Positions 1 to 34,319 of a stretch of 34,319 bases of DNA are shown here, in pieces (the first letter of the stretch is position 1; each line of letters begins with the position of its first letter). Both the position numbers and the translations under genes were made by a program. Under the pieces are notes generated by a model, which saw only the letters and a list, made by a program, of their open reading frames with translations, was not told where the DNA came from and did not search any database. The DNA comes from Chloroflexota bacterium (GTDB taxonomy: Bacteria > Chloroflexota > Dehalococcoidia > Lucifugimonadales > Australimonadaceae), in the NCBI GenBank assembly GCA_028874795.1, contig JAPPHT010000001.1, forward strand, positions 1 to 34,319, written 5' to 3'.

Positions 1-30
1 AGCCAGCAGCGACCAAGCCAGAATGCTCAT
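1..30 (-). CDS. possible 5' end of a leftward gene (partial)
   Basis: An ATG on the minus strand at position 30 opens a frame that stays open to the window edge and reads MSILAWSLLA, hydrophobic like a signal peptide or first membrane segment. The frame is also open upstream to a stop at 100-102, so a different start is possible. The most AT-rich patch of the neighbourhood (about 80-103) lies upstream and could hold its promoter. Ten residues cannot identify a family, and the gene itself is uncertain. Confidence 0.2.
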   Translation of the reverse strand, partial: MSILAWSLLA

Positions 31-117
31 ATCCCCGGCGATGATGCCGGCGTCGGCGCTGCTCCGGGTGGGGTGGGGGATAAAAATTGTGGAAAATATT
101 TAGACGCAAGCCCCCCC

Positions 118-151
118 AAAAAAACCAGCGGGGGGCCGGGCCCCGGCCCCC
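118..151 (-). terminator. intrinsic terminator of the cupin gene
   Basis: A GC-only hairpin (131-140 pairing with 142-151) lies 30 nt after the cupin stop codon. Reading leftward it is followed by a seven-T run (A118-124 on the plus strand). This is the standard layout of a rho-independent terminator for the leftward gene that ends at 181. Confidence 0.65.
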
Positions 152-180
152 TCTCGACGATTCACTGTTCCTTGCTGGAA

Positions 181-1305
181 TCAGTCTTTCTCGTTCTCGA
201 ACTTGTAGTTGGGGTCCGTGTAGCACTCGGGGGGCATCTCGCTCTTGAGCCCTCGCTTGGCCAGCTCTGCCTCGAATCGCTCTCGGATCTCCGGCGCCTC
301 CTGGTGGTACTCGTACTGGTCGTCGGAGCGGTCCACCTTCTCACTCATGGCACCCGTGAACTGGGGCAGCGGGTGGAAGGCGAGGTAGCGTCCGGGGTGC
401 TCGCCCACGTTGAAGTGCTGGTGGAACCAGCGGTTCGGCGGCACGAAGATGCTGCCCTCGTGCCACGGGATGAAGACCTTCTCCTGGCCCTCAGGCCACA
501 TGACGGAGAACCCCTCGCCCGCGGGGATCACGATGACGTACGCGGGGCCGTGGCGGTGCCCCTTCTTGTAGGTCTTGGCGGGGAACACAGACATGTGGGC
601 CGTCAACTCGGAGCCGGGGTACTGCACGAACACGGTCGTGCCGCCGGCGCCCCGGCCCTTGAACGGCACGAGCCGGTCCCATGCGCGCATGTCCGGGAAG
701 AAGTTGCCCACCCAGTACTGGCGCACCGCGCCACGCCCCGATGGGTCGTTGTCGACCACGACAGCGTCGGAGTAAAACTCGTCGGAGGAGACCAGCTCTT
801 CCATCGGCTGGAGCGGGGTGTTGAAGAAGATGTTCGCGTCCTTGGCGGCCGACATCGCGATGGGCATGTTGTTGTAGTGCAGCAGCCGCGCGGGCTGGCC
901 GCCGGACATGCTCGCGTATTCCACCCAGTAGTTGCCGGGGATGCGGAACATCGCGTGGTCGGTCCACTCGAACGAGTGCTTCTCGCCGCCGTCCTTCCAG
1001 ATAGTGGTGACGCCGCGCCCGCTGAGGACGTAGACGACGTCTTCCAGCGTCATCTTGAACGGCGGGACGGAGCCGCCTGCGGGGACCTCCGTGATGCGCG
1101 CCTCCGAGACGCCCTCCTGGCCGGCGAGCTGCAGAAACGCCGCGTTGTGGCCTCGCTCCTTCCAGTAGCCGAGTTCGATGGTACGTCCGTCTTCGATGTA
1201 GTAGTCGCGGTAGATGGGGATGCCTTGCGCCTCCATCCACCGGTCGTAGAACTGGGGTTTGCGAACGTAGGACTGCTGCTGTACCTGAGCGGGCGCGGTT
1301 GCCAT
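181..1305 (-). CDS. two-domain cupin protein
   Basis: The 374-residue product has two cupin-type beta-barrel regions. The N-terminal half contains GGSVPPFKMTLEDVVYVLSG. The C-terminal half contains KKGHRHGPAYVIVIPAGEG, where the HRHG pair followed by the downstream WFHQHFNVG histidines could bind a metal. This bicupin layout is seen in oxidoreductases and isomerases acting on small organic acids; the substrate cannot be read from the sequence. The start at 1305 was chosen because AGGAGG lies 8 nt upstream; the frame stays open much further but only as antisense of neighbouring genes. There is no signal peptide, so it should be cytoplasmic. It stands alone and is divergent from the dehydrogenase gene at 1402. 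Residues 20-45 resemble the N-terminus of the cupin protein that leaves the right edge of the window. Confidence 0.8.
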   Translation of the reverse strand: MATAPAQVQQQSYVRKPQFYDRWMEAQGIPIYRDYYIEDGRTIELGYWKERGHNAAFLQLAGQEGVSEARITEVPAGGSVPPFKMTLEDVVYVLSGRGVTTIWKDGGEKHSFEWTDHAMFRIPGNYWVEYASMSGGQPARLLHYNNMPIAMSAAKDANIFFNTPLQPMEELVSSDEFYSDAVVVDNDPSGRGAVRQYWVGNFFPDMRAWDRLVPFKGRGAGGTTVFVQYPGSELTAHMSVFPAKTYKKGHRHGPAYVIVIPAGEGFSVMWPEGQEKVFIPWHEGSIFVPPNRWFHQHFNVGEHPGRYLAFHPLPQFTGAMSEKVDRSDDQYEYHQEAPEIRERFEAELAKRGLKSEMPPECYTDPNYKFENEKD

Positions 1306-1389
1306 ACGTGGTCCCTCCTGTGCGTTAAGCCGTGCAAACTGTACGGGAGCGAGAGCGAACGTGTCAAAGCATGGGCGATGTCGTTGACG

Positions 1390-1395
1390 TATCCT
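1390..1395 (+). promoter_or_regulatory. possible -10 box of a leaderless transcript
   Basis: TATCCT lies 6 nt before the ATG at 1402, which has no Shine-Dalgarno sequence. Transcription would then begin at or beside the start codon. The same layout recurs at three other genes in the window. Confidence 0.35.
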
Positions 1396-1401
1396 CCCCG
1401 C

Positions 1402-2283
1402 ATGCCCGCAACCGTCGGATTCGTGGGACTGGGGCGCATGGGGAAGCCCATGGCGCTGAACCTGCTGCGCGCCGGTTTCGCCGTGCTGGTGCTGTCGCGT
1501 TCGCGCCCGCCGGTCGATGCGCTCGTCGAGTCCGGGGCGACCGAGGCCGCGTCGCTCGCGGAGATGGCGAAGGGCGCGGACATCGTCTGTACGTGCCTTC
1601 CTGACGTGCCGACGTCGGAGGCCGTATTCCTCGGCCCGGACGGGCTCGCCGCACACGCGCGGACAGGGCAGGTGCTCATCGAGCACAGCACGATAGCGCC
1701 GTCGCTGGCGGTGCGCGTGGGTGAGGTCGCGGCGGCTCATGGCGCGGGCTACCTGGACGCCCCGGTCTCGGGTGGCGTGGAGCGGGCTCAGAGCGGCACG
1801 CTCACGATCATGGCGGGCGGCGAAGGGCGGCACTTCGACGCGGCGCGGCCAGTGCTCGAGGCGATGGGCGCGAGCCTCAACCTCGTCGGGCCAGTGGGGC
1901 AGGGCAGCGTGGTGAAACTGACGAATCAGCTGCTCGTGGGCATCCACACCATGGCGGCGTGCGAGGCGTTCCTGTTCGGCACGTCGGCGGGCGCGGACGG
2001 CAGGCAGCTGCTGGACGTGCTGTCCACATCGTGGGGCGCGAGCGGGATGTTGACGCGCAACGGACCGATGCTGCTCTCCGGCAACTACGGCTCCCTGGCC
2101 CCGGTGCGCCTGCTCGCCAAGGACCTTGGCCTCGTGGAGGACGCCGCAGCCGACCTCGGCGTTCCGCTGCCGCTCGTGCAACGCACGCGGGCGCTGTTCG
2201 AGGAGGGGATGGCCCGCGGGCTGAGCGAGAGCGACATATCGGCGCTCATCACGCTGCTGACTTCGCAGAACGAGGCGGGTTAG
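1402..2283 (+). CDS. NAD(P)-dependent beta-hydroxyacid dehydrogenase, 3-hydroxyisobutyrate dehydrogenase-like
   Basis: This is a 293-residue member of the beta-hydroxyacid dehydrogenase family, which oxidises small beta-hydroxy acids with NAD(P)+. The N-terminus carries the dinucleotide motif GFVGLGRMG; the substrate loop DAPVSGG lies near residue 117; the catalytic lysine is about K172 in VKLTNQLL; the C-terminal all-helical domain is complete. Length matches the family (about 290-300). The start at 1402 places the Rossmann motif at residue 5 as usual; an in-frame ATG at 1378 would add 8 residues. Its stop codon overlaps that of the convergent molybdenum hydroxylase gene. With icmF, an acyl-CoA ligase and an aldehyde dehydrogenase elsewhere in the window it would fit isobutyrate or valine breakdown, but it is not adjacent to them and the substrate is unproven (tartronate semialdehyde and succinic semialdehyde reductases look alike). 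Confidence 0.85.
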   Translation: MPATVGFVGLGRMGKPMALNLLRAGFAVLVLSRSRPPVDALVESGATEAASLAEMAKGADIVCTCLPDVPTSEAVFLGPDGLAAHARTGQVLIEHSTIAPSLAVRVGEVAAAHGAGYLDAPVSGGVERAQSGTLTIMAGGEGRHFDAARPVLEAMGASLNLVGPVGQGSVVKLTNQLLVGIHTMAACEAFLFGTSAGADGRQLLDVLSTSWGASGMLTRNGPMLLSGNYGSLAPVRLLAKDLGLVEDAAADLGVPLPLVQRTRALFEEGMARGLSESDISALITLLTSQNEAG

Positions 2284-4502
2284 GGGCTCCGCTTCCTGAT
2301 CGCCGTCAGCACACGCTCGGCAGTCAGGGGCAGTTCCTTCATGCGAACGCCGGTTGCGTCCCGGATGGCGTTGGCGATGGCGGGCGCAACGCCAAGCAGC
2401 GGCACCTCGCCGATGGCCTTGGCGCTGTATGGGGCCGCCCCTGCCGTGGACGTCACGAGCGCCGTCTCCAGTTCCGGGACGTCGGCAACGTTGGGCAGCT
2501 TGAAGTCCGCAAGCGACAGCGTCGTCACCCTGCCGGCGTCGGTCAGCAGTTCCTCCTGCAGGGCGTAGCCGATGCCCATCACAACGGCCCCGTTGATCTG
2601 ACCCTGATGGGCGATGGGGTTGATGACGGTGCCGACGTCGTGGGCGCTGGTGAAGCGGAGCAGGGTGACCCGGCCGGTCTCCTCGTCCACCTCCACCTCC
2701 GCTACCTGCGCCGCGAAGGCTGTGTGCTCCGGCTGGCCGGTGACCTGCGAGTGCCCTCTGCCGCTGATCGGCCCTCCGGCGGCCTTGATCACGCTCGCCC
2801 ACGACACCGACTCGCCAGCGTCGTTCGATATGCGCCCGTCCCGGCTCGTCACCGCGTCGACCGCCCAGCCATTCTGCTCCGCAGCGGCCTGCCGGAGTGC
2901 GTTCAGCGCGGCCTCCGCCGCCTCGTGCACCGCGGGCAGCGCCATGCGCGTGGTGCGGCTCCCCGCGACGCCCGAGTCGAATGGGACGGCGTCGGTGTCC
3001 CACACCTGGACGTCGACGCTGCCGACTTCCACGCCGAGCACCTCCGCGGCGACCTGCGCGAACATCGTGTACGCGCCCGTCCCCGGCTCGAAGATCGGCG
3101 TCCTGACGACGACCGGCTCATCGGCTCTCAGGATGACTTCCGCGTAGGACTCGCCTCCGCCCGCCGGGCGCGCGCACATCGCGATGCCCAAGCCGGTCCC
3201 GGGGCGTTTCGGCCCGCTGTAGCCGCTCCGCTCGACAGCTGCAAGCAGGGTCTCCTCAGCGCGGACCTCGGCGAAGAGCTCGTTCATCGGCGTGCGCTGG
3301 CCCTCGCGCAGCAGGTTCTTCATGCGGAACTCCAGCGGGTCCATCTCGAGCCGTCTCGCCACCTCGTCCAGGTGCGATTCCATCGCGAAGGAGCCCTGCA
3401 CCTCGCCCGGACCGCGCATGTAGCCGCCCGGGAGATTGTTCGTGTAGACGTGGTACTGCTCGAAGCGGGCGTTGGGGATGTGCCAGTTGGCGGCGATGCG
3501 GTCAACGCCGGCGAGCGCGCCCAGCGGCATCAGCCCCGCGTACCCTCCGCTGTCGAAGTACATCTCCTGCAGGTGGGCCGTGATCCGGCCGTCGCTCGTC
3601 ACGCCGGTCCTGACCCGCATGACCGCGGCGTGCTTCGGGTTGCCCGCCCCAAGCTCCTCCACTTGGTCCATGACCATCTTGACCGGACGGCCTGTCCTGA
3701 CGGAAAGCAGGTAGGCCAGCGGCTCATCGAATGGCGCGGTCTTCGAACCGAAATCGCCGCCGACGTGCACGGGATGGACGACGATCGACTCCTCTTCGAC
3801 ACCCACCGCGAGGGCGAGCGCCTGCCGCAGGCCGAATGGTGTCTTGTTGGACGACCACACGTGTGCGCGTCCGTCCTTCTCCACGGAGACGACGCAGGAG
3901 CGCGACTCGAAGAACGCGGGATGCGTCCGGCCGCATCGGTACTCGTCCTCGAAGACGAAGTCGGCCTCAGCGAAACCCGCGTCCACGTCGCCGATGCCGA
4001 ACTCCGCGCTGAAGAAGACGTTCGACGGCTCCGGGGGTGGGCGGCGGAAGCCCTCGTAGGCGTCCATGCCGGGATGGATGACGCGGGCGCCGGGGCGCGC
4101 GGCATCCAGCGCGTCAAGCAGGGGAGTCATCTCCTCGTACTCGACTTCGATCATGCCGACGGCCCGCTGGGCCGTCTCTTCGTCGTCAGCGGCGACGGCG
4201 GCGACCTTCTCTCCCGCAAACCGGACGACGTCCTGCGCGAGCAGTGGGAGGTCGCGCACCTGGCGTCCCTGCAGGCGGCCCGCAACGTCCGCGCCGGTCA
4301 GCACCGCGCGAACACCGGGGACGGCCACTGCACGGGAGACGTCGACTCTCCGGATGCGGGCGGCGGGGTAGGGGCTGCGCAGCGCCTTCGCCCAGAGGGT
4401 GCCAGGCGGACAGACGTCGAAGGCGTAGAGCGCGCTGCCCGTCGTCTTATCGGGCCCCTCGGTCCTGCCGGCCGGATGGCCGATGACCCTGTAGTCTGTC
4501 AT
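2280..4502 (-). CDS. xanthine dehydrogenase/aldehyde oxidase family molybdenum-binding subunit
   Basis: The 740-residue product is a large (molybdopterin) subunit of the xanthine oxidase family, which hydroxylates aldehydes or N-heterocycles. The a/b-hammerhead domain occupies about residues 20-130, followed by the Moco-binding domains. Visible motifs are GGDFGSKTAPFDEP, GPGEVQGSFAMESHLDEVA and, near the C-terminus, AIGEVPLLGVAPAIANAI, which holds the conserved catalytic glutamate after the glycine. The start at 4502 has GAGGGG a few nt upstream and places the family N-terminus correctly; a 45-residue extension is open but lacks similarity. The usual FAD subunit and 2Fe-2S subunit are absent on both sides, so partners must be encoded elsewhere or the enzyme differs from the three-subunit form. 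The substrate is unknown. Confidence 0.88.
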   Translation of the reverse strand: MTDYRVIGHPAGRTEGPDKTTGSALYAFDVCPPGTLWAKALRSPYPAARIRRVDVSRAVAVPGVRAVLTGADVAGRLQGRQVRDLPLLAQDVVRFAGEKVAAVAADDEETAQRAVGMIEVEYEEMTPLLDALDAARPGARVIHPGMDAYEGFRRPPPEPSNVFFSAEFGIGDVDAGFAEADFVFEDEYRCGRTHPAFFESRSCVVSVEKDGRAHVWSSNKTPFGLRQALALAVGVEEESIVVHPVHVGGDFGSKTAPFDEPLAYLLSVRTGRPVKMVMDQVEELGAGNPKHAAVMRVRTGVTSDGRITAHLQEMYFDSGGYAGLMPLGALAGVDRIAANWHIPNARFEQYHVYTNNLPGGYMRGPGEVQGSFAMESHLDEVARRLEMDPLEFRMKNLLREGQRTPMNELFAEVRAEETLLAAVERSGYSGPKRPGTGLGIAMCARPAGGGESYAEVILRADEPVVVRTPIFEPGTGAYTMFAQVAAEVLGVEVGSVDVQVWDTDAVPFDSGVAGSRTTRMALPAVHEAAEAALNALRQAAAEQNGWAVDAVTSRDGRISNDAGESVSWASVIKAAGGPISGRGHSQVTGQPEHTAFAAQVAEVEVDEETGRVTLLRFTSAHDVGTVINPIAHQGQINGAVVMGIGYALQEELLTDAGRVTTLSLADFKLPNVADVPELETALVTSTAGAAPYSAKAIGEVPLLGVAPAIANAIRDATGVRMKELPLTAERVLTAIRKRSP

Positions 4503-4638
4503 ACCTGTCCCCTCGCGTCGCGTGCGGCGCAGTCTAGCAGGGTTCCCCAGTGCCGCGAGGTTGCGCGCTAAGGCACGGGCCTCCGCCAGGAGCGGCGGAA
4601 CGGCAACTCCGTGCAGAGTGGCATCATCTGGCGCCATC

Positions 4639-4733
4639 TGGCCTCATTCACTCGGGATACCCGCCTTCCAATGAGGCCAGGGTGAGGCCGAAACGGGGCC
4701 GGAACGGGGATGAACGAGGCCGGAATGAGGCCA
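4639..4733. repeat. array of 11-bp tandem repeats in the 4503-4901 gene-free stretch
   Basis: From 4669 to 4733 the sequence divides into units of 11,11,11,10,11,11 bp with consensus GAAYGAGGCCG. An inverted copy (TGGCCTCATTC, 4639-4649) is the exact reverse complement of the last unit and can also pair over 10 bp with the first unit. The array lies 167-231 bp upstream of the molybdenum subunit start and downstream of the DM13 gene. It could be protein-binding sites on one helix face or a simple tandem repeat. Nothing else recognisable occurs in the rest of this 399-bp stretch. Confidence 0.6.
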
Positions 4734-4901
4734 ATCGGAGCCAGCACCCCGTTGGCCGACCGCACCGGACATCGCGTCCATACGCTCACGTTGTCCTGCA
4801 GCGTCGAAGGCCATCACATGGCAGGTTACGCGAGGCGGGAGCAATCGCGTAAGGGCCTCGTGTCACTTACCGGCAGAGCGCAGAGAGATGCCGGACGTAG
4901 T

Positions 4902-5810
4902 TCATCCCTCCGACAGCGGGGCGACGCTGAACACGACGTGGAACGGCTTGCAGTAGATGACGACCGAGCCGTAGTCGTCCGGAGACACGCCCTCCGGGAA
5001 CGGGTAGTTCTGATTGCCGATGTTCCCCTTGAGCTTGCCCAACTCCACGTAGCCCGGTCCCTGCACCTCGTTCCGCCCCTGCGGGTCGGGGTGGCTGGCA
5101 AGGAGCACGCGCAGGTCCGGCCCGTTCGTCACGCGGAAGTCCTCGAAACGCAGCACGTACGAGCCGTCAGGCAGTTGGTAGACCGTTGCGGAGCCTTCAC
5201 CCTGGTGAAAGCTGTCTGCGTCGCGGAACGCGCCGCGCTTGACGACAGCCGGGGACATGGACGCCATCATCTCAGGCATCGTCGCGGCCATCTGGACCAT
5301 CATCTCAGGCGTCATGCTTTCCGCCAGCACCGCCGTCATCTCCGGCGCGATGCTCTCCATCATCCCCGCTATCGTCTCGGGCGTCATACTCTCCATCATG
5401 CCGGCGACCATCTCCGGCGTCATCCCGGGAGCGGCATCCGCCACCGCTTCGGCGACATCGGACCGCATCTCCGGCGTCATGTTCGCGATCACGGCGGCCA
5501 TCGTCTCCGGTGTCATGGAGTCCATAGCAACCGCCATCATCTCGTCCGGCGCGAGGGAAGGGAGCGCCTCGGCCACCGTCTCAGTGTCCATCATGGCCAT
5601 GGTCGCCATCGTCTGCTCGACCTGGCCTTGCGTCATGCCCTCGGGCACCACGGCGTTCACGCTGTAGGGGAACGGCTCGTCCACCGTCCTGTTGATGAAC
5701 AGCGGCGACCCGAGCCACCATGCGAGCGCCAGCACGGGTATCGCCACGATCACGGCTGCGACGATGAGCCGCCCACGGTACCTGCGGATCCCTTGCCACA
5801 ATCCACCCAT
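4902..5810 (-). CDS. membrane-anchored DM13-domain protein with methionine-rich repeats
   Basis: The product is 302 residues. A single N-terminal membrane segment (about 13-33, ending in LALAWWLG) anchors it with the rest outside. Residues about 55-180 form a stalk of degenerate 11-13-residue repeats built on MTPEM, MMESMTPE and MMASM, containing roughly thirty methionines. The C-terminal domain (about 190-300) is DM13: it has the YVLRFEDFRVTNGPDL core and the signature VVIYCKPFHVVFSVAPL with its single conserved cysteine. DM13 domains have been proposed to act in redox or electron transfer outside the cell. Start 5810 has GGGAGG upstream; an in-frame ATG at 5840 would add ten residues with no gain. 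Methionine-rich stalks can bind Cu(I), which is a possibility only. No operon partner is evident. Confidence 0.8.
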   Translation of the reverse strand: MGGLWQGIRRYRGRLIVAAVIVAIPVLALAWWLGSPLFINRTVDEPFPYSVNAVVPEGMTQGQVEQTMATMAMMDTETVAEALPSLAPDEMMAVAMDSMTPETMAAVIANMTPEMRSDVAEAVADAAPGMTPEMVAGMMESMTPETIAGMMESIAPEMTAVLAESMTPEMMVQMAATMPEMMASMSPAVVKRGAFRDADSFHQGEGSATVYQLPDGSYVLRFEDFRVTNGPDLRVLLASHPDPQGRNEVQGPGYVELGKLKGNIGNQNYPFPEGVSPDDYGSVVIYCKPFHVVFSVAPLSEG

Positions 5811-5976
5811 CGTCCTACCTCCCGGCTCTGTGGGCCTCAATTCCAGTTTACGACGTCCCGGCTCCCGCGGTGCTCAATGGGGCGACGGCGTTCTCAGCAC
5901 CAACAATGGGATAGCTAACCGCGCGGCCGGTGGGAGGACCACCCATGCCAATCGGCTCGGCGCTCCTGGCAGGCAG

Positions 5977-6945
5977 CTATGGGACCAGCAGCAGCTTGCC
6001 GGTCGAGAGGCGGCCTCCGATCAGGCGGTGCGCCTCTGCTGCCTCCGACAACGGGAACGTCCCGCTGATGCGCACCTGCAGGGCGCCCTCCGCTATCCAG
6101 CCGAACACGTCGTTGGCGCGCCAGTCCAGCTCCTCGCGGGTGCGGGTGTAGCGCTCGAGTGAGGGCCGCGTAAGGAAGACGGAGCCCTTCGCGTTGAGCG
6201 TCTGCGGGTCCATGGGCGGGACGCGCCCGCTGGACTGGCCGTAGAGCGCCATGTATCCGCGCGGCGCGAGGCAGTCCAGACTGGAGTCGAACGTGTCCTT
6301 GCCGACCGAGTCATACACGACGTGCAAGCCTTCGCCGCCGGTGATGCGTCGCACCTCCTCGACGAAGTTCTGCTCTGTATAGATGATCACCTCGTCCGCG
6401 CCCGCCTCGCGCGCCAGCCGGGCCTTCTCCTCCGTCGACACCGTGCCGATGACACGCGCACCGCGCATCTTCGCCATCTGGGTGAGCAACAGGCCCACAC
6501 CACCCGCTGCGGCGTGGACGAGGCACGTATGCCCGGGCTCCAGCGGGAAGAGAGACGTGACGAGGTAGTGTGCCGTCATGCCCTGGACGGTCACGGCGGC
6601 GGCGGTCAGGTAGTCCACGCCGTCCGGCAGCTTCACGAGGCGGTGCGCGGGAACCCTGACGAACTCCGCATAGGAGGAACGGATCTGGGAGTAGCTGCCG
6701 CGCTGGCCCACGGCGACGTCCGTCACGCCCGCACCGACCGCAACGATCTCTCCAGCCCCCTCTTGTCCAGCGACCCACGGCAGGGGAACGTTGTACGCAC
6801 CGCTGCGCTCGTAGGTGTCGATGAAGTTGACGCCGCATGCCCCGAGCCGCAGTACGACCTCGCCGGGTCCCGGCTCAGGCTCGGGGATCTCCTCGTACCG
6901 CAAGACCTCGGGGCCGCCGAACTCGTGGAACCGGACCGCTTTCAC
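5977..6945 (-). CDS. zinc-free quinone oxidoreductase (MDR superfamily)
   Basis: The 322-residue product reads as an NADPH:quinone reductase of the medium-chain dehydrogenase/reductase superfamily. It has the GroES-like N-terminal domain (ACGVNFIDTYERSG near residue 45), the GQEGAGEIVAVG loop, and the NADPH-binding AAAGGVGLLLTQMAK near residue 150. The structural and catalytic zinc cysteines of alcohol dehydrogenases are missing, as expected for this branch. Family length is about 325. I chose the GTG at 6945 because AAGGAG lies 8 nt upstream and VKAVRFHEFGG is the family N-terminus; the ATG at 7020 would add 25 unrelated residues. It is divergent from the membrane protein at 7181 across about 235 bp. 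Confidence 0.9.
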   Translation of the reverse strand: MKAVRFHEFGGPEVLRYEEIPEPEPGPGEVVLRLGACGVNFIDTYERSGAYNVPLPWVAGQEGAGEIVAVGAGVTDVAVGQRGSYSQIRSSYAEFVRVPAHRLVKLPDGVDYLTAAAVTVQGMTAHYLVTSLFPLEPGHTCLVHAAAGGVGLLLTQMAKMRGARVIGTVSTEEKARLAREAGADEVIIYTEQNFVEEVRRITGGEGLHVVYDSVGKDTFDSSLDCLAPRGYMALYGQSSGRVPPMDPQTLNAKGSVFLTRPSLERYTRTREELDWRANDVFGWIAEGALQVRISGTFPLSEAAEAHRLIGGRLSTGKLLLVP

Positions 6946-7180
6946 GCTGCTATCTCCTTGGGCTGACGCGTCCCTGGCCGGGCGCGCTACAGTGTGCCAT
7001 CCCGCGACGTTCTGCGCCATCAGGACAAACAGACACAGCAGCAGCGGCGCTCAGCGGCGCCCGAACCCGTGTGACCGAAACCGCCTCATCCGGTGCGCTC
7101 ATGCCGATTGCATGCGCCTTCCGCCCGGTGGTACCTTTTACCCATCCTAAGCGCATGCCGCGCGACCAGGGAGGAATGCC

Positions 7181-7915
7181 ATGGCTGCATCGACCGCCAC
7201 CACACCCGCTACCAAGGGCGGGGGACTGGCCCTCTTGGTTGGAGTCATCCTGCTGGTATTCGCATCGCTTGTCTTTCCGGGCGGCGTACTGCTGGACCCG
7301 GTTGACCAGACCGATTTCCCGGTAGCCCTGGAAGCGATGAGCGACAACGCGAGCCTTGCACATCTGGCGTCCATGATGTCGATCGTCGGGATGTTTCTTT
7401 ACGCGTATGCCGCCCTCACATGGCTGCGCCTGCCCCAGCAGGGAGGGCTCGGCGGTTCGCTCCTTCGGCTTGGGGTATTCGCGAGCCTGTTCGGTTGGGC
7501 CCTCTACGCCATCGCGATGGGCATGAGGCACTTCAGCATCCACCTGATGCAGCGCAGCATGCAGTCGGGCGCCGACGAAGCGTATTTCGAGGGCCTTGCC
7601 CTCAGCGTCTACGCGCCGATGGCGGGAATCGTCATCGCGCTGGTGGCCGTCTATCCCCTCGCCTCCATCCTCGTTGGCGCCGGCCTTGCCTCGCGGTTCG
7701 GGTCGATGAGCATCTACAAGCTGGCTTCCTACGGCCTTGTCGTCATGGGGGTGCTGGCAGGCATCAACTTCCTGGTCCTTCAGCACGTCCCGGGGATCGA
7801 TCCCGTAGTGCTCCTCAGGAACGACAACGGCATGCTCGCGTTCGGTTCCCTGTGCTTCATCATCATCGGGCTGGGGATGTACCGGGGCCAGGGCGAGCTT
7901 ACCTCTGAGGACTAG
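7181..7915 (+). CDS. integral membrane protein of unknown function
   Basis: The 244-residue protein has about six hydrophobic segments: roughly residues 15-38, 65-85, 95-115, 145-170, 185-207 and 218-236. The N-terminus is Ala/Thr-rich with no cleavable signal. No enzyme motif or family signature was recognised. GGAGG stands 6 nt before the ATG. It is followed by a strong hairpin and then by the hydrolase gene in the same direction, so it may be monocistronic. Confidence 0.7.
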   Translation: MAASTATTPATKGGGLALLVGVILLVFASLVFPGGVLLDPVDQTDFPVALEAMSDNASLAHLASMMSIVGMFLYAYAALTWLRLPQQGGLGGSLLRLGVFASLFGWALYAIAMGMRHFSIHLMQRSMQSGADEAYFEGLALSVYAPMAGIVIALVAVYPLASILVGAGLASRFGSMSIYKLASYGLVVMGVLAGINFLVLQHVPGIDPVVLLRNDNGMLAFGSLCFIIIGLGMYRGQGELTSED

Positions 7916-7942
7916 CTCCCACCAAGCGGCGAAGCGGGACAG

Positions 7943-7978
7943 CGAAACAGGGGCGCCTCCGGGGGCGTCCCTGTTTCG
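7943..7978 (+). terminator. hairpin after the membrane protein gene
   Basis: CGAAACAGGG (7943-7952) pairs with CCCTGTTTCG (7969-7978), with further pairing inside. It starts 28 nt after the stop at 7915. No T-run follows, so it may be a weak terminator or a processing/stability element. It ends 15 nt before the ATG of the next gene, with a TAGCAT box at 7982-7987 between them. Confidence 0.45.
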
Positions 7979-7981
7979 TGG

Positions 7982-7987
7982 TAGCAT
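7982..7987 (+). promoter_or_regulatory. possible -10 box of a leaderless transcript
   Basis: TAGCAT lies 6 nt before the ATG at 7994, and there is no good Shine-Dalgarno sequence. Spacing equals that at 1390-1395 and 14828-14833. No clear -35 element was found; the position 17 bp upstream falls inside the hairpin. Confidence 0.35.
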
Positions 7988-7993
7988 TCAGGC

Positions 7994-10054
7994 ATGAGGT
8001 CCCCACTCATCGCCACCCTGGTTCTTGTCGCCCTTCTATCTCTCCTCGCAGCCTGTGAGGCTCCTGAGCCGACTCCCACTTCAACCCCGGCGCCCGAACC
8101 GACTCCTACGCGTACGCCAACAGAAGCTCCTATGCCGGAGCCCCGGCCTGATCCCGGACCCACCCCCACGGCAGCTCCACCCGTGGCGTCCGATATCCCG
8201 GCAGCGGAGGACGCCTTTCAGGAGGCCCCCTGTCCCTTCGACACCCCGGCCGGCAGTCCGCTGGCCGCAGCCCAGTGCGGCTCACTGACCGTTCCCGCGG
8301 ACTACGATGACCCTTCCGCGGGGACGTTCGAGATAGCAGTGGCCGTATTCCCGGCCAGTGGCGAGCGCACCTCCGACGTTCCAGTCGTCTACCTGGAGGG
8401 CGGACCTGGCGGAAAGTCGATGGAGGGGCTGGAAGTGAGCGGCGGCGCGTTCCTGGAGCCGCTCAACGAGAGCCGGGACGTAGTCGTGTTCGACCAGCGT
8501 GGCGTCGGTTTCTCGCGTCCCGCTTTGGACTGCCCCGAAACCCGGGAAGTCAGCCGCGAGCTGATCAGCCAGACGCTGCCGATCGCAGAGGAGACCGAAA
8601 TCTGGATGGAGGCACTCCAAACCTGCCGGGACCGCCTCGCGGGGGAAGGGATCGACCTTTCCCTCATCGACAGTGCCTCCAACGCCGCGGACGTGGACCG
8701 CCTGCGCGCCGCGCTCGGCCACGAGCAGTGGGACCTGTACGGCGTGTCGTACGGGACCCGCCTCGCACAGACCGTGATGCGGGACTTCCCCGACGGCGTC
8801 CGGCGGGTAGTGCTGGACTCCGCGTACCCCCTGGAGGTGGACCTCTTCGCAAGCATCCCCGCCAGCTCTGACCGGTCGTTCCAGCTGCTGTTCGACTCGT
8901 GCGCGGCAGACCCTGCCTGCAGCGAGCATTACCCCGATATCGAGGGCACGCTGTCGCAGGCCTTTGACCGGCTCTCCGCATCGCCGGAGCCAGGCAAGGC
9001 GTCGTTCTCCCTCGACGGCGACATCGTCGATACGTTGATGACGGGAGAGCGCCTGGCTTCGCTGGTGTTCGAGGCGTTCTACCAGACCGACGTCATACCC
9101 TGGCTGCCGGACATCATCACGGAGGCCGCGCAGGGTAACGTGGAACCGGCAAACCTGATGCTCTCCAACAGCCTCATCAACGACGCCTTCATATCCGTTG
9201 GTATGTACTATTCGACGCAATGCCAGAATGAGATTGCATTCGCCTTGGAAGAGCGACTCACTGCGAGCGTCGCGGCGAACCCGTTGTTCGCCAGGATGCA
9301 GGACCCCGAGGGGACCTTCGCGCGGGACGTCCTCGAATCGTGCCGCACCTGGGACGTGCCGGCATCTCGGGCAGTGGAGAACGAGCCCGTTCGGAGCGAC
9401 ATCCCCACGCTCGTGCTCGCAGGTGAGTTCGATCCGATCACTCCGCCCGCGCTCGGGATGGCGGTCGCAGCGAACCTGTCCAACGTCACGTTTATCGAGT
9501 TCCCCTCCATTGGCCACGGCGTGCTCAACGAAGGCGATTGCGGCAGGGACGTGGTCGTAGCGTTCCTGGACGGAGATGACGCGCCGGACGCGTCGTGCGC
9601 GTCAGAGCGTTCGATCGCATGGGTGCCGCCGTTGGACAGCGTTACGCTGAACGCTGTGGACTCGCCTTTTGGAGTGCGGATCATGGAACCCGAGGGGTGG
9701 GAGCCGCTGGGAGAGCTGACTCCCGGCCAGTTCCTGCGGCACGAGATCGCCGGTCCCGTGCTCATCCAGACGGTCATCCCCGGTCTGACTGTGGAGCAGT
9801 TCATGGAGGGACAGGTCGGCCGCCTGCCAGGGATCGAGCCGGAGGAGCTGGACACGATAAGTGTCGGCGACCTGTCGTGGCGTGTGGTGCTGGTCGAAGT
9901 AGAGGGGAGGCTCCAGATCCTGGCCGCCGCCCAGGCGGTGCCAGGGTCCGGCGTCACCGGCGTGCTGCTGGCCGCAGTGATCGGGTTCCCGTACCAGCGA
10001 GACATCCTGCTCGATGAGCTGCTGTACCCGACGCTGGAGGTCTTCGGCACCTAG
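7994..10054 (+). CDS. secreted lipoprotein alpha/beta hydrolase (TAP/proline iminopeptidase-like)
   Basis: The product is 686 residues. It starts with a lipoprotein signal (hydrophobic residues 5-19, lipobox LLAAC, Cys21) and a Pro/Thr-rich linker to about residue 60. An alpha/beta hydrolase domain of the tripeptidyl-aminopeptidase/prolyl-aminopeptidase type follows. It has an oxyanion motif VVYLEGGPGG, nucleophile Ser252 in YGVSYGTRLA, Asp480 in AGEFDPITPP and His508 in SIGHGVL, so the triad is complete. After about residue 535 there is an extra C-terminal domain of about 150 residues with no recognised motif. The domain order fits a cell-surface peptidase or esterase that trims peptides. 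It ends 7 nt before the end of the convergent permease gene. The exact substrate is unknown. Confidence 0.87.
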   Translation: MRSPLIATLVLVALLSLLAACEAPEPTPTSTPAPEPTPTRTPTEAPMPEPRPDPGPTPTAAPPVASDIPAAEDAFQEAPCPFDTPAGSPLAAAQCGSLTVPADYDDPSAGTFEIAVAVFPASGERTSDVPVVYLEGGPGGKSMEGLEVSGGAFLEPLNESRDVVVFDQRGVGFSRPALDCPETREVSRELISQTLPIAEETEIWMEALQTCRDRLAGEGIDLSLIDSASNAADVDRLRAALGHEQWDLYGVSYGTRLAQTVMRDFPDGVRRVVLDSAYPLEVDLFASIPASSDRSFQLLFDSCAADPACSEHYPDIEGTLSQAFDRLSASPEPGKASFSLDGDIVDTLMTGERLASLVFEAFYQTDVIPWLPDIITEAAQGNVEPANLMLSNSLINDAFISVGMYYSTQCQNEIAFALEERLTASVAANPLFARMQDPEGTFARDVLESCRTWDVPASRAVENEPVRSDIPTLVLAGEFDPITPPALGMAVAANLSNVTFIEFPSIGHGVLNEGDCGRDVVVAFLDGDDAPDASCASERSIAWVPPLDSVTLNAVDSPFGVRIMEPEGWEPLGELTPGQFLRHEIAGPVLIQTVIPGLTVEQFMEGQVGRLPGIEPEELDTISVGDLSWRVVLVEVEGRLQILAAAQAVPGSGVTGVLLAAVIGFPYQRDILLDELLYPTLEVFGT

Positions 10055-10061
10055 CGGTGCG

Positions 10062-10556
10062 TCATACGAGTAGTTGGTAAACCGGCGGGGTGAGCACGCC
10101 CGCAACGATCGGGAAGGGCAGGTTCACCAGCGTCCGGCTCGTTGTGAATGCGCCGCCCAGGAAGGGCAACTCCCACATCACCGTACGCGTGAAGGGTATG
10201 GTGTTCCATGCCGTGATCAAGGCCGCTACCGGCCCGACACCGGCTCCAGCGAGGAAGACGGACGCGGCGAGCGGGATGACGACGTAAGGCCCGCCAGGGA
10301 TGAGCATACCCACCGCCGCGCCGATGAGGATGCCTGTGAAGCCGGACTCGTCGCCTATCCACTGGGTGATGACCTCCTGCGGCAGGATGACCTGTGTCAT
10401 CCCGGCGAGCAGCATGCCCAGTACCAGCATCCGGGCCACGGAGCGGAACAGGAGGGCGCTCGTCTGCCCGCCGGAGCGCACGCCGGAGAAGCCTTCCTTG
10501 CGCAAAACGAGGACCAGCGTGAGGGCCACGATCCCGGCCAGCAGGTAGAGCGTCAT
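10062..10556 (-). CDS. half-size permease, second of a pair (DUF318/ArsP_1-like)
   Basis: The 164-residue protein has about four or five membrane segments and the motif GAAVGMLIPGGPYVVIP near residue 77. This aligns in position with the GA..G...P.CSC..vP motif that I recall for predicted permeases of the DUF318 type, but the cysteines are replaced by GGPYV. Those permeases are usually about 300 residues in one chain; here the neighbour (10553-11146) carries the same motif, so the two chains may form one transporter. The ATG overlaps the neighbour's stop by 4 nt (ATGA), indicating translational coupling. Transported substrate is unknown. Confidence 0.65.
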   Translation of the reverse strand: MTLYLLAGIVALTLVLVLRKEGFSGVRSGGQTSALLFRSVARMLVLGMLLAGMTQVILPQEVITQWIGDESGFTGILIGAAVGMLIPGGPYVVIPLAASVFLAGAGVGPVAALITAWNTIPFTRTVMWELPFLGGAFTTSRTLVNLPFPIVAGVLTPPVYQLLV

Positions 10557-11146
10557 TCTGCCTGCTCCTGCTCAGCCCGGCCGATGCGTGACCGCGCCGC
10601 TTCCTGCGCGCCGCGCGGCATGAGACGGAAGACGACAGGCACCAGCACCGATCCGACAGCAATCATCCAGAGCGTGGCGAGGGTCTTTGCCAGAGCGAGC
10701 GGCACGCCCAGGAATGGCAGCTCGAACACGAAGAAGCGGTTGGCTGTGAAGATGTTCCGTGCCACGGCGAACGCCGAGATGGAAGCGATGCCTGCGCCGC
10801 CGTGCATGAGCGCTGCCGCTATGGGATACATGACGTACGGGCCGCCGGGCGACAGCATGCCCGCCGCCGCGCCGATGATCACGCCCTTCGTCCCGGCTTC
10901 GTCTCCCATCCAGCGTCCGACGATCCTGGGCGGGAAGAGGACGGTGATGAACCCGGCCAGCAGGAAACCGAGCAGGAGGGCGGGCGCAGCCTGGCGGACG
11001 ATGGATACGGTGTTCTCACCGCCCTGGCGCAGGCCGTCCGCGCCGTGCTGCAGGAAAGCGACCAGCGAGGCCGCAGCGAGCAGGCTCACCATCGTGAGGA
11101 GCGTCGTATCGCGCCACCACGACTTCTTCTTCTGTGATTCGCCCAT
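10553..11146 (-). CDS. half-size permease, first of a pair (DUF318/ArsP_1-like)
   Basis: The 197-residue protein has a basic N-terminus (QKKKSWWR), about five membrane segments, the sequence RWMGDEAGTKGVIIGAAAGM and then SPGGPYVMYPIAA. The partner gene has WIGDESGFTGILIGAAVGM and PGGPYVVIPLAA at equivalent positions, so the two are paralogous halves. It is the first gene of a two-gene operon; the following 168 bp up to the ABC operon's end hold only a weak inverted repeat (11193-11219) and a palindromic repeat remnant around 11275-11312. Function is assigned by general resemblance only. Confidence 0.65.
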   Translation of the reverse strand: MGESQKKKSWWRDTTLLTMVSLLAAASLVAFLQHGADGLRQGGENTVSIVRQAAPALLLGFLLAGFITVLFPPRIVGRWMGDEAGTKGVIIGAAAGMLSPGGPYVMYPIAAALMHGGAGIASISAFAVARNIFTANRFFVFELPFLGVPLALAKTLATLWMIAVGSVLVPVVFRLMPRGAQEAARSRIGRAEQEQAE

Positions 11147-11274
11147 GGGTATTCGGCTTCGTCAGTACAGGGATCGCCCCGATTCTATCCTCTGAGCCAG
11201 CGTTCCACGAATCGGCTCAGGTGCACTCCTGCCGGCAGCAGGGTTGTGCAACCCGCCCACGTCACCGCGCCGAG

Positions 11275-11312
11275 CGCCCTCACGCTGACCCTCTCCCGCA
11301 GGAGGAGGGCAG
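11275..11312. repeat. short palindromic repeat remnant
   Basis: The stretch contains CTGACCCTCTCCC followed by AGGAGGAGGGC, which can fold back on itself. It shares wording with palindromic elements at 16705-16757, about 20205-20250 and 33735-33780. It lies just after the ABC operon stop (which is at 11315-11317 on the minus strand) and may act as its terminator-like hairpin. Confidence 0.4.
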
Positions 11313-11314
11313 AC

Positions 11315-12025
11315 CTACTGGATGTCCATGCGGCTCAGGCGACGTGTCGTGAGCAGGAAGAACACGACGGTTACGAGCGCAGCGCCGACAAGGGCGGGGG
11401 TCATCGCGATGGTCAGGTCCTCGCCGAACGCCTGGTCGTTGAGCCCGTGGGCGGTGCCGAAGATGTAGCTGCGGATGCTCAGGTAGCGTGTGCCGCTCAG
11501 GAAGCTCGTGATGAGCGCCTCCCAGAGCAGCACGTAGACGAGGCCGAACCCAAGCGCGCGCGTCGTGAGCAGGCCGAGCCAGGTGAACGCGGAGGCGTAG
11601 GCCACGACGCCAACGACTACGCCGATCGCCGCCGCTACCGGAGCGTTGCCGACCCCATCCGGGTCCATCATCGTGATGACCGCGGCGACGACCGCCATCA
11701 AGGGGGCCGCAACCACGACCGAGGCCGCGAACTTCGAGAGCACGATCGTCCAGCGCGGCACGGGTTTCGTGGTGAGCAGGCTCAGGGTGCGGTCCTCCAC
11801 CTCGTTGCCGAACGCGCTGGTCGCCAGCACCATGACGGTGATCGGCAGCGTGACGGAGATGACGAGCCCACCCAGTACAGGCCCGATGAGGGTGCCGCCT
11901 TCCGCGACCGTGGAGTCGAGGATGACCGCGAGCCCCAGGGGGAGGAAAGCGAGCACGATGAGCAGCGCGATCTTGCGCCGTGTGACGGCCTGGCGCAGCG
12001 CCAGTATGAAGAGCGCGGCGATCAC
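11315..12025 (-). CDS. ABC-2 type transporter permease
   Basis: The 236-residue membrane protein has six predicted membrane segments with the short connecting loops of ABC-2 exporters. An amphipathic segment (FGNEVEDRTLSLLTTKPVPRW, near residue 75, reads like the conserved coupling region) precedes the second membrane helix. It starts with GTG at 12025, overlapping the stop of the ATPase gene by 4 nt (GTGA), and is the last gene of the four-gene operon. It probably pairs with the ATPase at 12022-12948. The exported substrate is unknown. Confidence 0.8.
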   Translation of the reverse strand: MIAALFILALRQAVTRRKIALLIVLAFLPLGLAVILDSTVAEGGTLIGPVLGGLVISVTLPITVMVLATSAFGNEVEDRTLSLLTTKPVPRWTIVLSKFAASVVVAAPLMAVVAAVITMMDPDGVGNAPVAAAIGVVVGVVAYASAFTWLGLLTTRALGFGLVYVLLWEALITSFLSGTRYLSIRSYIFGTAHGLNDQAFGEDLTIAMTPALVGAALVTVVFFLLTTRRLSRMDIQ

Positions 12026-12948
12026 CGTTGCACCACGTACGAGAAGACGCTCTCAAGCGAGTCGTCCAGCGGCTCGATGCGGTAGAGGCGGCTCCCGATG
12101 TCCTGTGCGAGCTTCGGGGCCATCCGCTGAAGCTCGGCGACGTTGCGGGTCAGCACCTCGACGTTCCCGTTCTCGTCCAGGGAGACGGACTCCACAGAGT
12201 CCAGCGCCACGAGCGCAGCGGCCATCTCCCGCTGCTTCGACGCGCCGATGCGCACCTGGAAGGGGCGTTCGTCCAGCTTCTCGCGTATGGCGTGGAAGTC
12301 TCCCGACGCCGCCAGCTTCCCGCTGACCACGAGCAGGATGCGGTCGGCGAGCGCCTCGACCTCTTCGAGGATGTGGGAAGAGATGAGGATGGCCTTGCCC
12401 TCCTTGGAGAGCCGCGCGACGAAGTCGGAGAACTCGACGCGTTGTCGCGGGTCGGTGCCGTTCAGCGGTTCGTCCAGTATCAGCACTTCCGGCTCATGGA
12501 CTATCGCCCCGGCGAGCCTTATGCGCTGCCGCATCCCGCGCGAGTACGTGCCCGTGGGCCGGTTCTGCGCATCCTCCAGGTTCGCCGCGTGGATGGCGCG
12601 GTCCACCGCGGCCTCGTCGTCCATGCCCTGCAGCCGGGCCGCCAGGCGCACGAAGTCCCGCCCTGTCATGAACGGGTAGAGCACGTCGTGCTCCAGCATC
12701 ACGCCGATGCGCCGGTAGAGGCTGATGTTGCCCTGCACCTCCTCGCCGAGCACGCGGACGCCGCCCCGTGACGGCCGGACGAGGCCGCACATCATGCTCA
12801 GCAGGGTGGTCTTCCCCGCACCGTTCGGTCCGAGGATGCCCGTGACGCCGGGGTAGACGTCGAACGAGACGTCATTGACCGCCACGACGCTGCCGAACCA
12901 CTTAGACACGCCTTCTACCCGGACAGCCGGGCTCAAAGCGGTGATCAT
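12022..12948 (-). CDS. ABC transporter ATP-binding protein
   Basis: The 308-residue ATPase has Walker A GPNGAGKTT (about residue 40), an ABC signature variant YSRGMRQR in place of LSGGQ, Walker B VLILDEP and the H-loop histidine in SSHILEEVEALADR. The D-loop reads LNGTDP rather than the usual TAGLDP. A C-terminal extension of about 80 residues is typical of drug/antibiotic exporter ATPases. The start at 12948 has GGAGG 8 nt upstream; a start at 13002 would read into the neighbour. It overlaps the upstream permease gene by ATGA. It powers export with a neighbouring ABC-2 permease. Confidence 0.9.
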   Translation of the reverse strand: MITALSPAVRVEGVSKWFGSVVAVNDVSFDVYPGVTGILGPNGAGKTTLLSMMCGLVRPSRGGVRVLGEEVQGNISLYRRIGVMLEHDVLYPFMTGRDFVRLAARLQGMDDEAAVDRAIHAANLEDAQNRPTGTYSRGMRQRIRLAGAIVHEPEVLILDEPLNGTDPRQRVEFSDFVARLSKEGKAILISSHILEEVEALADRILLVVSGKLAASGDFHAIREKLDERPFQVRIGASKQREMAAALVALDSVESVSLDENGNVEVLTRNVAELQRMAPKLAQDIGSRLYRIEPLDDSLESVFSYVVQR

Positions 12949-13922
12949 AGCCGGATCCTCCGGTAGCGGTGCCACAACAGCAGGGCAGGGATGCCCGTCC
13001 ACAGCACGTACACGCCGATGGGGAAGGCGTCGTGCAGTTCGGAGACAGCGATCGATGCCGGGGAGCCTTCCCCTGGTCCGGGGTCTACGTCGAACACCAT
13101 GTTGTTGATGTTGTCCGTGACCCCGCCCAGGTGAAGCAGGCCCACGTACGGCGCAAGGTCACCCACCGGGCGGGTGCATTCCTCGGTGCGCGATATCGTC
13201 TCGCCGTCCTGTGCGACTGTGTCGAACGTGCACTCCTGGAAGGTGAGCCCGTCGCTGATGGAGTTGAGCAGAAGCCACGCGGCGATGATGAATGCGGCGG
13301 CGTAGGCGCGGCGTGTCGTGAAGGCAGCCACGGCCAGCGGCCCCACGGAGATGAAGGCAGCGATGAGCGCGCCCATGAACAGGATGCGCGGCACGTCCTC
13401 CCAGTTCTCCCGGAGGTAGTCGACCTGATCGTTCGCCGTGAGGATGAGCCCCGCCTGCAGGACGATCTGGCCGGCGTAGACCAGCACGAGCACGATAGCG
13501 AAGAAGGCGAGGAAGCGCGCGATAAGGTAGTCGTTGGAGGTGAGCGGGCGGACGAGGTAGAGCGGAAGCACGTTGTCACGCCGGTCCGGACAGAGGAGCT
13601 CCGGCGCCATGATGGCCCCGAAGATGATGAGGATGACGCTCACGATGGAGTAGTAGTCGGCGGGGCCGGGGATGAAGTCTGCTGCTTCGTCACCGGCGAC
13701 AGGGTCGAGAAAGGCGAGGATCGTCACGAACACCAACGCCGGGGTCATCACCGCCAGGAACAAGCCGACCGGCAGTATCTTGGCGCGCCCCCCGCGGCCG
13801 ATGCCGAGCACGGTGCGGACGCCGTTCTCGAACAGCGCCAAGCGCGCGCGGCTGCGTCCTTCGCGTGGCCCCGTGTACCGTTGGTACCCGAGGTCGAAGA
13901 CCTCCGCCTCTCCCGCCCTCAC
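12945..13922 (-). CDS. ABC-2 type transporter permease, long form
   Basis: The 325-residue membrane protein begins with a cytoplasmic stretch (FDLGYQRYTGPREGRSRAR) and has about six membrane segments. A roughly 65-residue hydrophilic loop with two or three cysteines (QECTFDT... EECTRP) lies before the last helix, probably outside the membrane. It starts with GTG at 13922, overlapping the preceding ATPase gene by 4 nt. It likely pairs with the ATPase at 13919-14821. Similar YTGPREGR N-termini occur in ABC permeases of actinobacteria and Chloroflexota; the substrate is unknown. Confidence 0.8.
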   Translation of the reverse strand: MRAGEAEVFDLGYQRYTGPREGRSRARLALFENGVRTVLGIGRGGRAKILPVGLFLAVMTPALVFVTILAFLDPVAGDEAADFIPGPADYYSIVSVILIIFGAIMAPELLCPDRRDNVLPLYLVRPLTSNDYLIARFLAFFAIVLVLVYAGQIVLQAGLILTANDQVDYLRENWEDVPRILFMGALIAAFISVGPLAVAAFTTRRAYAAAFIIAAWLLLNSISDGLTFQECTFDTVAQDGETISRTEECTRPVGDLAPYVGLLHLGGVTDNINNMVFDVDPGPGEGSPASIAVSELHDAFPIGVYVLWTGIPALLLWHRYRRIRL

Positions 13923-14821
13923 GCCGGCCTGCTCCTGAAGATGTCGGTGAGAGTGCGGCGCTCCGGAGAGAGCCGTCGTATGCGGGCGCCGGACTCGACC
14001 GCGGCGTCGCGGATGAGGTCGTAGTCGGCTTCCCGCGCCTGCTCGATGACGAGCATCTGTCCATCGTCCGACGCGTGCACTCCCTTCGCCGCGAGCGCGG
14101 TCACGAATTCCTCATGCCGGTCCGCGACTTCGATGAGCAGCGTCTCCGTTTCCTCGGTGAGTTTGGCGACCGCGCCCTCCTGGGCGAGCACGCCGGACTC
14201 GAGCACGAGGACTGAATCCGCGGTGCGCTCGACGTCGCCCATCAGGTGCGTCGAGAGCATGACGCTGATGCCGAACGTATTCGCCGTGCGATGGATCAGC
14301 CGCAGCATCTCCTGCCGTCCGTCCGGGTCGAGGCCGGCGGTCGGCTCGTCGAGCAGCACGAGCACGGGGTCGTGGACGATCGCCTGCGCGAGCTTCACGC
14401 GCTGCTTCATGCCGGTGGAGTACTCGCCGATGGGGCGGTAGCGCTCCTCGTCCAGCCCGACGTGACGGAGCACGTCAGCGGCGCGTGTGCGCGCCTGGCC
14501 CGGCGGTATGCCGCTCACCTGCGCCATGTGCATGAGAAACTCGGAGGCCGTCATGCTCCTGGGCAGGCATTCGTTCTCGGGCATGTAGCCGATGCGGGCG
14601 CGCCCCTCGGTGGAACGGTACGGCTCCTCGCCGAGGAGCATCGCCGAGCCGGAGGTGGGCTGGATCAATCCGAGGAAGAGTTTCATCGCCGTGCTCTTCC
14701 CGGCGCCGTTCGGGCCGAGCAGCCCGGTCACGCCCTCGCTGACGTCGAACGACACGCCGTCGAGAGCAACAGTGGAGCCGTAGTGCTTGGTGAGGTTCCG
14801 GGCTTCGAGCAGAGCAGGCAC
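13919..14821 (-). CDS. ABC transporter ATP-binding protein, first gene of the exporter operon
   Basis: The 300-residue ATPase has Walker A GPNGAGKST (about residues 36-44), signature variant YSTGMKQR, Walker B VLVLLDEPTAGLDPDG and the H-loop in LSTHLMGDVERTAD. It is the leading gene of ATPase-permease-ATPase-permease, each junction overlapping by 4 nt, so all four are probably made together as one heteromeric exporter or two related ones. The start is GTG at 14821 with no Shine-Dalgarno sequence but with TATACT ending 6 nt upstream, suggesting a leaderless mRNA. Confidence 0.9.
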   Translation of the reverse strand: MPALLEARNLTKHYGSTVALDGVSFDVSEGVTGLLGPNGAGKSTAMKLFLGLIQPTSGSAMLLGEEPYRSTEGRARIGYMPENECLPRSMTASEFLMHMAQVSGIPPGQARTRAADVLRHVGLDEERYRPIGEYSTGMKQRVKLAQAIVHDPVLVLLDEPTAGLDPDGRQEMLRLIHRTANTFGISVMLSTHLMGDVERTADSVLVLESGVLAQEGAVAKLTEETETLLIEVADRHEEFVTALAAKGVHASDDGQMLVIEQAREADYDLIRDAAVESGARIRRLSPERRTLTDIFRSRPA

Positions 14822-14827
14822 GGAGCG

Positions 14828-14833
14828 AGTATA
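14828..14833 (-). promoter_or_regulatory. -10 box of the ABC operon (leaderless)
   Basis: On the minus strand TATACT ends 6 nt before the GTG start. No consensus -35 is evident 17 bp upstream; that position falls on the arm of the palindrome at 14844-14858, which might be an operator. Confidence 0.45.
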
Positions 14834-14843
14834 CAGGATTACT

Positions 14844-14858
14844 ACCGAGACGCTCGGT
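14844..14858. promoter_or_regulatory. 15-bp palindrome between toxin gene and ABC operon
   Basis: ACCGAG-acg-CTCGGT is a perfect inverted repeat with a 3-nt loop. It starts 8 nt after the toxin stop codon and covers the expected -35 position of the ABC operon promoter. It could be a weak terminator of the toxin gene, an operator for the ABC genes, or both. Confidence 0.4.
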
Positions 14859-14865
14859 CTGACGG

Positions 14866-15282
14866 CTACCAGATGGCCTGCACCTGCGCTGAAGCGGCGA
14901 TGACAGGGTCCCGCGTCACGACCGGCACGCCGAGCGCAAGCGCCTCCGCCGCGATGAGCCGGTCGTGCATCTCCGGGATCTCCGGCAGGCGATCGAGTAG
15001 CTCCAGTTGGGTCCTGCCCAGGTCAGATAGGGTGAGGGAGTTCGACGTGGCGATTACTTCCATCAGATCCGAGGATGGGAGGGGTTGACCGGTCTTGACA
15101 GACAGGTAGAAGACCTCCGCCACCACGATTGCGGGCACGATCAAGACAGCATTGCCGGCGTCCGCCATCGCAAATATGTTGGCTGTGGCCGACGAGAGTC
15201 GTGGAGACGACTTCATGTACCACCACAGGGTATGTGCATCCACTACGAATCGTGGAAGACTACCTCGGTCGGTCTCCGTCAT
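14866..15282 (-). CDS. PIN-domain toxin, VapC-like
   Basis: The 138-residue protein is a PIN-domain ribonuclease. It has the first acidic residue in RFVVDAHTLWWY (about D14), a glutamate in PAIVVAEVFYLS (about E55), and the late acidic cluster in EIPEMHDRLIAAEALALG followed by VPVVTRDPVI. The length is right for VapC. These enzymes cut RNA (tRNA or rRNA in known cases) when freed from their antitoxin. The ATG at 15282 overlaps the antitoxin stop by 4 nt (ATGA), so the toxin is made second and coupled to the antitoxin. Confidence 0.88.
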   Translation of the reverse strand: MTETDRGSLPRFVVDAHTLWWYMKSSPRLSSATANIFAMADAGNAVLIVPAIVVAEVFYLSVKTGQPLPSSDLMEVIATSNSLTLSDLGRTQLELLDRLPEIPEMHDRLIAAEALALGVPVVTRDPVIAASAQVQAIW

Positions 15283-15530
15283 AGATCATCCGGGATACGC
15301 GGTTCCCATATCTTCTTGGCTTCGACGAAGTCTTCCCACTCCAGGTCGGGCAGGCGGCTTCCGAGTTCACGGAGACGCTTCAACGCAGACTCTTGAGCGG
15401 TAGGCTTCATGGGGATGAGCCGACCGCACGGTTTACCCCGGCGTGTGATGATGACCTCTTCGCCGTCTTCGAGGCCGCGCAGTATCTCGCTGACCTTCGC
15501 CTTGAACTCGCGCACGCTGTATGTAGTCAT
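15279..15530 (-). CDS. Phd/YefM-type antitoxin
   Basis: The 83-residue protein starts MTTYSVREFKAKVSEILRGL and continues GEEVIITRRGKPCGRLIP, the standard DNA-binding half of Phd/YefM antitoxins. Its C-terminal tail (WEDFVEAKKIWEPRIPDDL) should wrap the toxin. I chose the ATG at 15530 because GAGGAG is 9 nt upstream and the family begins here; the longer open frame upstream is antisense to icmF. It is co-transcribed with and precedes the PIN toxin. Antitoxins of this type repress their own operon, and an inverted repeat overlies its promoter. Confidence 0.9.
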   Translation of the reverse strand: MTTYSVREFKAKVSEILRGLEDGEEVIITRRGKPCGRLIPMKPTAQESALKRLRELGSRLPDLEWEDFVEAKKIWEPRIPDDL

Positions 15531-15581
15531 TTCACGATGCTCCTCGTGACTACATTCTACAAGCCGCCTCGCGTGGCACAA
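15521..15581 (-). promoter_or_regulatory. toxin-antitoxin promoter with overlapping operator palindrome
   Basis: Reading leftward, TTGTGC (15576-15581) and TAGAAT (15554-15559) are separated by 16 bp and suit a sigma-70-type promoter. ATGTAGTCA (15521-15529) and TGACTACAT (15547-15555) form a perfect 9-bp inverted repeat that touches the -10 box at one end and includes the antitoxin start codon at the other. Protein bound here would block transcription, fitting autoregulation by the antitoxin. Confidence 0.55.
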
Positions 15582-15602
15582 CCCCGCGTTCACACCCCAC
15601 GC

Positions 15603-15608
15603 TATACT
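15603..15608 (+). promoter_or_regulatory. -10 box of icmF (leaderless)
   Basis: TATACT ends 7 nt before the icmF ATG at 15616 and no Shine-Dalgarno sequence is present, so the transcript probably begins at the start codon. Confidence 0.45.
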
Positions 15609-15615
15609 TTTGGCC

Positions 15616-18583
15616 ATGCACCGCCCACCGCGATTCGTCATCGCTACGCCCATCTGCGACGGCCACGACGTCGCCGCCGCGGCCATCACCCGCATCCTGC
15701 GCGCGCAGGGCACGGAGGCCGTCTACATCGGCTTCAACAAGAGCGCCTACCAGATCGCCAAGGCCGCGTCCGAGGAAGACGCCACCGGCATCGCGGTGAG
15801 CACCTACAACGGCGGCCATATGTCGTTCCTCCGCGAGGTGCTCGCCGAGCAGGCGCGGCAGGGGGGTCTCCCACGTACCGCTGTTCGCCGGCGGAGGCGG
15901 CACCATCCTCGAGCGCGAGGTCGCGCCGCTCCTCCGCATGGGCGTCGCCAAGGTCTACCGACCCCCACTCGATCTCGCCGACGCGGTGCGCGACATGACC
16001 TCGCTCGCGACAGACGCCGCACGCGCGCCTCGCGCCCCCTCAGTGAACGGCGCCGCGCCGTTCCGTGCGCTCGCCCGGCGGCTGACCGCCATCGAGTGGG
16101 ACGGCGCGCAGCCCGCAGAGTCCCGCGCGAACGGCAGGCCCGTCGTGTGGGGTATCGGCGGACGCGGCGGGGCAGGGAAGAGCACGCTCATCGACGAGCT
16201 GCTGTTGCGGTTCCTGCGCTTCACGGACGGGCGTGTCGCCGTCCTCACCGCCGACCCCACGCTCGGCGACCGGCTCCGCATGGTCCACTGCTACTCGCCC
16301 CGCGTCTTCGTCCGCTCCGTCAGCGTCGGCCCCGGCGACTCGACGGAAGCGAAGACCGGCCCGCTCGTTGCGGAACTCCGGGCACACGACTTCGACCTGA
16401 TCCTCGTCGAGTCCGTCGGCCTTGGCCAGAACGAACTCGGCGTCGCGCCCATCGCCGACGCATCCGTCTTCTGCATGACGCCCGAGTACGGCAGCGACAT
16501 CCAGTTGGAGAAAGAGGCCCTGCTGCGCAGGGCGGACCTGATCGTGATGAACAAGCGGGACTTCCCGCAGGCCGAGGCGCGCTACGCCCGTGTCCGCCGG
16601 TTCGTCGGCGACGACGAGCGCGTCTTCCTCACCGAGGCGAAGCGCTTCGGCGACGCGGGCGTCACCGCGCTGTTCGAGGAGATCGCACGCCGCTCCGGGT
16701 TGCATCACCCCCATCCTGACCTTCCCCCATCGAGGGGGAAGGGACCAGGGTGGGGCGAGAGCCCGCCACCGGTGCCGTTCAGCAGGCGCGGCTACCTTGG
16801 CACGGTCGTCGACGCCCACGAGACCTACTACGCGGAGGCTGAGCAGGAGGCGGCGCTCGCCTCGAACGGGGGAGCGTCGCGCGACTACCAGGCCGAGTTC
16901 GACCGCATCTGGCAGACGTACGGATTCGACGGCGACCTCTCCGGCGCGGTCGTCGAGGACGGCGTCGCCTACCGCGAGACGCCCAACGGGCGCGTCCCCG
17001 TGGCACGCGAGACCACGACCGGCATCTGGACGCCCGTGCTCGGCTTGCCGGACCGCGACGCCAGCCCGCGCCAGATCGTGCGCTACCTCTACACGCAGAA
17101 CCTGCCCGGCGCGTTCCCGTTCACCGAGGGAGCGTACCGCTTCCGCCGGCGCGACGAGGACCCCATCCGCATGTTCGCCGGGCTCGGCATGCCGGAGACC
17201 ACCAACGCCCGCTTCCACCTGCTCGCCGCCGGGCACGGGGCTCCGCGGCTCTCGACCGCGTTCGACTCGCTCACGCTCTACGGGCTGGACTCCGACGAAC
17301 CGGGCGCGCTCGCCAAGGTCGGGGAGGGCGGCGTCGCCGTCGACACGCTCGACGACATGCAGCGCCTGTACGACGGCTTCGACCTCTCCCGCACGTCCGT
17401 CTCGATGACGATCAACGGCCCCGCGCCGACGTTGATGGCGATGTTCCTCGTCGCGGCGCGCAGGCGCGGGTTCGACTGGAGGTCGCTGCGCGGCACCGTG
17501 CAGGCCGACATCCTGAAGGAGGTGCAGGCGCAGAACGAGGCGCTCTTCCCGCTGGAGCCGTCGCTCTGGCTCATCGCCGACATGACCGACTACATGATGC
17601 GGGAGGCGCCGGGCTGGTACCCGCTCTCCATCTCCGGCTACCACATCGGCGAGGCGGGCGCGAACCCGGTGCAGGAGCTCGCATTCACGCTCGCGAACGG
17701 CCTCACCTACATCGAGACGCTCCGGGCGCGGGGCCTGCCCATCGAGGAGTTCACGCGCCGCTTCTCCTTCTTCTTCACATCCGGCTCCGAGCTGGAGTTC
17801 AACGTGCTGGGCCGCGTCGCGCGTCGCGTCTGGGCGGTCGCGCTCAGGCGTTGCTACGGCGTCGAGGGCCCCGGCCTCGCGCTGCGCTTCCACAGCCAAA
17901 CGTCCGGGCGCTCGCTGCAGGACTCGGAGCCGCTGCACAACCTCAGCCGTGTCGCGCTGCAGGCGGAGCACGCCCTCCACAACAACACCAACTCGCTCCA
18001 CACGAACTCCTACAAGGAGACGTACACGACGCCCCAAGAGGACGACGTCCTGCTCGCGATGGGCAGCCAGCAGATCCCGCTCGTGGAGAGCGGCGACTTC
18101 GGCTACATCGAGAACCTCAACCAGGGCGCGTACGGCCTCACATACCTGGAGGCCGAGGTGGAGCGCGCCGTGCACCGCATCTTCCGCGAGATCGACCAGC
18201 AGGGCGGGGTGCTGCCAGCCATCGAGAACGAGTACTTCCGCACGGCCATCCAGGAGGAGGTGCAGCGCGAGCGGTCAGCGATGCGCGACGGCAGGCGCCG
18301 CGTCGTGGGCGTCAACTACCTCAAGAGCAGGGACGGGGCGCGGCCGCGCGGCGAACTCGTCCACATCCCCATGAAGGCGAAGCGCGCCCAAGCCGCGCGC
18401 ACCCGCGCGTTCAAGCGCGAGCACGCGACGGAGGCCGAGACCGCCCTCGAACGGCTGCAGGCCGCCGCAGTCTCCGACGCCAACGTGTTCGAGGCGCTGC
18501 TCGACGCCGTTGAGCATGCCACCGTCGGCCAGATCACCCATGCCCTCTGGGAGGTCTGGGGACGGTTCCGTCCGAGCATGTAG
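15616..18583 (+). CDS. icmF: fused isobutyryl-CoA mutase IcmF, frameshifted at 15861-15866
   Basis: IcmF interconverts isobutyryl-CoA and n-butyryl-CoA using adenosylcobalamin and carries its own G-protein chaperone. The B12 domain has the cobalamin loop CDGHDVAAAA and, in the second frame, GGGGTI. The MeaB-like GTPase domain has P-loop GGRGGAGKST, VESVGLGQNE and NKRD. The mutase domain has DPIRMFAGLGMPETTN, LSTAFDSLTLYG and SISGYHIGEAGA. Phe in RMFAG and Gln in KEVQAQNE occupy the positions that are Tyr and Arg in methylmalonyl-CoA mutase, as in true IcmF. One extra G in a six-G run (15861-15866) breaks the frame at about residue 84; removing it restores QGVSHVPLFAGGGGTILERE and a 988-residue protein. 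This may be a sequencing error, a real mutation or slippage. An in-frame palindromic repeat fills the linker before the mutase domain. Confidence 0.9.
16705..16757. repeat. palindromic repeat inserted in frame in icmF
   Basis: A perfect 9-bp stem (16720-16728 with 16734-16742) sits inside longer imperfect arms rich in CCCC and GGGG. The wording matches intergenic palindromic repeats at 11275-11312, 20205-20250 and 33735-33780. Read in the icmF frame it encodes HPHPDLPPSRGKGPGWGE without a stop, in the linker between GTPase and mutase domains. Confidence 0.6.
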
Positions 18584-18612
18584 GGCTTGAGCCGACAAGT
18601 AGAGGTGCCCCG

Positions 18613-18846
18613 ATGTTCCAATGCTCCAACTGCCACCATACGGAGAGCCGCGAGGAACTCGTTGAGAAGATGTTCCACGTCGACGAACGTTACGTACTGG
18701 TCGAGCGTATCCCGGCGCTCGTCTGCGCCCGCTGCGGTGAACCCACCTTCAGCCGCGAAACAACGGAGCGGACGCGCTCGCTCGTACACGGCGGCGCAAG
18801 GCCCTCGAAGTCCGTCCCGCTCGAAGTGCTGGACTTCGCCTCCTAA
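18613..18846 (+). CDS. YgiT-type zinc-finger protein (MqsA N-terminal-like)
   Basis: The 77-residue protein has two CxxC pairs, CSNC at residues 4-7 and CARCGEPTF near residue 39, that would hold one zinc ion, as in the N-terminal domain of the MqsA antitoxin. YgiT-type proteins are normally encoded next to a short MqsR- or DUF4258-type toxin gene, but none is present here: upstream is icmF (29 nt away) and downstream a convergent gene fragment. GAGGTG stands 5 nt before the ATG at 18613. It may be an orphan antitoxin-like regulator left after loss of its partner. Confidence 0.72.
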   Translation: MFQCSNCHHTESREELVEKMFHVDERYVLVERIPALVCARCGEPTFSRETTERTRSLVHGGARPSKSVPLEVLDFAS

Positions 18847-18852
18847 CGTCCC

Positions 18853-19461
18853 CTACGACAGCGCGTGGTTGACGACCGGCACCATCGCCGAGAGGTCGAC
18901 GTGCGACTGAAGCGCCTCGTTCACCTGCGCCAGGGGGTACTGGTGCGTGATCATCTTCTCCACCGGCACGTCGATGCGGGTCCGCATCAGGCGCATGGAG
19001 CGGATGATGTTCTCCACCTTCGAGCCGACGACGCCCGCTATGGTGAGGTCCTTCGCCGCGATGCGCGACGGATCCATCTCCACGGAGGTCGGCAGGATGA
19101 GGCCGATGACGAGGTACTTCCCGCCGTAGCGCACCATCTGCAGGCCTTCGTGGACGGACGTGCGCGCGCCGGACGCTTCGACGACGAGGTCGGGGCCGTT
19201 GCCGGTCAACTCGCGCACGCGCTCGATGCGCGACTCGGGTGTCGGGTGGTCGGCGAGGTCGATCGTCTCGTCGGCGCCAAGCTCGCGGGCGAGCGCCAGG
19301 CGGTGAGACGGGGCGCCTATCATGATGGCGCGCGCCGCGCCGCGGACCTTCGCCTGCACGAGCGCCCCCATGCCGATGGGGCCTGAGCCCTGGATGACGA
19401 CCGTGTCGCCGGGGTCCGGTGCGTTGAGCTTGCGGAGGCCGCTCATCGTCGTGTGGTTGCC
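18853..19461 (-). pseudogene. zinc-type alcohol dehydrogenase, C-terminal fragment
   Basis: The reading frame carries the cofactor domain of a medium-chain alcohol/sorbitol dehydrogenase: GDTVVIQGSGPIGMGALVQAK, a Rossmann fold, then PDLVVEASGARTSVHEGLQM and a normal C-terminus ending VNHALS. The whole N-terminal GroES-like domain with the zinc ligands (about 150 residues) is missing. Homology appears to begin near GNHTT at about 19461, exactly where the transposase fragment on the same strand ends. A start codon exists at 19446 but the remaining 197 residues cannot form a working enzyme. It is best read as a gene cut by an insertion or deletion event. Confidence 0.75.
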
Positions 19462-19744
19462 GTTGCTCCAACACGAGCTGCTCGATATAGGGGATGGTCC
19501 GGCGGCTCTTCCACCTAGGTCCTCGTTTGCGGGGTAGCAGGTCCGCCGCGTCCCCGGACTGCCGGTAGCGGTTGTAATACTTGGCGAAGGTCTGCCGGTT
19601 CGTCCCGTGGTGCGTGTAGAAGTCCTGAAGGAAACGGAAGCGGTGGTGGCGCTTAGCCTTGACCAACTCGTACTCCCGGATCAGGAACCGGTACTTCTGG
19701 ACGTAGTTCCGTTCCACGGTGCGGTCGCTGCTGTTGTCTCGCAT
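19460..19744 (-). pseudogene. transposase N-terminal fragment (IS481/IS3-like integrase type)
   Basis: Residues 1-95 of this frame (start 19744) form the helix-turn-helix region of an integrase-type transposase: KYRFLIREYELVKAKRHHRF, then RQTFAKYYNRYRQSGDAADL and LPRKRGPRWKSRR. After VLEQR similarity stops and the frame runs on as antisense-like, low-complexity sequence over the alcohol dehydrogenase fragment. The catalytic DDE domain is absent, so the element cannot move by itself. GGAG lies upstream of the ATG. The family name is by general resemblance. Confidence 0.65.
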
Positions 19745-19830
19745 CTTCGTCTCCAGAATGAACTGCGCTCGTCAGGCCATTCTGTCAACGAATTACCTAG
19801 CACCTACAATTCCGAGCGGAGCCGTCGGCG

Positions 19831-20120
19831 GCAGCCGATGGCGGAGTCCCGCGCTTCAGCGCGCGGAATCCTCTCAGGTGGCGCCCCGGACGTTGCGAGC
19901 AGGCGCTTCCCCGAGAGATGTTTCGGCTGCGCTTCAGGCTGTGCCTTCAGCTTCGCTCAACATGACAATGGTGGGGGGAGTTGGCTGCGCCTCAACATGA
20001 CAAGGTGGGGTTGTTCCCGAGAGATGTTTCGACTGCGCTTCAGGCTGTGCCTTCAGCTTCGCTCAACATGACAATGGTGGGGAGGCTGCGCCTCAGCTCC
20101 GCTCAACATGACAAGTGGGG
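19831..20120. repeat. dispersed repeat field, two 106-bp tandem units
   Basis: A 67-bp core starting CCCGAGAGATGTTTCG and ending CAATGGTGGGG occurs at 19910-19976 and again at 20016-20082 with one difference. Each is followed by a shortened copy of its own end (CTCAACATGACAA), giving a period of 106 bp. The sequence before the first core (from about 19831, with GGTGGCGCC) also matches the inverted copy at 22584-22763. This belongs to the 600-bp stretch 19745-20348 that has no gene. Confidence 0.7.
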
Positions 20121-20123
20121 GGA

Positions 20124-20173
20124 GTGACCCGGACAGGATGGGGGTGACCCGGACCGGGTGGGGCGTCCCGGAC
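20124..20173. repeat. 20-bp tandem repeat
   Basis: GTGACCCGGAC starts two consecutive 20-bp units (20124-20143, 20144-20163) and a partial third (20164-20173). The MITE-like element has inserted immediately after this partial third unit. Confidence 0.55.
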
Positions 20174-20177
20174 GTAG

Positions 20178-20319
20178 GAGACCCTTGCATAACCCGTCCA
20201 CCCCACCGAGGGCCCTCACCCGCCGCTGCGCGGCGACCTCTCCCCCAGGAGAGGTGCATACGAGGTTCCTGCCTGCGCAGGAACGACGAGTTCCCTCCCT
20301 GAAGTTATGCAAGGGTCTC
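20178..20319. mobile_element. MITE-like element, 142 bp
   Basis: The ends GAGACCCTTGCATAA (20178-20192) and TTATGCAAGGGTCTC (20305-20319) are perfect 15-bp inverted repeats. Both are flanked outside by ACGTAG (20172-20177 and 20320-20325), which reads as a 6-bp target-site duplication. Inside are no coding frames, only small hairpins, including CCTCTCC/GGAGAGG and TTCCTGC/GCAGGAA, like the dispersed palindromes elsewhere. It would need a transposase supplied by a full-length relative; no family is assigned. Confidence 0.75.
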
Positions 20320-20348
20320 ACGTAGGGGAGGGTAGCGTGACGGGCGCC

Positions 20349-22232
20349 CTATTCCGCATCATCCAGGGCGCATCCCGTGTCATACTCCCCCCGTTCGAAC
20401 CACATGCCGACGCACCAGGGCGTGAACTCCGCAACCCTGCCCCCGCTCACGGAGACTTCGTAGCTCCCGTCCTCGTTGCGCGATACCTGGAGTCGAACGC
20501 CGCTGCCGATGTCGCGGGCCTCGCCGTCCTGCATGACCGAGTAGTCGTCCCTGCCCCAGCCCACGTCCGAAGCGAAGTTGGGGTTGCGCTCATCCCACAG
20601 CGCGGGGCCGAAGCGTGCGGACGTTCCCGTGCCCGTGGTCTGGTCGTAGCGGCTCACCAGCACCCCGTCGTATCGAAACGGGCGCAGCCCTCCGGGCGAT
20701 GACGGGTCGTACACGGTGGGCGTCTCTTCCACGTAAACGGGATTGCGCTCGTCCAGCACCTCGACCGTCGTGAATGCGTACTTCCTTCCAGACGAGATCA
20801 CGAGGAACTGGTAGCCCCTCTCGCGCGGAGGGCGCAGCGTATATGTCCCGGAGTCGCTCAGGTGCAGCGCGACCTCCTCGGGGTCTACCCACCCCGCTGA
20901 GTAACGGTTCACCGCGAGGGTGGAAGGCATGTCCTGGTGCCAGCCCAGCACCGGCGACAGGGAAAGGCCCGACATGAAGTCCAGGATATTGCTGTACGGG
21001 TTGGGAAGGTCGGCTTCTCCGTTCGCCTGAGAGGCGTCCGGATACCACAGCAGTTCCGCGTAGGAGTGGGGCCAGCCCATCCAGGAATGGCCTATCTCAT
21101 GCACCAGCGTCTCCATGTTCGCCTCGCGCAGGCTCACGAGGCCCATTCGGGCATCGCCGTTGTACGCATCACCACCCCTGTCGGTCGTCACGTCGGTCAG
21201 CAGGAGGCGGTTCAGGGCGCCCGGAGCGCCCTGATTGCATGGGTAGTTCTCCGCCGCATCCCCCCGGCAGTCCATCACCCCTGCAAGCCGCAGCTTCTGG
21301 CCGAATACGTCATCGGGAGAACCCTCCCCTTCCAATGCGAAGTCGTTCCCTGCATGGAACCGCATCCTGAGCTTGCCCTCCGAGATCTTCTCGTAATAGG
21401 GGGCGACGTGCGCGTTCAGGATGCCGACCGCCTCCGCCATCGTCATCGTCTCCCGCATCCGGTCGTCCTCGTACCATCCCGGCGCGTCCGGCGGCACGCG
21501 GGCGATGTCAACCGTGATGTCCAGGTCGCCGAGGGAGTAGTACGTCGGGTCGACCGGCGCGTCCAGGTGCGTGGTGACCGGGCCTGGCTCCCCAAGATAC
21601 TTCTTGACCGGCGTACAGCCTTCGAAGCCCATGAAGCCGTAGCGCAGGTAGCTTCCGTTGCCGAAGAACCGGATGAGCGACAGCGCGTCGGAGCCGCCAA
21701 GGTCGGTCATGCCGGCTTCGATCCAGGGCGACGTGTCCTTCGGTGGCGCCAGGCACGTGTAGGGCTCGGAGTCCCTCCACCAGTGTTGCGGCGCCAACTC
21801 GTTCCACTTCGCGAAAGGGTCGGCAACCGTGGCTGTCGGCGTGCCAGGAGCCGGGGGCACAGCAGTGTGCGCAGCCGTGGGTGTCGGCGTGCCGGGAGCC
21901 GGGGGCACAGCAGTTTGCGCAGCCGTGGGCGTCGGCGTGCCGGGAGCCGGGGGCACAGCAGTTTGCGCAGCCGTGGGCGTCGGCGTGCCAGGAGCCGGGG
22001 GCACAGCAGCGTGCGCAGCCGTGGGCGTCGGCATGCCAGAAGCCGGGGGCGCAGCAGTTTGCGCAGCCGTAGGCGTCGGCGTCGCCCTCGGTATGATGAC
22101 GTGCGGCGTACGCGGGGGCGCGTCCGCAGGCCCACTGCAACCGGCAAGCAGCGCAAGCGCCATGGCGAACATCAGCAGGAGCGTCGAAGACAGGCCGGGT
22201 TCTGCAGGGCCACCCCTCGGTCTTTCCGCCAC
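20349..22232 (-). CDS. lipoprotein metalloprotease, metzincin-like
   Basis: The 627-residue product starts with a lipoprotein signal (LLLMFAMALALLAGC, Cys32). Five 16-residue repeats of the PPAPGTPTPTAAQTAV type follow (about residues 45-135). The body carries HEIGHSWMGWPHS at about residues 378-390, which fits the HExxHxxGxxH zinc motif with all three histidines and the catalytic glutamate, and a likely Met-turn ILDFMSG about 30 residues later. It is probably a surface-anchored protease held away from the membrane by the repeat stalk. I prefer the GTG at 22232, because AAGGAG lies 9 nt upstream; ATGs at 22253 and 22277 are in frame but have no ribosome site. The upstream region has phased hexamer boxes and a possible -10. 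The specific protease family is uncertain. Confidence 0.8.
   Translation of the reverse strand: MAERPRGGPAEPGLSSTLLLMFAMALALLAGCSGPADAPPRTPHVIIPRATPTPTAAQTAAPPASGMPTPTAAHAAVPPAPGTPTPTAAQTAVPPAPGTPTPTAAQTAVPPAPGTPTPTAAHTAVPPAPGTPTATVADPFAKWNELAPQHWWRDSEPYTCLAPPKDTSPWIEAGMTDLGGSDALSLIRFFGNGSYLRYGFMGFEGCTPVKKYLGEPGPVTTHLDAPVDPTYYSLGDLDITVDIARVPPDAPGWYEDDRMRETMTMAEAVGILNAHVAPYYEKISEGKLRMRFHAGNDFALEGEGSPDDVFGQKLRLAGVMDCRGDAAENYPCNQGAPGALNRLLLTDVTTDRGGDAYNGDARMGLVSLREANMETLVHEIGHSWMGWPHSYAELLWYPDASQANGEADLPNPYSNILDFMSGLSLSPVLGWHQDMPSTLAVNRYSAGWVDPEEVALHLSDSGTYTLRPPRERGYQFLVISSGRKYAFTTVEVLDERNPVYVEETPTVYDPSSPGGLRPFRYDGVLVSRYDQTTGTGTSARFGPALWDERNPNFASDVGWGRDDYSVMQDGEARDIGSGVRLQVSRNEDGSYEVSVSGGRVAEFTPWCVGMWFERGEYDTGCALDDAE
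21831..22083. repeat. 48-bp tandem repeat in the lipoprotein gene
   Basis: Five 48-bp units begin at 21831, 21879, 21927, 21975 and 22023, followed by a partial unit. Differences between units are few. In frame each encodes 16 Pro/Thr/Ala-rich residues. Copy number is likely to vary between strains. Confidence 0.85.
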
Positions 22233-22316
22233 GATCAAGCTCTCCTTGGACATGGGACCCGTACAGCGCCATCCCATCTGCGCTTGCTAGTCGCTGCGAA
22301 CGTGTGCTGACGCACG

Positions 22317-22382
22317 AGAATACCACTGGAAGTATGACCGCAGCATGACTATCAGGCGGAATCGGCATGACTCTTTATGACT
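22317..22382 (-). promoter_or_regulatory. lipoprotein gene promoter with four phased ATGACT boxes (block 1)
   Basis: ATGAC(C/T) occurs at 22334, 22345, 22367 and 22377, spaced 11, 22 and 10 bp, so all fall on one face of the helix. Reading leftward these are GTCAT-type boxes. A -10-like TATTCT (22317-22322) begins 11 nt after the last box, and no -35 consensus is present. That layout resembles activation by an OmpR/PhoB-class response regulator. Confidence 0.5.
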
Positions 22383-22456
22383 ATTGGCTTTATGAGGGCG
22401 CCGCCCACCGGAGGCCCCATTGCGGGCACACCCAGCGGCATATATGCCATAACAGG

Positions 22457-22505
22457 TGTAACCGGTGTGTAACGCTTCGACTAACCTACTGTGACTTTTG
22501 GTAAC
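22457..22505. promoter_or_regulatory. second block of phased boxes (block 2)
   Basis: TGTAAC at 22457 and 22468, TGTGAC at 22490 and GGTAAC at 22500 have the same gaps (5, 16 and 4 nt) as the boxes of block 1, 123 bp away. An extra ACTAAC at 22480 fills the gap. This is likely a binding region for a dimeric or oligomeric regulator serving one or both flanking genes. Confidence 0.45.
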
Positions 22506-22583
22506 CGCTTGTCGGTGGAGGCAACCCGCATCCGCCGCGCGGGGCGCGTCGACTTCCCTCCGAGGGGAGAGGTGGGGGCAGAC

Positions 22584-22763
22584 CCACCACCACCTTGTCA
22601 TGTTGAACTGAGCTGAAGGCGTTAGCCTGAAGCGCAGTCGAAACATCTCTCGGGGGAACCCTTCCTCTCAGGAGAAGCGTCAGCGCACGACGAGGCGCCA
22701 CCTGAGAGATTCCTCGACTCCGCCTCCGACTGCGTCGACGGCTCTGCTCGGAATGACAATTCG
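22584..22763. repeat. inverted copy of the 19831-20120 repeat
   Basis: Reverse-complemented, this stretch reads through GGTGGCGCC, CCCGAGAGATGTTTCG, CTGCGCTTCAGGCT and TTCAACATGACAAGG, matching the repeat field on the other side of the metalloprotease gene. It occupies most of the 680-bp gene-free stretch before the acyl-CoA ligase; the remainder holds the regulatory blocks and the palindrome at 22818. Confidence 0.7.
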
Positions 22764-22817
22764 CCCCACCACCACCGCGTAACCCGCCCGCGCACGTGCG
22801 ACCCCGGGTCCTCAAGG

Positions 22818-22837
22818 ATTCCCGCGTTCGCGGGAAT
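22818..22837. repeat. 20-bp perfect palindrome
   Basis: ATTCCCGCG-TT-CGCGGGAAT, followed by GAC, is a strong hairpin 76 bp before the ligase start. A related hairpin (TTCCTGC...GCAGGAA followed by CGAC) lies inside the MITE-like element, so this is a dispersed palindrome rather than a gene-specific signal. Confidence 0.6.
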
Positions 22838-22913
22838 GACGAACGCCGCGTTGCCGGAAGCGCGGCGCTCCCATACCATCCCCTATGCACGACCGCACGG
22901 AGGAGTCCGCGAA

Positions 22914-24815
<1,902 letters not shown>

Positions 24816-24818
24816 GGC

Positions 24819-25832
24819 ATGAGCACGGCGGACGACCGCGAACGCGGGCTCATGGTGGGCATCGCGGCGGGGAACCTGTTGGGCATCGTTGTCGAGGGCC
24901 GCACACAGAGCGAGGTGCGTCGCCGCTTCCCGGACGGCGTGCGCGACATCGCCGCCCGGCCCGGGTACCCGGACGACGACGACCTGGCGCAGTCGATCAT
25001 CATCGCGGAGGCAGTGGAGGAAGGCCCGCTCGACGTGGAAGACCTGGGCCACCGCTTCTGGGAGTGGGGCGAGGTCAACGGGCTGGGCATGGGCACTCTG
25101 ACGAGCAGGGTGCTCACGCTCTTCGGCGGCGACTACCCGCGGGGCTTGCGCTGGGGCACGCTGGACGACGTGCGGCAGCCGAAGGGGATGGCGATCGAGG
25201 ACGCCTCGCGGGAGGCGTGGGGCGGCAAGAGCGCGGGCAACGGGGCGCTGATGCGCTGCGCTCCCATCGCGGTCCGGTGGCGCGACGATGCCGTTGCACT
25301 CGCCCGGAACAGCGTCGTCAGCGCCGTGCCGACGCACTGGGACCGGCGGTGCGGATGGTCGTGCGTGGCGCTGAACATCGGCATCGCGGCCGCGCTGCGA
25401 GGCGAGATGATGGACACTGACGTGCTCATCGCGGCGTCGGAGGAAGCCGTGCGTCCCTCGCTGCCGGAGCTGTCGCAGTTCGGCTACGAGGCGCAGATGC
25501 CGGGCAGCGTACGGAACGCCATAAGGCAGGCCGCTGCGTCCGAGATAGGCGACATCGAATTCGATGGCTCGAACATGGGCTTCACGCTTTTGGCGCTGGA
25601 GGCCGGGCTCATCTCGCTCTGGCGCGCGCCGGACTTCGAACACGGCCTCCGCGCCGTCGTCGAGGCAGGCGGCGACACAGACACGAACGGGGCAATCGCA
25701 GGCGCTGCACTCGGTGCGCGGTTCGGCGTCGACGCCATCCCGCAACGCTGGCGCGACCGCATCGCGGAACTGCGCGAAGGACGCACGCCGATGGAGGAGT
25801 ACGCGGACAAGCTGGCCGCGGCGCGGGGGTAG
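24819..25832 (+). CDS. ADP-ribosylglycohydrolase family protein
   Basis: The 337-residue protein fits the DraG/ARH family, which removes ADP-ribose from proteins or small molecules using a pair of metal ions. Visible are GIAAGNLLGIVVEG at the N-terminus, an acidic metal loop YPDDDDLAQS (about residues 50-58, in place of the usual TDDT), GNGALMRCAPIA near 143, and the late metal motif GGDTDTNGAIAGAALGARFG near 280. The ligands therefore look complete. Only 3 nt separate it from the ligase stop, so it is almost certainly co-expressed with it. The partner that adds ADP-ribose is not in the window. A target cannot be deduced. Confidence 0.88.
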   Translation: MSTADDRERGLMVGIAAGNLLGIVVEGRTQSEVRRRFPDGVRDIAARPGYPDDDDLAQSIIIAEAVEEGPLDVEDLGHRFWEWGEVNGLGMGTLTSRVLTLFGGDYPRGLRWGTLDDVRQPKGMAIEDASREAWGGKSAGNGALMRCAPIAVRWRDDAVALARNSVVSAVPTHWDRRCGWSCVALNIGIAAALRGEMMDTDVLIAASEEAVRPSLPELSQFGYEAQMPGSVRNAIRQAAASEIGDIEFDGSNMGFTLLALEAGLISLWRAPDFEHGLRAVVEAGGDTDTNGAIAGAALGARFGVDAIPQRWRDRIAELREGRTPMEEYADKLAAARG

Positions 25833-25851
25833 GGGAGCAGGACAGCTGCGC

Positions 25852-25880
25852 TTGACAGCCCGGAGGGGTCTGCATAGCGT
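25852..25880 (+). promoter_or_regulatory. sigma-70-type promoter of the aldehyde dehydrogenase gene
   Basis: TTGACA (25852-25857) is separated by exactly 17 bp from TAGCGT (25875-25880). Transcription would start near 25887, leaving a short leader with GGAGGT before the ATG at 25906. Confidence 0.6.
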
Positions 25881-25905
25881 GGCGGACATCCAGCGGAGGT
25901 GTGAG

Positions 25906-27408
25906 ATGGCTACGGCAGTCAGCAGCGTAATGCAGTACAAGATGCTCATCGGCGGCGAGTGGGTCGATGCCTCGTCGGGGCAGACCTACGACTCAATGAA
26001 CCCGTACACCGGCCAGACGTGGGCGCAGATGCCCGACGCGCAGGCGGAGGACGTCGACCGGGCGGTTCAGGCGGCGCGCAAAGCGGTGAAGGACCCGGCG
26101 TGGCGCGGGATGGTGCCCGCGCAGCGCGGCGCGTTGCTGCGCAGGCTCGGCGACCTCGTTGCGGAGAACGCCGAGTACCTCGGCCAGATCGAGACGCGCG
26201 ACAACGGCAAGCTGATCCGGGAGATGTCCGCGCAGTGCAAGGCGGTGCCGAGCTACTTCTACTTCTACGCCGGACTCGCCGACAAGATTCAGGGCGCGAC
26301 CATACCTCTGGAGAAGACGTCCGTCTTCAACTACACGCTCCGCGAGCCGATAGGCGTCGTCGGCATCATCATCCCGTGGAACTCCCCGCTGCTGTTGCTC
26401 TCGTTCAGCCTCGCGGCGGCGCTCGCGGCCGGGAACGCGGTGGTCGTCAAGCCGTCCGAGCACGCGTCGGCCTCGACGCTGGAGTTCGCCAAGCTCGTCG
26501 AGCAGGCCGGCTTCCCGCCCGGCGTCTTCAACGTCGTGACGGGCTACGGCGCCGTGACCGGCTCCGCGATGGCGAGCCACCCCGGCATCGGCAAGCTGTC
26601 GTTCACGGGCGGGCCGGAGACGGCGCGCAAGATCGCGGAGCAGGCGGCGCTCAACCTCACGCCGACGCTGCTCGAGCTCGGCGGGAAGTCGCCGAATATC
26701 GTCTTCCCGGACGCCAACCTGCAGAACGCGGTGAACGGCACCATCGCTGGCATCTTCGCCGCGGGCGGTCAGACGTGCATCGCCGGCTCGCGCCTGCTCC
26801 TCCACGAGGACATCCACGACGAGTTCATGGAGCGGCTCGTGGCGCGCACCCGCGACATCAGGATGGGCGACCCCGCCGCGATGGAGTCCGAGCTCGGCCC
26901 GCTGGCGACGACGGCCCAGCTCGCCAAGGTGGAGTCGTTCGTGGAGAGCGCACGTGCGGAGGGCGCGGAGCTCGTCTACGGCGGCTGCCGGCCGGACGCG
27001 CCGGAACTCGCGGCGGGCTGGTTCTACATGCCCACCATCTTCGGCGGCGTGCGCAACGACATGTACGTCGCGCAGGAGGAAGTCTTCGGACCGGTGCTCG
27101 GCGTGCTGCGCTTCCGCGAGGAGGAAGAGGCGGTCGCGATGGCGAACGACACGCGGTACGGCCTCGCGGCGGGCATCTGGACGGACGACATCAAGCGCGC
27201 GCACCGTCTCGCCCGCGACCTCGACGCGGGCACGGTCTGGATCAACATGTACCGTGCGCTGTCGTATGCGTCGCCGTTCGGCGGGTACAAGGGCTCCGGG
27301 CACGGACGCGAGCTTGGCGTCGAGGCCATCAACGAGTTCACGCAGGTGAAGAGCGTCTGGGTGGAGCTCGCCGAGACGACGCCGGACCCGTTCGTGCTGC
27401 GGATCTAG
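25906..27408 (+). CDS. NAD(P)-dependent aldehyde dehydrogenase
   Basis: The 500-residue enzyme belongs to the classical aldehyde dehydrogenase superfamily, oxidising an aldehyde to the acid. It has GIIIPWNSPLLL (cofactor site), KPSEHASAS, FTGGPETARKIAEQAA, the general base in LLELGGKSPNIVF, the catalytic cysteine in AAGGQTCIAGSRLLL and EEVFGPVLGVLRF. Length and order are typical. The start at 25906 has GGAGGT 5 nt upstream and its own promoter. It is convergent with the small membrane protein genes. Sequence motifs do not identify the aldehyde. Confidence 0.93.
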   Translation: MATAVSSVMQYKMLIGGEWVDASSGQTYDSMNPYTGQTWAQMPDAQAEDVDRAVQAARKAVKDPAWRGMVPAQRGALLRRLGDLVAENAEYLGQIETRDNGKLIREMSAQCKAVPSYFYFYAGLADKIQGATIPLEKTSVFNYTLREPIGVVGIIIPWNSPLLLLSFSLAAALAAGNAVVVKPSEHASASTLEFAKLVEQAGFPPGVFNVVTGYGAVTGSAMASHPGIGKLSFTGGPETARKIAEQAALNLTPTLLELGGKSPNIVFPDANLQNAVNGTIAGIFAAGGQTCIAGSRLLLHEDIHDEFMERLVARTRDIRMGDPAAMESELGPLATTAQLAKVESFVESARAEGAELVYGGCRPDAPELAAGWFYMPTIFGGVRNDMYVAQEEVFGPVLGVLRFREEEEAVAMANDTRYGLAAGIWTDDIKRAHRLARDLDAGTVWINMYRALSYASPFGGYKGSGHGRELGVEAINEFTQVKSVWVELAETTPDPFVLRI

Positions 27409-27429
27409 CGTAGGCGCTGCTTCAGAATA

Positions 27430-27465
27430 GCGATAGCGCGGTTGGCCTTGTGCTCTGGCTATCGC
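27430..27465. terminator. hairpin between convergent genes
   Basis: GCGATAGC (27430-27437) is the exact reverse complement of GCTATCGC (27458-27465), with a 20-nt loop. It lies 21 nt past the aldehyde dehydrogenase stop and overlaps the last codon and stop of the leftward small gene. No T-run is visible. It may end transcripts from either side. Confidence 0.35.
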
Positions 27466-27638
27466 CTCTTGGCGCCCTGGAGGGTAAGCAGTAGGAACGC
27501 CAGCAACATCAGGGCTACGGCCAGCACAACCAGCAGGGTCACGACCATTTCAGGCAGGGAATAGACGAGGCCCCAGACGAGCACCCCCATCATCACCACG
27601 CCCACTGCGCCGAGGCTTATCCATACCGATGCGGGCAT
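27459..27638 (-). CDS. small membrane protein, 59 residues
   Basis: The product has two hydrophobic segments (about 4-26 and 30-52) separated by a very short SLPEM turn and ends in a basic tail GAKRR, suggesting a hairpin in the membrane. GAGGAG 7 nt before the ATG at 27638 overlaps the stop of the preceding small gene, so translation is probably coupled. No family was recognised. The frame is open further upstream but that part overlaps the neighbour. Confidence 0.6.
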   Translation of the reverse strand: MPASVWISLGAVGVVMMGVLVWGLVYSLPEMVVTLLVVLAVALMLLAFLLLTLQGAKRR

Positions 27639-27642
27639 CGCT

Positions 27643-27822
27643 CTACTCCTCGCCTTGTTCCCGGGATCTGGAGCGCTCAACGAGTCCTACAGCCGTCAAC
27701 GAGACGAACAGGACAACCAGCACCAGACCAACTCCTACTCGGGCGTCCACGGGGTCGAGTTGCCATGCCCTCGGCAACAGCCAACTCAACGCGGATGCTG
27801 CCAGAATTGTATCTGCCGCCAC
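27643..27822 (-). CDS. small membrane protein, 59 residues, GTG start
   Basis: The likely product is MAADTILAASALSWLLPRAW (first residue from GTG) with two hydrophobic stretches (about 4-17 and 29-48) and a charged tail ERSRSREQGEE. It lies 19 nt after the stop of the substrate-binding-fold gene and 4 nt before the next small gene. The Shine-Dalgarno sequence is weak, so the start is uncertain; the longer frame to 27915 overlaps the neighbour out of frame. No family was recognised. Confidence 0.45.
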   Translation of the reverse strand: MAADTILAASALSWLLPRAWQLDPVDARVGVGLVLVVLFVSLTAVGLVERSRSREQGEE

Positions 27823-27841
27823 GAGAGTGTCGACTCGATCC

Positions 27842-28756
27842 TCACACGAAGAGTTCCTCCAGCGTCCAGCGCCTGCGGATGATCTCCGTCTCGTAGAGGT
27901 AGTCCACGACGGCACTTACGGACGCGCCGTGTACGTCGAGGCCCTGCGCCCTGGGGAAAAGCCCGATGCGCCGCAGGTCGCCCGCGAGCAGGCCCTGGTG
28001 GACGGAGTCGTCCGGCTCCTCGTCCATGTAGATGGGGGTCGCCTCGTCCATCGCCTTGCAGACGGCGTCCGCAAGGCCGGGGTGATCGGCGGCGGACTCT
28101 TCTTTCATCACCAGCAGCGTGTTGATGGGGAAGACGCCCGTCTCCTCGTGGTAGCGCTGCAGGAGCGTGTAGGGATCGTCGATCAGCAGCCGCACGTTCG
28201 ACGCCAGGGCCGCGTTGCCGCCCGCGACCACGAGCGCGTCGAGGTCTCCTGCCGCGAGCCGCCCGTCGAGGTCCGACATCTGCTCGCGGGCGAAACGCTC
28301 CGGCTTGGGGTAGGGCACGCCGCGCAGCGAGTCGTTCTCGCCCTCGACCCACGTGATGCTGTCGGCGGCGACGCCATAGTGGTGCGCGAGGATGCCGCGC
28401 AGCCAGACCGCGGGATTCGAAGCGAAGCCGAGCGGCACGCCGACGCGCTTGCCCGCAAGGTCGCCGATCTCGGCGATCCCCGCGGCGTCGTTGACGGTCA
28501 CGCCGGTGAGCGGGAAGAAGAGGTTGGGGAAGATGGGCAGCGCGACGAGGTCCACACCGTTGTCCTTCGCCACGATGAAGTTGCCGATGGTGAGTTCGCC
28601 GACGTCGTACGGGCGCGTCGTGACCATCGCGGGGAAGATGGGCGCGGGCGCCGGGCCCGCGTCGACGAGTTCCACGTCCGGGTAGTCGACAGAGACGCGC
28701 CCGCTGAGCAGGTGTCGCGTGATGAGGCGGTTCCCGACCGCTACCGATACCGCCAT
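27842..28756 (-). CDS. 4,5-dihydroxyphthalate decarboxylase-like protein (periplasmic-binding fold), second copy
   Basis: The 304-residue protein resembles its operon neighbour at 29386-30354 and the 4,5-dihydroxyphthalate decarboxylase/NMT1 group. Shared features are YDVGELTIGNFIVAKDNG, VALPIFPNLFF, then IGDLAGKRVGVPLGFASNPAVWLRGILAHHYGV (here quoted in pieces: GKRVGVPLG and WLRGILAHHYGV). There is no signal peptide, arguing for a cytoplasmic enzyme or sensor rather than a transport binding protein. Its ATG overlaps the stop of the cupin gene by one base (TAATG). Reaction and substrate are not determinable; a decarboxylation of an aromatic acid would be the family-based guess. Confidence 0.78.
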   Translation of the reverse strand: MAVSVAVGNRLITRHLLSGRVSVDYPDVELVDAGPAPAPIFPAMVTTRPYDVGELTIGNFIVAKDNGVDLVALPIFPNLFFPLTGVTVNDAAGIAEIGDLAGKRVGVPLGFASNPAVWLRGILAHHYGVAADSITWVEGENDSLRGVPYPKPERFAREQMSDLDGRLAAGDLDALVVAGGNAALASNVRLLIDDPYTLLQRYHEETGVFPINTLLVMKEESAADHPGLADAVCKAMDEATPIYMDEEPDDSVHQGLLAGDLRRIGLFPRAQGLDVHGASVSAVVDYLYETEIIRRRWTLEELFV

Positions 28757-29343
28757 TACGGGTCCGGCGTCATGGCGGAGGAGAAGATGGCGCTGCGCCC
28801 GCTCTCAACGTCGTAGCGGTGGCGCTGCACCTTGTCCAGGTCCATGCTCGTGATGCGGCAGTAGATCGTCTCGTCGCTGGGCGAGCCCTGCACGCTGTGG
28901 ATCTCGCCGGGCAGGATGTAGTGGACATCGCCCGCTCCCTGCTCCATGACCTCCACGACCTCGAACGCCGGCATCTCGGCGTCGGCGCTGTCGTGGCGGT
29001 AGGCGTAGCGCGTCTGGGTGTTGCCGCCGCTCTTGACGCCGTAGGCGACCCAGCAGACGCCGTGGTCGTGCGGGGCGGGGCGCTTGAGCTCCTGGGGGCC
29101 CTGGCGGTAGGCCAGTACGACGAACCCGGGCCCCGGGTGACCGTACTCGGCGTCCCGGTAGATCTCGTAAGTGCCGTTGCCGTCGCCGAACTTCTCGCTG
29201 TTCTCCGGCCAACCGTTGTCGAACGCGCGGCGCATGAGCTTGGCGATGTTGTGCGCCTGCTGCACGGAGTCGCGATGGGTGGCAAAGACCTCGCGGAGGT
29301 CGGCGATGAACTGCTGCTCGGTGTAGACCGCGGTCTGTGTCAT
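28756..29343 (-). CDS. cysteine-dioxygenase-like cupin
   Basis: The 195-residue protein has the layout of cysteine dioxygenase-type thiol dioxygenases: a helical N-terminus, then PAPHDHGVCWVAYGVKSG with the HxH metal pair (about residues 91-93), and a third histidine in LPGEIHSVQGS (about 146). Such proteins bind one iron with three histidines and add O2 to a thiol or related substrate. GAGGAG precedes the ATG at 29343. It sits between two dihydroxyphthalate-decarboxylase-like genes, which suggests an oxidation step in the same pathway. The actual substrate is unknown. Confidence 0.75.
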   Translation of the reverse strand: MTQTAVYTEQQFIADLREVFATHRDSVQQAHNIAKLMRRAFDNGWPENSEKFGDGNGTYEIYRDAEYGHPGPGFVVLAYRQGPQELKRPAPHDHGVCWVAYGVKSGGNTQTRYAYRHDSADAEMPAFEVVEVMEQGAGDVHYILPGEIHSVQGSPSDETIYCRITSMDLDKVQRHRYDVESGRSAIFSSAMTPDP

Positions 29344-29385
29344 GTCGGTTCTCCTCTCTGGGCTGCTGTCCCTGGCGTGGTAGTT

Positions 29386-30354
29386 TTACGTCTCCAGTGT
29401 CGTCTCGAAGAAGAGGTCCTCCACGGCGAGCGGGCCGGGGATGAGGCCCTGCTCGACCTCGTAGCGGATGAAGCGTTCGAGGTTGGCGCGGTTCGCCGCG
29501 ACGCCGGTTGGCCACGGGTCGGGCCCGAGCACGCGGCGCTCCTCCTCAAGGTAGTGGCGGCCCCACGTGAGCCTGCTCCAGTTGGGGTCGTCCATGTAGT
29601 GCGTCCACTGCCGCTTCGCCTGCTCGAAGCCGTCCAGCAGGCTCACCGGCGCCCACGGGTGCTCTTCGGCTACCTCCGACTTCATCGCCACCACGTGCAT
29701 GATGGGATAGAAGCCGTTGCGCTTGAAGTAGCTCACCTCCTCGGCGCGCGGGTCGTCGAAGAGCCGGCCGACCTCCGGCGCGCCGTCCAGGTACGGCTGC
29801 GGCGGGCGCGGCGACAGGAACGCCGACACCTCGCCCTCGACGAGCGCGTCGCCGAGCCTGCGCCCCCGGTCCATGCGCTCGAGCGTCACGCCGGGCGGCG
29901 GGTCGAACTCGACCGGCTCGTCGGCGGTCGTTACCCACGTCACACCGTCGAGGGGCACGCCGTACTCGCTGCCGAGGTCGCCCTTCGCGAGCACGGAGAG
30001 CGTCGTCTGGAACGAGCGCAGCGCGACGCGCTTGCCGATGAGGTCTTTCGGCCCGCCGATGCCGGACTGCGTATTCACGTACATCTGCGATTGGCTGAAG
30101 AGCCGCCGTGGGAAGACGGGGATGGCCGTGAGCGCGGCGCCGCGCGCCTTCGCCATGACATACGAGCCGAGCGACAACTCGCAGACGTCGAACTCGCGAT
30201 GCAGCAGCATGCGCTCGTGGCGTCTGCCGCCCGCGCCGTCCTGACCGACAATCAGCACGGTGGGCTCGATGCCCTTCGGGTGCACCGTTCCCTCCACCCA
30301 CGGCACGTGCCGGTCGTAGTGCTCGAGTGCGATGCTCAGCGGAACGTCGGCCAT
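29386..30354 (-). CDS. 4,5-dihydroxyphthalate decarboxylase-like protein, first copy
   Basis: The 322-residue protein has the hallmarks of the 4,5-dihydroxyphthalate decarboxylase group: an opening LSIALEHYDRHVPWVEGTV, REFDVCELSLGSYVMAKARG, TAIPVFPRRLF, YVNTQSGIGGPKDLIGKRV and a C-terminus with NLERFIRYEVEQGLI. It has no signal peptide. Its ATG follows the TAG of the preceding gene with no gap, with GAGGAG inside the end of that gene, so the two are coupled. Enzymes of this group remove a carboxyl group from dihydroxyphthalate in known cases; whether this one does is unproven. Confidence 0.82.
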   Translation of the reverse strand: MADVPLSIALEHYDRHVPWVEGTVHPKGIEPTVLIVGQDGAGGRRHERMLLHREFDVCELSLGSYVMAKARGAALTAIPVFPRRLFSQSQMYVNTQSGIGGPKDLIGKRVALRSFQTTLSVLAKGDLGSEYGVPLDGVTWVTTADEPVEFDPPPGVTLERMDRGRRLGDALVEGEVSAFLSPRPPQPYLDGAPEVGRLFDDPRAEEVSYFKRNGFYPIMHVVAMKSEVAEEHPWAPVSLLDGFEQAKRQWTHYMDDPNWSRLTWGRHYLEEERRVLGPDPWPTGVAANRANLERFIRYEVEQGLIPGPLAVEDLFFETTLET

Positions 30355-31416
30355 CTAAATCTCCTCTCCGTAGTCGCGTGCCATCTCGCGGATACTCTCT
30401 TCCTGCAGCAGGATCGAGCGGCCGTTCTCCCAGAAGAGGTGACCGTCCAGCTCGATCGTCTGGTCGGAGACGTAGGCGGAGAGCGGCGACGGCGTCCTGC
30501 CGATGTGGAAGTGCATGACGTCCTGGTTGCTCTGCTGCCCGGGGCGCTTCGTCGCCTTGGGATGGAACCCGCCGTGGAACGAGTCGAGCGCATACGCGGA
30601 TTCGGTCCCGTAGCGCTCCTCGCTCACGTCCAGCAGGTGCTGGAGCTGCGCGCTCGTCCAGACGGTGTTCCCGGTGGGGTCGTCCTTCTGTCCGGGCCTC
30701 GACGGCTCCTCGCGCCATTCGATGCCCCTGAGCGTGTTGTCGCTTATCTCCAGCAGCATCGGGTTGTGGAACTGCTCGCGGTCGGCCATGCCGGGATGGT
30801 CGAAGGCTACGACGCCGCTCCCGTCCGCGCTGCCGATGGGGGCGTACACCTCGCCGGGGAAGACGCGCTCGGTGCGGCTCATCTCCGCGTCCTGCACGAA
30901 GAAGGCGTCCGCGACCTCGCTCGCGTGTGCCACGCGTCCCGTGACCTCGGTGCCTCGCGGACTCGTGACGCGGTAGGTCGAAGCCTGTCCCGTGCGCTCT
31001 TCGATGCGGTGCGCGAGCGCCATCACGAGGCGCCAGTCGAAAAGGGCGTGCGGCGTGGTCATGGCTTCCGGGGCGCGGATGCGGTTGTTGATGCGCACGA
31101 GCCCCGCCGAGCCGTTCGCGCGCAGGTGATCCAGCAGCACGGCACGGTTCAGGTTGCAGTTCATCAGCAGCTTGTCGGCGCCCAGCACCGCTCCCGCGAC
31201 GGGGGCCGGAAGCTCCTCAGCGCGTGCCAGCGAGTCCACCCAGAGCGAGTAGGGGACGCCTCCCGCATCGGCGATGGCCTGTTCGATCAGCGCGGCGAGC
31301 TCCGTGTCGAAGGCGCCGCGCTCGTTCAACAGCAGCACGGCCTCGCCCGGTTCGACGGCGGCACAGTGCCTGATGAGATTGGTCACACCCGCCTGAACGG
31401 CTGCGGCATCGGCCAT
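30355..31416 (-). CDS. M29 aminopeptidase / NicX-like metalloprotein
   Basis: The 353-residue protein is built like the aminopeptidase T fold that also includes the 2,5-dihydroxypyridine dioxygenase NicX. The region FPGEVYAPIGSADGSGVVAF corresponds to the conserved core; the metal region is ALDSFHGGFHPKA (about residues 276-287) and VMHFHIGRTPSP (about 303-313). In characterised members as I recall them the last motif is H-x-D; here it is H-F-H, so a histidine seems to replace the carboxylate ligand. The start at 31416 follows AGGAGGAG. It lies 17 nt after the amidohydrolase stop in the same operon. Peptidase, ring-cleaving oxygenase, or another metal-dependent activity are all possible. Confidence 0.7.
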   Translation of the reverse strand: MADAAAVQAGVTNLIRHCAAVEPGEAVLLLNERGAFDTELAALIEQAIADAGGVPYSLWVDSLARAEELPAPVAGAVLGADKLLMNCNLNRAVLLDHLRANGSAGLVRINNRIRAPEAMTTPHALFDWRLVMALAHRIEERTGQASTYRVTSPRGTEVTGRVAHASEVADAFFVQDAEMSRTERVFPGEVYAPIGSADGSGVVAFDHPGMADREQFHNPMLLEISDNTLRGIEWREEPSRPGQKDDPTGNTVWTSAQLQHLLDVSEERYGTESAYALDSFHGGFHPKATKRPGQQSNQDVMHFHIGRTPSPLSAYVSDQTIELDGHLFWENGRSILLQEESIREMARDYGEEI

Positions 31417-31433
31417 CGCACTCCTCCTCGCGT

Positions 31434-32525
31434 CTAGTTCAGCCCGTAGAAGCGCTCTGCGTTGCCGTGCAGGATGGCTGCCTTGTCCGCGTCGGTCAGC
31501 GCCGGGTTCTCGCGGATCTCGGCGATCTCCTCCTTGCACGTCTCATGGTTGACCTCGTGCGGGAAGTCGGACGAGAAGATGAACGCCTTGTTGCCGGCCA
31601 CCTTCACCGCGAAGGGGAGCGTCAGCTCGCCGCCCTCCACGCCGACGTAGACGCGGCCCTCGTCCACGTGCTTCAGAATGTAGTCCGTCACGGACTCGCC
31701 GTCCTTCAGCTGCATGAAGCGCTGGTTCGGGTCGTACTGGATGTGGCTGTCCCACGAGCGCTGGAAACGCTCCAGGCAGCCCACGAACCAGGCGCATCCC
31801 GCCTCCAGGAAGCCGAACTTCGCGTTGGGGTAGCGCTCCAGCACGCCGTTGAAGACGATACCGGCGAAGTTGACCATCTGACCGAACGGGTGGCCGAGCG
31901 CGTTGACCGGCGCGTAGGGGCTCATGTCGTCCAGCCCCATGTGGTCGTGCACGCCTCCGTGGATGCCGATGGCGCAGCCGAGGCGGTCGGCCTCTTCGTA
32001 GATCGGCCAGTACTTCGAGTCGCCCAGGTGGTTCTGGAGCTGGAGCGCGCCGGTGCCGGGAAGCATAGCGCCGGAGAAGCCGAGCTCCTTCACGATGCGC
32101 CGCAGTTCGACGACGGCCTCCGCGGGTTCCTGCAGTGGGACGAGGCCCATCGCCTGGAAGCGCGAGTCCTTGCTGACGTACTCGTCGTAGACCCAGTTGT
32201 TGTAGGCACGCGCGAGCTCGATGGCCCAGTCGCGGCTGACCACGCGCCCGAAGGCGAGGCCGTTGGACGTGTAGAGCACCGTCTTGTCGACGCCAACGTC
32301 GTCCAGGAAGTCGATCCATCCCTCGCGGCCGACGCGGGCGAACGCGCCCTCCGGCAGGAAGTGCCGGTTCGCCGCATGGAGGTGGTCGTTGGGTGGGAAG
32401 GGCCCTCGGGTCGTCACGAAACTGCGGTCCTGGTAGTCCTCGGGCATCCGCGCCCAGATGGCCGCGTGGTCCTCGACGAGGTGGCCGTCGCCGTCAACGA
32501 TGCGTTCCAGGTTTTCAGTGACCAT
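31434..32525 (-). CDS. amidohydrolase family 2 protein, copy B
   Basis: The 363-residue enzyme has a TIM-barrel amidohydrolase pattern: metal motif DGDGHLVED at residue 11 (D-x-H rather than H-x-H), GCAIGIHGGVHDH near residue 180, FGFLEAGCAWF near 240, and IFSSDFPHEVNHE near 320 with the catalytic aspartate. Family relatives include aminocarboxymuconate-semialdehyde decarboxylase and gamma-resorcylate decarboxylase, so either hydrolysis or non-oxidative decarboxylation is possible. It is a clear paralogue of the next upstream gene (36 nt away), with most motifs identical. AAGGAG precedes the ATG at 32525. Confidence 0.88.
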   Translation of the reverse strand: MVTENLERIVDGDGHLVEDHAAIWARMPEDYQDRSFVTTRGPFPPNDHLHAANRHFLPEGAFARVGREGWIDFLDDVGVDKTVLYTSNGLAFGRVVSRDWAIELARAYNNWVYDEYVSKDSRFQAMGLVPLQEPAEAVVELRRIVKELGFSGAMLPGTGALQLQNHLGDSKYWPIYEEADRLGCAIGIHGGVHDHMGLDDMSPYAPVNALGHPFGQMVNFAGIVFNGVLERYPNAKFGFLEAGCAWFVGCLERFQRSWDSHIQYDPNQRFMQLKDGESVTDYILKHVDEGRVYVGVEGGELTLPFAVKVAGNKAFIFSSDFPHEVNHETCKEEIAEIRENPALTDADKAAILHGNAERFYGLN

Positions 32526-32561
32526 GGCTCTGCTCTCCTTGGGTTCGTCGTGGCTCCCCGG

Positions 32562-33662
32562 CTAGTTCGCGGCCAGCCGGTAGAATCGGGCCGCGTTGCG
32601 GAACATCACCGCTTCCTTGTCGTCCGCGGACATGTCCGCGTTCTCCCGCAGCTCGTCCAGCTCCGCCTTGCACGTGTTGGCGTCGACCTCGTGCGGGTAG
32701 TCGGACGAGAAGATGTACGGCTTGTTGCCGGTGAGGCGCACGGCCTCCGGCAGCGCAAGCTCGTCGCCCTCGACGCCGACGAAGATGCGGTCCTCGTCGA
32801 TGTGGCGGCAGATGTAGTCGGAGACGCGCTCGCCCTCGCGTATCTGCAGGAAGCGGCCTCGCGGGTCGTACTGGACGTGGGACGCCCAGGAGCCGTTGAA
32901 GCGCTCCATGCAGGTGAGCAGCCACGCCGCTCCCGCCTCCAGGAAGCCGATGCGGACACCGGGGTACTTGTCGAACACGCCGTTGAAGATGATGCCGGCG
33001 AAGGCGACCATCTGCCCCATCGGGTGGCCGAGCGCGTTGATGGGCGCGTAGGGGCTCATGTCGTCCATCAGGAAGCCCTCGTGCGCGCCTCCGTGGATGC
33101 CGAGAGCGCATCCGAGCCGTTCCGCCTCCGCGTAGACGGGCCAGAACTTGCTGTCGCCCAAGTGGGGCTGCTGCGCGCCCGTGGACGGCAGCATCGCGCC
33201 GACGAAGCCGAGCTCCTGCACGATGCGACGCAGCTCCTCGACCGCCGCGCCGGGCTCCTGCAAGGGCAGCAGGCCCATCGCCTGGAAACGGTCGCCGCGC
33301 TTCAGGTAGTTGTCGTAGACCCAGTTGTTGTACGCCTGCGCGAGCACAACGGCCCAGTCGCGGCTGACGATCTTCCCGAAGCCGAGGCCGCTGGTCGTGT
33401 AAAGCACCGTCGAGTCGACGCCGACCTCGTCCAGGAATTCCATCCAGCCGTCAGGCCCCACGTCCGCGAACGCGCCGGGAGGTGTGATGTGGCGGTTGGC
33501 GGAGTGGAGGTGGTCGATGGGCGGGAAGGGGTTCCGTTGCGACCGCGCCTCGCCGAAGCTCTTGCCTTTGTACTCGTCCGGCATGTACGAAACGATGCCG
33601 GCGATGTCCTCCATGATGTGGCCGTCGCCGTCGATGATGCGTTCCAGGTTTGCCGTCGCCAT
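32562..33662 (-). CDS. amidohydrolase family 2 protein, copy A (first gene of the cluster)
   Basis: The 366-residue paralogue has IDGDGHIMED at residue 10, GCALGIHGGAHEG near 183, IGFLEAGAAWLL near 243 and IFSSDYPHEVDAN near 323, so metal ligands and the late aspartate are conserved as in copy B. AGGAGG stands 5 nt before the ATG at 33662. It opens the leftward cluster, so the promoter should lie in 33663-33740. Differences from copy B are spread over the protein, including surface loops; two substrates or a heteromeric enzyme are both conceivable. Confidence 0.88.
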   Translation of the reverse strand: MATANLERIIDGDGHIMEDIAGIVSYMPDEYKGKSFGEARSQRNPFPPIDHLHSANRHITPPGAFADVGPDGWMEFLDEVGVDSTVLYTTSGLGFGKIVSRDWAVVLAQAYNNWVYDNYLKRGDRFQAMGLLPLQEPGAAVEELRRIVQELGFVGAMLPSTGAQQPHLGDSKFWPVYAEAERLGCALGIHGGAHEGFLMDDMSPYAPINALGHPMGQMVAFAGIIFNGVFDKYPGVRIGFLEAGAAWLLTCMERFNGSWASHVQYDPRGRFLQIREGERVSDYICRHIDEDRIFVGVEGDELALPEAVRLTGNKPYIFSSDYPHEVDANTCKAELDELRENADMSADDKEAVMFRNAARFYRLAAN

Positions 33663-33729
33663 TCCTGCCTCCTGAGATTGGTACGCGTGCGCGGATTGTA
33701 CGGCGGGCGGGTGCGGGCGGCAAATCAGG

Positions 33730-33785
33730 TCCCCTCTCCCTAGACTTGATTCTCTCTCCTGGAGGGTGGGGGTGAGGGCGTTCGA
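33730..33785. repeat. palindromic repeat upstream of the catabolic cluster
   Basis: CCCCTCTCCCTAGAC and CCTGGAGGGTGGGGGTGAGGG face each other; the wording (CCCTCACCCCCACCCT on the minus strand) matches the palindromic family seen at 11275, 16705 and about 20205. It lies within the 488-bp stretch 33663-34150 between the cluster and the right-hand cupin gene. Confidence 0.5.
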
Positions 33786-34015
33786 TGGGGCGGCGCCGAG
33801 GAGGCTAGCCTGTGCTTTCCTCTCTGTACCCAGGAGGCAGGGGGCGTCGTGGAGGTGGAGGAGGAGAATGGAGGGCGGAACCGGCGTCTGGTCACCGCTT
33901 CCTCTACGTACCCGGGGGGAAGAGGGTTCTTGGGAGGCGGAGGAGGCGGCGCAGAGGGTTTGCTTTGCGCGTTGTCCGGTTCCTTCTTCGGACGCTGCAG
34001 GCCGGGTATCCGCAT
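33740..34015 (-). CDS. possible small proline-rich protein, 91 residues
   Basis: An ATG at 34015 has AAGGAG 7 nt upstream and a TATACT box (34046-34051 on the plus strand) about 30 nt upstream, good signals for a real gene. The frame reads MRIPGLQRPKKEPDNAQSKP, a run of six prolines, KNPLPPGYVEEAVTRRRFRP, then low-complexity Ser/Thr/Pro. The last residues (RTPSPPPSRRENQV) are encoded by the palindromic repeat. No family was recognised. The low complexity leaves open that this is a chance frame. Confidence 0.35.
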   Translation of the reverse strand: MRIPGLQRPKKEPDNAQSKPSAPPPPPPKNPLPPGYVEEAVTRRRFRPPFSSSTSTTPPASWVQRGKHRLASSAPPHRTPSPPPSRRENQV

Positions 34016-34150
34016 CGACTCACTCCTTGCTCCACCACTGAGCCCAGTATACGCCCGCCTCCCACCTCTCCCTCGTGGACGGCGCGAACGTTCCCGCGCA
34101 TAATAGGGCGCATCCCGCGCACGTTGCGCGACGTCACGGAGGGAGCACGC

Positions 34151-34319
34151 ATGGTTACGAGAACCGCCGACCTGGCCGATTGGCAGGAACCGGAAGGCAT
34201 GAACAAGGCCGGTTTCGGCTTCTGGAAGACGCCGAAGTCCGCCTACGACCTCTTCATCGAGTCCCAGGGCATCGACATCCACCGCGACATCGGCGTCCAC
34301 CGCATCCAGGACCTGCCGC
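34151..34319 (+). CDS. cupin-type protein, N-terminal part (runs off the right edge)
   Basis: The first 56 residues are visible. GFWKTPKSAYDLFIESQGI followed by DIHRDIGVHRIQDLP resembles QFYDRWMEAQGIPIYRDYYI in the N-terminus of the bicupin protein at 181-1305, so this should be a paralogue of it. GGAGGGAG precedes the ATG by 5 nt, and CATAAT at 34099-34104 is a possible -10. It is divergent from the catabolic cluster, with about 490 bp between, and may share regulation with it. Confidence 0.7.
   Translation, partial: MVTRTADLADWQEPEGMNKAGFGFWKTPKSAYDLFIESQGIDIHRDIGVHRIQDLP

Follow-up and report, generated by a model that had tools for sequence, protein, structure and literature searches.

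Closest described systems and the cluster

Bacteria of the SAR202 group are thought to oxidise degradation-resistant organic matter, and few of the pathways are known. Within the Pfam family PF04909, the mononuclear decarboxylases (ACMSD, gamma-RSD, LigW) have no histidine following the strand-8 aspartate; thiol dioxygenases (CDO, 3MDO, MSDO) carry an outer Ser-His-Tyr triad, and the amidohydrolase-fold decarboxylase of the picolinate-type pathway is PicC-like. The group comprising PDB entries 8sm6-8sm9, PtmU3 and AibH1H2 was described as dinuclear oxygenases (PMC10811679, PMC7782822, PMC10401708). In AibH2 the metals are bound by D25, H27, H211, E265, D337 and H340, and an acidic residue is found two positions past the last ligand histidine (D342 in AibH2, E313 in PtmU3; PMC7782822). 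NicX binds its iron through H265, S302, H318 and D320 (PMC7910607), and genuine NicX genes were accompanied by NicC-, NicD-, NicE- and NicF-type genes in the comparison operon.

The locus lies in the window (the whole 34,319-nucleotide stretch of DNA that was analyzed), which belongs to a genome of 3.33 Mb whose closest named relatives are SAR202/Dehalococcoidia MAGs. Gene calling and translations gave six minus-strand genes near the right contig end, running from 33662 to 27842 in the order AH1, AH2, NicX-fold protein, DHPD_A, CUP and DHPD_B, with gaps of 36, 17, 0, 42 and -1 nt. Purine-rich ribosome-binding sites were present upstream of five of the six starts. All six frames were open, and their products were 56-88% identical to counterparts in a genome of 42% G+C.

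The initial annotation had placed eight genes in one direction here, with gaps from -1 to 42 nt. Six of these are real and conserved; the remaining two, tiny membrane proteins (27459..27638 and about 27643..27819, both minus strand), are not conserved. Their reading frames are open, but tblastn recovered no relative of either in any orthologous or comparison locus examined. The gene that follows DHPD_B starts 0-3 nt past it in L017, L018 and L021, three orthologous loci with no room for the ORFs, and after 133 nt of unrelated sequence in L019. Because homologues are lacking and these three loci have no room for them, the small ORFs were placed outside the conserved unit and ruled out as pathway members; they may not be genes at all.

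Active sites of the six proteins

AH1 (32562..33662, minus strand, 366 aa) and AH2 (31434..32525, minus strand) were assigned from Pfam, PDB matches and a ligand comparison, together with orthologues for AH1 and a tree for AH2. Both belong to PF04909. Their best solved matches were 8sm6-8sm9, PtmU3 and AibH1H2 (for AH2, the AibH2 subunit of the AibH1H2 monooxygenase), with the score of the ACMSD decarboxylase close behind. In the alignment D13, H15, H190, E242, D321 and H324 of AH1 occupy all six AibH2 ligand positions, and the same six ligands were found in AH2 and in every intact cluster orthologue examined. The pair thus shares the PF04909 fold and the six AibH2 ligands with AibH1H2, SfbO, PtmU3 and LynB7 (PMC7782822, PMC10401708, PMC10811679, PMC10127204) and, as with aibH1H2, is encoded by two adjacent paralogous genes, although AH1 and AH2 are 64-65% identical whereas AibH1 and AibH2 are 28% identical. 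According to the tree, the AH1/AH2 duplication predates the split of two genera, and another genus duplicated AH independently.

Where ACMSD has a strand-6 histidine (AHGGG), AH1 has E242, and its strand-8 site reads D321-x-P-H324, unlike the pattern of the mononuclear decarboxylases; on these active-site differences AH1 and AH2 were ruled out as mononuclear decarboxylases. The initial description of them as amidohydrolases related to decarboxylases was therefore right as to the Pfam family but not as to the subgroup, the ligands being the AibH2 set. An assignment of the PtmU3 and 8SM entries as type III thioesterases was likewise rejected, as the papers describe oxygenases. Two features of the AibH2 type are missing. 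The outer acidic residue is absent, with V326 at that position, E325 before it and D327 (AH1) or N (AH2) after it. AibH2-type enzymes have a small Rieske ferredoxin in the operon, whereas no Rieske ferredoxin or reductase adjoins AH1/AH2: no Rieske ferredoxin motif was found in the window or in the cluster loci, over about 20-40 kb around the cluster, by a scan that did detect Rieske oxygenases in other loci. For want of the outer acidic residue and of the Rieske partner, the pair was treated as working like AibH2 rather than as a member of its group. Oxygenation by AH1/AH2 is plausible, and many PF04909 'amidohydrolases' of SAR202 may, by extension, be oxygenases, not hydrolases.

The third gene (30355..31416, minus strand, 353 aa; abbreviated M29 in gene orders) was characterized by an AlphaFold2 model (pLDDT 86), structural matching and alignment, as its product had no counterpart in Pfam or NCBIfam and its sequence no direct match in the PDB. 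The M29 family model of Pfam matched neither this protein nor ten relatives. The top structural match was NicX (7cup; Foldseek E 2.3e-14; VIA-align Z 22.8, rmsd 3.9 over 296 residues), followed by M29 aminopeptidases (Z 15-17). The M29/NicX-like metalloprotein first proposed here is accordingly upheld in its overall fold, which is shared with both (PMC7910607 for NicX), but not in its iron site: S, H, P and S stand at the four NicX iron-ligand positions, where three NicX relatives retain H, S, H and D, and a NicX site was ruled out by two profile alignments and the family alignment. Twelve family members instead have in common an invariant SxH (H283) ... HxH (H304, H306; P0003 numbering) of their own, and the evidence points to an unnamed, unannotated family of putative metal proteins. 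Relatives in other Chloroflexota were located near OCD, Rieske, UbiD, DHPD and DapA-type genes, and in Rhodobacteraceae two lay on plasmids, close to Rieske genes.

Two proteins were matched to the 4,5-dihydroxyphthalate decarboxylase family, as the initial annotation had indicated. DHPD_A (29386..30354, minus strand, 322 aa) aligned over its full length with the solved 4,5-dihydroxyphthalate decarboxylase 9jp7 (E 1.6e-54), whereas the diverged DHPD_B (27842..28756, minus strand, 304 aa, overlapping CUP by 1 nt) was matched to it by profile (E 1.3e-35). In the alignment with relatives a PIMH motif is present in DHPD_A and 9jp7, and DHPD_B has PINT. N-terminal hydropathy gave no signal-like N-terminus in either protein, as in Pht5/OphC (9jp7), which speaks against transporter binding proteins. 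Relatives lie in phthalate-type operons with Rieske, reductase and Gfo/Idh genes (Acidovorax, Massilia, Sulfitobacter), so the aromatic-acid setting is shared with Pht5/OphC; the cluster differs in its two diverged copies, the loss of PIMH from DHPD_B, the lack of a nearby Rieske oxygenase and a genome with as many as 15 members of the family. On these matches DHPD_A is soundly related to 4,5-dihydroxyphthalate decarboxylase, with a putative activity of that kind.

CUP (28756..29343, minus strand, 195 aa) was assigned to the thiol-dioxygenase (CDO/3MDO) family of cupins by profile match and alignment; its structure model was poor (pLDDT 46) and was not relied on. A profile that included distant relatives gave E 3.4e-22 to 3-mercaptopropionate dioxygenase and also matched cysteine dioxygenases. 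With the 3-mercaptopropionate, mercaptosuccinate and cysteine dioxygenases CUP shares the fold family and the three metal histidines, of which H92 and H94 are invariant and H149 is nearly so, and to that extent the earlier reading as a thiol-dioxygenase-like cupin was confirmed. It differs from them in that the Ser-His-Tyr triad is absent, R163 and T165 standing at the His and Tyr positions, and in that no thiol-related genes neighbor it in the cluster. Some distant CUP relatives adjoin a rhodanese-type protein, which fits sulphur metabolism; the CUP of the cluster does not.

Conservation and neighboring genes

The six-gene order was recovered in L017/L060 (G475), L018, L019/L071 (G539), L020 (G520), L021 (G234, OSU_TB62, 42% G+C) and L065 (G407), and a partial copy in L022. 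Two of these genomes represent a second genus of the same SAR202/Dehalococcoidia family, with the order preserved between G+C contents of 67% and 42%, so the neighborhood is not peculiar to one genome. Between the second genus and the window AH1 and AH2 are 86-88% identical and the other four proteins 56-72%; AH1 orthologues in clusters of both genera are 86-98% identical. Two MAGs carry a damaged AH gene: AH2 is interrupted by an internal stop in L017, and AH1 by a frameshift in L019. Both lesions may stem from sequencing errors.

Across the family, the NicX-fold gene was present, mostly as a single copy, in 13/16 genomes, among them all 10 high-quality ones. A strong DHPD_A orthologue was detected in 12/16 (10/10 high-quality), both decarboxylase-family genes in 10/10 high-quality genomes, close AH homologues in 14/16 (with AH homologues in all 10 high-quality genomes), and a strong cupin orthologue, judged by match strength, in 12/16, including most of high quality. 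Other genera do not keep the block intact. A third genus (L134) retains OCD-M29-DHPD_A-CUP and a fourth (L137) M29-CUP, and the AH genes are single and scattered, some of them close to genes for Rieske proteins or molybdenum hydroxylases. Between the two genera synteny reaches beyond the cluster, and conservation of the whole block across them is partly accounted for by general synteny. The M29-(DHPD_A)-CUP core outlasts it, as it stays together in genera where the rest is dispersed. The exact set was not found outside Chloroflexota, the cupin having no good match on plasmids.

Upstream, a divergent two-cupin gene (34151..34319, plus strand, assigned from Cupin_2 and orthologues) starts at 34151 and runs off the end of the contig; its product, about 400 aa in orthologues, is 91-95% identical to orthologues adjoining the same cluster. 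Beyond it in the orthologous loci lie OCD and Gfo/Idh genes, a VOC gene in most, and in one genus only LigB and a mandelate-racemase-type gene. On the opposite side an acetate--CoA-ligase-type gene (22914..24815, plus strand) converges on the cluster and adjoins it in both genera; its product may activate the end product. A molybdenum hydroxylase large subunit (2280..4502, minus strand; Pfam) might act as a ring-hydroxylation partner. In G657 and G658 likely orthologues, 57-58% identical to it, are encoded no more than about 6 kb from the NicX-fold gene. On rhizobial megaplasmids a 56% two-cupin relative is encoded together with amidohydrolases, several DHPD proteins, tripartite transporters, a Rieske system and an RraA-family protein; this set was rejected as the same system, because its amidohydrolases differ in active-site pattern.

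Proposed route and alternatives

The reading that we favor, with chances close to even, is that the cluster is a catabolic module, conserved within one SAR202 family, that would oxygenate and decarboxylate a di- or polycarboxylic acid with a hydroxylated aromatic or heteroaromatic ring. Marine organic matter is our best guess at the origin of its substrates. The module looks to be part of a route not yet described, in which known enzyme families are newly combined. Gene order, conservation, folds and ligand residues were observed, and the steps that follow were derived from family and active-site evidence. In a first step AH1/AH2 would carry out an O2-dependent hydroxylation in the manner of AibH2/SfbO, possibly aided by the molybdenum hydroxylase encoded nearby. 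DHPD_A would then remove a ring carboxylate beside a hydroxyl, and DHPD_B might act on a second carboxylated intermediate or be a diverged partner. Oxidation or ring opening could follow, catalyzed by the NicX-fold metalloprotein, by the cupins (CUP and the two-cupin protein, with LigB in some genomes) or by both, and the products would be reduced and cleared by the neighboring ornithine-cyclodeaminase-like and Gfo/Idh dehydrogenases and the CoA ligase. Decarboxylation is the best founded of these proposed steps. Counting against the favored reading are the missing Rieske motif, the missing outer acidic residue of AH1/AH2, the share of general synteny in the conservation of the block, the single, scattered AH genes of other genera and the loss of key or second-sphere residues of NicX and the thiol dioxygenases. 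It is rather unlikely that AH1/AH2 constitute a heteromeric Mn/Fe or Fe2 monooxygenase working, in an undescribed pathway, with a new ring-cleaving oxygenase of NicX fold and all-histidine metal site on carboxyl-rich aromatics of marine organic matter.

That the locus would serve an aromatic or heteroaromatic acid pathway had been proposed at the outset, and the idea is supported in part: it is consistent with the family of DHPD_A, the DHPD relatives in phthalate-type Rieske operons, the NicX-fold relatives near Rieske, UbiD, DHPD and OCD genes, and the molybdenum hydroxylase near the NicX-fold gene in another genus. A nic-type pyridine route was not supported. Among the alternatives, a phthalate-type route, in which a Gfo/Idh dihydrodiol dehydrogenase, decarboxylation by DHPD_A and extradiol cleavage by LigB would form the main line and the remaining genes feed in side substrates, is possible though unlikely. 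Gfo/Idh and DHPD genes share a neighborhood in the orthologous loci, with LigB in some, and 35-39% relatives of the neighboring Gfo/Idh adjoin DHPD in phthalate-like operons; yet the cluster has no Rieske oxygenase near it, LigB is not beside it in the second genus, and AH1/AH2, the NicX-fold protein and CUP would be left unexplained.

A pyridine-carboxylate pathway of the nicotinate or picolinate type, comprising a molybdenum hydroxylase, an amidohydrolase-fold decarboxylase and NicX-type ring cleavage, is distinctly improbable. A molybdenum hydroxylase, an amidohydrolase-fold protein and a NicX fold occur together in the nic and pic pathways as in the window, the fold of the M29-like protein is closest to that of NicX, cyclic-imine reductases belong to the OCD family, and molybdenum hydroxylase genes are near in other genera. 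The key residues and partner genes are lacking, however. None of the four NicX iron ligands is retained, AH1/AH2 are without the residues of mononuclear decarboxylases, and the nic-type pathway is unsupported because NicC, NicD, NicE and NicF partners were not recognized in the cluster neighborhoods examined.

We attach a similarly small probability to a mixed block whose genes serve different pathways and stay adjacent through general synteny. The synteny of the two genera running beyond the cluster, the dispersal of its parts in other genera and the many AH and DHPD paralogues in the family would all be expected of such a block; the gaps of -1 to 42 nt, the co-occurrence of the parts in high-quality genomes and the M29-DHPD_A-CUP core, which stays together while the rest moves, argue against it. 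An uptake-and-hydrolysis unit with DHPD_A/DHPD_B as substrate-binding proteins and AH1/AH2 as simple hydrolases is highly improbable: DHPD relatives are auto-annotated as ABC binding proteins and weak NMT1 and SsuA matches exist, but the cluster has no permease or ATPase, the DHPD proteins have no signal-like N-terminus and DHPD_A matches a solved decarboxylase over its full length.

Under the favored reading of a catabolic module, the cassette offers a defined, testable enzyme set for SAR202. Its decarboxylase family is also enlarged, most genomes of the family having 7 to 15 DHPD-like genes (maximum 15). In a sample of the class, 19/294 genomes had any DHPD-like gene at E 1e-10, with up to 7 candidates scored per genome. 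No report of a DHPD-like expansion in SAR202 was found in the literature searched, and up to 15 relatives per genome would add another paralogue expansion to this group. The further copies include tandem pairs adjoining Rieske, Gfo/Idh, LigB and class II aldolase genes.

Decarboxylase paralogues and disrupted amidohydrolase genes

Up to 15 dihydroxyphthalate-decarboxylase-family (DHPD) genes per genome were present in f1, a SAR202 family of 16 genomes (for example, genome G000), and some of these were tandem pairs adjoining Rieske, Gfo/Idh or LigB genes. This high gene number is a paralogue expansion, of which no earlier description was found in the literature searched. Of two MAGs with orthologous clusters, one carried an in-frame stop in the amidohydrolase gene AH2 (L017:8896-9987) and the other a frameshift in its paralogue AH1 (L019:7757-8857), reflecting either decay or sequencing error.

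Related genes in other genomes

Rhizobial megaplasmid regions from Phyllobacterium and Sinorhizobium (L145:6984-35025; L146:1145-33133) contained two-cupin proteins, DHPD genes, amidohydrolases, a Rieske oxygenase, an RraA-family protein and tripartite transporters, a gene set that is likely a cross-phylum aromatic-acid cluster. Two-cupin and DHPD_B-like genes adjoined an EutA-type (ethanolamine ammonia-lyase reactivase) gene in two SAR202 loci (L113:3560-5083; L114:4500-6023), and this pairing was also found on rhizobial megaplasmids. Distant cupin relatives in other Chloroflexota (L069:91-2264; L066:2838-5042) adjoined a rhodanese-type protein, which in L069 had four rhodanese domains; this setting suggests that they are true thiol dioxygenases.

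Other genes in the window

A gene (24819-25832) that by eye resembled an ADP-ribosylglycohydrolase was flanked by CoA ligase and aldehyde dehydrogenase genes; it was retained in close relatives and absent from the cluster's side in the second cluster-bearing genus. Judged by eye, one of two small adjoining genes (14866-15530) resembled a PIN toxin and the other a Phd-type antitoxin.
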